DNA of 64,000 nt from Ruegeria atlantica (GTDB lineage: Bacteria > Pseudomonadota > Alphaproteobacteria > Rhodobacterales > Rhodobacteraceae): positions 620,001-684,000 of the forward strand of contig NZ_WQCF01000001.1 in NCBI RefSeq assembly GCF_013032455.1. Direction: 5' to 3'. Shown piece by piece: positions 1 to 64,000 of this stretch. The notes under the pieces were generated by a model. It made no database searches. It had not been told where the DNA came from and saw nothing but the letters and a program-made list of their open reading frames with translations. Positions within the stretch are counted from its first letter, which is position 1. The number at the start of each line of letters is the position of its first letter. A program made the position numbers and the translations under genes.

Positions 1-1
1 T

Positions 2-844
2 GCGGTCAGGATCGAAGACGGTTTTCTAAGATCCCGAGGTCTTGGTGCCAATCTGGTTCCACCGCTCTCACTGGCGACAGACGATCTGGGCATCTACTAC
101 GACCCGACGCACCCAAGCCGGTTAGAGGAGCTGATCGCTGCTCGGGAAACCCTGCGCCCGGATCAGGAATTACGGGCCGAGCGGCTGATGACGCAAATCG
201 TCTCGGCTCAGCTCAGCAAATACAACATTGGGGAAAACGCACCGGAACTGCCTGAAGGGCATCGCATCTTGGTTCCGGGGCAGGTCGAGGACGACGCCTC
301 GATCCTGCTTGGTACGACGACGGTGCGCACCAATACCGATCTGCTGCGCACCGTACGAAAAGCCAATCCAAATGCGATACTGATTTACAAACCCCACCCA
401 GATGTCGAGGCCGGACTGCGGAAAGGGATGCTGCACGACGAAACCCTTGCCGACGTCATCGCCCACCACGCTGATCCATCAGCACTGTTGTCTCAGGTGC
501 AAGAGGTCTGGACCATGACCTCATTGCTCGGGTTCGAGGCTCTGTTGCGCGGGGTGCGCATCACAACGCTGGGTGCTCCGTTTTATGCAGGATGGGGGCT
601 GACGACCGATCTGGGGACTGTGCCTGCGCGGCGGGGCGCACAGCCCTCGCTACTGGGGTTGGTACATGCCGCCCTGATTGACTATCCGCGCTACCTGGAT
701 CCGGTCACGGGCCAACCCTGCCCCGTCGAGGTAGCCGTGCAGCGCCTGTCTGAAGGCAATCTTCACAAAGGCAGTTCCGCGCTGCGCCTGCTTTCAAAAC
801 TGCAAGGCGCATTTGCTACGCATGCACATCTGTGGCGGCGCTAA
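2..844 (+). CDS. kpsC: Capsular polysaccharide glycosyltransferase KpsC-like, C-terminal part
   Basis: The reading frame is open from the left edge, so the 5' end is missing; 280 residues are visible. The KpsC/LipA capsule family (retaining beta-Kdo transferases that build the poly-Kdo linker on the lipid anchor at the cytoplasmic face) is recognised by the block EDGFLRSRGLGANLVPPLS near the start, the IYKPHPDVEAG stretch in the middle and the C-terminal GAPFYAGWGLT segment. Full-length members carry two such modules; this is probably the second. The stop overlaps by 3 nt the stop of the convergent ribD gene. Family assignment is from motif memory; the donor sugar is not shown by the sequence. 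Confidence 0.85.
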   Translation, partial: AVRIEDGFLRSRGLGANLVPPLSLATDDLGIYYDPTHPSRLEELIAARETLRPDQELRAERLMTQIVSAQLSKYNIGENAPELPEGHRILVPGQVEDDASILLGTTTVRTNTDLLRTVRKANPNAILIYKPHPDVEAGLRKGMLHDETLADVIAHHADPSALLSQVQEVWTMTSLLGFEALLRGVRITTLGAPFYAGWGLTTDLGTVPARRGAQPSLLGLVHAALIDYPRYLDPVTGQPCPVEVAVQRLSEGNLHKGSSALRLLSKLQGAFATHAHLWRR

Positions 845-1941
845 CCAAGCGCCCGTGTCCAACGATGTAGCACGTCTGGCCCGATGGCCCGAGTTCCGAT
901 CAGTTCAAACCGAGGTGCGTCGTCCAGCTTATCTAAGCCCAGTGACCCAATTGCAGGCAGCCCCTCGGCCCCGATCGTCAGACCTGCGCTAAAACCCACC
1001 AGCTCATCCACTAGATCATCGGCCAGCAAGGATGCTGCTAATGCCGATCCACCCTCACAGAATACCCGAGTCAGACCGGCCTGCCCCAATTGCTGCAACA
1101 GGTCAGAGGCATCTATGTGGTGCTCTTGCAGGGCACAGGAAATCAGGCGGGCACCCAAACCTTCCCACGCGCGGGCGCGTTCGGCATCCGGGGACGGTCC
1201 ATGGCATAGCCAAACCGGTATTTCAGACGCAGTCCGCGCCAATTGGCCCATCAGGGGAATATCCAGATGGCGCGAGACGACAACTCGAACCGGTTGCGCC
1301 TCGATCCCCAGATCACGAACCGTCAGCGACGGATCATCGGCCCGCGCAGTACCCGCGCCAACAATCACTGCATCATGGCGTGCCCGCATGGCGTGCACAG
1401 CGCGCCGTGCCTTTGGCCCGGTGATCCACTGGCTGTGACCGCTGGACGTGGCAATCCGCCCGTCGAAACTGCTGGCCAGCTTAAGCGTCACAAAAGGCCG
1501 CCCCTGTTCGGTTTTCAGAAAGAAACCTGCGTGATCGCGCGCGGCTTGCTCAGCCAGAACTCCTGTGGTGACCTCAATCCCTGCCTCACGAAGCATGGCA
1601 AAGCCCTGACCCGCCACACGCGGATCGCTGTCTTCAATTGCAGAGACTACACGGGAAACACCCGCCTTGATCAGAGCCTCGGCGCAGGGAGGGGTTTGGC
1701 CGTGATGGGAACAAGGTTCCAACGAGACATAAGCTGTAGCCCCACGCGCGGCCCCTCCGGCCTGCGCTAGCGCCTGTGTTTCACCGTGCGGGCGGCCACC
1801 AGGTTGGGTCCAGCCACGTCCGACGATCCGTCCTTCACGTACAATCACGCACCCGACAGCCGGGTTGGGCCAACACGTACCCTGACCGCGCTGCCCCAAA
1901 GACAAGGCCAGCGCCATATATCGCTTATCTGTTTCGCTCAC
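841..1941 (-). CDS. ribD: Riboflavin biosynthesis bifunctional deaminase/reductase RibD
   Basis: 366 aa, the usual length for RibD. It performs deamination and then NADPH-dependent reduction of the pyrimidine intermediate in riboflavin synthesis. The N-terminal half is a CMP/dCMP-deaminase fold with the zinc site H52-x-E54 and C77/C86 (PHGETQAL and [12 protein letters not shown]). The C-terminal half, from about residue 150, is the RibD_C reductase domain ([15 protein letters not shown], then [13 protein letters not shown]). Its start overlaps the nrdR stop by 4 nt, so the two are translationally coupled, a common alphaproteobacterial nrdR-ribD arrangement. The downstream neighbour kpsC is convergent. 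Confidence 0.95.
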
Positions 1942-2408
1942 TCGTCCGTCGAAGGCTGCGGCGGTCGCAGTTCGTGGACAAACTCCTCGAAATCATCGGC
2001 CGCCTGGAAATTCTTGTACACACTCGCAAAGCGAACATAGGCCACGGTGTCGATCCGCGCCAGAGCTTCCATAACGATCTCACCGATCTTGCTGGACGGA
2101 ATATCGGTCTCACCCATGCTTTCCAGACGCCGGACAATGCCGGAAATCATCTGGTCGATACGTTCCGGATCTATAGGGCGTTTTTGCATTGAGATACGGA
2201 TGGAGCGCTCCAACTTGTCCCGATCGAAATCTTCGCGTTTTCCGTTGGTTTTAATTACCACCAGATCGCGCAGTTGCACGCGCTCGTACGTAGTAAATCG
2301 CCCTCCACAAGCGGGGCAGAACCTGCGCCTGCGGATCGCGACGTGATCCTCTGCCGGGCGTGAATCTTTCACCTGAGTGTCAATATTTCCGCAAAACGGG
2401 CAGCGCAT
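1938..2408 (-). CDS. nrdR: Transcriptional repressor NrdR
   Basis: 156 aa. NrdR is the zinc-ribbon/ATP-cone repressor of ribonucleotide reductase operons and senses dNTP/ATP state. The zinc ribbon is seen at C3, C6, C31 and C34 (MRCPFCGN and [12 protein letters not shown]), followed by the ATP-cone from about residue 48 ([17 protein letters not shown]). It is the first gene of a coupled nrdR-ribD pair. The 120 bp upstream hold the leader and an imperfectly explained short inverted repeat. Length and motifs are standard; no anomalies. Confidence 0.96.
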
Positions 2409-2528
2409 CCGCCGTCTCCTCGTCCCTGGTTCGGCCTCTTTTGTAAGCGCTATGGCTTACTTATCCACAACTATAGGGCAGCCGCTAGGATTTGGGTAGT
2501 CGGAATTTTTCACCGCAATATAAAGGGG

Positions 2529-2942
2529 TCACGCAAAATGCGCCGCGACCTTTCGGAGATGCGGCGCAGTTCGGTGTTCAAACAGATAAACGCCCTGCCA
2601 CGTCCCCAGAACAGGCCGCCCCAAGGCAACGGGAATAGACAGCGAAACCGGCATAAGCGCGGCCTTGATATGAGCCGGCATATCGTCCGGGCCTTCATAG
2701 GTGTGCCGCAGATACGCCATGGCAGGATGGTCCGAAGGCGGGACCAGCCGATCAAAAAAGGCATGCAGGTCCGTTTGCACTTCGGGGTCGGCGTTTTCCT
2801 GAATAAGCAGCGAACACGACGTGTGCCGAACAAATAGCGTCAGCACACCATCGCGGTCGACCGAGTTTAGCCAATGCCGCAGATCCAAGGTGAATTCGTA
2901 AAGGCCCGGCCCCTGCGTCGAAATTGCGAATTCGGTCTGCAT
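2529..2942 (-). CDS. yjbQ: YjbQ/UPF0047 family protein (secondary thiamine-phosphate synthase type)
   Basis: 137 aa. Recognised by the family core LFVRHTSCSLLIQENADP and the C-terminal segment RPVLGTWQGVYLFEHR. Members of UPF0047 were reported to have a weak thiamine-phosphate synthase activity, but the physiological role is unsettled. Conserved His residues in the core (RHTS) and near the end (FEHR) are consistent with a metal site. It is transcribed leftward, 120 bp before nrdR and 18 bp after the secreted protein gene at 2961, so it may be cotranscribed with that gene. Family is certain; function is not. Confidence 0.85.
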   Translation of the reverse strand: MQTEFAISTQGPGLYEFTLDLRHWLNSVDRDGVLTLFVRHTSCSLLIQENADPEVQTDLHAFFDRLVPPSDHPAMAYLRHTYEGPDDMPAHIKAALMPVSLSIPVALGRPVLGTWQGVYLFEHRTAPHLRKVAAHFA

Positions 2943-2960
2943 TTATAGATTCACTAGCGC

Positions 2961-3362
2961 TCAGTCCACAAAGGGTCGAAAATTGCACCGGGCATTGGCG
3001 GCCTGCACAGACATACTGTAACCCGGTTGGAAGCCAGAAGAAAACACTCCGCTGGACTGCTGTGGAACCCCGTCTGGAGCTGCTAAGGAAAACTGTACTG
3101 CCGTTCTACGGCCGGTCGCCTCGCTGGGGCCATAGCCGCGTTGCACGTAGATGCGTTGCTGCCAACCAGCGCCCAAAGTCCTCCGGGCAAAATCAGCGGC
3201 AGCACACCAATACCCATCCACATCAGTGCGCCCTCTGGGGATCACTTCAAAGGACGAATTGCTCAGTGCTGCGGTCTGAAACCCCAAGCGTGCATTAAAC
3301 GCCGAGACCGGAGTGCTCAGTAAAAGGGCGGCAAAAACTGCGTATGTCATAACCTGTTTCAT
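2961..3362 (-). CDS. Small secreted hypothetical protein
   Basis: About 133 aa from the ATG at 3362 (a start two codons upstream, at 3368, is also possible). The first 23 residues are a good Sec signal peptide (MKQVMTYAVFAALLLSTPVSAFNA, cleavage after VSA). The mature part has two Cys (in DGYWCAAADFA and ANARCNFRP) that could form a disulfide in the periplasm. I do not recognise a named domain; similar short proteins with a YWCAA block occur in other Rhodobacteraceae as conserved hypotheticals. It lies just upstream of yjbQ in the same direction. Confidence 0.7.
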   Translation of the reverse strand: MKQVMTYAVFAALLLSTPVSAFNARLGFQTAALSNSSFEVIPRGRTDVDGYWCAAADFARRTLGAGWQQRIYVQRGYGPSEATGRRTAVQFSLAAPDGVPQQSSGVFSSGFQPGYSMSVQAANARCNFRPFVD

Positions 3363-3440
3363 AATCATACTCTTTCCTGTTTCGAGGTAGGTATTGATCT
3401 AGTTTACCTTGAATCCCGGTAAATCCGGTTCACGATGAAT

Positions 3441-3989
3441 TCAGTCACGGCGCGGCTGCGCGTGAACGGGTGCAAGCCAACCGCGGTACCGGATCAATGG
3501 CCCCAACCCTGGCATCTCGGCCGATACATCAAAACAAAAATGCCCTGTTTCTCCTTGCCATTCTACCGTCGACGAACGCGGTAGCAAAAAGGCGGGGCAA
3601 CGAAGCCCGAAAACGCTCAGCCGCTGGATATGGATCAACAGGCGCCCTTCGTTGAATTCTGGCGTCAGCCAAAGGGTCAAGGCGCCCATCCGTTCACGAA
3701 CACATTCGACGCCGTGATCAAACGTCAACCGGGATACGGTGGAGTGGCCGTCAAAATCCCGCACCCACTGCCACACCTCACCGGATCGATCTATTTTTAA
3801 CTTTACCGGAATGTCGTCTGCCTCGGGCGGAAACCCTCCAAACTGCAAGACGCGCGAAATCAACCTCCCTTGCCCCCTGACAATACTGCATCGCCCAGCA
3901 TAATGGCCGGGCTGACCGTGCAATTGACGCAAGGCCTTCGGCACGTCTGCGCCGGCTGACAGAGATTGAAGAAAGGGGTCGGGTTTCAC
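3441..3989 (-). CDS. DUF4166 domain protein
   Basis: 182 aa. The pattern HYAGRCSIVRGQG, then FGGFPPEADDIPVKL, and a late SAEMPGLGPLIRYRGWL segment match the DUF4166 family, whose function is unknown. No signal peptide or membrane span. The GTG start directly follows the TGA of the DCC-family gene upstream (TGAGTG), so the two are almost certainly coupled. The ATG-like alternatives further in lack a better ribosome site. Role is unknown; association with a thiol oxidoreductase-like partner is the only contextual clue. Confidence 0.75.
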   Translation of the reverse strand: MKPDPFLQSLSAGADVPKALRQLHGQPGHYAGRCSIVRGQGRLISRVLQFGGFPPEADDIPVKLKIDRSGEVWQWVRDFDGHSTVSRLTFDHGVECVRERMGALTLWLTPEFNEGRLLIHIQRLSVFGLRCPAFLLPRSSTVEWQGETGHFCFDVSAEMPGLGPLIRYRGWLAPVHAQPRRD

Positions 3990-4451
3990 TCAATATCCCT
4001 CAGGCAAAAACCTTGACTTTAAGGCCAAGTCCGGAATCAAACAGGTTCGGGAACGACCGAAGACTTTGTACCTGTTCCGCGCTATGGCGTTATACAGTGG
4101 ATCCTTCACCCATCCCGGAAGAAACCGGCACACAGACAAAATCGGCCATATCCCGGGCAATGCCTTCATAGCAGCAGAAAACGCATCCAAGCGTTGATGG
4201 ACCACACCGTTCACTGTGACCAGATTGGTTTCAAAATCATTCGTTGGCAGGCCAAGATCCCGATAGAACCGCTGCCCCAACGGCGATTGCGCAGTTGCGA
4301 ACTTAAAGCGCTGCGATTTGTCCCGTGCGACCATGAACTGGAAGAAGCCCGAACACAAAACACAGTTCCCATCAAAAACTATAATATCCTGAGAAGCCGC
4401 CAGTTCGGCTAGGGTAAGATTTTGCATAAGGGGTTCGTCAGACAAATCCAT
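3990..4451 (-). CDS. DCC family thiol-disulfide oxidoreductase-like protein
   Basis: 153 aa from the ATG at 4451, which has GGAAGG 8 nt upstream; a TTG frame extension to 4487 is less likely. The hallmark DGNCVLCSGF (DxxCxxC, Cys about 30 and 33) and the later RFLPGWVKDPLYNAIARNRY block define the DCC/DUF393 family, thioredoxin-like proteins of poorly known substrate. It is the first gene of a coupled pair with DUF4166, stop and start being adjacent. The upstream 300 bp to the divergent AraC-type regulator would contain both promoters. Confidence 0.85.
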   Translation of the reverse strand: MDLSDEPLMQNLTLAELAASQDIIVFDGNCVLCSGFFQFMVARDKSQRFKFATAQSPLGQRFYRDLGLPTNDFETNLVTVNGVVHQRLDAFSAAMKALPGIWPILSVCRFLPGWVKDPLYNAIARNRYKVFGRSRTCLIPDLALKSRFLPEGY

Positions 4452-4751
4452 CAAACCAACCCTTCCACTCAGCCCCTTGCGCTGCAATGCGACAAGAGGC
4501 CGTCTTGGATCAGCCTAAAGCGAATTCAAATGCGCCGGGGAGCCACCGGTTTGATTGGTTTTTTTACCAGGGCTCTGACCTTATCCCCTAAAAGGTCCTG
4601 ACCCGACGATGACCGGAAAGTAAAATATATCAGCCTTTAGGTCTTGTTTTCATTCGCCAGAACCATTCGAATTCCAGACAGTTCATTGACCTGACATCGT
4701 CCAACCGACCGCAAGATTGCGGAGATCGTTTAAAATATAGTGGAGAAATCC

Positions 4752-5771
4752 ATGGAAGTTGATATCGCCCGCATCCAGCTATTGACCAAAGCGCTTGATC
4801 AACACACCAATTGTTCCAAGACATCTGATCGCATCTTACGAAAATGCGACCTGACCCGCGATGCCATCGCCCCGCCGGCCACGACATGCAGTGCGCATCA
4901 GGAAGCCCTATTCGTACGTTACGCCTGTGATACTGTAGGGGATATTACCTTTGCCGCACAAACCGGCTTGCAGTTTTCATCAACCTCCAGCCTGACCGCA
5001 TATATCAGTAAATACTCGCGCGACCTGCGGCAGGTCCTCGAGAACACCTCTTACTTTCACCGGATCATCGACCCGGCCATCGCATTCACGCTGCGACTTG
5101 CCGGAAATTTCGCCACTATCGAGGCCGAGTGGAAGGATGCCAGCTATGCGCGTTACCATCGGCGAACAGAGTTTCTGATGTTTGCAGGGCTCGCCCGCAT
5201 GCGCGCCTTAACGCAGTCGAACTTTTATCCGATTGAGATGCGATTTCAGCATGAAGTTGGCGAAAACAGAAAAAAATTTCAGAAGCTTGCAGGGTTCCCG
5301 ATTGTATTCGGCGCGGAAAAGCTGGAGATCGTGCTTTCTGTTTCCTCGCTGAATTTACCGGTTCCGACCTATGACTCGAACCTGCGTGAACACCTTTTGG
5401 AATACGGAGAACGTGTTCTGGCCGAGCGACGCTCGCCCAAGCAAAAGCTGCGCGCTCAGGTCGAAGGTCTGATCACGCAGTCTTTGCCCGGTACGGTTGT
5501 TCATGCCGACGAAGCTGCCGCCAATCTGGGATTGAGCCCCCGTACCTTTGCCCGGCGTCTCAAAGACGAGGGCACGAGCTACCGCGACATTGTCGACGAT
5601 CTTAGGTGCGATCTGGCACAGACTTTCATCACCAACGGCATGCCCCTATCCGAGATCGCCTATTCGCTGGGCTATGCCGACCAGCCCGCCTTTTCCACGG
5701 CCTTCAAGCGTTGGACCGGTCAGGCCCCCAGCACTTTTCGCAGTCGTTTGGATTTCTCGGATGACCCCTGA
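4752..5771 (+). CDS. AraC family transcriptional regulator
   Basis: 339 aa from the ATG at 4752; GGAG at 4742-4745 supports it over an in-frame GTG at 4740. The N-terminal two thirds matches the AraC arabinose-binding-like domain found in OruR/ArgR-type regulators (PF12625 style). The C-terminal domain has both helix-turn-helices: AANLGLSPRTFARRLKDEG and then MPLSEIAYSLGYADQPAFS with the PSTFR ending. It sits alone, divergent from the DCC/DUF4166 pair, which is a candidate target by position. The effector cannot be read from the sequence. Confidence 0.88.
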   Translation: MEVDIARIQLLTKALDQHTNCSKTSDRILRKCDLTRDAIAPPATTCSAHQEALFVRYACDTVGDITFAAQTGLQFSSTSSLTAYISKYSRDLRQVLENTSYFHRIIDPAIAFTLRLAGNFATIEAEWKDASYARYHRRTEFLMFAGLARMRALTQSNFYPIEMRFQHEVGENRKKFQKLAGFPIVFGAEKLEIVLSVSSLNLPVPTYDSNLREHLLEYGERVLAERRSPKQKLRAQVEGLITQSLPGTVVHADEAAANLGLSPRTFARRLKDEGTSYRDIVDDLRCDLAQTFITNGMPLSEIAYSLGYADQPAFSTAFKRWTGQAPSTFRSRLDFSDDP

Positions 5772-5921
5772 ACTGGGTGGCCGGGGGTCATCGGCGGCAT
5801 GGCCTCGCCCCGGCCTGTCCCATGAGTGGACACTAAGGATATAAAGGCGTGCGGGGCTTACACATTGTGAATTGCCGCCAATTTGATCGTTGGGCCGGAC
5901 AATGTGATAAACTGGCTGCTC

Positions 5922-5954
5922 AAAGAAAAAGGCGCCTCGGTTGAGACGCCTTTA
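5922..5954 (-). terminator. Intrinsic terminator of rpoD
   Basis: On the minus strand, just after the rpoD stop, AAAGGCGTCTC pairs with GAGGCGCCTTT around a short loop and is followed by a T-rich tail (TTTTTCTTT). Position and orientation fit rpoD. Confidence 0.8.
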
Positions 5955-5957
5955 ATC

Positions 5958-7946
5958 TTACTGATCCAGGAAAGATCGCAGTTTGCGCGACCTACTCGGG
6001 TGCTTCAGCTTACGCAGTGCCTTCGCCTCGATCTGACGAATACGCTCGCGGGTTACGCTGAATTGCTGACCGACCTCTTCCAATGTGTGGTCGGTGTTCA
6101 TACCAATACCAAAGCGCATCCGCAGAACACGTTCCTCACGCGGGGTGAGCGAGGCCAGAACCCGTGTGGTGGTTTCCTTGAGGTTTTCCTGAATGGCGCT
6201 GTCCAGCGGCAGCACGGCATTCTTGTCCTCGATGAAATCGCCCAGCTGGCTGTCTTCCTCATCACCAATCGGTGTTTCCAGAGAGATCGGCTCTTTGGCG
6301 ATCTTCATCACCTTGCGGACCTTCTCAAGCGGCATCTGCAGCTTTTCGGCCAATTCCTCAGGCGTCGGCTCGCGACCGATTTCGTGAAGCATCTGACGAC
6401 CGGTCCGTACCAGCTTATTGATCGTTTCGATCATGTGAACCGGAATACGGATCGTGCGGGCCTGATCCGCGATCGAGCGCGTTATTGCCTGACGAATCCA
6501 CCAGGTCGCATAAGTCGAGAACTTATAGCCGCGGCGGTATTCAAACTTGTCCACCGCCTTCATCAGGCCGATATTACCTTCCTGAATAAGATCAAGGAAT
6601 TGCAAGCCACGGTTCGTGTATTTTTTGGCGATCGAGATCACCAGACGCAAGTTGGCTTCGACCATTTCTTTCTTGGCCTGCCGCGCCTCTTTCTCGCCCT
6701 TCTGAACCTGCTGCACGATGCGGCGGAATTCAGGGATATCCAGACCGACATACTGGCCGACTTGAGCCATATCGTTGCGCAGCTCCTCAACCTTCGCGGT
6801 CGAGCGTTCGATGAACATCTGCCAACCCCGACCCGGTTTCTCGGCCATCTCGGTCAGCCAGTTCGGATCCAGTTCGCGGCCACGGTAGGCATCGATGAAC
6901 TCACGACGGTTAATGCGGGCCTGGTCGGCCAGTTTTACCATCGAGCTGTCCAGAGACATGACACGGCGGTTGATGCCGTAAAGCTGGTCGATCAGAGCTT
7001 CGATCCGGTTATTGTGCAGGTGCAAACCATTCACCAGCTCAACAATCTCGGCACGCAGTTTCTGATAGGTTTCTTCATCTTTTTCGCTGAACGTACCGTC
7101 TTCGTTCAAAGTGGCCGAAATCCGGCTGTCCTGCATTTCCGACAGCATCGAGAAGTCGGTCGAGATGCGCTCCAGCGTGGTCAGAACCTGATCTTTCAGC
7201 GCGGCTTCCATCGCGGCCAGCGACATGTTGGCCTGATCGTCATCGTCATCATCGTCGTCGCTGGCGATCGGGTTGCCGTCTGCGTCCAGTTCCGGCCCGG
7301 TGTCCTTGGCAGGCTTCGCCGCCTGAACCGCCGATGTGTCCACGACAGGCTCTTCTACATCTCCGTCTTCATCCATCTGGTTGCCGAACGTGGCCTCCAG
7401 ATCGATAACGTCACGTAGCAGAATGTCTTCTGACAGCAATTCGTCATGCCAGATGGTGATCGCCTGGAAGGTCAGCGGACTTTCGCATAGCCCGGCGATC
7501 ATGGTGTTGCGACCGGCCTCGATCCGCTTGGCGATGGCAATCTCGCCCTCACGGCTCAGCAACTCTACCGACCCCATCTCGCGCAGGTACATCCGGACGG
7601 GGTCATCGGTGCGATCCAGCTTTTCGGTCGCACCACTCGACAGCGCGACCTCACGGTTGCTTTCGGTCGTGGTCAGCTCGGTTGAGCCTTTGTTTTCTTC
7701 TTCTTCGGCCTCTTCATCTTCGATGATGTTGATGCCCATTTCGGACAGCATCGACATTACATCTTCGATCTGTTCCGAACTGACCTGATCAGGCGGCAGA
7801 ACCTGATTTAGCTGGTCATAAGTGATGTAGCCCTTCTCGCGGGCCTCAGCGATCATTTTCTTGACCGCTGCCTGGCTCATGTCCAGCGAGATTTCCTGTT
7901 CCTGCTCGTCTGATTTGCGATCTTCGGACGTGTCTTTGGCGGCCAT
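5958..7946 (-). CDS. rpoD: Primary RNA polymerase sigma factor RpoD (sigma-70)
   Basis: 662 aa, normal for alphaproteobacterial RpoD. Region 1.1 lies at about 20-85, region 1.2 begins at about 113 ([17 protein letters not shown]), a long non-conserved region with an acidic run of eight Asp follows, region 2 is at about 425-500 ([20 protein letters not shown] and [17 protein letters not shown]), and region 4 ends the protein with the -35-binding helix ([17 protein letters not shown]). It is downstream of dnaG in the usual macromolecular-synthesis order, with 114 bp between. That gap contains repeated TGATTCG motifs that could be an internal control point. Confidence 0.98.
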
Positions 7947-7968
7947 TCAATGCTCCTGCAGGGATGGG

Positions 7969-8010
7969 TGATTCGTTTGAACCGAATCATTAGCGCGTAG
8001 AAGTGATTCG
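7969..8010. promoter_or_regulatory. Inverted TGATTCG repeats in the rpoD leader
   Basis: TGATTCG at 7969-7975 and CGAATCA at 7983-7989 form a perfect 7-bp inverted repeat with 7 nt between; a third TGATTCG occurs at 8004-8010. All lie 23-64 bp upstream of the rpoD start codon. It could be an operator or an RNA hairpin in the leader; the sequence alone does not decide. Confidence 0.35.
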
Positions 8011-8060
8011 GCCACCCGTTTACCTGTTTTTCTTTTCCAGTGCCTTACGAAAACACCAAT

Positions 8061-10010
8061 TTACCGGCGTTTTCGTTCAAAATTGATACCTGACATGATT
8101 GCCTGAAACGCGTCTTTCTCGTCGCGGTTGATTCGCGCGCCGTTATCGGCGACGTCGAAAACGGCCCTGTCTTCATTCTGGCTACGGCTTGTGCGGTTAC
8201 GCTCTTCGGCGGCCTGAGCCAGCCGATATGTCAGCGCCTCATCGGCCAGATCGGACAGTTCCTCCGCAGCTTCAGCAATCTCGGCATCCAACCCCCGGAG
8301 CGCTTTGATCTTTGCGAGTTCCTCGGCCAGTGTCATCTCGGCCTTTTCGACGTCGCCCGGTTTATACACACAGGGGATGACTGCGACATGGCGAAGGGCT
8401 AGCAGGTTTTCAAGGGCTGTCGGCCCCAAACTTTCAGCAATGTGGTCTTTTAGGTTGTCGGGATCATCAATCGCGTGGCGCAAGATGGCTTGGCGCAGGG
8501 CTGCATGATCGGGATCGCGGCACTCCATTTCTTCCAACTGGTGTTCGAATTGGATAACCACTTGGGGGTTCAGCGCTGCGATGGCCAGAATGGCCGCTTC
8601 ACGCAACTGAATCTCGGCATTTTCGGATGAGGCCAAAAACGAAGACCGCGCGCCTACCGTCGCCGGTTGCTTCTGCGGCTGCCATTTCCCACGAGGTTGC
8701 CACGGTCGATTTTGCGGCTGTCGCTGCGGACGGAACAACTGCCAACGCAGATCCTTGATTTCCTGCCCGTAATGCGAACGGATCGAGGGGTCACGGATAA
8801 GCTTGATCTTGTCCCGCAGCACCTTGTCGAGCGCTGCCTTACGTTCGGGACTGTCGAACACCTTGCCTTCGGTCTCACGCTGCCACAGCAGTTTGACCAT
8901 CGGAATGGCACCATCCAACACAGCCTGAACGGCGCCTGCCCCTTCGGCGCGCAGCAGATCGTCCGGATCCTTGCCTTCTGGCATGAGCGCAAAACGCAAT
9001 GACTTTCCGGCCTCCAACAATGGCAAAGCCAGATCAACGGCCCGCATGGCTGCTCGCAACCCCGCTGTGTCACCATCCAGAGCTATGATTGGCTCGTCCG
9101 AGATGCGCCACAACAGTTGCAACTGGTTTTCGGTGATCGCTGTTCCCAAGGGTGCAACGGACGCGCCAAATCCAGCCTCAGCCAGCGCGATCACGTCCAT
9201 ATAGCCTTCGGCCACGATTAGAGGCCGCCCCTTCCCTGCCGCCTGACGTGCAGGGCCGTGATTATAAAGACTGCGTCCCTTGTCGAACAATTCAGTCTCA
9301 GGAGAGTTCAGGTATTTGGCATTGTCATTTGGGTCCATCGCCCGACCGCCAAAGGCTATACAGCGGCCACGCGGATCTCGGATCGGGTACATGATCCGGT
9401 TACGGAATGTATCATAGGGCTTTTTGCCCTTGTTCGAGGGCTTGGCCAGCCCTGCCCCGAGGATCAGGTCCTCGGCTACGTTCTTGCCACGCAAATGATC
9501 CCACAGCGCCTGCCAGCCATCAGGGGCAAAACCGATTTCCCACCGCTCCAGCGCCTGCGCATCCAGTCCCCGCCGCGCCAGATAATCACGCGCCGCCGCT
9601 CCTGCCCCAGTCTTGAGCTGCAGCCGAAAGAACTGCGCTGCCTGCTCCATTACCTCGGCCAGTTGCGAGCGGCGATCTTGTTTTTCTTGCGCCTTGGGGT
9701 CGCGCGCAGGCATCGGCATACCAGCCTCGCGCGCCAGAATCTCAACAGCTTCGATGAACGAGACATTCTCGGTTTCTTTCACAAAGCTGATCGCGTCGCC
9801 TTTGGCATGGCAGCCGAAACAGTAATAGAACCCCTTCTGGTCATCTACGTGGAATGAGGCCGTCTTTTCATGATGAAACGGGCACGGAGCCCACATGTCA
9901 CCTTTGCCTTGGTTGGACTTCCGCTGATCCCACATGACCTTGCGACCGACGACCTGAGACAGACTCAGCCGGGTGCGCAGCTCATCAAGGAAACCGGGGG
10001 GCAGTGACAT
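8061..10010 (-). CDS. dnaG: DNA primase DnaG
   Basis: 649 aa. It synthesises RNA primers at the replication fork. The N-terminal CHC2 zinc finger has C43, H46, C64 and C67 with the canonical spacing (APCPFHHEKTASFH and FYYCFGCHAKGD). The Toprim catalytic domain follows at about 260-345 (LIVAEGYMDVIAL and IALDGDTAGLRAA). The C-terminal third is a variable helicase-interaction region with a Pro/Gln/Arg-rich linker near 420-445. It lies upstream of rpoD in the same direction. Confidence 0.97.
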   Translation of the reverse strand: MSLPPGFLDELRTRLSLSQVVGRKVMWDQRKSNQGKGDMWAPCPFHHEKTASFHVDDQKGFYYCFGCHAKGDAISFVKETENVSFIEAVEILAREAGMPMPARDPKAQEKQDRRSQLAEVMEQAAQFFRLQLKTGAGAAARDYLARRGLDAQALERWEIGFAPDGWQALWDHLRGKNVAEDLILGAGLAKPSNKGKKPYDTFRNRIMYPIRDPRGRCIAFGGRAMDPNDNAKYLNSPETELFDKGRSLYNHGPARQAAGKGRPLIVAEGYMDVIALAEAGFGASVAPLGTAITENQLQLLWRISDEPIIALDGDTAGLRAAMRAVDLALPLLEAGKSLRFALMPEGKDPDDLLRAEGAGAVQAVLDGAIPMVKLLWQRETEGKVFDSPERKAALDKVLRDKIKLIRDPSIRSHYGQEIKDLRWQLFRPQRQPQNRPWQPRGKWQPQKQPATVGARSSFLASSENAEIQLREAAILAIAALNPQVVIQFEHQLEEMECRDPDHAALRQAILRHAIDDPDNLKDHIAESLGPTALENLLALRHVAVIPCVYKPGDVEKAEMTLAEELAKIKALRGLDAEIAEAAEELSDLADEALTYRLAQAAEERNRTSRSQNEDRAVFDVADNGARINRDEKDAFQAIMSGINFERKRR

Positions 10011-10030
10011 TGGTTAAACCTGCCAGAAAT

Positions 10031-10059
10031 GAAAACGCGCGCCAAGGGGAAGGCGCGCG
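10031..10059 (-). terminator. Intrinsic terminator upstream of dnaG
   Basis: Minus strand: CGCGCGCC, an 8-nt loop, GGCGCGCG and then TTTTC. The 8-bp GC stem directly follows the small secreted protein gene at 10090 and separates it from dnaG. Confidence 0.7.
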
Positions 10060-10089
10060 GTTGTCCACAGAGAAATGCTGACCTGTGGA

Positions 10090-10389
10090 TTATTGCTGTA
10101 AGCACAGCTCCAACCAGGCCGCTCCCAAATCCTTTTTGCGCACGTCGCGCATCTTTTGCTCGTACACCCACGGTGTGATCAAAGGGATGGCAGCGTTGTA
10201 GTTTTCAGGCCATGCCGGGCTTGTATCAGCAACCGCCTGCGGTACGTCTCGCTCCTTGACCCGGTCCAAACGTGCTTTTTGGATCGCCGCAACAACTTCG
10301 GCCTGATACTGGCAACTTTGTTCTTTGGTTTCTTCAGCAGCCAGTGGTGTGGCTAGCAGAAGAATGGCCGCAAAGGCGGTACGTAACAT
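10090..10389 (-). CDS. Small periplasmic hypothetical protein
   Basis: 99 aa with an 18-residue signal peptide (MLRTAFAAILLLATPLAA) and a mature part of about 81 residues containing two Cys (QSCQYQAEV and LELCLQQ at the C-terminus) that could form a disulfide. Not recognised beyond a conserved Rhodobacteraceae hypothetical. Single gene between the Glu dehydrogenase and dnaG, ending in its own terminator. Confidence 0.65.
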   Translation of the reverse strand: MLRTAFAAILLLATPLAAEETKEQSCQYQAEVVAAIQKARLDRVKERDVPQAVADTSPAWPENYNAAIPLITPWVYEQKMRDVRKKDLGAAWLELCLQQ

Positions 10390-10490
10390 GGGGGACTCCC
10401 GGAATCATTTCTTTCGCAGAAGATTAGCGGGCAAAAGCGACGCCTGCTATCACCCTTTTCGACCAACACGACCAACAATTGTCGCATGGC

Positions 10491-10525
10491 AAAAGGGGCG
10501 ATCAGAAATTGGTCCGACCGCCCCT
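10491..10525 (-). terminator. Intrinsic terminator of the Glu/Leu dehydrogenase gene
   Basis: Minus strand AGGGGCGGTC pairs with GATCGCCCCT (one G-T pair) around a loop of about 12 nt and is followed by TTTTG, 7 nt after the dehydrogenase stop. Confidence 0.75.
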
Positions 10526-10531
10526 AGAGGA

Positions 10532-11962
10532 TCAAAGCCCCTTGGCGCGATAACTTTTCGAGACGCGATCAATGGCGACGATATAGGCTGCGGTTCGCAA
10601 GTCCTCGACATCTTCGCGGCTGTGCCATACCTCGCGCATTGACTGGTAAGCGATGCGCATCGTGTCATCGAGGCCAGATCGAACCAGTTCCAGCTCATCC
10701 GCCCCCTTGAGGTACTTGGCCTTAAAGTCAGGTGACATCGACCAAGCATCGCCCAAATAACGGTCCAGCCGCTCAAGTTCGCTGACGATCAGCTCGTGCC
10801 GGGATTCTTCCTGACGTCGCTGCATCCGGCCAAAGCGGATATGGCTGAGGTTCTTGACCCACTCAAAGTAAGACACCGTCACACCACCAGCATTCGCATA
10901 CATGTCCGGGATGATCACAGTGCCTTTCTTGCGCAAGATTTGATCCGCACCCGCCGTCACCGGACCGTTCGCGGCCTCAATGATCAAAGGTGCCTTAATC
11001 CGCTCTGCGTTGGTCAGGTTGATGACACCTTCAAGCGCCGCCGGAACCAGAATATCGCACTCGGCCTCAAGAACTTCCGCCCCTTCTACCGAATGCGTGG
11101 CATCCGGATAGCCTTTGACGCCGCCATGTTTCACGATCCATTGGCGAACCGATTCAACGTCGATCCCGTCAGGGTTATAAAGCGCGCCATCCCATTCGAT
11201 GATGCCGACAATCTTGGAGCCATCCTCTTCGCTCAGGAACTTCGCGGCATGATAGCCAACGTTGCCGAGGCCCTGAACGACGACCCGCTTACCGTCCAGC
11301 TTGCCCGACAAGCCCGCCTTCTGCACGTCCTCGGGGTGACGGAAAAACTCACGCAGAGCGTATTGAATACCGCGCCCGGTTGCCTCAACCCGCCCGGCGA
11401 TCCCGCCCGCATTCAGCGGCTTACCAGTCACACACGCGCGCGAGTTGATATCCGTCGTATTCATCCGCGCGTATTGATCCGCAATCCAGGCCATCTCACG
11501 CTCACCTGTGCCCATATCCGGCGCGGGTACGTTCTGAGATGGGTTGATCAGGTCTCGCTTGGCCAATTCATATGCAAAGCGGCGGGTAATCTGTTCCAGC
11601 TCATGCTCTTCATATTTCCGGGGATCAATGCACAACCCACCCTTGGAACCGCCAAATGGTGTTTCAACCAGCGCACACTTGTAAGTCATCAGCGCTGCCA
11701 GCGCCTCGACCTCATCCTGGTTCACAGCCAGAGCGTAGCGGATACCGCCCTTTACCGGCTCCATATGCTCAGAGTGAACCGAACGATACCCGGTGAAGGT
11801 GTGGATCTCTCCTCTCAGACGCACGCCAAATCTCACTGTGTACGTGGCGTTACAAACACGGATTTTCTCCTCCAGCCCCGGAGGCAAGTCCATCAGGGAT
11901 GCCGCCCTGTTGAACATGAGGTCTACACTCTCGCGAAAGCTGGGTTCTTTAATGGCCGTCAT
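10532..11962 (-). CDS. Glu/Leu/Phe/Val dehydrogenase (glutamate dehydrogenase type)
   Basis: 476 aa. Catalyses reversible NAD(P)-linked oxidative deamination of an amino acid, most likely glutamate. The catalytic loop TPFGGSKGG with K107 is intact, and the Rossmann fold shows VVVQGLGNVGYHAAKFL at about 235. The later segment IIPDMYANAGGVTVSYFEW is typical of the GdhA-like hexameric enzymes of alphaproteobacteria and plants. Monocistronic, with its own terminator and a 327-bp upstream gap shared with the divergent tadG-like gene. Confidence 0.92.
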   Translation of the reverse strand: MTAIKEPSFRESVDLMFNRAASLMDLPPGLEEKIRVCNATYTVRFGVRLRGEIHTFTGYRSVHSEHMEPVKGGIRYALAVNQDEVEALAALMTYKCALVETPFGGSKGGLCIDPRKYEEHELEQITRRFAYELAKRDLINPSQNVPAPDMGTGEREMAWIADQYARMNTTDINSRACVTGKPLNAGGIAGRVEATGRGIQYALREFFRHPEDVQKAGLSGKLDGKRVVVQGLGNVGYHAAKFLSEEDGSKIVGIIEWDGALYNPDGIDVESVRQWIVKHGGVKGYPDATHSVEGAEVLEAECDILVPAALEGVINLTNAERIKAPLIIEAANGPVTAGADQILRKKGTVIIPDMYANAGGVTVSYFEWVKNLSHIRFGRMQRRQEESRHELIVSELERLDRYLGDAWSMSPDFKAKYLKGADELELVRSGLDDTMRIAYQSMREVWHSREDVEDLRTAAYIVAIDRVSKSYRAKGL

Positions 11963-12289
11963 TTAATCCTCCGTACCAACGAACGACATGCGTTCCGACA
12001 GTTTGTCGCACCCAATGGCTAGACGATCAATAATTAAGCAGAAATAAAACCAAAAAATGCTGAGAATTTTTCCACAACATTCCCCGAGTCGCCAAATCCA
12101 AGCTGCCTGTCCAAATTGTCCGGCATGCAATGACAGAAGCAATCAAAGCCCACGAATTATCACGCAATTGACAGCAAACCAGTCAACTCGGTGACATTTT
12201 CGCCCAATTCCCGCCACGTTTCGGCGTTAATTTCTGATAGTTCATTTTTTCCTTGGCGGTTTCGCTAACTGCCCAGAGAGGTCCGCAAG
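11963..12289. other. Intergenic region between divergent dehydrogenase and tadG-like genes
   Basis: 327 bp, AT-richer than the flanks. It must hold two outward promoters. I found no convincing dyad or -35/-10 pair; a TTGACA-like hexamer near 12168 has no good -10 partner. GAGAGG lies just before the tadG-like start. Confidence 0.5.
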
Positions 12290-13948
12290 ATGATTAAGCG
12301 CGCAATTCGCGGTGGCGTTGGAGTTTTTCGTCAAAAGACGCCATTTGCGCGCCGGTTCGCAAAGGACGAGGACGGCGCCGTATTCACACTTTTTGTGCTG
12401 CTTGGTTTCATCGTAATCCTCGCGACCACCGGCATTGGCGTCGACATGATGAATCATGAACGCGACCGTGCCAGTCTGCAAGCTGCGCTGGATCGCGCAG
12501 TCCTTGCGGCTGCGGACCTTGAACAGGAGCTTCCACCGGCTCAGGTGGTTGCGGATTATCTGGAAAAATCAAACGTGAGGGGCTCGCTCGTCGCTGACCC
12601 TGTTGTTGAAATTGGGCTTGGCTCCAGAAGAGTAACAGCAGAGGCCTTAGTGGTTGTCCCAACCCACTTCATGCGGTTTTCCGGTGTGGATACGCTAAAC
12701 GCCATCGCAACCAGTTCGGCGGAAGAATCCGTCGAATCCGTTGAGATTTCGATGATCCTGGACATGTCAGGTTCGATGAGGTGGCCATCCGCAGAGGACG
12801 GGAAAACCAAGATTCAAGTTCTCAGAGACGCCGCCAAACGGTTTGTGACCTTGATGTACGAACAGAATGACGCAAGTGACGTTTCGATCTCGATCGTTCC
12901 ATATGCAACGCAGGTAAACGCTGGCGCAGCGATCCTGGATCAGTTCCCCAACGTCTCATCTGAGCACCACTATTCTCATTGTGTCAATTTCCCAGCGAGC
13001 CAATTTTCAAAGGCAGCTTTGAGCCCCGATGATACTCTCGACAGAACTGCGCATTTTGATATTTGGTCAGTAAGCAGAAACCCGATCCGTTTTCCTGTCT
13101 GCCCCACCCGCGCAGGCAGTGAGATTACTGCAGTCACCGACAATGTGGCACAGCTGCAAGACGCGATTGACGCATTAACCCCCGATGGAAACACTTCGAT
13201 TGATACAGGGGTAAAGTGGGGTGCTGCTTTGCTGGACCCGCAATTCCGGCCAATTATTGAGACATTGGCAACCGACGACACAGTACCAGCCGATAAGGTC
13301 GTGCCTGCAAAATTCAAAGAACGCCCACTGAACTATGACGGCGACGTACTGAAGGTCATGATCGTCATGACTGACGGTCAAAACACCGAGCAGTTCAGGC
13401 TGAGGGACAGGTACCGCTCTGGTAATTCGGGCGTTTGGTACAATCCGGACTTCAACTCGACAGGTGAATTCAGCGCTCTGAGGTCCACTGATCCAGACGA
13501 GTTCTCGTGGACCTTTCAAAACACAGACGGCAATTCACACCCGTATGGAGAGCTACGCTCAGAACCGGGAACGGCAACCCAACTGACCTTCCCCGAATTG
13601 TTCAATTTGACGTCGCTTAGATGGAACGCCCGTTTCAATTATGATTTGCCTCGCGACCGTGAGAACCAGTGGGTATCAAGTACTTACAATACAATTGACA
13701 GAAGTGTGAAAAACGAACGGACGCAAAGTATTTGCAGCGCCGTCAAAGATAGCGGTGTTGTTGTCTTTGGTATCGCCTTCGAAGCGCCGGTTGTAGGACT
13801 TGAAACCATCCGAGGCTGCGCAAGCACGCCGCAAAGCCACGTTTACGCGGTTAATTCCGATGGATCTCTGGGGGGAAATAACTTGTCTCTGGAAGAGGCA
13901 TTTGAATCGATCGCGGCGTCGATCAAGACTCTGAGGCTGACACAATGA
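12290..13948 (+). CDS. TadG-like pilus assembly protein with von Willebrand A domain
   Basis: 552 aa. The N-terminus has the basic segment and single hydrophobic stretch (about residues 30-50) of TadE/TadG-type pseudopilins (DEDGAVFTLFVLLGF). From about 150 a VWA domain begins with an intact MIDAS start, ILDMSGSM (D158, S160, S162), and later VMIVMTDGQNTEQ. The C-terminal SLEEAFESIAASIKTLRLTQ is the usual end of these proteins. First of three overlapping or abutting genes, so an operon; the stop overlaps the next start by 4 nt. Likely cell-envelope, possibly an adhesin or assembly factor for a Tad pilus; it lies 15 kb from the main tad cluster. Confidence 0.85.
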   Translation: MIKRAIRGGVGVFRQKTPFARRFAKDEDGAVFTLFVLLGFIVILATTGIGVDMMNHERDRASLQAALDRAVLAAADLEQELPPAQVVADYLEKSNVRGSLVADPVVEIGLGSRRVTAEALVVVPTHFMRFSGVDTLNAIATSSAEESVESVEISMILDMSGSMRWPSAEDGKTKIQVLRDAAKRFVTLMYEQNDASDVSISIVPYATQVNAGAAILDQFPNVSSEHHYSHCVNFPASQFSKAALSPDDTLDRTAHFDIWSVSRNPIRFPVCPTRAGSEITAVTDNVAQLQDAIDALTPDGNTSIDTGVKWGAALLDPQFRPIIETLATDDTVPADKVVPAKFKERPLNYDGDVLKVMIVMTDGQNTEQFRLRDRYRSGNSGVWYNPDFNSTGEFSALRSTDPDEFSWTFQNTDGNSHPYGELRSEPGTATQLTFPELFNLTSLRWNARFNYDLPRDRENQWVSSTYNTIDRSVKNERTQSICSAVKDSGVVVFGIAFEAPVVGLETIRGCASTPQSHVYAVNSDGSLGGNNLSLEEAFESIAASIKTLRLTQ

Positions 13949-14475
13949 CCTTGAAAAATCTGAAAAAACTGTTTCGGTTCAAGAAGTCCGAGGAAGGATC
14001 ACTGACGGTTGAATTCGTCATCATCTTCCCTCTGTTTTTGTTCTTGATCCTCAGCGCGGTTGAATATTCGCTGGTCACGATCAAGCAGGCGATGCTGGAG
14101 CGTGCCGTGGACATCACCGTTCGAGATATTCGCCTTAGCACTGGCGAAACCATGACCCATGACAGCATTAAAGACGCGATTTGTGCGAATGCGACGATCA
14201 TTGACGATTGCAGCAATAACCTGCTTTTGGAGATGATCGAGCAAAGCGCATATACTGGTGTGAACCTTCCCATCGAGCCAACCTGCGTAGATAGGTCAGA
14301 AGAAGTTCAGCCCGTCACCACATTCGAAAACGGCCCACCAAATGCGCTTATGATCCTTCGCGCCTGCGCAAAGGTAGATCCCATCTTTCCATCATCGAAC
14401 ATGGGTCGCGCGCTAGTCGGTGACGATGAGTTGATCGCCTTGACCGCAACGACTGCCTTCGTTCAGGAGCCTTAA
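13945..14475 (+). CDS. TadE-like pseudopilin
   Basis: 176 aa. The KKSEEGSLTVEFVIIFPLFLFLILS N-terminus (basic, then Gly-Ser, then Glu at +5 in the hydrophobic helix) is a TadE/TadF class pseudopilin signature with one transmembrane helix. Such proteins are processed by the Tad prepilin peptidase. Mature part contains several Cys. Coupled to the VWA TadG upstream (ATGA overlap) and 1 nt before the next gene. Confidence 0.8.
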   Translation: MTLKNLKKLFRFKKSEEGSLTVEFVIIFPLFLFLILSAVEYSLVTIKQAMLERAVDITVRDIRLSTGETMTHDSIKDAICANATIIDDCSNNLLLEMIEQSAYTGVNLPIEPTCVDRSEEVQPVTTFENGPPNALMILRACAKVDPIFPSSNMGRALVGDDELIALTATTAFVQEP

Positions 14476-14476
14476 A

Positions 14477-15085
14477 ATGTCTCTACTCACTAATATCCGC
14501 CAATTTCTTGGGTCAACAGCACGGGGCGAAAAAGGGGCTCTTTCCCTCGAAGCTATTCTGGTGCTTCCCTTTTTCATATGGACGATCACCCTAGCCTATA
14601 CGTACTTTGACGGGTTCCGCCAAAGTGCGGCCAATGTGAAAGCGGCCTACACAGTAAGCGACTTGATCTCGCGGGAAGCTGTAGGGATCACCGATACATA
14701 TGTTGCTTCGATGCACCTGTTGATGCAACGGATGGCAAATAATAACTCAGAAATGAGAATGCGTATCTCTTTGGTCAAGTACCACGAGGAAGATGAAAAA
14801 CACACGCTTGAGTGGACATCGGACTGTGGGTTCGGTAGCAGCTGGTCCAACGGTACCGTTGGGCAATTGGCGGAACGCTTACCACCAATGGCTGACCAGA
14901 ACACACTGATTATTGTCGAAACATCAAATGACTACGATCCAGTGTTGAAAACCGGTTGGATTGAAGACAACTTCACTTTTGACAACTTCGTCTTCACACG
15001 ACCACGTTTCGTCACCGACCTTGCCGGCCCGGATTCCTCTACCCCCTGTCAGGAAACGTTAGCGCAGACAGCACCTCTGACATAA
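14477..15085 (+). CDS. TadE/TadF-like pilus assembly protein
   Basis: 202 aa, third gene of the set. The N-terminus GEKGALSLEAILVLPFFIWTITLAYTYF again has the Gly-x-hydrophobic-Glu pseudopilin pattern and one helix. The remainder is predicted extracytoplasmic. The 3' end overlaps by 47 nt the 3' end of the convergent gene at 15039; both reading frames look genuine. No secretion ATPase accompanies this set, so it probably depends on the Tad machine encoded at 28-37 kb or on one elsewhere. Confidence 0.75.
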   Translation: MSLLTNIRQFLGSTARGEKGALSLEAILVLPFFIWTITLAYTYFDGFRQSAANVKAAYTVSDLISREAVGITDTYVASMHLLMQRMANNNSEMRMRISLVKYHEEDEKHTLEWTSDCGFGSSWSNGTVGQLAERLPPMADQNTLIIVETSNDYDPVLKTGWIEDNFTFDNFVFTRPRFVTDLAGPDSSTPCQETLAQTAPLT

Positions 15086-15512
15086 GTTTGGTTTCGGCGG
15101 CTGTGGTCATGCCGCCGACGCCCACCCGGCGGCCAAGCCGCCACCACAGCCCCGGTGCCCAACTGTTTTCACCACTTTCCTTGGTCTTCAGCAGAAATCC
15201 ATTTGATGGCTTGAATGCAAAGACCCCGCGATCAACAGCCTCGATATCCTCAACCTTCGCAATAAGCAGCCCTGCCCCCGTTCTGAGCTCGGTCTGGGTC
15301 AGCTCAATCGAGTCACTCGTTGCCTTCCACATTCGCTGCGCAAGCCAGAAGGCCGCGCCACCGACCGCCAGTAAAAAGACCTGCCACATGGGTTCAGGAG
15401 GTTGCGCGAAGGCAACAAACAATACCAGCATGCCAACGATGCTCAGCATCCCCACGCCCAGCCAACGTCTGGCAGGTGATGGCCGAATAGTGGCCAGTAC
15501 ATCTTGTTGCAT
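15039..15512 (-). CDS. Membrane protein, PH-like, hypothetical
   Basis: 157 aa. Two hydrophobic helices at about 17-37 and 42-60, then a soluble domain of roughly 95 residues (SIELTQTELRTGAGLLIAKVEDIEAVDRG) with the beta-rich pattern of bacterial PH-like membrane proteins. A conserved hypothetical as far as I can tell. The last 47 nt overlap the convergent TadF-like gene. Function unknown. Confidence 0.65.
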   Translation of the reverse strand: MQQDVLATIRPSPARRWLGVGMLSIVGMLVLFVAFAQPPEPMWQVFLLAVGGAAFWLAQRMWKATSDSIELTQTELRTGAGLLIAKVEDIEAVDRGVFAFKPSNGFLLKTKESGENSWAPGLWWRLGRRVGVGGMTTAAETKLMSEVLSALTFPDRG

Positions 15513-15659
15513 GTGATCCCCTGATGTTTTCCATTGGGTTTAACGGCTTTAGTCTACAAATGACAGAGGGGCATATTTCCGCACATTCAGCGTTCTTTTC
15601 TGCTGATTGACGCAACCTGCACCATGCATACATGCTGCCTGTAGCTTCAGGAGATCAAC

Positions 15660-16571
15660 ATGTCTTTGCGACCGACCTTAGAGACGCGAAAAGCCGTACC
15701 TACAATGGAAGGCGCAGGCGTTAAACTGCACCGCGCATTCGGGTTTCAAGACCCGTCGGAACTCGATCCGTTCCTGTTGTTTGACGATTTCCGCAATGAT
15801 CGCCCACAGGATTATCGAGCCGGGTTCCCCTGGCACCCCCATCGCGGGATCGAAACGATCACCTATGTGCTGGCAGGCACCGTCGAGCATTCAGATTCTC
15901 TGGGCAATAGCGGAACTTTGGGCGCTGGCGATGTACAATGGATGACCGCCGGGTCCGGCATTTTGCACCAAGAGATGCCGACCGGAAATCAACTGGGCCA
16001 AATGCATGGCTTCCAACTGTGGGGCAACCTGCCCTCGGCTCAGAAGATGACCGCGCCACGCTATCAGGATGTGAAAAGCACCGAAATCCCAGAAATAACT
16101 GATGATGACGGCACCACCGTTCGCGTGATAGTAGGTGAGTTCTGGGGCAAAACCGGCCCCGTCGACGGTATTGCCGCCGACCCACAATATCTGGACATCC
16201 AAATCCCGGCAGGCGTCAGAAAAACCTTTCGGATCGACACCTACCGCCGCGCCTTTGCCTATGTTTTTGAAGGTCAGGCTGCTTTTGCGGACGCTTCGCA
16301 ACCCACTGGTGTTTTACTGGAAAAGGAAGTGGCCGGAGAGGAGGTCAATATCCGCGATTTGTCGGGCAATCGGACGCTCATCCGATTTGGTACCGGGGAT
16401 GAGGTCACGGTTCAGGCAGGCCCCGAAGGCGTACGCTTTCTATTGATCTCGGGCGCACCGATTGCCGAACCTGTAGCTTGGCACGGTCCCATCGTCATGA
16501 ACACCCAGGCTGAGCTAGAGCAGGCCTTTCGTGAACTGCGCAATGGCACCTTCATCAACCCGGCGCATTAG
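15660..16571 (+). CDS. Pirin family bicupin protein
   Basis: 303 aa, typical for pirins. The N-terminal cupin has the metal-binding set H59, H61 (WHPHRGIETITY), H103 and E105 (GILHQEMP). Pirins are iron-binding; some bacterial ones have quercetinase activity or bind pyruvate dehydrogenase. The C-terminal pirin_C domain is present. AGGAG precedes the ATG. The stop overlaps the 3' end of the convergent TetR gene by 4 nt. Confidence 0.92.
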   Translation: MSLRPTLETRKAVPTMEGAGVKLHRAFGFQDPSELDPFLLFDDFRNDRPQDYRAGFPWHPHRGIETITYVLAGTVEHSDSLGNSGTLGAGDVQWMTAGSGILHQEMPTGNQLGQMHGFQLWGNLPSAQKMTAPRYQDVKSTEIPEITDDDGTTVRVIVGEFWGKTGPVDGIAADPQYLDIQIPAGVRKTFRIDTYRRAFAYVFEGQAAFADASQPTGVLLEKEVAGEEVNIRDLSGNRTLIRFGTGDEVTVQAGPEGVRFLLISGAPIAEPVAWHGPIVMNTQAELEQAFRELRNGTFINPAH

Positions 16572-17155
16572 GCGGACACCGATTTGCGTACCATGTCCCA
16601 ATAGATCCGCTCGACCTCATCCAGCGATAAACGCCCGCCCGCACGATACCAAGTCATCACGCCGTTCAGCATAGCAATGACTGCCAGGGTGGCGATCTTG
16701 GTATCCGTGATATCAAACAGACCAGCCTCCTGCCCTTGGCGCAGAATGGCCTCCAGCGCGTTTTCGTAGCTGCGGCGCAAGCCTTCGATGTCAGCGAAAT
16801 TCTCGGGTGTCAGATTGCGCAGTTCCATATAGGCAATGAACACTTCGTCCGGGCGTTCCAAATGGAAGCGAATATGGAACCCAACAAACTGGCGCAAAGC
16901 CTCTGACGCGTCCGCATGTCGGCCCAATTCGCCATAAGCCGACAAGAGATCCTGCATATGTTCATTCATCAAACGAAACAGCAGACTCTGCTTATCTGGC
17001 GTGTAGTTGTACAGCGCCCCGGCCTGCACCCCGACCTCAGCCGCGATCTGGCGCATCGACACCGCCGCATAACCATGGCGGGCAAACAAGCCCAGCGCCG
17101 CCTTACGGATACGTGGACCAGTGATATCGGAATGTGAACCTTGAGTACGTGCCAT
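16568..17155 (-). CDS. TetR family transcriptional regulator
   Basis: 195 aa. N-terminal TetR helix-turn-helix at about 15-60 (GLFARHGYAAVSMRQIAAEVGVQAGALYNY), then an all-helical ligand domain of the kind seen in regulators of fatty-acid or acyl-CoA genes (TetR_C). GGAGG abuts the ATG. A palindromic site TGAAC-N4-GTTCA lies 14 bp upstream, a likely autoregulatory operator. Targets are not evident; pirin is convergent. Confidence 0.88.
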   Translation of the reverse strand: MARTQGSHSDITGPRIRKAALGLFARHGYAAVSMRQIAAEVGVQAGALYNYTPDKQSLLFRLMNEHMQDLLSAYGELGRHADASEALRQFVGFHIRFHLERPDEVFIAYMELRNLTPENFADIEGLRRSYENALEAILRQGQEAGLFDITDTKIATLAVIAMLNGVMTWYRAGGRLSLDEVERIYWDMVRKSVSA

Positions 17156-17169
17156 CCTCCAACAGTATC

Positions 17170-17183
17170 TGAACGCATGTTCA
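17170..17183. promoter_or_regulatory. Candidate TetR operator
   Basis: TGAACGCATGTTCA: perfect 5-bp arms TGAAC/GTTCA with 4 nt between, 14 bp upstream of the TetR start codon and about 70 bp upstream of the divergent lipoprotein gene. Position fits autorepression. Confidence 0.45.
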
Positions 17184-17254
17184 AATAGAACCCCGCTTGA
17201 ACCAAAGCTTCAAAATGTGCATCACAGATACAGTCGACCTTGAAAGTGTTTCGC

Positions 17255-17503
17255 ATGAAATCCCTGCCTTTGCTGATCCTGATACTCGCCTGTGCCGGGT
17301 GCGCCGATTTTCCGGAACTGGAAGGGCGCGAGCTGCCGGAGCTCAAATCAGCCCGCTACCCCACCCTTATCCCCCTGCAGGAAAATCTGGGCCCACCGGC
17401 CGATCCGCTGAACGAGGCCGCCGAGGTCGAAGAAGAACTGCTCGCGCGGCGTGAAGAGCTGGAGAAAAGGTCACAAGAGTTGCAGAACGCTGAAATCAAC
17501 TGA
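17255..17503 (+). CDS. Small putative lipoprotein
   Basis: 82 aa from the ATG at 17255 (an in-frame TTG at 17240 is less likely). MKSLPLLILILACAGCADF is a lipoprotein-like signal with Cys at the end of the hydrophobic core. The mature part is acidic and Pro-rich and ends in a helical, coiled-coil-like stretch (EEELLARREELEKRSQELQ). Probably anchored in the envelope. It precedes hom by 128 bp. No family recognised. Confidence 0.65.
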   Translation: MKSLPLLILILACAGCADFPELEGRELPELKSARYPTLIPLQENLGPPADPLNEAAEVEEELLARREELEKRSQELQNAEIN

Positions 17504-17631
17504 GTGACCGCGATTCCCGGCACGTCTCCGACCGCGACGCATTGCACCCTAGCGCCGAACCCGCTAAGGCAGCGCTGAACGGGCGGTAGGCCCGATACCA
17601 CGGAAATTTCGAGCAGAAAGGAACCCACGGG

Positions 17632-18918
17632 ATGACACAGGCGCTGCGGCTGGGAATTGCGGGCTTGGGAACAGTTGGCGTGGGTGTCGTGAAGATCATC
17701 CGCCGCCATGGTGATATGTTGGAAGCACGCACTGGACGACCGGTTGAAATCGTCGCTGTCTCGGCACGGGATGCGAACAAGGACCGTGGCGTGAACCTGT
17801 CGGGCTATGCTTGGGAAGCTGACCCTGTCGAGCTGGCCAAACGCGATGATATCGACGTATTTGTCGAGCTGGTCGGGGGCGAAAATGGCCCGGCGAAAGC
17901 CTCTGTCGAGGCGGCGCTTGCCACCGGCAAGGATGTCGTCACCGCAAACAAGGCCCTTCTGGCGATCCACGGTCAAGAGCTGGCAGAAAAGGCCGAAGCC
18001 GCAGGCCGGGTGATCCGGTTCGAAGCCGCTGTCGCTGGCGGTATCCCGGTCATCAAGTCCCTGACCGAAGGGTTGGCCGGGAACGAAATCACCCGTGTCA
18101 TGGGCGTGATGAACGGCACCTGCAACTATATCCTCACCCGCATGCAATCGCAGCAAAAGGGCTATAACGCTCTTTTCGAAGAGTGCGCCCAACTGGGATA
18201 CCTAGAGGCCGACCCGAACCTTGACGTGGGCGGGATCGACGCGGCGCATAAACTGGCGCTGCTTTCCTCAATCGCGTTTGGCACCAAGCCGAATTTTGAT
18301 GGCATTCAGATCGAAGGTATCCAACAGATCAGCCTGGATGACATTCATCAGGCCGACGACATGGGATACCGCATCAAGCTGCTGGGTGTTGCACAACGGT
18401 CGGCCCGCGGTTTGGAACAGCGCATGCAGCCATGCCTGGTGCCCAGCAGCTCGCCTTTGGGCCAGCTAGAGGGCGGCACCAACATGGTCGTTATCGAGGG
18501 CGACGCGGTCGAGCAGGTTGTTCTGCGTGGCCCCGGTGCCGGTGAAGGCCCGACCGCCAGCGCCGTGATGGGCGACGTTTGCGATCTGGCACGTGGCTTG
18601 CAAATCCCGACCTTCGGCCGCCCGGCGACCTCATTGCAGGATGCGAAACCGGCTGTGACTGGCTTGCCTGCCCCGTACTATTTGCGTCTCGCACTGTTCG
18701 ACAAACCCGGCGCGCTGGCCAAAGTGGCCGCCATTCTGGGCGATGCAGGTGTTTCGATCGACCGCATGCGTCAATATGGTCACACCGAAAGCACCGCGCC
18801 AGTTCTGATCGTCACTCACAAGACCACGCGCGCCACGCTGGACGTTGCCCTGAACAAATTTAGGGAAACCGACGTAGTGGCTGGTGAACCCGTCGCATTG
18901 CGGATTGAAGAGGTTTGA
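17632..18918 (+). CDS. hom: Homoserine dehydrogenase
   Basis: 428 aa. Reduces aspartate semialdehyde to homoserine in threonine/methionine synthesis. NAD(P)-binding N-terminus GIAGLGTVGVGVVKII; the catalytic domain shows GIPVIKSLTEGLAGNEITRV and GVMNGTCNYILTRM; a C-terminal ACT domain (from about 345, YLRLALFDKPGALAKV) gives threonine feedback sensitivity in this family. Good AAAGGA ribosome site. It heads a collinear hom-glpX-recJ arrangement. Confidence 0.97.
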   Translation: MTQALRLGIAGLGTVGVGVVKIIRRHGDMLEARTGRPVEIVAVSARDANKDRGVNLSGYAWEADPVELAKRDDIDVFVELVGGENGPAKASVEAALATGKDVVTANKALLAIHGQELAEKAEAAGRVIRFEAAVAGGIPVIKSLTEGLAGNEITRVMGVMNGTCNYILTRMQSQQKGYNALFEECAQLGYLEADPNLDVGGIDAAHKLALLSSIAFGTKPNFDGIQIEGIQQISLDDIHQADDMGYRIKLLGVAQRSARGLEQRMQPCLVPSSSPLGQLEGGTNMVVIEGDAVEQVVLRGPGAGEGPTASAVMGDVCDLARGLQIPTFGRPATSLQDAKPAVTGLPAPYYLRLALFDKPGALAKVAAILGDAGVSIDRMRQYGHTESTAPVLIVTHKTTRATLDVALNKFRETDVVAGEPVALRIEEV

Positions 18919-18987
18919 CCCTTGCGGCCTGCATGAAACGCAGGCTATGCCGATTAGAACGCCGATACTGACCTGAGGATAGTGAAA

Positions 18988-19971
18988 ATGAGTGCTGCCA
19001 AAGTAGATTTCAACGACCGACTACTGTCTCTGGGCCTTGCACGGGTCGCAGAACAGGCCGCACTGGCTTCGGCCTCTCTGGTCGGACGCGGAGATGAGAA
19101 AGCCGCAGACCAGGCGGCGGTAAACGCGATGCGCGAACAATTGAACCTGCTGGACATTGCGGGCGTCGTGGTCATCGGTGAAGGTGAGCGTGATGAAGCC
19201 CCAATGCTGTATATCGGCGAGGAGGTCGGTACTGGCCAAGGCCCCGGTGTAGACATCGCGCTGGACCCGCTGGAAGGCACCACGCTGACCGCCAAGGACA
19301 TGCCCAATGCGCTGACCGTGATCGCCATGGGCCCTCGTGGCTCGATGCTGCATGCGCCTGATGTTTACATGGACAAATTGGCTATCGGTCCGGGCTTCCC
19401 CGAAGGTGTTGTCAATCTGGACATGAGCCCGCGTGAGCGCGTCGAAGCGCTGGCCAAGGCCAAGGGGTGTGAACCCGCCGACATCACCGTCTGCATTCTG
19501 GAACGCCCGCGTCACGAAGCAATGATTGCCGAAGTGCGCGAAACCGGTGCCTCGATCCGCCTGATCACCGACGGTGACGTGGCCGGCGTCATGCACTGCG
19601 CCGAAAGCGAAGAAACCGGCATCGACATGTATATGGGTCAAGGCGGCGCGCCCGAGGGTGTTCTGGCCGCTGCTGCGCTGAAGTGCATGGGTGGTCAGAT
19701 CTTTGGTCGCCTGCTGTTCCGCAACGATGACGAACGTGGCCGTGCCGCCAAGGCAGGCATCACCGATCTGGACCGCGTGTATGCACGCGACGAGATGGTC
19801 ACCGCTGACGTGATCTTTGCCGCAACCGGTGTGACCGGTGGTTCGCTGCTGCCGCGTATCAAGCGCGAGCCGGGTTGGGTAGAGACCACCACACTGCTGA
19901 TGCGATCAAAGACCGGTTCGGTGCGCCGTATGTCGTACCGCACGCCGATGTGGCCGCATAACGAAGCATAG
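18988..19971 (+). CDS. glpX: Class II fructose-1,6-bisphosphatase GlpX
   Basis: 327 aa from the ATG at 18988, which has TGAGGA 8 nt upstream; a GTG two codons earlier is possible. Gluconeogenic phosphatase removing the C1 phosphate. Family motifs: VVIGEGERDEAPMLYIGE (metal-binding Asp/Glu), DIALDPLEGTTLTA and LITDGDVAGVM. Sits between hom and recJ in the same direction; some members also act on sedoheptulose bisphosphate. Confidence 0.95.
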   Translation: MSAAKVDFNDRLLSLGLARVAEQAALASASLVGRGDEKAADQAAVNAMREQLNLLDIAGVVVIGEGERDEAPMLYIGEEVGTGQGPGVDIALDPLEGTTLTAKDMPNALTVIAMGPRGSMLHAPDVYMDKLAIGPGFPEGVVNLDMSPRERVEALAKAKGCEPADITVCILERPRHEAMIAEVRETGASIRLITDGDVAGVMHCAESEETGIDMYMGQGGAPEGVLAAAALKCMGGQIFGRLLFRNDDERGRAAKAGITDLDRVYARDEMVTADVIFAATGVTGGSLLPRIKREPGWVETTTLLMRSKTGSVRRMSYRTPMWPHNEA

Positions 19972-20018
19972 CGGCTTGCGCCACTGCCTTCGGCGAGAGT
20001 ATTTATCAAAAGATGAAG

Positions 20019-20044
20019 AGGCCGGGTCCGAGGGGGTCCGGCCT
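20019..20044 (+). terminator. Hairpin between glpX and recJ
   Basis: AGGCCGG and CCGGCCT form a 7-bp GC stem 48 bp after the glpX stop, ending 20 bp before the recJ start. The T tail is minimal, so termination would be weak. Confidence 0.4.
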
Positions 20045-20064
20045 TGGCATATGAGAGGCACGGT

Positions 20065-21807
20065 ATGAGTTTTTTAGAGGTTGAGCAGTCACTTACAGGA
20101 CGCCGTTGGGTCGGGCCAACTGCCGAGATTGAGCGTGCAACCGAAATGCTGGTGCAGCAAGCCGGCCTGCCCCGTGCAGTATGTCAGGTGTTGGCTCGGC
20201 GCGGTGTGTCACCGATGGAAGCATCAAGTTTTCTGGACCCCAAGCTAAAAGAGCTGCTGCCTGACCCGCGAACATTGAAAGACATGGAAAAAGCTGCAGT
20301 GCGGTTTCTGATGGCCGTTCGAAACAGGCAGCGCATTGCCGTGTTTGCCGATTATGATGTCGATGGCGGCAGTTCGGCGGCCCTGCTGCTGGTTTGGCTG
20401 CGTCAGATGGGGCTGCAGGCAACGCTGTATGTGCCGGACAGGATTGACGAGGGCTACGGCCCCAACGTCCCCGCAATGCAGGAACTGGCCGCCAAGCATG
20501 ACCTGATCATCTGCGTCGATTGTGGCACGTTGAGTCACGAGGCTATCGCGGCCGCCAAGGGTGCGGATGTTATCGTGCTGGATCACCACTTGGGCAGTGA
20601 GGCCCTGCCCGCCTGCGCTGCGGTTGTGAACCCGAACCGGCAGGATGAAAGTGGCGATTTGGGCTATCTCTGTGCTGCCGGAGTGGTTTTCCTGATGCTT
20701 GTCGAAGCTGGTCGCCAATTGCGTGAGGCGGGCGCGAAGGGGCCGGATTTGGTTAGCCTGTTGGATCTGGTGGCGCTTGCGACGGTTGCGGATGTGGCCC
20801 CCTTGATCGGCGCGAACCGAGCTTTGGTACGTCAGGGTTTGAAGGTCATGGCGCAGCGGCAAAGGCCGGGTCTCGTGGCATTGTCGGATGTGGCACGCAT
20901 GGATTCGGCGCCGAACAGCTATCATCTCGGGTTCCTTCTCGGTCCACGGGTGAATGCCGGCGGGCGAATTGGTCAGGCCGATCTGGGCGCGCGTTTGCTT
21001 AGCACGGATTCGATAACCGAGGCCGAAGCCTTATCGCAACGACTGGATGAATTGAACACCGAGCGCCGCGATATCGAGAATGCGGTGCGTGCTGCTGCTC
21101 TGGAACAGGCCGAGGAGCGTGGTTTGGATGCGCCCTTGGTCTGGGCTGCGGGCGATGGCTGGCATCCTGGTGTGGTTGGCATTGTTGCTTCGCGCCTGAA
21201 GGAAAGCGCGAACCGTCCGGCGATTGTCATCGGTTTCGATGGCGAGGAAGGCAAAGGCTCGGGCCGGTCGATTTCCGGCGTCGATCTAGGTGCGTCGATC
21301 CAACGGCTTGCCGCCGAAGGGCTTCTTGTCAAAGGCGGGGGGCACAAGATGGCAGCGGGCCTGACCGTGATGCGTGACAAATTGGAACCGGCGATGATGC
21401 GGCTCAGCGAGTTGCTGGCAAAACAGGGCGCGGGCAAAGGTGGACCGGCCGACCTGAAACTGGACGGGGCCCTGATGCCAGGGGCGGCCACGATTGATTT
21501 GATCGAACAGATCGAAAAGGCAGGCCCGTTCGGAGCCAGCGCCCCTGCCCCGCGATACGCACTGCCTGACCTGCAGGTCCGATTTGCCAAGCGTGTTGGT
21601 GAATCCCATTTGAAACTGTCTCTGGCCGACGGCGTTGGTGGTGGCCTCGACGCTATTGCCTTTGGTGCATTTGATAGCCCCATGGGTGAAAAGCTGTCCA
21701 ATCACGGTGGCGCGCGCTTCCATTTCGCGGGGCGGCTAGAAGTCAATACTTGGGGTGGACGGCAGAGCGTGCAGCTCAGGCTTGAGGATGCGGCAGACGC
21801 CAATTGA
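20065..21807 (+). CDS. recJ: Single-stranded-DNA-specific exonuclease RecJ
   Basis: 580 aa from the ATG at 20065 with GAGAGG 6 nt before it. 5'-3' ssDNA exonuclease of RecF recombination and mismatch repair. DHH-family motifs: AVFADYDVDGGSSAALL, ICVDCGTLSHEA, IVLDHHLGSE, and the DHHA1 motif GGGHKMAAGLTV near residue 425. The C-terminal OB domain is present. Complete and of normal length. Confidence 0.95.
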   Translation: MSFLEVEQSLTGRRWVGPTAEIERATEMLVQQAGLPRAVCQVLARRGVSPMEASSFLDPKLKELLPDPRTLKDMEKAAVRFLMAVRNRQRIAVFADYDVDGGSSAALLLVWLRQMGLQATLYVPDRIDEGYGPNVPAMQELAAKHDLIICVDCGTLSHEAIAAAKGADVIVLDHHLGSEALPACAAVVNPNRQDESGDLGYLCAAGVVFLMLVEAGRQLREAGAKGPDLVSLLDLVALATVADVAPLIGANRALVRQGLKVMAQRQRPGLVALSDVARMDSAPNSYHLGFLLGPRVNAGGRIGQADLGARLLSTDSITEAEALSQRLDELNTERRDIENAVRAAALEQAEERGLDAPLVWAAGDGWHPGVVGIVASRLKESANRPAIVIGFDGEEGKGSGRSISGVDLGASIQRLAAEGLLVKGGGHKMAAGLTVMRDKLEPAMMRLSELLAKQGAGKGGPADLKLDGALMPGAATIDLIEQIEKAGPFGASAPAPRYALPDLQVRFAKRVGESHLKLSLADGVGGGLDAIAFGAFDSPMGEKLSNHGGARFHFAGRLEVNTWGGRQSVQLRLEDAADAN

Positions 21808-21905
21808 AGCCAACTTCCGGCTTGGGAAAAAACTTTCACATCCTTGCATTTTTCGGCTTGCGGGGGTCCCGGTGAAACCGTAAAAGGCCCCCCACAAGCC
21901 AGCGT

Positions 21906-21980
21906 GGCCCGTTCGTCTATCGGTTAGGACGCCAGGTTTTCAACCTGGAAAGAGGGGTTCGATTCCCCTACGGGCTACCA
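21906..21980 (+). tRNA. tRNA-Glu (UUC), copy 1, discriminator A
   Basis: 75 nt including encoded CCA. Acceptor GGCCCGT pairs with ACGGGCT (first pair G-U), anticodon stem CCAGG/CCTGG with loop TTTTCAA gives anticodon UUC, and the T-arm is AGGGG-TTCGATT-CCCCT. The discriminator base at 21977 is A. Confidence 0.97.
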
Positions 21981-22002
21981 ATTGTGCTTGTTTGGACTAA
22001 AT

Positions 22003-22077
22003 GGCCCGTTCGTCTATCGGTTAGGACGCCAGGTTTTCAACCTGGAAAGAGGGGTTCGATTCCCCTACGGGCTGCCA
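22003..22077 (+). tRNA. tRNA-Glu (UUC), copy 2, discriminator G
   Basis: Identical to the copy 22 nt upstream over the whole cloverleaf, with encoded CCA, but the discriminator base at 22074 is G. The two are close enough to be one transcript. Confidence 0.97.
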
Positions 22078-22228
22078 CAGTCTAATTCCAGCGAAACTTT
22101 AGCCTGATTGTATAGCGAAGATTTCCAACACTTGGACATCTTTTTCAGCTCCTAAAACACTTGATTTAAGAACGTCTACGCTCAATACCCCCTTAGAAAC
22201 AATAAAGTCTCTTCTAGGGGTACACGCA

Positions 22229-22921
22229 ATGGAACACAGATCCCTTGCAGAGATGCTGTCCAGGGCCAAGTCGGCAAAAAGTGATTTCGATAGACTAACC
22301 GTTTTCGACGTGGGCGCAAACGTTGGTCAGTCATTTCGGCTTTTTCGAAAATTTCTGCCTGACGCCACTATCCATTGTTTCGAACCGGTGCCAAAAACAT
22401 TCTCACGGTTGCAAGAGGCCGTGAGTGACGACGAGTTGGCTTTTGCACATCAACTGGGTCTGGCCTCGAATGTCGGGCATGTAAGGTTCACTTCCAACCT
22501 CAACACCGGAAACCACCAGGTGTTGGAAGGGGAGCAACTGTCAAAGGATGAGATCGAAGTCGAAGTTGCGACTGGCGATAGCATCTGCGGGGATCTGGGC
22601 ATCGAATTCATCGACTATTTGAAGATTGACGCCGAGGGCTACGACTTAGACGTTCTACTAGGTTTTTCAGACATGTTGCGAAAAGGCCGGGTCGCCTATC
22701 TGCAGGTGGAGTGTTCGACAAATCTGGACAACCGTTTTCATGTTCATCTGGAACGGTTCATACATTTTTTGCACCCGTTCAATTATCGGCTGTCTGATCT
22801 TATCGAGCCAGTCCGCAGGGTTAACAGCACCAATCAAGCTCTGAATGGTATTTGGTATTGTAACGCAGTTTTCGCACGAGAGGTTGAGAATCCTGCGCTG
22901 CGACGCGACGGTGTAAATTAA
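22229..22921 (+). CDS. FkbM family methyltransferase
   Basis: 230 aa. SAM-binding motif I VFDVGANVGQSFRLF, followed by IHCFEPVPKTFSRL, and the FkbM signature YLKIDAEGYDLDVLLG. Family members methylate sugar or polyketide hydroxyls and are common in surface-polysaccharide loci. Stand-alone gene after the tRNAs; substrate unknown. Confidence 0.88.
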   Translation: MEHRSLAEMLSRAKSAKSDFDRLTVFDVGANVGQSFRLFRKFLPDATIHCFEPVPKTFSRLQEAVSDDELAFAHQLGLASNVGHVRFTSNLNTGNHQVLEGEQLSKDEIEVEVATGDSICGDLGIEFIDYLKIDAEGYDLDVLLGFSDMLRKGRVAYLQVECSTNLDNRFHVHLERFIHFLHPFNYRLSDLIEPVRRVNSTNQALNGIWYCNAVFAREVENPALRRDGVN

Positions 22922-23234
22922 CTGTAACTCCGATTGCCAAATCGAAAGCTGCGACCTTGTTAGAAACCGAACCCGTCACGGCAAAGCAAACAACTCTACC
23001 CCCACGTTGAATTGAACCATGGCATAACTTCTGCGGCACAATGCATGTCATTCATCGCTCTGGTCGGGCACCTCCCGAACCTTATTTTCAAGGCATCTAT
23101 TCGCGTGCTGCACCCAGATTGAAGTTTAAATTAAGTGGACCTTCGAACAAAACGACAAAGCCACATAGAAAAATGTTTACTGTTTTCAGCATCCACTGAT
23201 GCGAAATGGACCGCTGCACCACCCTGTTAAACAC
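22922..23234. other. Intergenic region between convergent genes
   Basis: 313 bp between the FkbM gene and the histidine kinase gene, both ending here. No ORF with coding character, no clear terminator hairpin and no repeat seen. Confidence 0.5.
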
Positions 23235-24584
23235 TTATGCAGAAGTAGAACGGGTTGCGGTTGGTATCTTGACGCGGCAGTGCAAACCACCAAGGGACGC
23301 TGACTTCCCCAATTCAAGACTTGCGCCGTAGGCGTTCAACAAATCGACAGCAATTGCCAATCCCAACCCACTGCCGCTGACTGAAGTATCCAAGCGACCA
23401 CCAGAGCGGAGTGCTTCGCGCTGAGCATCTTCTGGAATTCCGGGGCCGTCATCTTCGACACTAACCTCGATACAGTCTTTCTTACGGGATAAGCTTAAAC
23501 GTACAGTTCTGCGGCACCATTTGACCGCGTTATCCAGCAGATTCCCAAGAACCTCTTCAACATCCTGCGCATCCATACGCACCCAAATCTCGGGGCTTTC
23601 GATAACTTCCAGATGTTTGCCCTGCTCCTCGGTCATTGCCTTGAACAGACGCGCCAACCTTCTGACAGAGTTGGACAAGTTCGTGCGAGAGTGCGTCAAT
23701 TCCGCAGTGTTCATAGCCCTCATGCGTGCAAGCGAGCGCCCGAGCTGAGCGTCAATCCGACCCAATGCCTCCTGCGCGATTTCAGTTTTCGCACCATCTT
23801 CTGAAAGTGTTCTTAACTCGTTTCTAAGAATAGCCGTAGGCGTCTTTAGGGCATGCGCTAGATCAGCCGCCTGTCGGCGTGAACCGGACACAATATCCCG
23901 ATTGCGGCTCAAAAGCTGATTCAAGTCACCGACCAGCGGCGCCACTTCATCCGGATAATCATCCGGCTTTAGATCATCGTCAGTGTCCCAGCGATGCGCT
24001 ACATCCGACCGCAGTTTTCTAAGTGGCCTAAGAATAACAGAGGTAAGCAACAAAGCACTTGCGACACAGATCAAGCCAACAACCGCAAATACCGGCAAAA
24101 GACTGCGCTGAGCTGCCCGCCTCTCATTAATCAACTGAGCTCGGCTTTCGGCGACACTAACGCCCCAAACGGTTCCGTCTTCATAAGATATTTCTTGGTA
24201 AACACTGCGCAGAACCTCACCCTCGGGTCCGGATGTGTTCCATATTTCTGCGCCTTCGCGCACGCCGAGCGGCTCATCTAAAGTTTCGTCGAACAGTGAA
24301 GCCGAGGTGAATACTTCTCCGTCGGCATTGGTAACTTGCCAATATCGGCCGGAATACGGAGTGCTGTAATTGGGGTCGAACATGAGATCGCGCAAAGCTT
24401 CGGGGTTTTGCGTCGTGACACTCAGCCCGACCACGAGCTGAGTATGCCGATCTCTAAGTGCAGTGTCGAACCGCTGTGACACCCGGGCATCGATGTACGA
24501 AAATACTGCCAATGTACCAACACCAACTGACAGGGCCCCGGCGGCAATCCCTCCGACCAAAGCCCGTTGTCGAAGTGATAACAT
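23235..24584 (-). CDS. Two-component sensor histidine kinase
   Basis: 449 aa, PhoQ/OmpR-partner type. TM1 at about 9-30, a periplasmic sensor of roughly 130 residues, TM2 at about 162-185, a HAMP-like linker, then the H box DLAHALKTPTAIL with phosphoacceptor H244. HATPase motifs follow: LGNLLDNAVKWC (N box), VEDDGPGIPED (G1) and SGSGLGLAIAVDLL (G2). Its start overlaps the stop of the response regulator gene by 1 nt, so it is cotranscribed with that regulator. The signal is unknown; the adjacent PepSY protein is a likely target or modulator. Confidence 0.93.
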   Translation of the reverse strand: MLSLRQRALVGGIAAGALSVGVGTLAVFSYIDARVSQRFDTALRDRHTQLVVGLSVTTQNPEALRDLMFDPNYSTPYSGRYWQVTNADGEVFTSASLFDETLDEPLGVREGAEIWNTSGPEGEVLRSVYQEISYEDGTVWGVSVAESRAQLINERRAAQRSLLPVFAVVGLICVASALLLTSVILRPLRKLRSDVAHRWDTDDDLKPDDYPDEVAPLVGDLNQLLSRNRDIVSGSRRQAADLAHALKTPTAILRNELRTLSEDGAKTEIAQEALGRIDAQLGRSLARMRAMNTAELTHSRTNLSNSVRRLARLFKAMTEEQGKHLEVIESPEIWVRMDAQDVEEVLGNLLDNAVKWCRRTVRLSLSRKKDCIEVSVEDDGPGIPEDAQREALRSGGRLDTSVSGSGLGLAIAVDLLNAYGASLELGKSASLGGLHCRVKIPTATRSTSA

Positions 24585-25243
24585 CAGACAGTATCAATCA
24601 TATATCCACGACCACGAACCGTAGTAATGAGGTCGTGCCTGAGTTTCTTGCGCAACCGGTTTATAAACACCGCAATGGTATTGGAATCCCGATCACCATC
24701 GTACTCATAGATATGCTCGGAAAGTTCGGTTCTTGGGATCATACGACCGGCGTTGTGCGCAAGATAGGTGAGCACAGCAATTTCCTGAGCGGTCAGGTTG
24801 ACCGGAACCCCGTCTGCGGTCACACGCCCGTTGCGCGTATCGAGAACTACGTTGCCCATTTCGATTACCGGGTTCAACTGCCCGCTCTGACGGCGCAAGA
24901 TTGCGCGGACACGTGCAGCCAATTCGGGCAAATGGAATGGCTTGGTCATATAGTCATCCGCCCCAGCATCCAAACCATCGACCCGTTCGCTCCAACCATC
25001 CCGAGCGGTCAGGATCAGCACAGGGGTTTTAATTCCCGCATTGCGCCACTCGCGCAATACGGAAGTGCCATCGCGTTGCGGTAGGCCGAGATCCAATATG
25101 ATCATGTCGTAGGATTCGGTCGTTCCCATATGCAGGGCGTCGACACCGTTGTTGACAATATCAACCACACGGCCTTCGGCGTTTAACAGTTTTTTAACCT
25201 GGCCGCATAGGTGCGGTTCATCTTCTGCGAGTAAAATTCTCAT
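24584..25243 (-). CDS. OmpR/PhoB family response regulator
   Basis: 219 aa. Receiver domain with phosphoacceptor D51 (MIILDLGLPQRDG), T-loop LILTAR and K in DYMTKPFHL. C-terminal winged helix with TAQEIAVLTYLAHNAGR and SNTIAVFINRLRKKL. First gene of the regulator-kinase pair and only 38 bp after the PepSY gene, in the same direction, so a three-gene unit is possible. Confidence 0.95.
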   Translation of the reverse strand: MRILLAEDEPHLCGQVKKLLNAEGRVVDIVNNGVDALHMGTTESYDMIILDLGLPQRDGTSVLREWRNAGIKTPVLILTARDGWSERVDGLDAGADDYMTKPFHLPELAARVRAILRRQSGQLNPVIEMGNVVLDTRNGRVTADGVPVNLTAQEIAVLTYLAHNAGRMIPRTELSEHIYEYDGDRDSNTIAVFINRLRKKLRHDLITTVRGRGYMIDTV

Positions 25244-25281
25244 ATCTTATGTCTATAGGTACCCGAATGATATTTTAACAA

Positions 25282-25926
25282 TTATTTTTTGCCGCCACCT
25301 TTTCCGTTGCCATTTCCACCACCGCCGTTGCCATTTCCACCACCGCCGTTGCCGTTTCCACCGCCACCGTTGCCGTTTCCACCGCCACCGTTGCCGTTTC
25401 CACCGCCACCGTTGCCGTTGCCGCCGCCGCTGTTGCCGTTGCCGTTGCCGCCGCTGTTGCCGTTGCCGTTGCCGCCTTTATTGCCTCCGCCTCTACCGTT
25501 GTTACCGCGATTTCCGTTTGTGCCCTGATTGTTACTGTTATTGGCTTTCGCTTGTGATGCAGCATTGGCAGAGTTACCCGGCGAAGCCTTCGCTGCATTG
25601 GATATCTGACGTCCTATATTCGAGCGGTTAGATACAACAACCCCAGTTTGTGCATTCACAATGACACTTATTATCTTTCCGTTAGGTTTCTTGACCAAGA
25701 TTCGATAATAAACTGTGTCAGTCTGAAACGCGCGCGCATCTACTGGAGTACCGCCAAAATACTTTTTGACACCCTCGATAACTCTATTGAGTCGAATAGC
25801 GTTCCCCGAGGTCGTCGCCTTGCGCAACTCGGCCTGCTTCATTTCACGCACAACAGCATGCCCTTCTTCAGCCTGAAGAAGAGAGACGAGAACAACTAGG
25901 CATGTGATGACTAAGAGTTTCTTCAT
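25282..25926 (-). CDS. Secreted PepSY-domain protein with Gly/Asn repeat tail
   Basis: 214 aa from the ATG at 25926 (a GTG three codons upstream is possible). Signal peptide of about 24 residues, then one PepSY domain (EGVKKYFGGTPVDARAFQTD, then VYYRILVKKPNGKIISVIVN). The last third, from about residue 122, is low complexity: Asn/Ser/Gly, then two GGNGNGNS units, then six GGGNGNG units, ending GKGGGKK. PepSY proteins next to a two-component pair are common in proteobacteria and often respond to envelope stress or metals. The tail may be a flexible or surface-exposed, matrix-binding segment; that is inference. Confidence 0.8.
   Translation of the reverse strand: MKKLLVITCLVVLVSLLQAEEGHAVVREMKQAELRKATTSGNAIRLNRVIEGVKKYFGGTPVDARAFQTDTVYYRILVKKPNGKIISVIVNAQTGVVVSNRSNIGRQISNAAKASPGNSANAASQAKANNSNNQGTNGNRGNNGRGGGNKGGNGNGNSGGNGNGNSGGGNGNGGGGNGNGGGGNGNGGGGNGNGGGGNGNGGGGNGNGKGGGKK
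25303..25476. repeat. Coding tandem repeat, 21-bp and 24-bp units
   Basis: Six 21-bp units encoding GGGNGNG occupy 25303-25428 and two 24-bp units encoding GGNGNGNS occupy 25429-25476. Units differ at a few third positions only. Such in-frame units can expand or contract without frameshift. Confidence 0.85.
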
Positions 25927-25935
25927 CAGCAGCAC

Positions 25936-26910
25936 TCATTATCGCGTAAGAGTCCTTTAAATCTAGCAAATTCCGCATTAACCCAAGATGAACATTAGAT
26001 CGGTTCTACTCCGGAAACAATGACCTAAAAATGGGGTCGACACCCTCTATTTTCGACACAACATAGCGCCCCGAAATTCCACCGAAACAATCCGGCAGAT
26101 GCTGTATGCAGTGATCGATTAGAATCGGCCTCGCAAACCGAATCGGTTAGCCTTTTGAAGGGCCTTAGCATTGCCGCCGAAAACCGACATCTTCGCGGCA
26201 CTCACATTCTCCGCCACAGCGGCGCGAAAGACGACGAGCAGACGTCATTGACAACGCCGCGCCCGGATCCCGTTCTGGTAGAAACGAAATGTTCGCAACT
26301 CGGCGCTTCCCCTTGGAAAATTGCTTCGTGAAATTTGGAAGACATAAGAACCCAACGGTCAGCCCGACACAGTCAACCCACCCAACCACAGAGATCGAAG
26401 ACACATGTTAGCAAGTGCCTTTCCGCGACTCTGACATTCAAATGTTCAAAACAATACAGCTGTTGTCCAACAAGCCTACTTCCAAGGGGTAAACAACTGC
26501 GGTTTTTCGGGATAGAACGTCGTGCTGCAGTGCGGCAGGTGACAAACTTACCGTCAGCCGCCCTTCTTCGCCTCTACAAATCGTTTATCTCTTACAATGT
26601 TTAACAAAGCGGTTTCGACAGGAGGGAAGCGGTCAGAACTGGATTTAGGGGCACACGACACTTCACTGGAGCAAGAAGCCTCGGAGGGCTTCAAAACCTC
26701 GCGTACTCGCTGTGCAAGAACATACGTGCCAGTGGTCTGCTTCACCACGCTACTCCCCTTCATCGGATCAGAACGCTCAAACACTCACACAACACCATAG
26801 GTTGAGTATGCGTCAAGGCCCATGAACGCCCGAGGAACGGTATGTTCACTTAAAATTTATCCTGACCCGCTTGTACCAGGGACAATTGCGCAATTTTCTT
26901 CCAGTGCAAT
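25936..26910. other. Long gene-poor region between PepSY and LuxR genes
   Basis: 975 bp with several short open frames on both strands, none with a ribosome site, codon bias or recognisable protein. The composition is uneven and looks like decayed sequence. The PepSY promoter should lie at its left end. I saw no transposase remnant I could defend. Confidence 0.5.
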
Positions 26911-27750
26911 TTAACCCGCACGCACCACTTTAGAGCGAACGAAGTCGTCCTCGGCATCCGCCTTACGGTTCAGCTGATGCAGCAGCTCCACTTGATTGGA
27001 TACACTTGTCTTGGCAAAGATCGAACTAAGGTGCGAGCGCACTGTGGTTGGGCAGACAGAAAGCGACTGGGCTATTTTCTTCACTGTCATCCCTTCCTTT
27101 AACATAGCGCATATCCGGAACTCGGACCGGCTTAGTTCCGCCGGGTTTTGCGGATCAAGGATCGGTACAAATTGTTCGCTCTGGACCATTCTCAGACGTT
27201 GGTTCCGTCCCTGCTCCAACCTGGCCGAGATGATACCAGGGACACGCCTGCTCCAAGCGGACGCCAATGTAGAAGCCATTAGCTCCAGCAAGTCCAGTTC
27301 GTATTCTCTGGGTTTCTTCAGATAGTGCAACTCAAGATAATCGATGTGATCTGGCTTAACCTCAAGGGGTACAACAACCACCTCTCCTATGGCGTCCAGC
27401 TTGGACCGCGGGAAAAGGGAAATTGGTGCCGTATCATCTTTTGAATCTGACGTCTTCCAGATGGACCCTGACTTTGCCGTTGCCGTCCAGTTTCCCAACA
27501 CTAAATCCGCTTGTGTTTGAGGCTGGGTAGGAAATGCCTTTCCCACTTGCCGACAGCAACGTGCAATATAATTAAATCTTTTTTCGAGCTTTGAAGTTCG
27601 AACAATTATTGCAGCATCGGCAAATGCCAATTGAATCAGCTGATCAACAACTTTGGAAATGGAATTATTACCACTTAAGGCATGAGACCACTCAAGAACG
27701 AAATTCAAGCTATCTCGCGCGCCAGCGCTGTTTGTAAAACTAACACTCAT
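26911..27750 (-). CDS. LuxR-type helix-turn-helix regulator
   Basis: 279 aa from the ATG at 27750 (a GTG at 27762 is possible). The C-terminal LuxR HTH is clear at about 205-262 (LSRSEFRICAMLKEGMTVKKIAQSL and TVRSHLSSIFAKTSV). The N-terminal 190 residues resemble a GAF-like sensor (ADAAIIVRTSKLEKRF); I do not see the conserved Trp/Tyr/Asp set of acyl-homoserine-lactone binding domains. Divergent from the flp/tad operon, which is the natural candidate target. An acyl-HSL synthase is encoded 11 kb away, but a link is only inferred. Confidence 0.85.
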   Translation of the reverse strand: MSVSFTNSAGARDSLNFVLEWSHALSGNNSISKVVDQLIQLAFADAAIIVRTSKLEKRFNYIARCCRQVGKAFPTQPQTQADLVLGNWTATAKSGSIWKTSDSKDDTAPISLFPRSKLDAIGEVVVVPLEVKPDHIDYLELHYLKKPREYELDLLELMASTLASAWSRRVPGIISARLEQGRNQRLRMVQSEQFVPILDPQNPAELSRSEFRICAMLKEGMTVKKIAQSLSVCPTTVRSHLSSIFAKTSVSNQVELLHQLNRKADAEDDFVRSKVVRAG

Positions 27751-28087
27751 TACTCTGTTCACCGACCCGACCTAAACAACACAGTCGGGCTCCTTACTGT
27801 AGCCCCCACCACAGACACAAACCTGCTTGGTTTATGTCGCATCAGCAACTGGTTTTGCGACCGCCACTATAAGCGCACAAACAAATCGAGAAAATTTTTA
27901 CCCGATTATCTTGCTGTTTTTCCTGGCTTTTCTTGGCCCGCTGAGCATCCAAGCCCCCCAATGTCGCGTTCCAATCACTGATTCCGTTTCCTCAGGATAC
28001 ACCATCGAACCATACACAATTCAACATAATTTTGCCCGATTGTTTCTTAATGTGTTGATTCGGCACAAAATAAACACGCCGTTAATC

Positions 28088-28109
28088 TAAGGTTTAATTT
28101 TATACCTTA
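28088..28109. promoter_or_regulatory. 22-bp dyad between luxR-type gene and flp1
   Basis: TAAGGT-N10-ACCTTA, a perfect 6-bp inverted repeat in the 517-bp divergent region, 171 bp upstream of flp1. Size and place suit a LuxR-family dimer site. The rest of 27763-28279 is AT-rich and holds no gene that I can support. Confidence 0.35.
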
Positions 28110-28279
28110 AAGCGGGATTGGTATCTTATGAATACATTCTTAAGTTGTATTTCTCCTAGCTTTATCGGAAGGCGACTGGAATTTCTTCATCTAATTTGAT
28201 TCGGGAGCTGACGACGAATGCGTGGCTCACGTTGCGATAGTTCGTAACGTCGGTGTAAATTTAACCTTTCGGGGGAAAC

Positions 28280-28471
28280 ATGACAAAATTCCTGAACAAA
28301 TTCCTAAAAGAAGAAAGCGGTGCGGCAATTGTTGAATACGGCCTCGCCCTGCTGGTTGTTGGTTCGATCGCCGTTGGCGCATTCTCGTTCCTTGGCACTA
28401 CAACAGCTAACAACGTGCTAAACGCTTGTAACGCTCTGGATGCGAACAACCCCTGTGATCCCGCTGAATGA
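28280..28471 (+). CDS. flp: Flp/Fap-type pilin 1
   Basis: 63 aa. Major subunit of the Tad pilus. Basic leader MTKFLNKFLKEESG, then the Flp motif with cleavage after Gly14, Glu19 and Tyr20 (AAIVEYGLALLVVG), and one hydrophobic helix. A C-terminal pair of Cys (NACNALDANNPCD) could form a disulfide loop. Needs a prepilin peptidase (TadV/CpaA), which is not encoded in the window. A strong GGGGGAAA site precedes the ATG within a leader that is repeated before flp2. Confidence 0.93.
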   Translation: MTKFLNKFLKEESGAAIVEYGLALLVVGSIAVGAFSFLGTTTANNVLNACNALDANNPCDPAE

Positions 28472-28524
28472 TACCTAAGCGGCAGCGTTTAACGTCGGTG
28501 TTAGTTTAACCTTTAGGGGGAAAT

Positions 28525-28701
28525 ATGGCTAAGTTCGTGAAAATGTTCGTAAAGGAAGAAAGCGGTGCGGCAATCGTTGAATATGGCCTTGCCTTACTGG
28601 TTGTGGCGTCGATTGCCATTACTGCATTCACGTTCCTTGGCGATGAAACCGACGAAAACGTGACCCAAGCTTGTTCAGCTTTCGGTAGCGCCAACTGCTA
28701 A
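28525..28701 (+). CDS. flp: Flp/Fap-type pilin 2
   Basis: 58 aa (below many gene-finder cutoffs). MAKFVKMFVKEESGAAIVEY followed by GLALLVVASIAITAFTFLG: the same leader length, Gly14 cleavage and EY motif as flp1 53 bp upstream, so a tandem duplicate that has diverged. Also ends with two Cys (QACSAFGSANC). Preceded by the same GGGGGAAA ribosome site. Likely a minor or alternative pilin. Confidence 0.92.
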   Translation: MAKFVKMFVKEESGAAIVEYGLALLVVASIAITAFTFLGDETDENVTQACSAFGSANC

Positions 28702-28744
28702 CTGACTTGCTGAAAAAGAACTGGGTTTTTTCATACAAACACAA

Positions 28745-28781
28745 TTCTGCGCCGTCACACCAGTTTGGTGGTGGCGCAGAA
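28745..28781 (+). terminator. Strong hairpin between flp2 and cpaB
   Basis: A 14-bp stem (12 Watson-Crick, 2 G-T pairs: TTCTGCGCCGTCAC with GTGGTGGCGCAGAA) and a 9-nt loop, 43 bp after flp2 and 74 bp before cpaB. No T tract follows, so it more likely stabilises the flp mRNA 3' end or attenuates than terminates fully. Confidence 0.6.
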
Positions 28782-28855
28782 TACACCGCCGGGATTTTCG
28801 AAAAACGGCAACACCGATATTTCGAATTTTTTGTGCGTAACTTTTGGAGACAGCG

Positions 28856-29818
28856 ATGCGTATTAGACCAATTATAACCACGTTTTTCGGGATCGCGATT
28901 GCTTCTGGTTCCGTGTTCCTGGCGAAGGACTACATTCAAATTAACCCATCTGAGCCTGCACCAACAGCATCAAATGCTGATTTGGTCGAGATCTACATCG
29001 CGCAGTCGGAAATCCAATTTGGCCAGGTCATAGAAAAGCATCATGTCACAGTTCATCCGTGGCCTCGTGAGGCGCTGCCTCCGGGTGCATTCACGCAGTT
29101 GGATGTGCTTGTTCCTTCAGAGCGGCGGCAGTTGCGTCGCGCCAAAGCAAGTTTCTATCCCGGCGAACCCATGCTGCAAACGAAGGTTTCAAACTACGGC
29201 GAAAAAGTAACGCTGGTTCAGAAGCTGGGTGAAAACACTCGCGCTATGGCTATCAAAGTTAACGCGGTTACTGCGGTTGGTGGTTTTGTGACCCCTGGTG
29301 ACTGGGTGGACATTGTCCTGACGCAAGGCTCAGGTGGTGAATTAAGTGCTGTGACAGTCTTGCAAAAAATCCGTGTGATTGGTGTAGACCAACAGTCCGC
29401 AGAAAACAGCGACCAACCGGGTGTTGCCCGCACGATTACGGTAGAAGTTACCCCCCAGCAGGGCCAACGACTGGCTCTGGCACAAAAAGCAGGTACGCTC
29501 AGCCTGACCCTCAGAACACTGGAAGGTGTCGAAGACGAGCCGATGGAAATGGTTCGCCTGCGCGACCTGTTGCAAGAGGAAGGACCGGCCGAGAAGGTCG
29601 AGGCACAACCTACTGTCAGAGTGACTCGCGGCACCTCATCCACGGTTCAGGTCATACGGAGAGACCGCCGTGACATCGAAGAAGACGCTGATGCTGAACC
29701 TGCCGCCGAGGCAGAGTCGAGCAACCAGTCGGATGCTGAGGTTACCCCTGCAATCGTGACACCAGAAACCCAAGCCAACACACGTGAGATCGACGTCAGC
29801 CAAAGCGCCAACCAGTAG
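28856..29818 (+). CDS. cpaB: Flp pilus assembly protein CpaB/RcpC
   Basis: 320 aa from the ATG at 28856 with GGAG 6 nt upstream; a TTG at 28844 is less likely. N-terminal membrane anchor (about residues 5-25), SAF domain (VEIYIAQSEIQFGQVIEKHHVTVHPWP), then the RcpC/CpaB core (NTRAMAIKVNAVTAVGGFVTPGDWVDIVLT). C-terminal 80 residues are acidic and low complexity. CpaB acts in the periplasm with the secretin, whose gene (cpaC) normally follows but is missing here. Confidence 0.93.
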   Translation: MRIRPIITTFFGIAIASGSVFLAKDYIQINPSEPAPTASNADLVEIYIAQSEIQFGQVIEKHHVTVHPWPREALPPGAFTQLDVLVPSERRQLRRAKASFYPGEPMLQTKVSNYGEKVTLVQKLGENTRAMAIKVNAVTAVGGFVTPGDWVDIVLTQGSGGELSAVTVLQKIRVIGVDQQSAENSDQPGVARTITVEVTPQQGQRLALAQKAGTLSLTLRTLEGVEDEPMEMVRLRDLLQEEGPAEKVEAQPTVRVTRGTSSTVQVIRRDRRDIEEDADAEPAAEAESSNQSDAEVTPAIVTPETQANTREIDVSQSANQ

Positions 29819-29827
29819 GACAAAGCC

Positions 29828-31363
29828 ATGTTTCCGAAAGCAATCATATCACGCATTGCAAAGGATGAACGCGGCACAATAGTGGTCCTTTGGGGAACAG
29901 CGTTTGTCGCATTCCTTGGCTTCTTTGCAATCACAATGGATGTCGGCCGGTTAAGCTCGACCCATGCAGAACTTCAATCCTTCGCGGACAATGTCGCCAT
30001 GGCTGCCGCTGCAGAGTTGGACGGGCAACCCGATGCGCTTACCCGCTCGGCTAATGCGGCCGCAAACTTGATCAGCCGCAAGCAAACCTTTGCCGACGGA
30101 TCTAAAACGCTTTCCGGATCAACAGACTTCACGCTGACCTTTTACTCCGCCTTGCCGGATTCAGACCTGGATCCGCTTGTGGATGACACGACTGACCCGC
30201 GCCAAGCCAAGTTTGCGCATGTGTCTCTGACCCCAAAATCGTTGAGCATGAATCTGGCATCCGCTGTAAACAAAATGGTTGGCGGCAACGGAATTTCACC
30301 GATCGATGTCACTGCCGAAGCCGTAGCTGGATATGCGAAAGCGGCTTGCGACATCACGCCGCTGATGTTCTGCCTGCCTAACGACTGGGAGAACAAGTTG
30401 AACGTCGGCGATCAAATCCTGCTTCGCAGCGGCGGCGGTGGCAGCGGCGGCACTGGCGCTGCCTGGGGGCCAGGGAATTTCGGCTTTGTCGACTTGGCAG
30501 AGTATGAAGATGCCGAGGGCGCGTGTGAGAATGAAGGTGGCAACCAACTTGCATGCCTGATTGCAGCGCAAGAGGCCATTACACAGTGCGTCCTTACCAA
30601 CGGCTTTACGACTGAACCCGGACAGAAGGAAGGCATCACCAGCGCCGCATTCAATACGCGCTTTGATATCTTCCAATCCGTCCTTAATGGAGACCGCAAC
30701 AAAGAAATTTATGCACCTGCTCCCAACGTCATCAAAGGGAAAAAGGGTACGGGCGGCAACGCTTGTATCCAAGGTGGTACAGAGGACACGGGCGCCATAG
30801 CTCTTGGCCAGGACCTGTGCATGGCTGCGGGCACTTGCGACACAGGCAACGACCGTTTCGGTGACGGTGTATGGGATCGCCAAGCATATCTGGACGCAAA
30901 TCACGGAGGTGTAGACACACATCTAAACGCGATGACCGTGCCGGCAGGCGTCAAGCCCAATTCTCGCTACGAGATGTACTTGCAGGAAATCGAGTATGCA
31001 ACATCCGCGAGCAACCCACTTGCTCCTTCCATTCTGGATCCGGTCAATTTGGACCCCAATTTTCCACCGGAAACCGGTCGCCCAATTTGCTCTAACAAAA
31101 TGTCAAGCAAACCCGAACGACGCGTGGTAAACGCTGCGGGTGTCGATTGCTCGAAAACCGTAATTAAGGGCAAAACTGAGAACGTACCCGTAACAAAGTT
31201 CGTCTCTGTCTTTCTGACCGAACCTGTTGGCGAGGATGGTTCATCGCCCCCCAACTTTAACATTTATGGCGAGGTCGTAGGCTTTCCGGATGTCGAAGGC
31301 GTCGGCAGCGGTGGTGCTGGGTTCGGCGGCATCTTCCGCGACGTTGTTCAACTGTATCGGTAA
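29828..31363 (+). CDS. TadG-like pilus assembly protein
   Basis: 511 aa. N-terminal TadG/Flp-like helix: AKDERGTIVVLWGTAFVAFLGFFAITMDVGRLSSTHAELQ, the standard TadG_N pattern. No VWA domain, unlike the paralogue at 12290. The middle is rich in Cys (at least ten) and in Gly (RSGGGGSGGTGAAWGPGNFGF), consistent with a disulfide-rich extracytoplasmic protein. Occupies the position normally held by cpaC/cpaD. Confidence 0.82.
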   Translation: MFPKAIISRIAKDERGTIVVLWGTAFVAFLGFFAITMDVGRLSSTHAELQSFADNVAMAAAAELDGQPDALTRSANAAANLISRKQTFADGSKTLSGSTDFTLTFYSALPDSDLDPLVDDTTDPRQAKFAHVSLTPKSLSMNLASAVNKMVGGNGISPIDVTAEAVAGYAKAACDITPLMFCLPNDWENKLNVGDQILLRSGGGGSGGTGAAWGPGNFGFVDLAEYEDAEGACENEGGNQLACLIAAQEAITQCVLTNGFTTEPGQKEGITSAAFNTRFDIFQSVLNGDRNKEIYAPAPNVIKGKKGTGGNACIQGGTEDTGAIALGQDLCMAAGTCDTGNDRFGDGVWDRQAYLDANHGGVDTHLNAMTVPAGVKPNSRYEMYLQEIEYATSASNPLAPSILDPVNLDPNFPPETGRPICSNKMSSKPERRVVNAAGVDCSKTVIKGKTENVPVTKFVSVFLTEPVGEDGSSPPNFNIYGEVVGFPDVEGVGSGGAGFGGIFRDVVQLYR

Positions 31364-31378
31364 GGGAGGAGCTTGATC

Positions 31379-31876
31379 ATGACTATACGCCTTCCCTCCC
31401 CTCTCAAACGCTTAGCAAAGAGTGATGACGGTGCGATCCTGGTGGAATTTGGTCTGATCCTGCCGCTCATGCTGCTCATGTTGGCGATGACGTTGGAAAC
31501 CGCGCGCATTATGTGGTCTTACCAAGCGGTCATTGCAGGTGTCCGGGATGCCAGCCGCTATATGTCCCGCGTAACACCATCGGATATCTGCAGCTCTGGT
31601 GGGTCTGTCACCGGCCTCACAACGACTTTGAAAGGCATTGTCGAGAACGACCGGGATGACAACGGGCTTTTCCCGCCCAGCATAACTGTCAATTCGGTAA
31701 CACCCAGCCTGACCTGCGTTACTGGCACCTACCGTGTCAGCCCCGCCCCCGTCGGGCAAGTCAACGCCAATATCACTATTCAATTACCGATGGGCCGAGT
31801 TCTAGCTTTATTCGGTGATGAAATATCTTCGATCACGACGAACGTTTCTGACACAACTCGGATTATCGGACAATGA
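31379..31876 (+). CDS. tadE: TadE-like pseudopilin
   Basis: 165 aa from the ATG at 31379; GGGAGGA lies 8 nt upstream. KSDDGAILVEFGLILPLMLLMLAMTLETARIMW is a TadE signature (Gly, then Glu in the helix). Mature part has two Cys. Overlaps the next gene by 4 nt. Confidence 0.85.
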   Translation: MTIRLPSPLKRLAKSDDGAILVEFGLILPLMLLMLAMTLETARIMWSYQAVIAGVRDASRYMSRVTPSDICSSGGSVTGLTTTLKGIVENDRDDNGLFPPSITVNSVTPSLTCVTGTYRVSPAPVGQVNANITIQLPMGRVLALFGDEISSITTNVSDTTRIIGQ

Positions 31877-32565
31877 AACGTGCACAACATATCCGCGCGC
31901 AATTACGCCATCTAAGAGTGAAACTGATGCGGAGTGAGGACGCCGGAGTTCTTGTCGAGTTCGGCATCGTCGTTTCCTTGTTTTTGTTCCTTTTCATGTC
32001 ATTGCTGGATTTCGGACGCCTTTCATTCAGTGTGGTAAACGCGCAAAAAGCCGCACAGATGGCTGCCCGTATTGCCGTCGTTCGTCCAGCTGCATGTAAC
32101 TATGCAGACAAAACCCCCCTTCCGCTAATTCATCAGCGCGGTAGTGACACATCACTCCGTTTTGGCGCGGCATGCGACGCCGCAACCGGCGTATGCGATG
32201 ATCCAGGCGATCTCGTTTGTGTAGGCGGTGTGGAGAACCTCGCTACTGATCAAGATCCCATCGGAACTTCAGATGAGATCTGGGGTCGTATCAGCCCACT
32301 TTTGCCACCGGGCGCGACGATAGCCAACCTGCAGATCACTTACGAATTTGATGAAGAACTGGGTTTTCTGGGCGGCCCTTACACCCCGATGGTCACAGTC
32401 GAACTGGATCTTGCCGATTTTGAGTTCGTGTCACCGCTGGGTGCTTTGGCAAACGCTGCGGGCGCGACGAACAGCACACTTCCAAATGCAGGAGAGACGT
32501 TGGGCTATTCCAGTTTCAGTGTCTCGCTGCCTGCTGAAGACCTTGCATTAGGAGAATCAGGATGA
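31873..32565 (+). CDS. TadE/TadF-like pseudopilin
   Basis: 230 aa. SEDAGVLVEFGIVVSLFLFLFMSLLDFGRLSF again carries the pseudopilin helix with Glu. Long Cys-containing extracytoplasmic part. Start and stop both overlap neighbours by 4 nt (tadE upstream, cpaE downstream), so translation is coupled through the operon. Confidence 0.82.
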   Translation: MKRAQHIRAQLRHLRVKLMRSEDAGVLVEFGIVVSLFLFLFMSLLDFGRLSFSVVNAQKAAQMAARIAVVRPAACNYADKTPLPLIHQRGSDTSLRFGAACDAATGVCDDPGDLVCVGGVENLATDQDPIGTSDEIWGRISPLLPPGATIANLQITYEFDEELGFLGGPYTPMVTVELDLADFEFVSPLGALANAAGATNSTLPNAGETLGYSSFSVSLPAEDLALGESG

Positions 32566-33791
32566 CGGAAAAGAACGTTTCCACATTGAAATCACACTCG
32601 GTCATGCTTGTTTCCGAGAACGAGGACATAGCCCAGATTGTGGCTGACGTCTTTCCTGCCGGTGAAGACAATTTGATCACCGAGAATGCTAGTTCATTTC
32701 AAGCCTTGAATGGCACCGCCCTTCAACTGGCCTTCAAGCATGACTTGGTGATATTTGAAATCGACCCGGATGATGCGGGCGAAGTAGCAGCCATCAAAGA
32801 CGTGTTAGAGCATCGCGATGACTCAACGCTGTTCGTGGCCCTGACGCAGAACGACCTTACGATTACCAAGGCGCGTGAGTTGCGCAAGATCGGCATTGAC
32901 GAAGTTCTGCCTCTATCAATCGATAGCGAAGGATTGAAAGCTGCCGTCAGTGAAAAAATCAGCGCCCGCAATACGCCACAGACGGCATTTCAGAATACGG
33001 CGGCCACGCTGGGTAAGGTCATACCAATTGCCAAAGCACGCGGCGGTGCCGGTGCATCAACCGTTGCCGTGAACCTTGCGTGTTCGCTTGCTGGCGGCAA
33101 AGGTTCGATGTTCCGAAAAGCCAAAAAAAGCCGCGTCGCACTTTTGGATTTTGATCTTCAGTTCGGAAACTCGAATGTGTTTCTGGATCTGGAAGACAAC
33201 GGTGGGTTTATGCAGCTCATTGAAAACGCTGAAAAACCTGATGATCGCTTCCTCTCGTCGATCCTGCAAGAACATGCCATGGGTGTAGATGTTCTGTGTG
33301 CGCCGGCCCCGATGGTACCACTTCATTCGATGCGCCCTGAAATCGTTGAAGGCATGCTCGACCTGCTTCAACAGCGGTACGACTATATTGTGATCGACCT
33401 GCCCTGCGCAATTGTCGAATGGGTCGAGCCCATTTTCAAGCGCGCCGCGCAGCTGGCGCTGGTCACCGACACTACAGTGCCCAGCGTGCGCCAGGCGCGG
33501 CGTTTGATTGATTTCTATCGGGAAGCAAACATGACCCTGCCGGTCGAGATTGTCGTCAGCCGTGAACGCAACACACTGATGCGCCCCTCTCATGTCCGTG
33601 AAGCCGAAAAGGTTTTGGAAACAAAGCTGAGACATTGGCTGCCGGACAATCCGAAAGTCGCCCGTAATTCTGTGGATCTTGGTCGACCGATCGTGGACAT
33701 AAAACCGCAATCGGATCTTGGCAAAGCCTTGGGAAAACTGGCCGCTGCTGTTTCGGCTGAAGTTCAGCCTGTCGCCGTAAAGAGTACATAA
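32562..33791 (+). CDS. cpaE: Pilus assembly ATPase CpaE/TadZ
   Basis: 409 aa. N-terminal degenerate receiver-like domain (about 15-130) then a ParA/MipZ-type ATPase with deviant Walker A, ARGGAGASTVAVNLA, and VALLDFDLQFGNSNVFLDLE as switch/Walker region. TadZ/CpaE localises the Tad machine at the pole. Coupled to the upstream pseudopilin gene and 12 bp before cpaF. Confidence 0.93.
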   Translation: MTEKNVSTLKSHSVMLVSENEDIAQIVADVFPAGEDNLITENASSFQALNGTALQLAFKHDLVIFEIDPDDAGEVAAIKDVLEHRDDSTLFVALTQNDLTITKARELRKIGIDEVLPLSIDSEGLKAAVSEKISARNTPQTAFQNTAATLGKVIPIAKARGGAGASTVAVNLACSLAGGKGSMFRKAKKSRVALLDFDLQFGNSNVFLDLEDNGGFMQLIENAEKPDDRFLSSILQEHAMGVDVLCAPAPMVPLHSMRPEIVEGMLDLLQQRYDYIVIDLPCAIVEWVEPIFKRAAQLALVTDTTVPSVRQARRLIDFYREANMTLPVEIVVSRERNTLMRPSHVREAEKVLETKLRHWLPDNPKVARNSVDLGRPIVDIKPQSDLGKALGKLAAAVSAEVQPVAVKST

Positions 33792-33803
33792 AAGGAGATC
33801 ACC

Positions 33804-35189
33804 GTGTTCAACGAATTCAGATCACGCAAGGCTACTTCCAAGTCAAATGTGCTGACATTGGAACGGCCAATCGAAACGCCCAAAAAGGCGAAGGTGACTT
33901 CCGAACCTGTGGACGTTGACCTGCAAGCCCATTTGGAACTGAAAAGCCGCTTGCACAGTGAACTTCTTGACCGCCTGAACTTGTCCGTAATCGACAAGGT
34001 TGAGCGATCGGAACTGAAGCGGCAGATTGCATCCTTGGTCACCGGAATGGTCGAGGCTGAACGCCTGCATATGCGGGCCGAGGATTTTACCGCGCTTGTA
34101 GACGAACTCATTCACGAAGTTCTTGGCCTGGGGCCGTTAGAGCCGCTGCTGGAAGATCCAACCATCAACGATATTCTGGTAAACTCCTATGATCAGATTT
34201 ACGTCGAACGATTTGGCCTGCTTGAGGAAACGACAGCCCGTTTTCGTGATGAGCGCCATCTGCTTCGTATCATCGACAAAATCGTCAGCAAAGTCGGCAG
34301 ACGCATCGACGAATCCCAGCCTTGGGTTGATGCCCGACTGGAAGACGGCAGCCGTGTAAACGCGATTATCCGGCCTTGTTCTGTAGATGGACCCGCTCTG
34401 TCGATCCGGAAATTCTCTCGTAATCCTTTGACAATAAAGAGACTTGTTGAACAAGAGAGTATGAATGAACAAGCCGCACAGCTTCTCGAGGCACTCGTCG
34501 AAGCGCGTTTGAACATTCTTATCTCGGGTGGTACCGGCTCGGGCAAAACGACGATGCTGAATGCCGTTTCATCATATATCGATGGCAAGCAGCGCATTGT
34601 CACCATCGAAGACGCCGCCGAACTTCAACTTCAGCAAAGACACGTTGTTCGCCTTGAAACCCGCCCGCCGAACGCTGAGGGACAAGGTACCATCACTCAA
34701 CGCGATCTGGTACGCAACGCCCTGAGGATGCGCCCGGACCGTATCATCGTCGGCGAAGTTCGTGGCTCTGAGTGCTTTGACATGCTTCAGGCAATGAACA
34801 CCGGTCACGATGGATCAATGACCACTGTTCACGCGAATTCGGCCCGCGACGCGCTAAGCCGGGTTGAACAGATGGTCACGATGCTTGGTGCCGATTTGCC
34901 GGTCAGAACCATTCGGTCACAGATCGCTTCGGCCATTCATATTGTGCTGCAACTGAGCCGCCTCAGCGATGGTACCCGTCGCGTCATCAGCATTTCCGAA
35001 ATTACCGGAATGGAAGACGAAACGATAACCATGCAGGACATCTTTGTATTCAAGCGCCGGGGCAAGTCCGAAAGCGGAGAAATTCTTGGCGAGTTCATAC
35101 CTACTGGCATTCGTCCGAAATGCTTTGACCAATTGGTTGCAGCAGGTGTGGATGTCGATACCAATATGTTTATACGTGGGGCGATGTAA
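33804..35189 (+). CDS. cpaF: Tad secretion ATPase CpaF/TadA
   Basis: 461 aa, GTG start with AAGGAG just before it. Hexameric motor that powers Flp pilus extension and retraction. Walker A SGGTGSGKTT at 241-250, Walker B RPDRIIVGEVRG at about 311, His box GHDGSMTTVHANSARDAL. Length normal. Confidence 0.96.
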   Translation: MFNEFRSRKATSKSNVLTLERPIETPKKAKVTSEPVDVDLQAHLELKSRLHSELLDRLNLSVIDKVERSELKRQIASLVTGMVEAERLHMRAEDFTALVDELIHEVLGLGPLEPLLEDPTINDILVNSYDQIYVERFGLLEETTARFRDERHLLRIIDKIVSKVGRRIDESQPWVDARLEDGSRVNAIIRPCSVDGPALSIRKFSRNPLTIKRLVEQESMNEQAAQLLEALVEARLNILISGGTGSGKTTMLNAVSSYIDGKQRIVTIEDAAELQLQQRHVVRLETRPPNAEGQGTITQRDLVRNALRMRPDRIIVGEVRGSECFDMLQAMNTGHDGSMTTVHANSARDALSRVEQMVTMLGADLPVRTIRSQIASAIHIVLQLSRLSDGTRRVISISEITGMEDETITMQDIFVFKRRGKSESGEILGEFIPTGIRPKCFDQLVAAGVDVDTNMFIRGAM

Positions 35190-35191
35190 TC

Positions 35192-36160
35192 ATGATTGAC
35201 TTGCAGCCAAACACCATAAACATCTTAATCTATATCTCTCTATTCATCGGCATTCTGCTGGCCTACGAAGGCTTGCAGCAGCTGTTCCTGCGCCGGGAAA
35301 GCCTGACTGAAACACGAAACCGGCGTATGAAAATGATGCAAGGCGGTGCATCGACTGAAGAAGTTCTTCAATTGTTGCGTGACCCCGCAATGACGAATCC
35401 AGGAGAGAACCCTGGCCCATCCGCTCGCTTGCGGCGTCTGATCATTCAGGCCGGTTTGACGATAAGCCCGGTTTGGATCGTGTTTGCAGCCGTGTTGCTG
35501 GCGTTTGGCAGCTTTGTCTTCGCGACACGCTATGTTTCACCGGAGATTGCTTTGGCAATTGGTGCCGTGTGCGGCATCGTCGTGCCGATATTCACATTGA
35601 TCGCTCTGAAGCAGGACCGAACGCAAAAGCTGACCAAGCAGTTGCCGGACGCTCTGGATTTAATGGCGCGAGGGCTAAAAGTTGGGCATCCCGTCGCAGT
35701 GACCGTCGGCAATGTTGCTAGGGACATGCCTGATCCCATTGGTTCGGAATTTGGCATCATTCAGGACCAGATCAACTATGGTGATGACGTGGCAACTGCC
35801 TTTCAGGATTTTGCAAAGCGCGTTGGCACCGAAGATGCATACTATCTGGCGGTGAGCATTGGTATTCAGCACGGTACCGGCGGCAATCTGGCCCGAGTTC
35901 TGAATATTCTGTCGCAGGTCATAAGAGACCGTCACACCATGCAGAAGAAAATCAAGGCCGTTTCTGCCGAAGGTAGGTTGAGCGGGCTTATTCTCACGTG
36001 CCTGCCAATATTGATCTTTCTCTCGATCCATCTTTCCACTCCAAGATTTTATGGCGAAGTCCAGGACGATCCAACGTTTCCGTATTTTGTGGGCGCCATT
36101 GTCGGCTTGACGGTCCTTCAAGGGCTAATTCTTAGACGACTTGTTAATTTCAAGTTCTAA
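35192..36160 (+). CDS. tadB: Tad inner-membrane protein TadB
   Basis: 322 aa, 2 bp after cpaF. N-terminal helix (about 8-27), two central helices (about 88-138), a cytoplasmic T2SSF/GspF domain (KQLPDALDLMARGLKVGHPV) and C-terminal helices. Forms the inner-membrane platform with TadC. Confidence 0.93.
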   Translation: MIDLQPNTINILIYISLFIGILLAYEGLQQLFLRRESLTETRNRRMKMMQGGASTEEVLQLLRDPAMTNPGENPGPSARLRRLIIQAGLTISPVWIVFAAVLLAFGSFVFATRYVSPEIALAIGAVCGIVVPIFTLIALKQDRTQKLTKQLPDALDLMARGLKVGHPVAVTVGNVARDMPDPIGSEFGIIQDQINYGDDVATAFQDFAKRVGTEDAYYLAVSIGIQHGTGGNLARVLNILSQVIRDRHTMQKKIKAVSAEGRLSGLILTCLPILIFLSIHLSTPRFYGEVQDDPTFPYFVGAIVGLTVLQGLILRRLVNFKF

Positions 36161-36174
36161 CAGGGAGAAGAGAC

Positions 36175-37161
36175 ATGGAAGCTATACAAGATATCCTGAA
36201 CGACCCGAACCTTCCCCTGCAGTATCTCTTGATGGGCGGCATAGCCATAAGTGTATTCTTCGTGGTGGTTGGAGTGTCAGGCATGGCCACCAGCGACGAT
36301 ACGGCCGCGCGCCGTATGCGTGTTGGAGCAGTCTCAGGCGGGCATGGAGCGGACTTTGACCTCCTGCAAGGAGATAACAGTGACCCGCACGGGCTTCTAA
36401 AAGCCTTTGTTCCATCATCCAAGCGTGAGAGGTCTCGCGTTGGTCGGCTTTTGAAACAGGCCGGTGTTCAGCGAAAAAATGCTGTTCGCACCTTTTATTT
36501 ATTCCGCATTATCATGGGATTAGTGCTTCCTACTGCGTTTGTAATAGCCATGGCGTTGCCTCTTGAACTACAGATTCAATTGGGCGTAGCTAGCGCGCTG
36601 CAAGGCGTCACGTGGATCAATGCGCTGCAAATTGTGACTGCATTGATGGTTATTGGTTTTTATGGCCCAGCGCTCTGGTTGCGGCGACGGGTAAGAAAAC
36701 GTCGCGTGGCTATTGAACATAGCCTCCCGAACGCACTTGATCTGATGCAAGTAGCGATCGAAGCAGGATTGGGCTTTGATGCCGCAATGGTTCGCGTATC
36801 TCATGAATTGGCGCAAGCTGCGCCGGCATTGTCGCAAGAGTTCACCATTCTGCAGTTGGAACTGCAGGCAGGTAAGGAACGTCAGGCTGCTTTTCTGGAT
36901 ATGGCCGATCGCGTCGGCGTAGAAGAAATGCATTCATTTGTTAACGCGCTGCTGCAATCCAACCAGTACGGAACCAGCGTTTCCACCGCGCTGCGCAGAT
37001 TTGCGACTGATATGCGTATAGATCGCGAACTTCGCGCGCAAGAAAAGGCCAACCGCCTGCCCGTACAAATGTCCGCTGTTATGGCTTTGTGCATGATGCC
37101 TGTGTTGTTGCTAATTTGCCTGACGCCAATGGTGATCCGCTGGATCAACATATTTGGATGA
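36175..37161 (+). CDS. tadC: Tad inner-membrane protein TadC
   Basis: 328 aa, 14 bp after tadB. Helix at about 18-38, a second pair near 105-165, T2SSF domain (EHSLPNALDLMQVAIEAGLGF) and a C-terminal helix. Last gene of the operon; tadD is not present after it. A small hairpin ACCC-TAAA-GGGT with T5 lies about 55 bp downstream and may be a weak terminator. Confidence 0.93.
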   Translation: MEAIQDILNDPNLPLQYLLMGGIAISVFFVVVGVSGMATSDDTAARRMRVGAVSGGHGADFDLLQGDNSDPHGLLKAFVPSSKRERSRVGRLLKQAGVQRKNAVRTFYLFRIIMGLVLPTAFVIAMALPLELQIQLGVASALQGVTWINALQIVTALMVIGFYGPALWLRRRVRKRRVAIEHSLPNALDLMQVAIEAGLGFDAAMVRVSHELAQAAPALSQEFTILQLELQAGKERQAAFLDMADRVGVEEMHSFVNALLQSNQYGTSVSTALRRFATDMRIDRELRAQEKANRLPVQMSAVMALCMMPVLLLICLTPMVIRWINIFG

Positions 37162-37620
37162 CACCTGACAAAGCGATCGCAATAATCGGCATAATGACAT
37201 AGGAACACTTGCAACCCTAAAGGGTCAATTTTTGTGATCTTGGAAGCTTAGAACAGAGCCGCTTTCATCTGTTGCATTGGCATCGGCTGCACAGCGGCGG
37301 TTAGGCTACACCCAAACGCTGACCGGTCCCCTGCCCCCAGGCAAGCTAAGTTCGTCTGACGAAGGACATTGGCATGGTGTTCGCGTCTAAAACCGTTAGA
37401 ATATGGGCTTAAGAATTGATGGCGCTTCAGCGCTGGTTTCTACTCTAAGCAAGTGTAAGGGATCTTTTAGGTTTCGAAGTACCAGCGACAACCCTAAACG
37501 CGATTCCGCCGCTAATCAGGTGAACCTAGTAGCGCTCTTGAACAACAGACAAGCCTACCGAAAAGTATGCGCGTCGGTTCCGAAAATCTCCGCTCAAGTC
37601 ACATCGCCCCGCGATGATCC
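37162..37620. other. Intergenic region after tadC
   Basis: 459 bp between convergent tadC and the response regulator gene. Rightward open frames here run antisense into the regulator and are not credible. No repeat or named element identified. Confidence 0.5.
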
Positions 37621-38550
37621 TCAACCAAATTTTGCCGCTTGGCTGCGCTGCAAGTCGGCTAATTCGACCGCCTTGTCTATCAAAAACAGCGCTTCCATTT
37701 TGGTGGTGGCTTCCAGAGCAACTTCTTCTCCAACATGGAAAATCAATGTGCTACCCAACAAAACGCCGTCCGTAATTTCCGGCCCCTGCGTCAGTAACCG
37801 CTCTGCACTGACCCCATCTTCGTTGTCGAAGACGAACAGGAACACGCCATTCCCCCAATACGTCGCGACCTTGCGCCCTTGCTTAGTGGCACGGAGGAGC
37901 GCAGCACCTGCTGACGCCATGGATTCCCGAAACTCACTGGTCGAACTGGATTTGTAGATCTGCTCTACGTCGATCACTTTGACCGCCAATATTTTTGCCG
38001 CTGCTGCGTGCATAGTTGAAAGCTGAATGACGTAATTCTCAAATTCAGCCAAGCCAATGCATCCAGGCAAGTCACCGAAATATTGAGGTTCGGTTAGGCG
38101 AACATCCGGATACACTTCCGACTCGGGCCAATCATCCTCATCCGCCTCAAGCACCTCGATTGCAGCTCTTCGTTCTGCTGCCATCCGGTACGCATCTGAA
38201 AGCCTTTGCTTTAAATCGGAGAATTCGAACGGCTTTGTAACATAATCCGTGGCACCGGCTTCGAAAGCCTCGTCAATATACTGTTTCTGCACCATGGCAG
38301 TTACCATGATAATAGGCGTGTACATATATCCAGGAATCTTACGGGCTTCCTCGCAAAGAGTTATCCCGTTCATATTCGGCATCTGCACATCCAACAGCAG
38401 ACAGTCGAAAACCTCCGAAGGGTTTGACAGGATTTCAAGTGCGTCACTTCCACTACGGGCGGTGACAACATCTTTGTACCCAAATGCAGCAAGAACGCTA
38501 TTCAGCAGTTCCAGGATGCTGGGATCGTCGTCTACGGCAAGAATACGCAT
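37621..38550 (-). CDS. Response regulator with degenerate GGDEF-like output domain (RR1)
   Basis: 309 aa. Receiver domain intact: DDD acidic pocket, phosphoacceptor D54 (CLLLDVQMPN), T84, and K106 in DYVTKPFEF. The C-terminal 170 residues show the order of elements of a GGDEF domain, but the active-site hairpin reads YWGNGVFLFVFD where GG(D/E)EF would be, so cyclase activity is unlikely. Paralogue of the gene at 40256; the two flank the acyl-HSL synthase. Output is presumably protein-protein or c-di-GMP-independent. Confidence 0.85.
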   Translation of the reverse strand: MRILAVDDDPSILELLNSVLAAFGYKDVVTARSGSDALEILSNPSEVFDCLLLDVQMPNMNGITLCEEARKIPGYMYTPIIMVTAMVQKQYIDEAFEAGATDYVTKPFEFSDLKQRLSDAYRMAAERRAAIEVLEADEDDWPESEVYPDVRLTEPQYFGDLPGCIGLAEFENYVIQLSTMHAAAAKILAVKVIDVEQIYKSSSTSEFRESMASAGAALLRATKQGRKVATYWGNGVFLFVFDNEDGVSAERLLTQGPEITDGVLLGSTLIFHVGEEVALEATTKMEALFLIDKAVELADLQRSQAAKFG

Positions 38551-39100
38551 AACTATTCACCAACCTTTTTATACCGAACCAATCGCTGGGCATTGCAGAC
38601 CATAGGCAACGACTGGCTGGTACATAAAACTCTCAGGACTGCACCATGATGCCGGAGAAACGCGGCAAAAGCTTGACCCAAGATGGGCCTCGTTATGTCT
38701 GCGCATCATTATTTATTTGCGCAGCACAGCCTCAGCAACTGCACTCCCAACTCTAGTGGTTACTCAATCATGAGATGCAAAATCGCTTCGCTAGATGCTG
38801 CACCGAGTTGCACAGTTGATTGCAAGCTCTCGACGGCAAGATCGCTTTCAGGTCCTTAAGCAGGCTCGACATTGAAACTGAACCTTAACAGCATCTTGGC
38901 GGAAATCAGTAGAGTGAAAGCCCAGTATTGATGAAATCAGGGGCACAACAAGATTAAGGGCGAGTTTCCTTGTTGCAGTCAATTGATCCGAGGGATGTGA
39001 ATTAGACACACTCGCCCGATAATTCCATTTTGCACTTCATTAGGTTGTAGACTTCCGGTACTGAATCTTGTCATAAGTGTGCCGAAATTATGGGCAGAAT
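38551..39100. other. Divergent intergenic region RR1 / acyl-HSL synthase
   Basis: 550 bp carrying two outward promoters. It contains a 26-bp inverted repeat, CTGCGCA-N12-TGCGCAG, at 38699-38724. No lux-box of the classic 20-bp form was found by eye. Confidence 0.45.
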
Positions 39101-39841
39101 ATGGACCGACCACTCAGGTATGAGCAGGCATACCCAGCGCCGGATATTTTTCCGGACCTGAGTCCTGCCAACGATACACAGGCCGCGCCAAATACTTCGG
39201 CGCAACGCAAACTTTTTGCGATCAAGCGCGGTTTGCCAACGCCAAGAGGCGAACTTGGTGGCGTTCGTGCAACCACAATGAGTTTTCGCAACATCCACGA
39301 GCACGGTACGTTGCTTGCAAAGTACCTGGAAACGCGCAAATCCATCTTTATTGACAGGCTCAAATGGCAAGTCGGTGAAACTGATGGCATGGAGTTCGAC
39401 CAATACGATACTCCGGCGTGTCAATGGGTTGTTCTTCATGAATTCGGTGAAGTGCTCGGCGGGGTTCGCCTCCTCCCCAGTACGGCGCAATGTGGTATTT
39501 ACAGTTACATGTTGCGGGATGCGCAAAAAGGTATCCTGACCGGATTGCCAACTGATATTCTGTTTTTCGAAGCGCCGGTAAAACCGACCGTATGGGAAGC
39601 GACCCGTTTTTTTGTGACCGAAGGTGTCTCATCGTCACGCAGGCTCTTGGTTCAACAGGAACTGTTTCACCAAATGACCATTGCAGCAAAAAATGGTGGG
39701 GCGTCCACCATACTGGGAATTGTCCCCGCTGTCTGGGCACGGTGGTCGAGACGGCTCGGTGTTTATGCCACACCGGTCGGAGCCAAATTTTCTATAGATG
39801 GTACCGCAAGTCAGTCAGTCCTGTTCAACATTGACAGGTAA
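39101..39841 (+). CDS. LuxI-family acyl-homoserine-lactone synthase with N-terminal extension
   Basis: 246 aa from the ATG at 39101 (GTG at 39077 possible). All invariant LuxI residues are present with LuxI spacing: R79, F83, W89, D100, D103, R123, E166, R169 (in ETRKSIFIDRLKW, MEFDQYD, GGVRLLP, VWEATRFFV), equal to R24, F28, W34, D45, D48, R69 and the late E/R pair. The protein therefore should make an N-acyl-homoserine lactone from SAM and an acyl carrier. The 55 residues before the core exceed the usual family length; codon use there still looks coding. No adjacent LuxR with an autoinducer domain; instead it is flanked by two paralogous response regulators. Ends in its own terminator. Confidence 0.85.
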   Translation: MDRPLRYEQAYPAPDIFPDLSPANDTQAAPNTSAQRKLFAIKRGLPTPRGELGGVRATTMSFRNIHEHGTLLAKYLETRKSIFIDRLKWQVGETDGMEFDQYDTPACQWVVLHEFGEVLGGVRLLPSTAQCGIYSYMLRDAQKGILTGLPTDILFFEAPVKPTVWEATRFFVTEGVSSSRRLLVQQELFHQMTIAAKNGGASTILGIVPAVWARWSRRLGVYATPVGAKFSIDGTASQSVLFNIDR

Positions 39842-39855
39842 CACTGGTAAAATAC

Positions 39856-39891
39856 GCGCCGCTTGATTGCTCGAAAGCAACGGGCGCTTTT
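39856..39891 (+). terminator. Intrinsic terminator of the acyl-HSL synthase gene
   Basis: GCGCC/GGCGC outer stem enclosing TTGCT-CGAA-AGCAA, followed by TTTT, 15 bp after the stop. The rest of the gap to 40255 is AT-rich with no gene seen. Confidence 0.75.
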
Positions 39892-40255
39892 GAGGTTACC
39901 AAAACGGTTTTATCCAAGATACCTGGTCTCCAAAAGTTTTCGGGTAAGTTCAGCCCCCCCCTAGAACGCTCAGGCCATAAACCTCCCGCTCCGTACTACA
40001 GAGGCCATTTTTAAAGCCTCTATTTATAGATCAATAAATCTACTGAAGCCTATCTACGGCCTTATCCAATCGCTGTTATCTGGCCCGAAGGGAACGGCAT
40101 TTGAAACCGAGAAGTTGGCGCAAAAACGACAAATGCCAAAATAAGGTCAAGAAAATACCGCGTTTCACGTAGATTTTCTGCTGTTTTGCCGCTGTTTCGT
40201 CCCACTCGCTTACTAATCTGGGCACGTTAAGCAGAGTAACAGCGGTTCACAAGTT

Positions 40256-41389
40256 ATGAAACATTCCACTCTCGGCAATGATCGGTTCCAAAAAAAGCTT
40301 GAGATCCAGGCACTAAGGCAAGTGACGCTTAACGTGTTGGTCGTCGATGACGAACCAAGCATACTTGTGCTGCTCCAATCAGCACTTCCCGAGCTTGAAA
40401 ACTGCAAAGTTTCTACCGCCGCCTCAGCTGAAGCAGCACTTAAAATAGTAGAAACGGCGGAAACTCCGTTTGATTGTCTGCTTGTGGACATTCAGATGCC
40501 CGGAACCAGCGGCATTGAATTACTTAGACAACTTCGCAGAACACCGGAATATCTGGAAACGCCGGTAATCATGTTAACTGCGATGACGGATCAAAAGTAC
40601 ATCGAAGAGGCATTCTTGGAAGGTGCCTTTGACTACATCACCAAGCCCTTTGACTTTTTCGAGCTACGCAGCCGCATGAACGCGGCCCACCTATTGATGA
40701 TGGAGCGGATTAAAGCGCAAACGTCATCGGCATCGCTAAAAAACCTCCGCGAAGAACTGGATTTCAATAAGCAGTTCAGTTTTGACGACCCATTGTCGAT
40801 CGAAGGGCTGGAAAGATGCCTGCGCTATGTCGAGTTCGATAACTACGTCGATCAGTTGTCGAGAGGGCGCCGCTTTGATTCCTGGGTGACGGCAGTCAAA
40901 CTCCAGAATGCCGAATATCACTTTGACATAAGTGACTTTGGCACATTTCGGCATGTGATTTCTGGCATTGGAAAATGCATAGAAAAGACTTCGATGCGCG
41001 CAGAAGGAATTTTTTCTTACCGTGGAAGCGGTATGTTCCTCATTATCACGCATGGATACGGTCGCACGAACCGCCTTCCAACCGAAGAAGTGCTCAACCG
41101 AAAACTGAGGATGGTTTTAAGCAGCCGTTCTTCATCGGCGCATCTTAAGACAGTGATGAGTTCGCCGGTATCAATGCGTTCATTCTCGAAATCGGGTGCG
41201 CTTACTGCCTTGAACCAGGCATGTGAAAAAGCAAACAGCCGAGAGAACGCGCTTGGAAAAGGTTCAATGATAGGATCACATATGCAGCCACGAACAACCC
41301 CAGCGCCCGAAAAGAAAGCAACGGGTAGATTGTTCGAGACTGTTCTGCGGGAACTCTATGGCGAGAACACTTACCTAGACAGGAGCTAG
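40256..41389 (+). CDS. Response regulator with degenerate GGDEF-like output domain (RR2)
   Basis: 377 aa. About 24 residues precede a receiver with phosphoacceptor D78 (CLLVDIQMPG) and K in DYITKPFDF. The C-terminal part aligns in layout with RR1 and has YRGSGMFLIITHG at the position of the GGDEF hairpin, so it too lacks cyclase residues. A further 90-residue tail, Ser/Lys-rich, is absent from RR1. Same direction as the acyl-HSL synthase, separated by that gene's terminator. Confidence 0.85.
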   Translation: MKHSTLGNDRFQKKLEIQALRQVTLNVLVVDDEPSILVLLQSALPELENCKVSTAASAEAALKIVETAETPFDCLLVDIQMPGTSGIELLRQLRRTPEYLETPVIMLTAMTDQKYIEEAFLEGAFDYITKPFDFFELRSRMNAAHLLMMERIKAQTSSASLKNLREELDFNKQFSFDDPLSIEGLERCLRYVEFDNYVDQLSRGRRFDSWVTAVKLQNAEYHFDISDFGTFRHVISGIGKCIEKTSMRAEGIFSYRGSGMFLIITHGYGRTNRLPTEEVLNRKLRMVLSSRSSSAHLKTVMSSPVSMRSFSKSGALTALNQACEKANSRENALGKGSMIGSHMQPRTTPAPEKKATGRLFETVLRELYGENTYLDRS

Positions 41390-41438
41390 ACCTGTCAAAT
41401 GTGGCCAGGGACGCGCGGCAGTTCTCCGTCCTAAAGAT

Positions 41439-42800
41439 TTAGGAAACTCGCTCGGCTTCAAGAATGAGAGGGCCACTGGTGCGCATGGTAAATGTCAAAA
41501 CCGGCTCCGGTATCTGCGCCTTGCCCAAGGTAAAATTCACGCGACGTAGTACAGAGGCCATCAAAACCATGATTTCCGTTTCTGCGTATTGCGCGCCAAT
41601 GCAAATTCTAGGCCCATCACCGAACGGAATATACTGACCACGCGGAAGGCTGGCACCCAGGAACCGTTCAGGTCGATATTCGTTAGGTTCTTCCCATAAT
41701 CTTTCGTTTCTATGCAACGAGTAGACCGGGAAAAACAGGGCATCTCCCTTTTCAATCGAGACATCTTTGATTTTGACGCTTTCGGATGCATCCCTGGCAA
41801 AAAAGGCAGCTGAGGGGTAAAGGCGCAATGTTTCCTTAACGTGAGCTCGAAGCAAAGGCATAGCCTCAAGATCAGAATACTCCACCAGCCCTTCTGAGCG
41901 TGCCGCCAGTATTTCCTCGCGAATTTTGTGCTGCATTTCAGGATTCAATGCGAGCAAGTAGTAGCCCCAGGCCAGAGCATTGGCCGAGGTTTCGTGACCC
42001 GCGACGACAAAGGTCAAAAGATTGTCGACGGTCGTTTCCTCGTCTTCGAAATCCGTCTTCAACGCCTCGATCATAAAATCAAGAAAATCGCGGGGTTCGC
42101 TCCGATTTTCGGACCGACGTTGTTCGATAACTTGTCGCGCAAGTTCACGCATCGTAGTGACCGGAGCCCGACTGCTTAGCCACTTCTTGCGTGGCAACCA
42201 CTTTGGCAAACCCATCAAGTCGAACAGCGAAATATCTGAAATGTATTTAAAATATGCGATCAGCCCGACGCGAATTTGTTCTGCGCTGACCTCTTCATTA
42301 CCGGAAAAGATTACACGGGAAATATTCGCCAACGTTGATGCAGGCGCAATTTGAGCAACATCGACAGGGCCTTCGTTTTCCGCCAGAGAGTCTGCAACCT
42401 CGTTCCCCGTCTCTGCAAAGTATCGGGCAAGGGTCGGCAGGTTCCTGGCTGCAAACAACGGTGAATACCGCCGTCTTTGCTGACGCCACTTTTCGCCTTC
42501 GGAAAGTATCAGACCATTACCCACCGCTGATCCGATAATATCTTTTGTAAACTTAGCCTTGGGGAAGGCACGGCCCTGCCCGACCAACAATTCGGTGATT
42601 ATCTCTGGATCGCAGAAATAGTGTATGTTCAATGGGCCGCGAACATAGGTCTCACGCAGGGTCTCGGCCGGTATGACTTCAAGCATATTCCGGCCAGCCG
42701 ACCTTGCAAACTGAAGCAGTGTCACTGGTTTCTCTGCAAGCCTCGCCGCAACCGGAGTGACGTCGAACTGCTTCATTTTCGTCATTCCAAACGCAGTCAA
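41439..42800 (-). CDS. Cytochrome P450
   Basis: 453 aa, TTG start with GAAGGA 9 nt upstream (an ATG at 42785 is possible). Heme-binding FGDGPRICIG with C400, I-helix VVAGHETSANALAW with the acid-Thr-like pair, and K-helix KETLRLYP (ExxR). Resembles bacterial P450s acting on fatty acids or other lipophilic substrates. No ferredoxin or reductase gene is next to it; it is convergent with RR2 and divergent from the histidine kinase. Confidence 0.93.
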   Translation of the reverse strand: MTAFGMTKMKQFDVTPVAARLAEKPVTLLQFARSAGRNMLEVIPAETLRETYVRGPLNIHYFCDPEIITELLVGQGRAFPKAKFTKDIIGSAVGNGLILSEGEKWRQQRRRYSPLFAARNLPTLARYFAETGNEVADSLAENEGPVDVAQIAPASTLANISRVIFSGNEEVSAEQIRVGLIAYFKYISDISLFDLMGLPKWLPRKKWLSSRAPVTTMRELARQVIEQRRSENRSEPRDFLDFMIEALKTDFEDEETTVDNLLTFVVAGHETSANALAWGYYLLALNPEMQHKIREEILAARSEGLVEYSDLEAMPLLRAHVKETLRLYPSAAFFARDASESVKIKDVSIEKGDALFFPVYSLHRNERLWEEPNEYRPERFLGASLPRGQYIPFGDGPRICIGAQYAETEIMVLMASVLRRVNFTLGKAQIPEPVLTFTMRTSGPLILEAERVS

Positions 42801-43072
42801 ATCGCGGTTCCTTCAAGTGCCTCATCCTGCCTTGACACCAATCTAGGTGGGAAAGCACCATATTTGCAATGAAATCATAGGCTTTTGACCTCAATGTAGG
42901 CACATACGCAACAATCACGTCACCTGTGCCCAAGCTAGAAACCTATCCAAAACTCAACAATTTGGAGATGAGCCTGACAATTATCGCCAAACTGTGAACC
43001 CAATTCCGACCAACTACGTCCTCATTGTTTCGTTATGACAGTTCCAAGGGTGCGAAATATGAAGACTTTAGG

Positions 43073-44551
43073 ATGACGGCCATCGATCCAGTGCAATTGG
43101 ACCAGTCTACCGGGGAACCGGAAAACCGGCTTCTGCAGAATATCAAGGATTACACTGCCATGAGCTTCGCGCTCTTGTGGCAGCGACAAGCTATTTTTCT
43201 GGCGACGACCATTCTGACCGGGTTCTTTTTCAACCCCATCAACGCTTTATTGTTCTACGGAACGATACTTATTTGCGAAGCGCAGGACTTGATGCTCGCA
43301 AAACGCGTGCCGCGCCTCAGGCCAGACCAACACAAAGCAATTGCAATGATGGTCACCTGGATATTGCTGAATACGATCCTCAGCTCGATTGCGATCTGCT
43401 TATATACTGTTTCGGTCGCCTTCTCGCAGCCGACCGGGGGCCATTTTACCCCCCTGTTCTTCTTGTTCGCAGCCGCCTTGTTCGCTGCCATGAACAACCA
43501 TCAGTTCGTCTGGGCGATGATTGTCCGCCTGTCGCTGTATGGTGTTTCGTTCATGGTGATTGTCGTGAAGGACATTTGGGTCGAACGTCCTGGCCTTTCA
43601 TCTGACCTTTGGTTGCAATTTTTCACAGTCGTTTTTGTGATGTACTTCTTAATCGACTGTTCTTTGGTCTTTTTAAAACTCTACCGAAGAAACTTGGAGC
43701 AACTTGAAAAGCTGAAAGAAGAGCATGAGAGAACAAAGGCTGCGTACATCGCCAAGTCCCAGTTCATTTCGACCGTTAGCCATGAGTTACGCACACCCTT
43801 AACGTCGATCAAGGGATCGCTTGATCTGATAAATACCGGCGCCTTAGGCGAAATTCCTGAGCCGATGCAAAACATCATTCATTTGGCGACCAAGAACAGC
43901 GAACGCCTCGCCTCATTAATTAACGACGTGCTCGATATTCAAAAAATGGAAGCCGGCGAAATGAGGTACCAAGAGGGCAAGATTGATGTTCACGACCTGG
44001 TTCGAGAAGCGATTTCACACAATCTGGGATATGTATGCGCGCACAATGTGGAAATTGTCGAGGACATACGTGGCAATGACAAAGTGTATATCAGGGGCGA
44101 CGCATCGCGGCTGCTGCAAGTACTGGCGAACATGATTTCCAACGCAGCGAAATTTTCTTTTGACGGTGGCAAAGTCACCGTTGGCTGTAGGACACGAGGG
44201 GCAAAGATACGTATCTTTGTAAAAGACCAAGGCATTGGGATTCCTAAAAATTGCCGGGACAAGGTCTTTGACCGCTTCTCCCAAATTGACTCATCTGATG
44301 AACGCCACGCTGGGGGCACCGGGCTTGGGATGCATATTTCCAAGGAAATCATCGAGCACTTTGACGGCAATATCGACTATAAGAGTGTACTGGGCAAAGG
44401 TACTGTATTCTTCATTGATCTACCGATCCTAACTGCCGTCTCGACCGGCAATAAAGGCCGGTCTCGTACGTTGAATTTTGGCGCAACCCAACAAAGCAGC
44501 CCTCCTGCTGCTCAAGCCATCGCCAACAAGACCGGAATTCACCCCGGCTAA
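43073..44551 (+). CDS. Membrane sensor histidine kinase
   Basis: 492 aa if the ATG at 43073 is used; a TTG 16 codons upstream keeps the frame, and the choice is unsure. Six hydrophobic helices in the first 200 residues form an uncharacterised membrane sensor. A coiled coil (LEQLEKLKEEHERTKAAY) leads to the H box FISTVSHELRTPLTSI (H237), then N box ISNAAKFSFDGG, and G boxes VKDQGIGIPKN and GGTGLGMHISKEI. No receiver domain attached, so a partner regulator is needed: RR1 and RR2 are the nearest candidates. Confidence 0.9.
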   Translation: MTAIDPVQLDQSTGEPENRLLQNIKDYTAMSFALLWQRQAIFLATTILTGFFFNPINALLFYGTILICEAQDLMLAKRVPRLRPDQHKAIAMMVTWILLNTILSSIAICLYTVSVAFSQPTGGHFTPLFFLFAAALFAAMNNHQFVWAMIVRLSLYGVSFMVIVVKDIWVERPGLSSDLWLQFFTVVFVMYFLIDCSLVFLKLYRRNLEQLEKLKEEHERTKAAYIAKSQFISTVSHELRTPLTSIKGSLDLINTGALGEIPEPMQNIIHLATKNSERLASLINDVLDIQKMEAGEMRYQEGKIDVHDLVREAISHNLGYVCAHNVEIVEDIRGNDKVYIRGDASRLLQVLANMISNAAKFSFDGGKVTVGCRTRGAKIRIFVKDQGIGIPKNCRDKVFDRFSQIDSSDERHAGGTGLGMHISKEIIEHFDGNIDYKSVLGKGTVFFIDLPILTAVSTGNKGRSRTLNFGATQQSSPPAAQAIANKTGIHPG

Positions 44552-44913
44552 CCTTGCTTGTTGAATTCCAGATAGCTGCCTGCCGGTGCTCTTATTCGTC
44601 TGCGCGATTGTAAAAACATTAAGGTCTTCTTGACCTGTTTTCTGGCGGGAGTTCGCATTACGCACTCAATATCTCACGGCACAAGCTTCTCTTCTCTACA
44701 GCACCGCGCCTGTAAAGATTCTGCAGGTTGAAATCTCGCCAACAAGCACCGCCTGAAAAAGCTGAGGATTCGTGAACAGTGGGGCATGCTTGAGATTACT
44801 GTTCCTCGAAAACCGTCCAAAATATGTAGAATTAGCAGCAGATTCCTGCAATTCACATTCGGTTAATGTGGGGATTAATAAAGTTGTTCTTGTAGTGATG
44901 TAACGAGTTGAAC
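44552..44913. other. Intergenic region after the histidine kinase
   Basis: 362 bp. No gene, clear terminator or repeat was found. Confidence 0.4.
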
Positions 44914-45114
44914 ATGGTTAAACAAAGCAAAAGGGAGCTGTTCCCGCCGTTGAATCGTACCGAGGTCGCAGTTCAAGACCCGAGCGAGAATGGCTCCCTC
45001 AAATTCTCTATCGAGGCTGCTTGGTCCTTGGGCACCTTGGCTTTTTGCTTTCTGTTAATAGCCCTTTGCCTTCTGAAAGCATCTGTTGCCAGCTACGTGT
45101 CAATCCTCATGTAA
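44914..45114 (+). CDS. Possible small membrane protein
   Basis: 66 aa from the ATG at 44914: a polar N-terminal half and one strong hydrophobic helix near the C-terminus (LGTLAFCFLLIALCLLKASV). No family, and the ribosome site is weak. It could be a genuine single-pass protein or a chance frame. Confidence 0.3.
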   Translation: MVKQSKRELFPPLNRTEVAVQDPSENGSLKFSIEAAWSLGTLAFCFLLIALCLLKASVASYVSILM

Positions 45115-45283
45115 ATGCAGGCCAGCGCGTTTCGAAACTGCGCGTTTCTGTCTTCGAGAAAACACAGCGTAGACGGCTTCGCGGAAAATACCGCGTGACG
45201 AGACATCCTCATTCTTCAAAGAACAGCCTTGCAATCTTGCCCCTTGGCATAGTCACCTTAGAGGTGACCGTTGGAGGGAATCG

Positions 45284-46816
45284 ATGAAGCCAAGTGCTTT
45301 CGTTGTTGGTGTTTGTTGCACTCTGCTTCTGGCCGCTTGCGCTCCTAGAACTCGCACGTATGAAAAAACCGTGTCGGTCTCCCTGCCCGCAAATTCACAC
45401 ACGGCTCTTGGACAAGCGGCCAACCGTCTAGGGGACCCCAAGGATGGACGGTCAGGTGTAAGACTGATCAGTGATGGCGAACAAGCTCTCGTCTCAAGAC
45501 TCTTATTGGCCGCTGCTGCCGAGCAAACGATAGACGCGCAATACTATCTTCTGCACAACGACCCCACGGGCCACCTTTTTGCGGCCAGCCTTCTACGGGC
45601 GGCGGATCGTGGTGTACGAGTCCGCCTACTTCTGGATGACATGGACACGTCCAGTTATGACGCAATGACAGCCGCACTGGATTATCATGAAAACATCGAA
45701 ATCAGGCTGTTCAATCCCTTCTGGCGGGATCAAAGCCTCGTCATTGCGGGGCTGACAGATTTCAAACGCATCAACCGCAGAATGCACAACAAATCCATGA
45801 CTGCGGATAACGTGTTTACGATTGTGGGTGGACGGAACATCGGCGCAGAATATTTTCTGGCGCGAAAAGAAATGAACTATGCTGATTTGGATGTTCTGGC
45901 CGCCGGCCCCGTCGTAAATGAGGTATCGCAAAGTTTTGACTCGTATTGGAATAGTGAGTTTGCCGTTCCCGCCCGAGTAGTCGTTGGCGAACCCGAGACG
46001 TTCAGCTTGAGCGACGCGCGCGACAGGCTAAACGACTTGGTGGAAGAAGCGAAAAAAACGCAATACGGCACTGCTTTGAAGAAGACCGCCCAAGAGAACT
46101 TTACTGATGGTGCGCTTTCATTGGATTGGGTGCCAGCAAAACTCTACGCGGATCCACCTTCCAAAGCAGCAGGGCTTGAGAATTCAGGCCCGATACTGGC
46201 ATCGCAACTGCTTCCGTATTTCGAAAATGCCGACAGCGAAGTGAATATCGTTTCGGCGTATTTCGTGCCGCGCAACAAAGGTGTGAAATGGTTGACCGAA
46301 TTGGAAAGTCGCGGCGTCGACGTGAAGGTTGTGACAAACTCACTGGCTTCTAATGACGTTGCCCCGGTCTACGCGCATTACGCCAAGAAACGACGGGCAT
46401 TGCTACGCGGTGGAGTCGAGCTTTACGAGTTGCGGCCGGACGCCTATCAAGTGCAACGTCGCGGTATCAACTGGGCTCAATCCCAGTCCGGCCTGCATTC
46501 GAAAGCGTTTGCTGTGGATGATCGATATCTGTTCGTCGGGTCGTTCAACTGGGATCCACGTTCCGTCAACATCAATACAGAAATGGGCATCCTGATCGAC
46601 TCGCCGGCACTAACTGTTAACACCATGGGCGCCCTGGACGAGGCGCTACCAGCATACACCTATCACGTGACACTTGAGGACGAGGGCCAGCTTAAATGGA
46701 CGACCCTAAGCGAGGATGGCAAAATCCTTGAATATGATGCAGAGCCGACTGGCACGACCTGGGATCACATAGTCGCTGGCTTTCTGAGTATTCTACCAAT
46801 CGGCTCTCAGCTTTAG
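45284..46816 (+). CDS. Phospholipase D family lipoprotein (cardiolipin synthase-like)
   Basis: 510 aa. Lipoprotein signal with lipobox LAAC (C19). Two HKD motifs: H168-x-K170-x4-D175 (MHNKSMTADN) with GGRNIGAEYF, and H405-x-K407-x4-D412 (LHSKAFAVDD) with GSFNWDPRS. Architecture like the ClsC/PLD-like synthases, acting at the periplasmic face on phospholipids. GGAGGG precedes the ATG. Confidence 0.93.
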   Translation: MKPSAFVVGVCCTLLLAACAPRTRTYEKTVSVSLPANSHTALGQAANRLGDPKDGRSGVRLISDGEQALVSRLLLAAAAEQTIDAQYYLLHNDPTGHLFAASLLRAADRGVRVRLLLDDMDTSSYDAMTAALDYHENIEIRLFNPFWRDQSLVIAGLTDFKRINRRMHNKSMTADNVFTIVGGRNIGAEYFLARKEMNYADLDVLAAGPVVNEVSQSFDSYWNSEFAVPARVVVGEPETFSLSDARDRLNDLVEEAKKTQYGTALKKTAQENFTDGALSLDWVPAKLYADPPSKAAGLENSGPILASQLLPYFENADSEVNIVSAYFVPRNKGVKWLTELESRGVDVKVVTNSLASNDVAPVYAHYAKKRRALLRGGVELYELRPDAYQVQRRGINWAQSQSGLHSKAFAVDDRYLFVGSFNWDPRSVNINTEMGILIDSPALTVNTMGALDEALPAYTYHVTLEDEGQLKWTTLSEDGKILEYDAEPTGTTWDHIVAGFLSILPIGSQL

Positions 46817-46893
46817 AGTGCTTTGATAAGCCCGCGCGACTTGCGGAATTGCATCTAAACCTTGGTACGCCAAAGGCGGAAAGGAATTTGATC

Positions 46894-47259
46894 GTGAAGT
46901 ATTACAAACTCTACGTCGACGCCGCTGGTGAAAGTCACTGGGACGATATCGAGGTCAAAGTCGAAGAGCGGAGTTTCGCCCCTCCCGCCCAAGCCATCGA
47001 GATTTCGGAACCGGAAAAAGTCGAACGGGTCATGTTCCTGAGGCTTCGTTCTGGTTGGGACGAACCAATCCACCCAACACCAGTCGCTCAGAGGCTGATT
47101 TGCCTTGCAGGCACGGTGCACGTAACCGCAAGCGATGGAGAATTTCGAACGATCAGCCGGGGCGACGTATGGCATATGGAAGACAAGTTCGGAAAAGGCC
47201 ATCACACAAAGGTCACAAGCGAAGATGATTTTGAGGCCGTCATCATTCAATACGAGTGA
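46894..47259 (+). CDS. Cupin-like small protein
   Basis: 121 aa from the GTG at 46894, which has AAAGGA upstream; a longer TTG frame from 46849 is less likely. The C-terminal half has a cupin-type layout (RLICLAGTVHVTASDGEFRTISRGDVWHMEDKFGKGHHTKV, a beta turn of Gly followed by His residues). No strong metal set can be named. Follows the phospholipase gene by 77 bp. Function unknown. Confidence 0.65.
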   Translation: MKYYKLYVDAAGESHWDDIEVKVEERSFAPPAQAIEISEPEKVERVMFLRLRSGWDEPIHPTPVAQRLICLAGTVHVTASDGEFRTISRGDVWHMEDKFGKGHHTKVTSEDDFEAVIIQYE

Positions 47260-47350
47260 TTTTGGAGTATTCCGCGACTTCATTCGCGCAAAGCGTCACC
47301 CTGAACAACCCTTCTTCTGAAAGCATCGTTACCGCACGACAATTTCGCGC

Positions 47351-47356
47351 TATAAT
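47351..47356 (+). promoter_or_regulatory. TATAAT -10 element before the cyclase gene
   Basis: A perfect TATAAT, 62 bp upstream of the cyclase start, with only a weak -35 (GTTACC, 17-bp spacer). Confidence 0.45.
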
Positions 47357-47418
47357 AGCTACGTCACGTTGGCGCCGGTAAGGCTTCTTTTTTGTCAACT
47401 GGCATAGGGGGGATTGCT

Positions 47419-48810
47419 TTGAAACAACGCCTCTCGGCAATTTTGGCCGCCGATATGGTCGGGTACTCGCGCTTGATGGAAGTGGACGAGTTGGGTGTTT
47501 TGTCGCGTCAAAAGAAATACCGACGCGAACTGATTGATCCCGAAATCACACGCCGTCGCGGGAATATCGTCAAAACCACCGGAGATGGCATGTTGGCCAC
47601 ATTCGAGTCCGTACAGGACGCGGTTCAGTGTGCCGTCAAAATCCAACAGGTGATGAGTCTGAATGAAACAGAGTTAGACGATGATCAGAGAATTCGGTTT
47701 CGCGTCGGCATTAATCTGGGCGACGTGATTTTCGACGAAGGCGATATTTTCGGGGATGGTGTGAACGTGGCCGCGCGGCTTGAAGGGTTGGCGGAACCTG
47801 GTGGCGTATGCGTATCGGACATCGTGCATCAGGCAATTCAGGACCGGATCGACGCCCCATTCCGCGACATGGGCGGGCAACGTGTAAAAAACATCAGCCG
47901 CCCCATTCGTGTCTGGCACTGGTCACCTAAGGCAGCACCTGCGCGCGAGGTTCCGGAGATTTCGCTGCAGCAACGCGTAAAGTTCTGCAATTCGGCAGAT
48001 GGCACCAATCTCGCGTGGGCCTCGACCGGAGAGGGCGTGCCGATATTGAAAGCCCCCAATTGGCTCAACCACATTGAACATGAGTGGACCAGCCCGGTCT
48101 GGGGTGACTTCCTGTCCGAGATGTCCAAACTCTGCCAGTTGGTTCGGTTTGATCAGCGTGGCAACGGGCTATCTGACTGGGATGTTGATGACATTTCAGA
48201 AGACCGGATGATCGAAGACATGGTCGCGGTGGCCGACGCGTCCGGGCTTGAGAGTTTTGGCTTGCTGGGTATTAGCCAGGGGTCTGCATTCTCAATTCGA
48301 TTTGCAGCAAGATATCCGGAACGGGTGAAGTTTCTCGTTCTTCTTGGTGGCTTTTTACGAGGCCGCATGATGCGAGAAGACGCAGAAGCAGAACAATTCT
48401 ACCAAGCCGCCCGCGCTATGGTGTCTTCTGGCTGGGGGTCACCCAACCCTGTTTACCGGCATTTCTTTACATCCAGTTACATGCCGGACGCGACTCCCGA
48501 GGAAGGTGCCAGCTTTGACGAAATGCAGCGTATTTCCGCAAGCCCGGAAATCGCTTTGCGTATTTTGGAAATGAACGCCTACATAGACGCCAGCGCAGAC
48601 GCACAAAGCCTGAAGACTCCGACTCTGGTTCTGCATTCAAGGGGCGACATGGCGGCGCCTATAAGTGAAGGGCGTAAGACGGCTCGGGCAATCCCTACTG
48701 CCGAATTTATTGAACTCCCCGGAGCAAACCACTGCATGATACGCGGTCATCCAGGGTTTGATGAATTCTTTCAGGAAATTGAACCATTTCTGAAGGAAAA
48801 CTCAGATTGA
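47419..48810 (+). CDS. Class III adenylate cyclase fused to alpha/beta hydrolase
   Basis: 463 aa from the TTG at 47419, preceded by GGGGGGA and matching the family start MKQRLSAILAADMVGYSRLM; an upstream TTG at 47392 has no site. Cyclase domain at about 1-165 with metal Asp D12 and D56 (KTTGDGMLATFE) and GVNVAARLEG for the transition state. Alpha/beta hydrolase domain at about 187-463 with nucleophile S286 (GISQGS), D410 (SRGDMAAP) and H438 (GANHCM). Both active sites look intact. Cytoplasmic; the hydrolase may sense or process a small ester, but the substrate is unknown. Confidence 0.92.
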   Translation: MKQRLSAILAADMVGYSRLMEVDELGVLSRQKKYRRELIDPEITRRRGNIVKTTGDGMLATFESVQDAVQCAVKIQQVMSLNETELDDDQRIRFRVGINLGDVIFDEGDIFGDGVNVAARLEGLAEPGGVCVSDIVHQAIQDRIDAPFRDMGGQRVKNISRPIRVWHWSPKAAPAREVPEISLQQRVKFCNSADGTNLAWASTGEGVPILKAPNWLNHIEHEWTSPVWGDFLSEMSKLCQLVRFDQRGNGLSDWDVDDISEDRMIEDMVAVADASGLESFGLLGISQGSAFSIRFAARYPERVKFLVLLGGFLRGRMMREDAEAEQFYQAARAMVSSGWGSPNPVYRHFFTSSYMPDATPEEGASFDEMQRISASPEIALRILEMNAYIDASADAQSLKTPTLVLHSRGDMAAPISEGRKTARAIPTAEFIELPGANHCMIRGHPGFDEFFQEIEPFLKENSD

Positions 48811-48942
48811 CGCATTGCTTAGCAGAAAGAAGCACAGACTAGCCAGCTCGGAAGCCAACCAGTCTCTTGCCTTGCGTTAACTCAAGCTCTTCCAGAACAA
48901 TCTGAGAGACCAAATGAGAGGTTAGCAAACCCCTTAGCCGGT

Positions 48943-49350
48943 TTAGCGAATAACGTGTACCGAGCACCTTGCGTGATGAACGACCCTGTTTGCAGTAGAG
49001 CCGAGGAATATATCTTCAAAGCCGGGTTTGTGCGAAGCCAAAACAATGCAATCAATGTCGTTCTCATTTGCGAAATCGACAATAGCCCGACCGGCATGCC
49101 CCGAAATCAGCCTCGCCCTTGCACCAGGGATTTCCTCGGCACACTGATGCAAGTTTTCCTGGATTTCATGTCGCGTATTTTCGAGAACTTCGTTTGGTAT
49201 CTGGGATGCCGCATATACGGGGATCGGCTCGTGGACGTGTAATATCGTGAAAACCGCATCAGTATCGGCCAGCAAGCGCGCTGCTTCAAAAGATGACTGC
49301 GCTTCGTGGTCTTTACTCAGAGCAACCGGAATCAGGATGTTTTTGTACAT
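48943..49350 (-). CDS. Universal stress protein, single domain
   Basis: 135 aa from the ATG at 49350 with GGGGAG 6 nt before it. UspA fold: MYKNILIPVALSKDHE start and the C-terminal LASHKPGFEDIFLGSTANRVVHHARCSVHVIR. The ATP-binding glycine motif is slightly shortened and lacks the first Gly, so nucleotide binding is uncertain. Same direction as the phasin-like gene 57 bp upstream; both may share its FNR-type promoter. Confidence 0.9.
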   Translation of the reverse strand: MYKNILIPVALSKDHEAQSSFEAARLLADTDAVFTILHVHEPIPVYAASQIPNEVLENTRHEIQENLHQCAEEIPGARARLISGHAGRAIVDFANENDIDCIVLASHKPGFEDIFLGSTANRVVHHARCSVHVIR

Positions 49351-49407
49351 GTGCACTCCCCTTTTCTGCCACTAATTTCCTTGGTGACAACGCCATTCGC
49401 CAAAGCC

Positions 49408-49857
49408 TCAAACCGGTTCAGATTTTGAGGATTTACCCATTTTCTTCGCGGTGGAAGCAACGTCATCAACAGTTTTCTCGACTGCCTCAGCCTCGGTTTC
49501 GGCAACATAAGCCGCGCAACGGGCCACCGTTTCGAACCATTCTTGAGCATCCGCAACCAGCCGTTCGGCCGAATGACGCTGCCATTCTGCCATACTCTGC
49601 AGGGCTTTCGTCGGGTCGGATGGGTTCGCGGACGACGCACTGCGCGCTGCTTGCAAGGCGCTGCGAACGGCTTCGTGGCGGCGTTCGAACCAATGCTGAG
49701 CAAAGACCTCAGTTTCCGCCAGCATTTTTTCCTGCGCATCCCAGAACTGTTCTATCTGAGCGCCGAATGCCGAGTTGCCTAAGGCAGGCGGCTGCATTTG
49801 TTTGAAAACGTCAACAAGATTTGTTGGGTAACCTGGATTGGAGTTCTTGTTTGGCAT
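49408..49857 (-). CDS. Phasin-like protein
   Basis: 149 aa. All-helical, amphipathic, with no signal: FKQMQPPALGNSAFGAQIEQFWDAQEKMLAETEVFAQHWFERRHEAV and a later AERLVADAQEWFETVARCA, ending in a Lys/Ser-rich tail. This is the make-up of phasins that coat polyhydroxyalkanoate granules, but the family motif is weak. GGAGGG precedes the ATG. An FNR-like box with a well-placed -10 lies upstream, suggesting induction at low oxygen. Confidence 0.65.
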   Translation of the reverse strand: MPNKNSNPGYPTNLVDVFKQMQPPALGNSAFGAQIEQFWDAQEKMLAETEVFAQHWFERRHEAVRSALQAARSASSANPSDPTKALQSMAEWQRHSAERLVADAQEWFETVARCAAYVAETEAEAVEKTVDDVASTAKKMGKSSKSEPV

Positions 49858-49888
49858 CGAATGGCCCTCCGCATTTCCTGAATGACTT

Positions 49889-49930
49889 ATCTTACCAAAG
49901 GCACAAGAAACGCACCTTAATGCAGATCAA
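49889..49930 (-). promoter_or_regulatory. FNR/FnrL-type promoter of the phasin-like gene
   Basis: Minus strand: TTGATCTGCATTAA (49930-49917, one mismatch to TTGAT-N4-ATCAA) centred 41.5 bp before a predicted start at about 49882, with TAAGAT as -10 at 49894-49889. Confidence 0.55.
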
Positions 49931-50045
49931 CCCCCCTTGTTTTTATGCCTTTCCGGCAGGAAATCGCAGCGGTTTATTCAATCTTTAGCGCACCCATTCC
50001 CACAGGATTGGCGCCCGATCAACTAGGCCCGGCTGGACATGTTGA

Positions 50046-50087
50046 TTGACATAGATCATAGCGTCTGAGAACCTCACATTGTAAAAT
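50046..50087 (+). promoter_or_regulatory. FNR/FnrL-type promoter without a downstream ORF
   Basis: TTGACATAGATCAT at 50046-50059 (TTGAC-N4-ATCAT, one mismatch to the FnrL consensus) and TAAAAT at 50082-50087 as -10. A start at about 50094 puts the box centre at -41.5, the class II activator position. Confidence 0.6.
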
Positions 50088-50093
50088 GTGAAT

Positions 50094-50214
50094 GTTTAAG
50101 AGTGATCTACGTTTGTCGACCTGTCCCCAATCGAACACGACGGCAAACGGAATTTTAAAGGCGTGGAAGTTCCACCAAGGGGCTCGGCAAGAGTGATGGC
50201 GAGCCCCTTTTTTT
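50094..50214 (+). ncRNA. Candidate FnrL-dependent small RNA
   Basis: About 120 nt between the FNR-type promoter at 50046 and a textbook intrinsic terminator at 50177-50214. No open frame with a ribosome site lies between them, and both neighbours point away or start later (phasin leftward from 49857, permease from 50366). A small GTGGA-AGT-TCCAC hairpin sits just before the terminator. The model is inferred from sequence; expression is untested. E. coli FnrS has the same general plan (FNR-activated, about 120 nt). Confidence 0.5.
50177..50214 (+). terminator. Strong intrinsic terminator with no upstream gene
   Basis: Perfect 10-bp stem AAGGGGCTCG/CGAGCCCCTT, 13-nt loop, then a run of T. It is rightward only (no T run on the other strand) and no rightward gene lies upstream since 48810. 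Confidence 0.9.
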
Positions 50215-50365
50215 AGATGAGCGGCATCTAAGTGGGCATTCGCGTTGAAGCACTGGACGTTCTGCTTTGTAGCAGAGGGGTAAATCCCGACGATCCGACA
50301 ACCGGCAAGCAAGCACAAGACATAACGATTGGCCATGTTTGCGGTACTAAACCGGAAACCCTTCG

Positions 50366-51595
50366 ATGAGAAAAAACATGAATGCTGTTGAACCTCAACA
50401 AAAACTCCGAAGGGCGCTCACAACTCCGCTGCTCACACTTTACGGCTTGGGTGTTACGGTTGGAGCAGGAATTTACGTACTGGTTGGTGCGACGGCAAAC
50501 ATAGCAGGCCCGTATGCTGCATTTTCATTTGTTGTCGCTGCGCTAGTGGTATCTTTGACCGCGCTTTCATACGCGGAGCTCGCTACTCGTTATCCCGTCA
50601 GCGCAGGTGAGGCAGCCTATGTCCAAGCGGGGTTTCAACGAAACTGGATGGCAGTATTGGTCGGCCTTGCCGTCGCTGCGTCTGGGGTTATTTCCGCTTC
50701 TGCAGTCGCGATTGGTGCGGCGTCATATCTGCACGCTTTGACCGGTGTTGGCATTTCTGTTTTGACCATCAGCGTTGTGCTTCTCATGGTGCTCATCGCG
50801 ATCTGGGGTATAACTGAGTCCGTGGTCGTCGCGGCAGTCATTACGGTCATCGAGATCGCGGGCCTTCTCTTTGTGATCAGTTGGGGCATGTCGATTGAGG
50901 AGCCACAGGGATACGCGCTCTCTTCAATGATGCCTTCCTTGGATATCGACGTGTGGAGGGGCATCTTCGCCGCTTCGCTCCTCGCATTTTTTGCATTCGT
51001 CGGCTTTGAGGATATGGCAAATGTCGCAGAAGAGGTAAAAGATCCGGTCCGCACAATCCCAAAGGCGATATTGCTGACGCTCATTCTGGCAACGGTATTG
51101 TATCTTGGAACTTCAATGACGGTTCTGCTTGTCGTCCCGATTGATGTTCTTTCCGCCTCCGCGGCTCCGCTTTCATTGGTATTCTCAGAGGCGCCCGAGT
51201 TGATCAAACAGGGTTTTTCCGCAGTCGCCATTGTAGCGACGGTCAATGGTGTATTGATCCAGATGATCATGGCATCGCGGGTAATCTACGGCCTTGCTGA
51301 CAGGGGCCACCTGCCAAAAACCCTGGCGACAGTGCCGCAAACGACCCAGACGCCAGTTGTTGCAACCCTGCTGGTCGTGGCGACAATTCTGTTTCTGACC
51401 CAAACTCTCCCAATCGGAATTCTAGCAGAACGTACGTCCCAGATCGTTCTGGGCGTCTTTGTACTGGTCAACGTTTCGCTAATCCTGTTGAAGATGAAGC
51501 CGAGCAAGTCAGAGGAGCACTTTCATGTACCTCTTTTCGTACCGATCCTTGGCGTGATCACCAGTACATTGCTTTTCGGGGCTGGATTTCTCTAA
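50366..51595 (+). CDS. APC family amino acid permease
   Basis: 409 aa, about 11-12 hydrophobic helices. The APC signature is at the N-terminus: LTLYGLGVTVGAGIYVLVG, then YAELATRYPVSAGEAAYV and FAFVGFEDMANVAEEVKDPVRTIPKAI. Slightly shorter than most members. Substrate unknown; could be an amino acid or polyamine. It lies after the sRNA terminator and 45 bp before the BT1-type transporter. Confidence 0.9.
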   Translation: MRKNMNAVEPQQKLRRALTTPLLTLYGLGVTVGAGIYVLVGATANIAGPYAAFSFVVAALVVSLTALSYAELATRYPVSAGEAAYVQAGFQRNWMAVLVGLAVAASGVISASAVAIGAASYLHALTGVGISVLTISVVLLMVLIAIWGITESVVVAAVITVIEIAGLLFVISWGMSIEEPQGYALSSMMPSLDIDVWRGIFAASLLAFFAFVGFEDMANVAEEVKDPVRTIPKAILLTLILATVLYLGTSMTVLLVVPIDVLSASAAPLSLVFSEAPELIKQGFSAVAIVATVNGVLIQMIMASRVIYGLADRGHLPKTLATVPQTTQTPVVATLLVVATILFLTQTLPIGILAERTSQIVLGVFVLVNVSLILLKMKPSKSEEHFHVPLFVPILGVITSTLLFGAGFL

Positions 51596-51640
51596 GAACA
51601 TACAAGCGCAACAGGCTTTTACCGAGCGACTCTCGAACAG

Positions 51641-53257
51641 ATGAACACTGACCGATCTTCCATAGGAACTCAGCTCTCGGCCTGGTGGCACAGAACTTTT
51701 GTGGATCTGGCTCAGCAGTTGCAGTGGTCATATTTACCACCTTTGATGGTCTACTTCGCAGCCGGCGTGTCCGGCCTGACATCGGTCGTTGGCGCCTTCT
51801 TTCTTAAAGACTACCTTGATTTATCAGCGTCTTTCATTGCGGGGCTAGCATTTTGGGCGGGTCTTCCCTGGATTCTCAAAATGCCGCTTGGCCATATTGT
51901 TGATCTGTTTTGGCGTTGGAAGTCCCTGCTGATCCTGCTTGGCGCGTCACTGATCACCCTATCCTTGCTTACAATGTACGGGCTTGTGACAGCGCCGCTG
52001 GAAATGGCCAGCGTCATGCCATTAGAAGACTGGTACGTAATCGCCCTGCTCCTTGCTCCTTCGGGCTATGCCATTCAGGATGTTGTAGCTGACGCCATGA
52101 CGGTCGAAGCGGTGCCCAAGATCAATCAAGATGGTCGGCCGTTCTCGCCAGAAGAGACCCGTGCGCAGCACACTACGATGCAAACATTGGGCCGAGTTTC
52201 GATCATATCCGGGTTTGCAGCTGTTGCGGCGGTGAACATCTGGATTTTCTCCGGAACTGAAGATCTGCAAAAACCAGATCGCCTCGGGCTTTACGGCCAA
52301 GTTTACCTGATTGCCCTGATTATCCCCTTGCTCTCGGTCAGCGGAGTTGTGCTCCACACATTCATCCAGCGGCAGCGCATTCGACGAGGCCACTCACCTC
52401 ACGCCCCGGAACAGGCCACCGAGGTCAATTGGCCCATTTTGTTAGGGGGGCTCGCGTTTGTAGTGCTTAGCATCGTGTTGGGCACCGCCGATTTCGAATA
52501 TGCCCAAGAGACCATCTTTGCAGTGTCCCTTACTGTGATCATGTATCTCATGTCACGGCTGCTGAAAGAGTTAGAACCAGCGCAGGCGAAAGCCCTGATC
52601 GGAACGGCGATAATTATTTTTGTATTTCGCGCCACCCCTCTACCCGGTCCGGGCCTGACTTGGTTCGAAATTGATGAATTGGGATTTGATGAACAGTTCC
52701 TGGCGATCCTCGCTTTGTTGACATCCCTGCTGGCTTTGCTCGGATTAATTATTCTGAGGCCCTTTATGGCCAATCGCTCAATTGCGCAGGTTGTAGTGGT
52801 GCTGACAATTGCTGCGGGTTTCCTCGCCCTGCCCAATCTTGCCCTTTATTACGGTGTGCATGAGTGGACGGCTGCACATACTGGTGGCGTCGTCGATGCG
52901 AGATTTATTGCCATTCTCGATACCGCTGTCGAGTCACCACTCGGGCAGATAGCGATGGTTCCGATGTTGGCTTGGATTGCACGCAACGCCCCGGTTCACC
53001 TGAAAGCGACATTTTTTGCGGTGATGGCATCGTTCACCAACATGGCGTTGTCGGCCAGCAGTCTTGGCACCAAGTATCTGAACCAAACATTCATTGTAAC
53101 GCGCGCGGTTACTAACCCGGAAACCGGTGTCGTCACCTCCACCGCTGATTACAGCCAACTTGGGTATCTGTTGATCGTGGTTGCCTTGATCTCTGTGGTC
53201 GTTCCGCTGACGGTGGTCTTCTGTGTGCAATGCTCTCGTTTCCAAACCAGCGAGTAA
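51641..53257 (+). CDS. BT1/folate-biopterin-type MFS transporter
   Basis: 538 aa, 12 or more hydrophobic helices. GAFFLKDYLDLSASFIAGL and GLPWILKMPLGHIVDLFWRWK match the characteristic first-loop motifs of the BT1 (folate-biopterin) transporter branch; YAIQDVVADAMTVEAV is the second-half signature. In bacteria the substrate is often unknown. Stop abuts the stop of the convergent FHA-protease gene. Confidence 0.82.
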   Translation: MNTDRSSIGTQLSAWWHRTFVDLAQQLQWSYLPPLMVYFAAGVSGLTSVVGAFFLKDYLDLSASFIAGLAFWAGLPWILKMPLGHIVDLFWRWKSLLILLGASLITLSLLTMYGLVTAPLEMASVMPLEDWYVIALLLAPSGYAIQDVVADAMTVEAVPKINQDGRPFSPEETRAQHTTMQTLGRVSIISGFAAVAAVNIWIFSGTEDLQKPDRLGLYGQVYLIALIIPLLSVSGVVLHTFIQRQRIRRGHSPHAPEQATEVNWPILLGGLAFVVLSIVLGTADFEYAQETIFAVSLTVIMYLMSRLLKELEPAQAKALIGTAIIIFVFRATPLPGPGLTWFEIDELGFDEQFLAILALLTSLLALLGLIILRPFMANRSIAQVVVVLTIAAGFLALPNLALYYGVHEWTAAHTGGVVDARFIAILDTAVESPLGQIAMVPMLAWIARNAPVHLKATFFAVMASFTNMALSASSLGTKYLNQTFIVTRAVTNPETGVVTSTADYSQLGYLLIVVALISVVVPLTVVFCVQCSRFQTSE

Positions 53258-54850
53258 TCACTGGCTTTTTGCCTCACCCAGTAAAGATTTGAGATGCGCA
53301 ACCGGAACGCCGATATTTGAACCGCCGAATTCAGGCAATATCGCAGCGTTAATTGCAACCACCTCACCTTTGCGGTTCAACGCAGGCCCCCCACTCCCGC
53401 CGGATGTGGTCTCTGCGTCATATACGAGGGAACCCAGACTTGTTCGCGCCACAATACCCCGGCTGGCAAGCGGTTGAATTTTATTTTGCTCGGAAAGCCG
53501 GGACGCAATCGACCAGAAATTAATGGTTCCTTCTTCCTCAACCGTTTTCAGAAAGTCCCGCCCAGCCTGCGCGATCAGCGCCTTTAAACCCGTTGGGTAT
53601 CCCAATAAGTATACTTCTTCGCCGACACGCGGCGCGGTTTCGGCCAGCGGAATTCCAAGCCCCTGCACCCGGCCCGGATCGACGGACAAAAGCGCCAAAT
53701 CTGCCATCTCACTATACTGATCCAGATTGGCCTCTATTGGTTCGGAATGACCGGGCAGATAAGCCAACAGTCTCAGCATTTCCGCCTCCAGCCCTGCATT
53801 TTTAAGGGCTTTCTCCCTGTCTCCGGAAGTCCAGGGCAACGCGACATGACGATTGGTGGCCAACAAAGGAACCCCCTCAAGCAGAAAACCCGTTCCTGTG
53901 AACTGGAATTCAGCAGGTTCGCCTGCCGCGTCAGGCTCGATCCAAGGCTGCCCGAACGGAGTTTGAAGCGTTTCACCATTCGGCCCCAACACGTGCCGCA
54001 GCAGCTTCCCGCTTTCTATGTGACGCAATCCATATGCACCCTGGATAAAGGCAACAGACTGGGTTGAGGCCTTGATAATCCGTGTTGGTGCACCCGCTTG
54101 TTGTTCAAGCGTTCCAAGACGCTCTTCGGTCGACATGACCTGATTTTCAAACGCACTTCTGAGAGCGGCCAAATCTTCGGGCGTAAGCACGTCCTCTCGC
54201 GTCTGCGCCAGCATGACCGCAACCGCTTCGATCTTATGGGCTTCCTGTTCGATACTGTCCGCCAACCTTCTGTCGTTTTGATAAAGCAGGAACACAAGAC
54301 CAGCGATGACAAGTAACGCAGCAAGGACAGTGATCCTGAAAAGGATAGTGGTCTGGGATGCAAGCCGGCGTCCGCTGTCACTCAGCGCACTGGACATCCT
54401 TCTGGCGAAAGGTCGGCGGCTCATCCGGGCGTAAGCGTAGGCGTCGCTCAGGATGTCTTCCACCGTATGATGTGCAGGAAACGAGTGATTGCACAGTCTG
54501 TACCGAGACATCGGACCTTTTTCGCCGAACTCAACCATATCGCCAAACCCAAGACGTATTGACGATACTTTTTGCCCATTAACCCATACGTTTCGCCCGG
54601 GTGCCGCAGATATCGTATAGCTGTCGTCGACCCACTGAAGGGTTGCGATATCGTTGTCATGTGGTGGCGTGTCGTCTTTAGGCCGAAGGCTCAGGCTCCT
54701 GTTGGCTCCGACTGAAACGGTCAAGGCGTTGTGGACAAGCCAGGTCACGTTTCCACGCGACGGGCCGGTCAGGCTCTCTAGATAGGCACGCACGTCTCTG
54801 TCACCGACGCCCGGTGGTGGTCTCACGCCATTATCATCCAGGTTTTGCAT
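53258..54850 (-). CDS. FHA-domain, membrane-anchored trypsin-like serine protease
   Basis: 530 aa from the ATG at 54850; an in-frame start at 54916 adds 22 residues with no better site. Order: FHA-like domain at about 35-120 (ISAAPGRNVWVNGQKVSSIRLGFGDMVEFG), a basic segment, one transmembrane helix at about 173-190, a coiled coil near 195-250, then a trypsin-like domain with H335 (ATNRHVALPW), D384 (EMADLALLSVD) and S486 (TTSGGSGGPALN). So an N-in, C-out protease with a cytoplasmic phosphothreonine reader. Target unknown; could be an envelope stress sensor. Confidence 0.88.
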   Translation of the reverse strand: MQNLDDNGVRPPPGVGDRDVRAYLESLTGPSRGNVTWLVHNALTVSVGANRSLSLRPKDDTPPHDNDIATLQWVDDSYTISAAPGRNVWVNGQKVSSIRLGFGDMVEFGEKGPMSRYRLCNHSFPAHHTVEDILSDAYAYARMSRRPFARRMSSALSDSGRRLASQTTILFRITVLAALLVIAGLVFLLYQNDRRLADSIEQEAHKIEAVAVMLAQTREDVLTPEDLAALRSAFENQVMSTEERLGTLEQQAGAPTRIIKASTQSVAFIQGAYGLRHIESGKLLRHVLGPNGETLQTPFGQPWIEPDAAGEPAEFQFTGTGFLLEGVPLLATNRHVALPWTSGDREKALKNAGLEAEMLRLLAYLPGHSEPIEANLDQYSEMADLALLSVDPGRVQGLGIPLAETAPRVGEEVYLLGYPTGLKALIAQAGRDFLKTVEEEGTINFWSIASRLSEQNKIQPLASRGIVARTSLGSLVYDAETTSGGSGGPALNRKGEVVAINAAILPEFGGSNIGVPVAHLKSLLGEAKSQ

Positions 54851-55206
54851 CTTCGACCCCGCTTCAAAGGCCACAAAGGTACTGTAACACGCGGCAACCC
54901 AAATCCCACTGTCCACCTTAGGTGCAACAATCGCTTAGACCACGACCTGAGCATGCCGTTTTGGTAGATTTGGCAGATATTGCCCAATCAAAAATTTACT
55001 GGGTCGCAACTCAAAGAGGGCCGGTCAATGACCAGCCGTCTGCGCCAATGGCCTACAAAACGAGAATGGATAGCGAAGCTTTTTACCTAGAGGACACCTT
55101 GATCTTGCGCAATCACAAGGGTCTTGATCGCATATTTTGCTCAGCCTAGCGTACCCCCAGGACCAATCAGGAGTGGCCTCCCTTTCGAACATTGGAGCAA
55201 AACCGA

Positions 55207-56511
55207 ATGAAGTGGCCTTATCTAGCCCTGATTTATCTGACATTTAGCCTTGCTCCACTGGGATTATCCTGGTCCCTCGGTTGGCCGCCGCGACCGTTTC
55301 ATCAAGAGCTCGCCTCCGGGCTTGGAATGCTCGGGTTTTCGATCATCTTAATGGAATTCCTGCTGTCGGGACGTTTCAGAGTCATTTCTTCCAGTGTTGG
55401 GATGGATGTCACCATGCGGATGCATCAGCTTATGGCGCGCACGGCGCTCGGGTTTGCGCTGCTGCACCCGCTGCTGTATCAGGGCACGCCCTCTGGCGGA
55501 CACCGTCCGTGGGACGTATCGCGTCAGTTGACGATTACGACCGACTTTCCCGCGCTGGCCTCAGGCATAGCGGCCTATTTATTGCTATTCATTCTGATCG
55601 CATCTGCGATTGTCCGAAAAACCCTTGATTACAAATATGAAACCTGGCGCCTTATGCACGGCCTCGGAGCCTTGGTTCTTGCTTGCCTGCTGTTACATCA
55701 CACAGTCTATGCCGGTCGATACGGTGGGCATCCGCAGCTGAATTATTTGTGGCTTACAATGACGAGCGTTGCGATCGGCACGCTACTTTATGTCTACCTT
55801 ATCAAGCCTTTGCGTCAGGTGCAGAAGGCATGGCGTGTCGCATCTGTAACACGACTGACACCAAAACAATGGGAACTGCGGCTGACGCCAGATGGCCATC
55901 AAGGTTTTGCTTTTCAGGCCGGTCAATTCGCTTGGCTGAATGTCGGGCACAGCCCGTTTTCATTGCATGAAAATCCATTCTCAATCAGTTCGGCCCCAGC
56001 CGACGGCCCCGCAATTTCTTTCGTGATAAAAGAGCTGGGAGATTTCACATGTGAACTCGGGCAAGTCACTCCGGGCACCACGGCTTATCTAGACGGTCCG
56101 CACGGAAACCTGTCTGTCAACAACCGCGCGGAACGCGGCATCGTTCTGGTGGCGGGTGGTGTCGGCATCGCTCCGCTGCTGAGCATATTGCGACAAACCC
56201 GTATGAACACAGATCAACGCGACGTAAAATTGATCTATGGTAACCGTATAGAAGAGCAGATTGTTTATCGGGAAGAACTGTCCAAAGAAGATACGATTTT
56301 TGTTCTATCTGAACCGCCGGAAAATTGGTGCGGAGAAACAGGCCGGATTGACGGCCCATTGTTGGATCGCGTTTTGTCCTCGGAACAATTTGAAAGCTGG
56401 CTATTCGTAATCTGCGGACCCAATGCCATGATGGATACTGTCGAAAATCACCTTATTGCTCGGGGTTCAGCGTCACAGCGAATTTTGTCTGAAAGATTTG
56501 ACTATGATTGA
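55207..56511 (+). CDS. Ferric-reductase-like membrane flavoprotein
   Basis: 434 aa from the ATG at 55207; TTGGAG lies 9 nt upstream. Six-helix ferric-reductase-like transmembrane domain in the first 215 residues (His-containing helices: MRMHQLMARTALGFALLHPLLY and WRLMHGLGALVLACLLLHHTVY, likely two hemes). C-terminal FAD domain (LHENPFSISSAP) and NAD domain (GGVGIAPLLSIL and FVICGPNAMMDTVENHL). Electron transfer across the membrane from NAD(P)H; acceptor unknown. Confidence 0.9.
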   Translation: MKWPYLALIYLTFSLAPLGLSWSLGWPPRPFHQELASGLGMLGFSIILMEFLLSGRFRVISSSVGMDVTMRMHQLMARTALGFALLHPLLYQGTPSGGHRPWDVSRQLTITTDFPALASGIAAYLLLFILIASAIVRKTLDYKYETWRLMHGLGALVLACLLLHHTVYAGRYGGHPQLNYLWLTMTSVAIGTLLYVYLIKPLRQVQKAWRVASVTRLTPKQWELRLTPDGHQGFAFQAGQFAWLNVGHSPFSLHENPFSISSAPADGPAISFVIKELGDFTCELGQVTPGTTAYLDGPHGNLSVNNRAERGIVLVAGGVGIAPLLSILRQTRMNTDQRDVKLIYGNRIEEQIVYREELSKEDTIFVLSEPPENWCGETGRIDGPLLDRVLSSEQFESWLFVICGPNAMMDTVENHLIARGSASQRILSERFDYD

Positions 56512-56779
56512 TCCTTTCCGAAACATCCCCATGCGCCGTCGCGTCAGGCTAGTTTTTTGGGGCATAAACTTATCAATTTGCAGCACACTTTTGGCCTTTG
56601 CTCTAAGGTAACGCGACATCCCGTTGATCGTTGCGCCAAATTTGGAGGAACTTCCAAACACGCAGTACAGATTGTACGCGTAGCTCAATATTTTGACGAA
56701 GGAATGCTTCTTGGCCTTTCGGTCGGAAATACCGCACGGCTACAAAACACATAACCGCAGTCGCGGGAAAACCGCACAT

Positions 56780-56821
56780 TTGATTGAGATCAAGGGCCTA
56801 CACACTCAAACTCACCATACT
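56780..56821 (+). promoter_or_regulatory. FNR/FnrL promoter of the HemG-like gene
   Basis: TTGATTGAGATCAA (56780-56793) is a perfect FNR consensus. A -10 CATACT at 56816-56821 puts its centre at -41.5 from a start at about 56828, 31 nt before the ATG. The remaining part of 56512-56779 has no gene. Confidence 0.75.
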
Positions 56822-56858
56822 CGGAACGCTATTCAGACCGATTTTTGGGAGGATCGGA

Positions 56859-57422
56859 ATGACAGTGCTTATTGCATTCGCTACTGTTGAGGGCCAAACG
56901 GCCAAAATTGCAAATTTTATCAACGACATCACCACGGCAGCTGGATACACAGCAAACCTGATCAATACCGATGAATTAACCGGCCAAGTTTCACTGGACG
57001 GCATGGACCAAGTCATACTTTTGGCACCCGTCCACCAACGCCGACACCCGAAGTCATTTGAAGCTTTTGTAAGCTCGCACAAGGAGGCGTTGGCGGCAGT
57101 AAAATCTCTTGTGCTTTCTGTTAGCCTAAAGGCCGCTTTTGCATCAGGACAGGAAGAGGCCAGGGACTATCTGACTGAAATGTTGCTGCGAACGAATTTG
57201 AAACCAGACGCGTCCGCGCTGGTCGCCGGCGCAGTGCGGCCCGAAAGTTATGACTATTTTGACAAAGAGATCATTCAGCACGTTGTTCTATTAGGACAGA
57301 AAGTAAATCCCAAAGATGGCACACAAGAGTTTACCGATTGGGATGCACTACAATCCACAGTGATGGGGTTTTTGGACGGGAGCGACGTGACCAATACCGA
57401 CCTTTCTCAGATAAGCCGGTAA
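56859..57422 (+). CDS. Flavodoxin-like protoporphyrinogen dehydrogenase (HemG-like)
   Basis: 187 aa from the ATG at 56859, with GGGAGG 6 nt before it (an upstream open extension is not used). MTVLIAFATVEGQTAKIANFI is the FMN-binding flavodoxin start of HemG-type enzymes, and GMDQVILLAPVHQRRHPKSFEAFV is their substrate region; E. coli HemG is 181 aa. HemG transfers electrons from protoporphyrinogen IX to quinones and works without oxygen. A perfect FNR box upstream fits anaerobic heme synthesis. Flavodoxin-like relatives of other function remain possible. Confidence 0.75.
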   Translation: MTVLIAFATVEGQTAKIANFINDITTAAGYTANLINTDELTGQVSLDGMDQVILLAPVHQRRHPKSFEAFVSSHKEALAAVKSLVLSVSLKAAFASGQEEARDYLTEMLLRTNLKPDASALVAGAVRPESYDYFDKEIIQHVVLLGQKVNPKDGTQEFTDWDALQSTVMGFLDGSDVTNTDLSQISR

Positions 57423-57501
57423 AGCTGTCTAATTAGCCACCGCGTTGCCTGCGGTTAGATATTTCCACTGGCGAACAAATTTTTGGGGCAGCTTGCGAAA
57501 T

Positions 57502-58347
57502 TCAGTGCCCAAACAAGACAGGAAAACTTACTTGTTCCAACATCGCCTGCGTGATTCCACCAAAAACGGACTCGCGTAAATATGAATGTCCGTAGGCGCC
57601 CATAATAATAAGGTCAGCGCCTACTTCTTTAGCACGCTCTTGAATACATTGCTGAATCGTAAGACCACCCCTAGGGAACTGAGACACGGTTACGCGACAC
57701 CCATGATGACTGAGCCACGTGGCAATGTCGGCACCAGTGTCTTGGCCTTCTGGATCATGTGCCGAAGGCGGATCAATGCAAGCTATCACAACTTCCTTGG
57801 CTTCCAGGAAATAGTGCAAACCTAAGTGCGCAGCCCTAGATGCAGCGAAGCTTCCATCCCATGCGAAGAAAACACAGTCACGTTGAGCAAACGGATTTCC
57901 ATTGATCATCAAGGCCGCCGGTGAATGAAACAACACTCCATGCCCAACCTCGCGAAATATTTCGGGGTCATTGCGCAATCCCGCGTCTAGGAAGGCAACA
58001 TCACAGGTGTACGACTGCCGCGCTGCCAGATGCTTTAAATCCGCACCCGAGCCAATGGAAACTTTCACGTTTGCCGATACGGCCTTGCTTGCCAGCAGTG
58101 CCTCAACTTCAGTGGCGCGGGATTCTAGTACGGCCCTCTTTTCTTCTAATTGATCTAGCCAATTGGCCGGCAGTCCTGCATCAAAGAACTTACTGGTTCC
58201 ATACTTGAAGTATGGCAGGTTAGGTAACGAAGCGAGGAGGATGCAGTTCAAATGGCCTTCATGACTTTGAGCGGCCTCAGCGCAATCCAATATCGATTTA
58301 TCACTGGTGTCTGCGCCAATGAAATAATTAGAACTCCTACGTTTCAT
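57502..58347 (-). CDS. Universal stress protein, tandem domain
   Basis: 281 aa, two Usp folds in tandem. The second domain has the nucleotide motif GAYGHSYLRESVFGGIT (Gly-2x-Gly-9x-Gly-Gly). The first domain is more diverged. AGATCAGGT-type site before the ATG. Convergent with the HemG-like gene. A CRP/FNR-like palindrome lies 81 bp upstream. Confidence 0.92.
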   Translation of the reverse strand: MKRRSSNYFIGADTSDKSILDCAEAAQSHEGHLNCILLASLPNLPYFKYGTSKFFDAGLPANWLDQLEEKRAVLESRATEVEALLASKAVSANVKVSIGSGADLKHLAARQSYTCDVAFLDAGLRNDPEIFREVGHGVLFHSPAALMINGNPFAQRDCVFFAWDGSFAASRAAHLGLHYFLEAKEVVIACIDPPSAHDPEGQDTGADIATWLSHHGCRVTVSQFPRGGLTIQQCIQERAKEVGADLIIMGAYGHSYLRESVFGGITQAMLEQVSFPVLFGH

Positions 58348-58427
58348 ACCTGATCTCCGATCAAAACACTCCAGCGGTTAAGAAGCTGACCAAGATAACA
58401 TCTTTGCAGCCCTGTGGAGTTCGGCAA

Positions 58428-58441
58428 TGATCCCGATCATT
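58428..58441. promoter_or_regulatory. FNR-like palindrome upstream of the tandem Usp gene
   Basis: ATGATCCCGATCAT, extended by CA/TG to a 7-bp perfect dyad with 4 nt between. Inner TGAT/ATCA matches CRP/FNR sites; outer bases differ from FNR. No -10 sits at the class II distance. Confidence 0.4.
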
Positions 58442-58559
58442 GTGCGGCATCCCGTGTTCGAAATATGCGAGCAGCAGAGCACCTAGCGCGCCAGAACTAT
58501 CACACAATCATATCTCGAACACTTGGATACTATTGGCGCAACGCCATCGGTCGTTCTTC

Positions 58560-58937
58560 CTATTTTGGTAACATGAAGAACTCTTCCAGTACTATTTTGC
58601 CCTCAGCTACCGAATAAACTGCGATTTCGCGAAGGGTCATGTGTTGCCCTGTTTCCTTCTGCTTCACCTCAGCTTTGAACCGCACTGCGAAACGGTTGGG
58701 GGGGTGAACATAGGGGCCGTCCACGTCGAGTTCCAGAATTTCGTGCGAAGCAAGCCAATCTTCTCTTTTCCCCTTGATAGCGTCCCGGCTCTTGGTAATG
58801 CGAAATTGTCGAACCGGAGGCACAACGGCCTCAATTGACTGCGCGTTTTCCGCGTACATTTCATCGACGTTTGCGAGACCTCTGCGATCACGCATTGCCT
58901 GAACGAATGCCTTTCCAGTTTCGATTAGTGCTTCCAT
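58560..58937 (-). CDS. SnoaL-like (NTF2-fold) protein
   Basis: 125 aa. NTF2/SnoaL-like alpha+beta fold: MYAENAQSIEAVVPP, then KGKREDWLASHEILELDVDGPYVHPPNRFAVRF and a C-terminal AVYSVAEGKIVLEEFFML. Members are small enzymes or carriers with no shared catalytic residue. AGAGGG before the ATG. Perfect FNR box 53 bp upstream. Confidence 0.8.
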   Translation of the reverse strand: MEALIETGKAFVQAMRDRRGLANVDEMYAENAQSIEAVVPPVRQFRITKSRDAIKGKREDWLASHEILELDVDGPYVHPPNRFAVRFKAEVKQKETGQHMTLREIAVYSVAEGKIVLEEFFMLPK

Positions 58938-58961
58938 GATAAACCCTCTGTTTGTACAGGC

Positions 58962-59003
58962 ACATTACCTCTTTTTCGCTTTGCCATTATTGACAAGGAT
59001 CAA
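58962..59003 (-). promoter_or_regulatory. FNR/FnrL promoter of the SnoaL-like gene
   Basis: TTGACAAGGATCAA (58990-59003) has perfect TTGAC/ATCAA half-sites. On the minus strand TAATGT at 58967-58962 is a -10 that puts the box centre at -41.5 of a start at about 58955, 18 nt before the ATG. The region 59004-59273 has no gene. Confidence 0.75.
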
Positions 59004-59273
59004 TGAGCTTAACCGACCGGATAAAGTGGAGTGGCCCTCTTGAGGAGTCGCCATCTGGGTTAAATTTGCCCGCAAATTCGGAGGATCAGCGATGGCAGGC
59101 AACTCAGAGAATCCTGAAGAGATGGTGCTGTCACACAAACTCGAACCAGTCTTAACCTGCATAATACGGATTTTTCAAAACTTTTCGAATAGTGCTGTCG
59201 CATTTTTGCGGGTGGTTCGCCCAATTCACTCGGCGCATATTTTGGAGCACACGGCATTTCTTCAGGAGCATAC

Positions 59274-60095
59274 ATGAGCACCAAGTATTTCGCACCACAC
59301 GGTGGACATCCCGGGCAGGAACAACTGCTGACTGATCGGGCCGTTTTTACCGAAGCTTATGCCGTGATCCCAAAGGGTACGATGCGGGATATTGTGACCA
59401 GTTTCCTGCCGTTTTGGGAAAACACACGACTGTGGGTAATCTCCCGTCCTTTGAGCGGCTTTGCCGAAACCTTTTCGCAATACATCATGGAAGTTCAGCC
59501 CGGCGGTGGCTCTGACCGGCCCGAAACCGATCCCGAAGCCGAAGGCGTTTTGTTTGTGGTCGAAGGCACTGCCACCTTAGTCGCCGAGGGCATAACCTAT
59601 GAACTGACGCCCGGAGGTTACGCCTACCTGCCCCCAGAAAGTGATTGGACCCTGCGAAATCAAGGGGAAGAAATCCTGCGCTTCCATTGGATTCGAAAGG
59701 CTTATGAAGCCGTCGAAGGCCTTGATAGCCCTGACATACTTATCCTCAACGAAAATGAGATCGCACCAACACCTATGCCCGGGACAGACGGAAAGTGGGC
59801 CACAACGCGATTTGTCGACCCAAGCGATTTGCGACACGACATGCACGTTACCGTGGTGACTTTTGAACCCGGCGCAGTCATCCCCTTTCTTGAAACCCAT
59901 GTCATGGAGCATGGTCTCTATGTTCTGGAAGGAAAGGCGGTCTACCGACTGAACAATGACTGGGTAGAGGTGGAAGCCGGTGACTATATGTGGCTAAGGG
60001 CGTTCTGCCCCCAGGCTTGCTATGCAGGTGGTCCGGGCAAGTTCCGTTACCTGCTTTATAAGGATGTAAACCGACATATGGCACTGCGACCGTGA
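59274..60095 (+). CDS. (S)-ureidoglycine aminohydrolase (bicupin)
   Basis: 273 aa. Converts ureidoglycine to ureidoglycolate and ammonia in allantoin (purine) breakdown; ureidoglycolate lyase then gives glyoxylate and urea. Double cupin; the C-terminal metal set E207, H209, H213 and Q247 (FLETHVMEHGLY, CPQACYAGG) matches that of known UGHYs such as YlbA/AllE. AGGAG precedes the ATG. Next to the bhc glyoxylate genes, convergent with bhcR. Confidence 0.9.
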   Translation: MSTKYFAPHGGHPGQEQLLTDRAVFTEAYAVIPKGTMRDIVTSFLPFWENTRLWVISRPLSGFAETFSQYIMEVQPGGGSDRPETDPEAEGVLFVVEGTATLVAEGITYELTPGGYAYLPPESDWTLRNQGEEILRFHWIRKAYEAVEGLDSPDILILNENEIAPTPMPGTDGKWATTRFVDPSDLRHDMHVTVVTFEPGAVIPFLETHVMEHGLYVLEGKAVYRLNNDWVEVEAGDYMWLRAFCPQACYAGGPGKFRYLLYKDVNRHMALRP

Positions 60096-60100
60096 CCCAC

Positions 60101-60121
60101 CGCTTATGAGCAACATAAGCG
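60101..60121. terminator. Bidirectional hairpin between convergent genes
   Basis: CGCTTATG-N5-CATAAGCG, a perfect 8-bp stem between the ureidoglycine aminohydrolase and bhcR stops. No T tract. Confidence 0.5.
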
Positions 60122-60123
60122 TC

Positions 60124-60972
60124 TCAGGGCGGCGGCGGAATAACGCGCCCGCCGATGGCCAGTGTTAGCTGATGAGCCGCCTCGATAACGGGGCGGCTTA
60201 GCCGTTCAATTTCACCCTCGCTGACCCGACTTGTCGGCCCGGACACTGATATCCCTGCAACCGCTTCTCTGTTGATGTCGAAAACCGGTGCCGCAATACA
60301 ACGCATGCCCGCGTTCTTTTCTTCATTGTCCACTGAGAAACCCTGCGCCCTGACAGCTGCAAGGTCCTCTTTCAACGCCGCCGGAGTGGTAATCGACCTT
60401 TCTGTAAACGTCTGTAGCTGCACGTTGGCCAATAGTCTGTCCAACCTGTCCTCGTCCATAAAGGCCAGCAGCGCTTTCCCAATCCCCGATGCGTGCATTG
60501 GTGACAGCGTACCGGGTGGAAAAAATGCACGGATGCTAGCATGCGTTTCCACTTGGCTCAGGAACAGAACCGAACCTTCTTTCTCCACCCCCAGATTTGC
60601 GGTCTCGCCAGTAGCCTCCATGAGTTTTCGCATCACTGGTCTTGCCCGGTCCACAAGGCTGGTGCGACGCAGGAAGCGTGAGCCAATCACGAACGCGCGG
60701 GAACCGATGTGCCAGACTTGTTCCTCGTGATCAAATTCCACAAGCCCCCTGCCCTCCAGCGTCACGAGAATACGATAGACCGTTGCCGGTGACTGGCCCA
60801 TTTCATCGGACAGCGCGGTTAACGCCTTGCCTTGCGCCTCGCTCAAATACTCAAAAACTTCCATCGCCCGGTCGAGAGATTTGATCGTGTTTTGCGCTGT
60901 CTTATCGTCCCATCCCCGAGGTCGTCCACGGGCTTTTCGGCGGATTTCGGGAGCATTATCTTGAGAATCCAT
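60124..60972 (-). CDS. bhcR: IclR family regulator BhcR
   Basis: 282 aa. N-terminal IclR winged helix at about 28-90 (AMEVFEYLSEAQGKALTALSDEMGQSPATVYRIL), ligand-binding domain after it (CIAAPVFDINREAVAGISVSGP). Divergent from bhcA, the position of BhcR in Paracoccus, where this regulator senses glyoxylate and controls the beta-hydroxyaspartate cycle. Assignment is by context plus family. Long enough for a full regulator. Confidence 0.9.
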   Translation of the reverse strand: MDSQDNAPEIRRKARGRPRGWDDKTAQNTIKSLDRAMEVFEYLSEAQGKALTALSDEMGQSPATVYRILVTLEGRGLVEFDHEEQVWHIGSRAFVIGSRFLRRTSLVDRARPVMRKLMEATGETANLGVEKEGSVLFLSQVETHASIRAFFPPGTLSPMHASGIGKALLAFMDEDRLDRLLANVQLQTFTERSITTPAALKEDLAAVRAQGFSVDNEEKNAGMRCIAAPVFDINREAVAGISVSGPTSRVSEGEIERLSRPVIEAAHQLTLAIGGRVIPPPP

Positions 60973-61006
60973 AAAAACCCTCTGATCATTCGTGAAAGAT
61001 TAATTC

Positions 61007-61035
61007 ATCATATGAAAAATGTAAGCATTTGACAA
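61007..61035 (-). promoter_or_regulatory. bhcR promoter
   Basis: Minus strand TTGTCA (61035-61030), 17-bp spacer, TATGAT (61012-61007): 5/6 matches each, about 35 bp upstream of bhcR. Confidence 0.6.
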
Positions 61036-61048
61036 CTATAACCTAAAT

Positions 61049-61095
61049 CCGACCGAACGCATTTTGAAAGTCATTTTCAAAAATATATCGGTCGG
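61049..61095. promoter_or_regulatory. Concentric double inverted repeat, candidate BhcR operator
   Basis: Outer arms CCGACCG (61049-61055) and CGGTCGG (61089-61095) and inner arms TTTTGAAA (61062-61069) and TTTCAAAA (61075-61082), all perfect, share the same centre at 61072. The site lies 47-93 bp before the bhcA ATG and next to the bhcR promoter. Confidence 0.65.
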
Positions 61096-61141
61096 AACGA
61101 CGGGAACTTATTGTGTGACCAACGACGGAAGGAGACCATCC

Positions 61142-62332
61142 ATGAGCTTTCAAAATCCCGTTTTCATCCCGGGCCCGACCAACATTCCTGAAAGCCTGCG
61201 CAAGGCCTGCGACATGCCCACGATCGACCATCGTTCGCCGCTGTTCGGGCAAATTCTGCATCCTGCGCGCGCGGGTGTGCAGAAAATTCTGAAAAGCGAC
61301 AGTGCCGAAGTCTTCATCTTCCCTTCGACCGGAACCGGCGGTTGGGAAACGGCTTTGACCAACACTCTGTCCGCCGGTGACAAGGTTCTGGCGGCACGCA
61401 ATGGCATGTTCAGCCACCGTTGGATCGACATGTGCCAGCGCCACGGTCTGAATGTTGAAATCGTCGAGACCCCTTGGGGCGAAGGGATACCGACCGACCG
61501 TTACGAAGAGATTCTAACTGCCGACACGAACCACGAAATCAAAGTGGTTCTTGCCACGCATAACGAAACGGCAACTGGCGTGAAGTCGGATATTGCCGCC
61601 GTGCGCAAGGCTTTGAATGCGGCCCGGCACCCAGCTATGCTGTTCGTTGATGGCGTATCTTCTATCGCGTCGATGGATTTCCGCTTTGATGAATGGGGAG
61701 TCGACGTTGCCGTCACGGGCTCGCAAAAAGGGTTCATGCTGACAGCTGGCCTTGCCATCGTTGGCTTCAGCCAGAAGGCGATGGAGGCGACCAAAACCGG
61801 CACCCTGCCTCGTACCTTCTTTGACGTACATGACATGGCCAAGGGCTACGCCAATAACGCTTATCCTTACACGCCTGCAGTTGGCTTGATGAACGGCCTC
61901 AACCAGGCCTGCGACATGCTGCTGAATGAAGGTCTGGAAAACGTCTTTGCCCGCCATCACCGCATTGCCGAAGGCGTTCGCGCTGCCGTGGGAGCGTGGG
62001 GGCTGGAGCTTTGCGCGACCAACCCGTCGGTGTATTCTGACACCGTAAGCGCGATCCGTACGCCGAACGGTTTCAACGCCACGGATATCGTTACCCATGC
62101 TGCCGACAAATACGGCGTTGCCTTCGGCGTTGGCCTTGGTGAAGTCGCCGGCAAGGTATTCCGCATCGGACACTTGGGCAGCCTGACGGATGTCATGGCC
62201 CTTTCCGGGATCGCCACCGCTGAAATGTGCATGGCAGATCTGGGTCTGAACATCGAACTGGGCTCGGGCGTAGCGGCTGCGCAGGAATACTATCGCGGTC
62301 ATCCCGCGGCCGTTCAAAAGGACGCCGCATGA
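61142..62332 (+). CDS. bhcA: L-aspartate:glyoxylate aminotransferase BhcA
   Basis: 396 aa from the ATG at 61142 with GGAGA 9 nt before it. Makes glycine and oxaloacetate from glyoxylate and aspartate, first step of the beta-hydroxyaspartate cycle. Fold-type I PLP enzyme like serine-glyoxylate aminotransferases: FPSTGTGGWETALTN binds the phosphate, FVDGVSSIASMDF contains the cofactor Asp, and VTGSQKGFM has the Schiff-base K196. Stop overlaps the bhcB start. Confidence 0.93.
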   Translation: MSFQNPVFIPGPTNIPESLRKACDMPTIDHRSPLFGQILHPARAGVQKILKSDSAEVFIFPSTGTGGWETALTNTLSAGDKVLAARNGMFSHRWIDMCQRHGLNVEIVETPWGEGIPTDRYEEILTADTNHEIKVVLATHNETATGVKSDIAAVRKALNAARHPAMLFVDGVSSIASMDFRFDEWGVDVAVTGSQKGFMLTAGLAIVGFSQKAMEATKTGTLPRTFFDVHDMAKGYANNAYPYTPAVGLMNGLNQACDMLLNEGLENVFARHHRIAEGVRAAVGAWGLELCATNPSVYSDTVSAIRTPNGFNATDIVTHAADKYGVAFGVGLGEVAGKVFRIGHLGSLTDVMALSGIATAEMCMADLGLNIELGSGVAAAQEYYRGHPAAVQKDAA

Positions 62333-63300
62333 TGAAGGATTGCAACATGTACATCCCTACTTATGAGGACATGCTCGCGGCTCATACCCGGATCGAGCCC
62401 TATATCCGCCGCACGCCGGTACGGACATCCGACTATCTCAACGAACTGACCGGTGCGCAGCTGTTCTTCAAATGCGAGAACTTTCAGGAACCGGGCGCCT
62501 TCAAGGTACGAGGCGCCACCAACGCGGTGTTCGGGCTTGATGATGAGCAAGCAAAAAAAGGCGTCGCAACCCATTCCTCGGGCAACCATGCGTCGTGCCT
62601 GTCCTATGCGGCTATGAAGCGGGGCATTCCCTGCAATGTTGTGATGCCGCGCACGGCACCGCAGGCGAAAAAAGACACAGTTCGCCGCTATGGTGGGAAG
62701 ATCACGGAATGTGAACCCTCCACTTCGTCTCGCGAGGCGACCTTTGCCGAGGTTCAGGCGGCCACGGGTGGGGACTTTGTACACCCCTACAATGATCCGC
62801 GCGTGATCGCCGGACAGGGCACATGCTCACGCGAGTTCATTGAACAGACCGACGGCCTGGATGCTGTTGTTGCGCCCATCGGCGGTGGCGGCATGGTATC
62901 CGGCACCTGCCTGACCTTGTCTACCTTGGCACCGGAAACAGCGATCATCGCGGCAGAGCCTGAACAGGCTGATGATGCCTATCGCAGCTTCAAGGCTGGC
63001 CACATCATTGCGGATGACGCACCGAAAACGATTGCCGACGGGCTGCTGGTGCCGCTGAAGGGCCTCACCTGGCACTTCGTGTCCAACCACGTCTCTGAAA
63101 TCTACACAGCTTCAGAGCAAGAGATCATCGACGCGATGAAACTGACGTGGAAGCACCTGCGGATCGTAATGGAGCCATCCTCGGCCGTGCCGTTGGCAAC
63201 AGTTCTAAAGAACCCGGACACATTCAAAGGCAAGCGTGTCGGCCTGATCATAACTGGAGGCAATGTCGATCTGGACAAGCTGCCCTGGCTGAACACGTGA
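62329..63300 (+). CDS. bhcB: beta-Hydroxyaspartate dehydratase BhcB
   Basis: 323 aa from the overlapping ATGATGA at 62329; the ATG at 62347 (MYIPTYEDM) is another possible start. Fold-type II PLP dehydratase of the threonine dehydratase/serine racemase group: K59 in EPGAFKVRGATNAVF, SSGNHASCLSYAA, and the phosphate loop IGGGGMVSGTCLT. Removes water from (2R,3S)-beta-hydroxyaspartate to iminosuccinate. Confidence 0.93.
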   Translation: MMKDCNMYIPTYEDMLAAHTRIEPYIRRTPVRTSDYLNELTGAQLFFKCENFQEPGAFKVRGATNAVFGLDDEQAKKGVATHSSGNHASCLSYAAMKRGIPCNVVMPRTAPQAKKDTVRRYGGKITECEPSTSSREATFAEVQAATGGDFVHPYNDPRVIAGQGTCSREFIEQTDGLDAVVAPIGGGGMVSGTCLTLSTLAPETAIIAAEPEQADDAYRSFKAGHIIADDAPKTIADGLLVPLKGLTWHFVSNHVSEIYTASEQEIIDAMKLTWKHLRIVMEPSSAVPLATVLKNPDTFKGKRVGLIITGGNVDLDKLPWLNT

Positions 63301-63327
63301 CATCAATCCCGACATAGGAATACGGAA

Positions 63328-64000
63328 ATGAAAGATATGACCAATCTCGACAATTTCGAAGTAGGCTATGACATTCCGGCCAAGCCCGGAATGGATGAAG
63401 TAGATATCCAAACCCCTAGCCTTGTGCTGGATCTCGACGCGCTTGAGCGTAACATCAAGAAGATGGGCGACTATGCCAAGGCGCATGGCATGCGTCACCG
63501 CGTGCATGGAAAGATGCACAAGTCTGTGGACGTGGCCAAGCTACAGGAGAAAATCGGCGGCGCTGTAGGTGTCTGCTGTCAGAAAGTTTCTGAGGCGGAA
63601 GTTTTCGTTCGCGGCGGCATCAAGGACGTTCTGGTTTCGAACCAAGTGCGAGACCCTGCCAAAATCGATCGTCTTGCCAGCCTGCCAAAGCTGGGCAGCC
63701 GCATCATCGTTTGTGTTGATGATCTGGATAATGTTGCAGATCTTTCGGGTGCGGCTGTCGATCACGGGACACAGTTGGAGGTCTTCGTTGAAATCGACTG
63801 CGGTGCAGGACGTTGCGGCGTGACCACGACACCGGCCGTGATCGAGATTGCCAAAGCTGTAGAGGCCGCCGACAACCTGAAATTCACCGGCATCCAAGCC
63901 TATCAAGGCGCGATGCAGCACCTCGACAGCTACGAGGCACGCAAGGAAAAGCTAGATACCGCGATCGCGATGGTGAAAGACGCCGTTGAGGGCCTGAAAG
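63328..64000 (+). CDS. bhcC: beta-Hydroxyaspartate aldolase BhcC, N-terminal part
   Basis: 224 codons visible, running off the window edge. Fold-type III PLP aldolase like D-threonine aldolase: TPSLVLDLDALERNI at the start, Schiff-base K62 in RVHGKMHKSVDVAKLQ and FVEIDCGAGRCGV. Condenses glycine with glyoxylate. bhcD (iminosuccinate reductase) is expected just beyond the edge. The residue before the Lys region reads RVHGK rather than the RPHAK common in relatives. Confidence 0.92.
   Translation, partial: MKDMTNLDNFEVGYDIPAKPGMDEVDIQTPSLVLDLDALERNIKKMGDYAKAHGMRHRVHGKMHKSVDVAKLQEKIGGAVGVCCQKVSEAEVFVRGGIKDVLVSNQVRDPAKIDRLASLPKLGSRIIVCVDDLDNVADLSGAAVDHGTQLEVFVEIDCGAGRCGVTTTPAVIEIAKAVEAADNLKFTGIQAYQGAMQHLDSYEARKEKLDTAIAMVKDAVEGLK

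Follow-up and report, generated by a model that had tools for sequence, protein, structure and literature searches.

The question raised by this locus is whether the FNR-type box at 50046-50059 and the hairpins that follow it make up a small RNA (sRNA) with a promoter of its own, or whether they belong to the transporter operon that lies downstream. The window analysed here (the whole stretch of DNA, 64,000 nucleotides in length) had been read in the original prediction as carrying a stand-alone, oxygen-regulated sRNA. Control of an sRNA by FNR is known in E. coli and, in passages of PMC4263372, is suggested by ChIP-seq in Rhodobacter sphaeroides. In the titles and abstract openings that were searched, no oxygen-switched sRNA of this locus was described in the roseobacters, a large marine bacterial group, and as far as these searches go the RNA is undescribed. 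The features discussed below are collected in Table 1.

Table 1. Features of the RNA locus and of the genes downstream of it
Feature	Position	Strand	Remarks
FNR-type box TTGACATAGATCAT	50046-50059	+	one mismatch to TTGAYN4RTCAA; mostly TTGACATAGATCAA in homologues
-10-like hexamer TAAAAT	50082-50087	+	at class II distance from the FNR-type box
Predicted transcription start	50094	+	predicted from spacing alone
Hairpin A	50110-50149	+	stem 50110-50117 / 50142-50149; 24-nt C-rich loop; three pairs changed on both sides
C-rich unpaired loop stretch CCTGTCCCCAA	50120-50130	+	conserved; candidate seed site
Hairpin B	50163-50175	+	5-bp stem; 97.3% of cells paired; no compensatory change
Hairpin C	50177-50209	+	arms 50177-50186 / 50200-50209; 10 pairs, G+C-rich, -21.5 kcal/mol
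Run of seven Ts after hairpin C	50208-50214	+	intrinsic-terminator-like site
Amino-acid permease (APC, PF13520)	50366-51595	+	first gene downstream; probable client of the RNA's promoter
BT1-family transporter (PF03092)	51641-53257	+	next gene; adjacent in 15/16 loci; in G026 shortened to 163 aa
Trypsin-like protease	53258-54916	-	after the BT1-family transporter

Promoter elements

The near-consensus FNR box and the TAAAAT hexamer at class II spacing, both part of the original prediction, were found in place. The centre of the box falls at 50052.5, which is -41.5 relative to 50094. A box that departs from TTGAYN4RTCAA at no more than one position was present in all fifteen full homologues of the RNA, in all six short forms, and in the genomes G037 and G042, where the half-sites are kept and the four-base spacer is different. 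Boxes of this quality are not rare, with nine of them occurring within the window, and it is the conservation of the locus in 16 of the 54 genus genomes, together with the covariation of the RNA, that lifts it above chance. In most relatives the -10 stretch reads TGAAAT or another variant instead of TAAAAT and is weaker.

Neither a sigma-70-type promoter nor a terminator was reported at the RNA locus by a simple consensus scan, the rules of which require a -35 hexamer for a promoter and a loop of 3-8 for a terminator (the loop of hairpin C is 13). Activator-dependent promoters may have no -35 hexamer.

Structure and coding potential of the RNA

The sense strand of 50094-50214 folds into three hairpins (A, B and C) at -41.1 kcal/mol (z -2.55), with one of 200 shuffles folding as well. 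Pairing was followed through fifteen sequences, these being the BLASTN loci other than L017 (the short form of G026, whose row was misaligned), with G042 not included. A total of 98.8% of the 330 cells were paired, and pairing dropped to 38.0-48.5% when the partners were slid out of register. Both partners had changed in five of the 22 pairs, where shuffling gave a mean of 1.7; the count of five was reached by three of 500 shuffles, a proportion that is not a probability because the sequences are related. As for the strand, seven G-U cells were counted on the + strand against three A-C cells that could pair on the other strand alone, which favours + strand transcription. A stretch similar to the C-rich loop CCTGTCCCCAA is also found in the distant G042.

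The original prediction saw no rightward open reading frame between promoter and terminator. A 34-codon frame does exist within the RNA (ATG at 50092, stop ending at 50196), although it is probably not a gene. Eight of the fifteen homologues keep the frame open for 33-70 codons, two have it shortened (to 22 and 17 codons) and the other five meet a stop at codon 3; the changes by codon position (52/55/39) do not favour third positions. A small protein at 50092-50196 was rejected on account of these early stops and the missing third-position bias.

Judged from its sequence and from that of its relatives, the locus is a real structured RNA behind an FNR-type box. Of the original prediction, a discrete, conserved, structured and apparently non-coding RNA of about 115-120 nt with a conserved box is supported, and it is the orphan status of its promoter that does not survive the comparison given below.

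Conservation and range of the RNA

BLASTN with the 186-nt stretch gave matches in 16 of the 54 genus genomes, its own genome included, and a covariance model built from fifteen sequences likewise matched 16 of the 54, again with its own genome counted. The two sets differ by one member each, as G026 was matched by BLASTN alone and G042 by the covariance model alone. Sequence identity, measured in windows over thirteen of the fifteen full forms (G004 and G016 left out; the late windows contain gaps), is 0.71-0.86 over the part that runs from the box through hairpin C; in the spacer that leads to the permease it is 0.41-0.67, with a step from 0.79 to 0.61 directly after hairpin C.

In a scan of 394 genomes of the family, about one per genus, G000 (the genome studied here) and its congener G042 were the sole matches of the covariance model, and the 392 other genera, each represented by a single genome, gave nothing; the scan used strict filters with nine candidates scored per genome and has a low sensitivity, by which distant relatives may be missed. 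A search of the whole window against Rfam at the gathering cut-off returned two tRNAs and no family at the RNA locus. Rfam contains a family named FnrS. When 50000-50260 was searched permissively (E up to 10), BjrC68, snoTBR7 and aceE-II alone were returned and FnrS was not matched. BjrC68 (RF02353), an sRNA of Bradyrhizobiaceae, is the best of these and resembles the present RNA in having a small hairpin and, after it, a G+C-rich one like a terminator, but the Ruegeria RNA scores 16.3 bits (E 0.063), far short of the cut-off of 39, and is not a member. Membership of a known RNA family was rejected on these Rfam searches, and our preferred reading is a Ruegeria-specific RNA.

Hairpin C and the T-run

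The 10-bp GC stem and the T run ending at 50214 are present as originally described. In all fifteen full forms the folding energy of hairpin C is between -18.5 and -25.2 kcal/mol. The eight bases after it contain seven Ts in this strain and in G027, five in G002 and G008, and three to four in the other eleven. Since the T tail is strong in only two of the fifteen full RNAs, termination at hairpin C, which is likely in this strain, appears doubtful in most relatives. Conservation among relatives, which the original prediction had named as a check, is uneven, with the box and the stems kept and both TAAAAT and the strong T-run less conserved.

The permease operon and its link to the box

The permease, the BT1-family transporter and the trypsin-like protease were found as a set downstream of the RNA in fifteen of the sixteen BLASTN loci, and fourteen of the fifteen full RNAs stand before the permease; G004 is the exception in both counts. 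Permease matches at E <= 1e-60 were found in 23 of the 54 genus genomes, 22 of them at no less than 80% identity and the remaining one (G025) at 44%. Upstream of every one of the 22 close orthologues there is a box with no more than one mismatch. The state of the RNA among these 22 varies, as it is full in fourteen, divergent in G042 (40 bits), short in six and partial in G037.

A wider survey of permease relatives in named genomes took the best 80 of 173 loci, with the box scan run on all 80 and the RNA model on 49 of them. Counts were compared with those of 118 control patterns, which are permuted palindromes sharing part of the motif, and the loci are not independent by descent. Within 350 nt, a box with at most one mismatch was found at all eighteen Ruegeria/Tritonibacter loci (control mean 1.05, maximum 17), at twelve of the next 22 loci (mean 0.56, maximum 6) and at fourteen of the 40 more distant loci (mean 2.05, maximum 14, a value that two of the 118 controls reach). 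Perfect boxes numbered 11, 3 and 6 in the 18, 22 and 40 loci, and these numbers were reached by 0, 4 and 0 of the 118 controls respectively. The 22 next loci are L104-L126 without L107, mostly Rhodobacterales by title, and none of them matched the RNA model.

A box of the kind found in the supposed orphan promoter precedes the permease in 22 of 22 close orthologues and in twelve of 22 loci without an RNA match. Because the box stands before the permease where the RNA is not matched, the link between box and permease reaches past the RNA and is probably older than it. The promoter at 50046-50087 probably also serves the permease operon.

Short forms and the case of G004

The six short forms make up one group in the permease tree (support 0.872) and are placed beside G016, a genome with a full RNA. 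All six have lost hairpins A and B as well as the 5' GGGG arm of hairpin C. The box and the promoter stretch are kept in them, and from the eroded hairpin it is about 60 nt downstream to the permease start region. Some of the short forms among the named loci gave weak matches to the RNA model (15-25 bits). As A and B were lost together with the GGGG arm of C, with box and permease remaining, the three hairpins appear to be one unit that can be separated from the promoter, the latter being retained while the RNA decays.

The opposite arrangement is seen in G004. Its RNA is full (139.2 bits) and its box perfect, yet this genome gave no permease match at E <= 1e-60. The divergence of this RNA is ordinary, with a mean of 0.151 compared to 0.113-0.202 in the other nine (ten of the fifteen full forms were compared). 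G004 is a single case and the loss of the operon could be recent. The permease loci with a box only, the full forms, the eroded clade and G004 together provide a series for the possible origin of an sRNA in, and its separation from, an mRNA leader.

Possible roles of the RNA

The explanation that we favour, and to which we give an even chance, is that of a Ruegeria RNA activated by an FnrL-type protein on the promoter of the permease operon, ended by a terminator in this strain and acting as an sRNA with read-through into the operon. An FNR/FnrL-type protein would bind 50046-50059 at low oxygen, as the box and its spacing suggest, and transcription would begin near 50094, where that spacing places the start. 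The first 120 nt or so would fold into the three hairpins, in keeping with their conservation and covariation, and in this strain hairpin C and the seven Ts would end many of the transcripts at about 50214 to give a non-coding RNA, the C-rich loop at 50120-50130 being its likely contact with target mRNAs. Transcripts that read through would enter the permease/BT1 operon, which the box-permease link points to as the older client of the promoter, and the sRNA would have arisen inside the leader of an oxygen-controlled operon. A more far-reaching form of this explanation, which we hold as tentative and rather unlikely, is a trans-acting, oxygen-switched and Ruegeria-specific sRNA that was born in the transporter operon leader using its FNR promoter and silences aerobic mRNAs at low oxygen through the C-rich loop, with one lineage having kept the sRNA and lost the operon. 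The favoured explanation has on its side the covariation, the strand preference of the G-U cells, the fall in identity after hairpin C, the RNA of G004, the joint decay of the three hairpins in the short forms and the box at permease loci that the RNA model does not match. Against it count the weak T tails of most relatives, the place of fourteen of the fifteen full RNAs before the permease, which would suit a cis leader, G004 being a single case, and the perfect-box count of 3 in the 22 next loci, which some controls also reach. The loop complement TTGGGGACAG, too, was not enriched in five genomes, where 45 matches were found against 44 for the reversed control and four of the 45 are the RNA itself. 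Of these 45 sites 30 were examined, and in three of them a possible start codon of a long frame follows within 70 nt.

A real, though minority, possibility is that the hairpins are a cis-acting 5' leader (an attenuator or stability element) of an FnrL-driven permease/BT1 operon and have no role in trans. Such a leader would agree with a box-permease link that reaches beyond the RNA, with the permease being next downstream in fifteen of sixteen loci, and with the weaker T tails of thirteen of the fifteen full RNAs, which favour read-through. It agrees less well with the poor conservation of the roughly 150 nt that separate hairpin C from the permease start, with the full RNA that G004 has without the operon, and with a loop-to-hairpin-C pairing of six, noted by eye and possible in many relatives, that comes to only four here. 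The terminator-like site of this strain, the stop of conservation at hairpin C and again G004 would suit the stand-alone sRNA of the original prediction, similar to FnrS and with an orphan promoter unrelated to the permease. We nevertheless consider this improbable, given the box before the permease in every close orthologue and at loci without an RNA match, and given the short forms, in which the eroded hairpin is no more than about 60 nt away from where the permease begins. Lastly, the box might serve mainly a divergent gene on the - strand, since a perfect box lies 105-133 nt before the predicted start of a Na/Pi cotransporter in ten of eleven gene models (the eleventh model is one half of a gene that is split in two in G048). 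This is very improbable, as the cotransporter gene is not adjacent to the box in this window, the divergent phasin gene found here has its own box at 49917-49930 in a place conserved in nine of eleven relatives, and the + strand RNA stays conserved.

Comparison with known small RNAs

The plan of E. coli FnrS, namely an FNR-type box, class II spacing, a short non-coding RNA and a 3' hairpin with a T-run, is shared by the predicted Ruegeria RNA of this strain, which on the other hand probably shares its promoter with a transporter operon and falls below every Rfam cut-off. FnrS is named as an FNR target in passages of PMC4263372, which also report FnrL ChIP-seq sites in the putative promoter regions of the R. 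sphaeroides sRNAs RSs0019 and RSs2461. These are FnrL-linked sRNAs of a related alphaproteobacterium, and the likeness is one of description. Within the genus Ruegeria itself, a survey of sRNAs in R. pomeroyi DSS-3 used carbon- and nitrogen-limited cultures (PMC4809877), and the words 'oxygen' and 'Fnr' are absent from its main text; the likeness to this set is that of genus. The FnrL regulon of Dinoroseobacter shibae is described, in parts of PMC5398030, as including universal stress proteins that FnrL activates by interacting directly, and neither 'permease' nor 'small RNA' occurs in the main text of that study.

The FNR-type regulator and neighbouring sites

A total of 30 perfect TTGAYN4RTCAA sites were found in the genome, compared to nine for the reversed control. 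An FNR-type regulator encoded in this genome (L198; G000 C7) has N-terminal cysteines at 33, 36, 44 and 47, with numbering that begins at the first Met of its frame, and we take this four-cysteine cluster to be the mark of an oxygen-sensing FNR. Four conserved cysteines are mentioned in a passage of PMC2908626.

Two of the perfect sites, at 56780 and 58990, lie within the 64-kb window. The one at 56780-56793 overlaps the start called for a flavodoxin-domain gene (56784-57422), and the one at 58990-59003 has a SnoaL-like gene on one side and a cupin gene on the other. The region around 56780-59003 looks like an FNR-regulated island.

On the other side of the RNA locus, the box at 49917-49930 (one mismatch) precedes the phasin start (49857) by about 60 nt, and the phasin gene of nine of the eleven relatives has a box at the corresponding place (-73). 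As this box is kept, the phasin gene looks oxygen-regulated, and the same may hold for the universal stress protein gene next to it. The Na/Pi cotransporter gene was observed to be divergent from the RNA and to share its box at L018-L021, L024, L025, L027-L029 and L031, with the cotransporter domain tested in one locus, L024. Further upstream in the window, 47392-48810 encodes a protein of 472 aa that joins an adenylate/guanylate cyclase domain to an alpha/beta-hydrolase domain.
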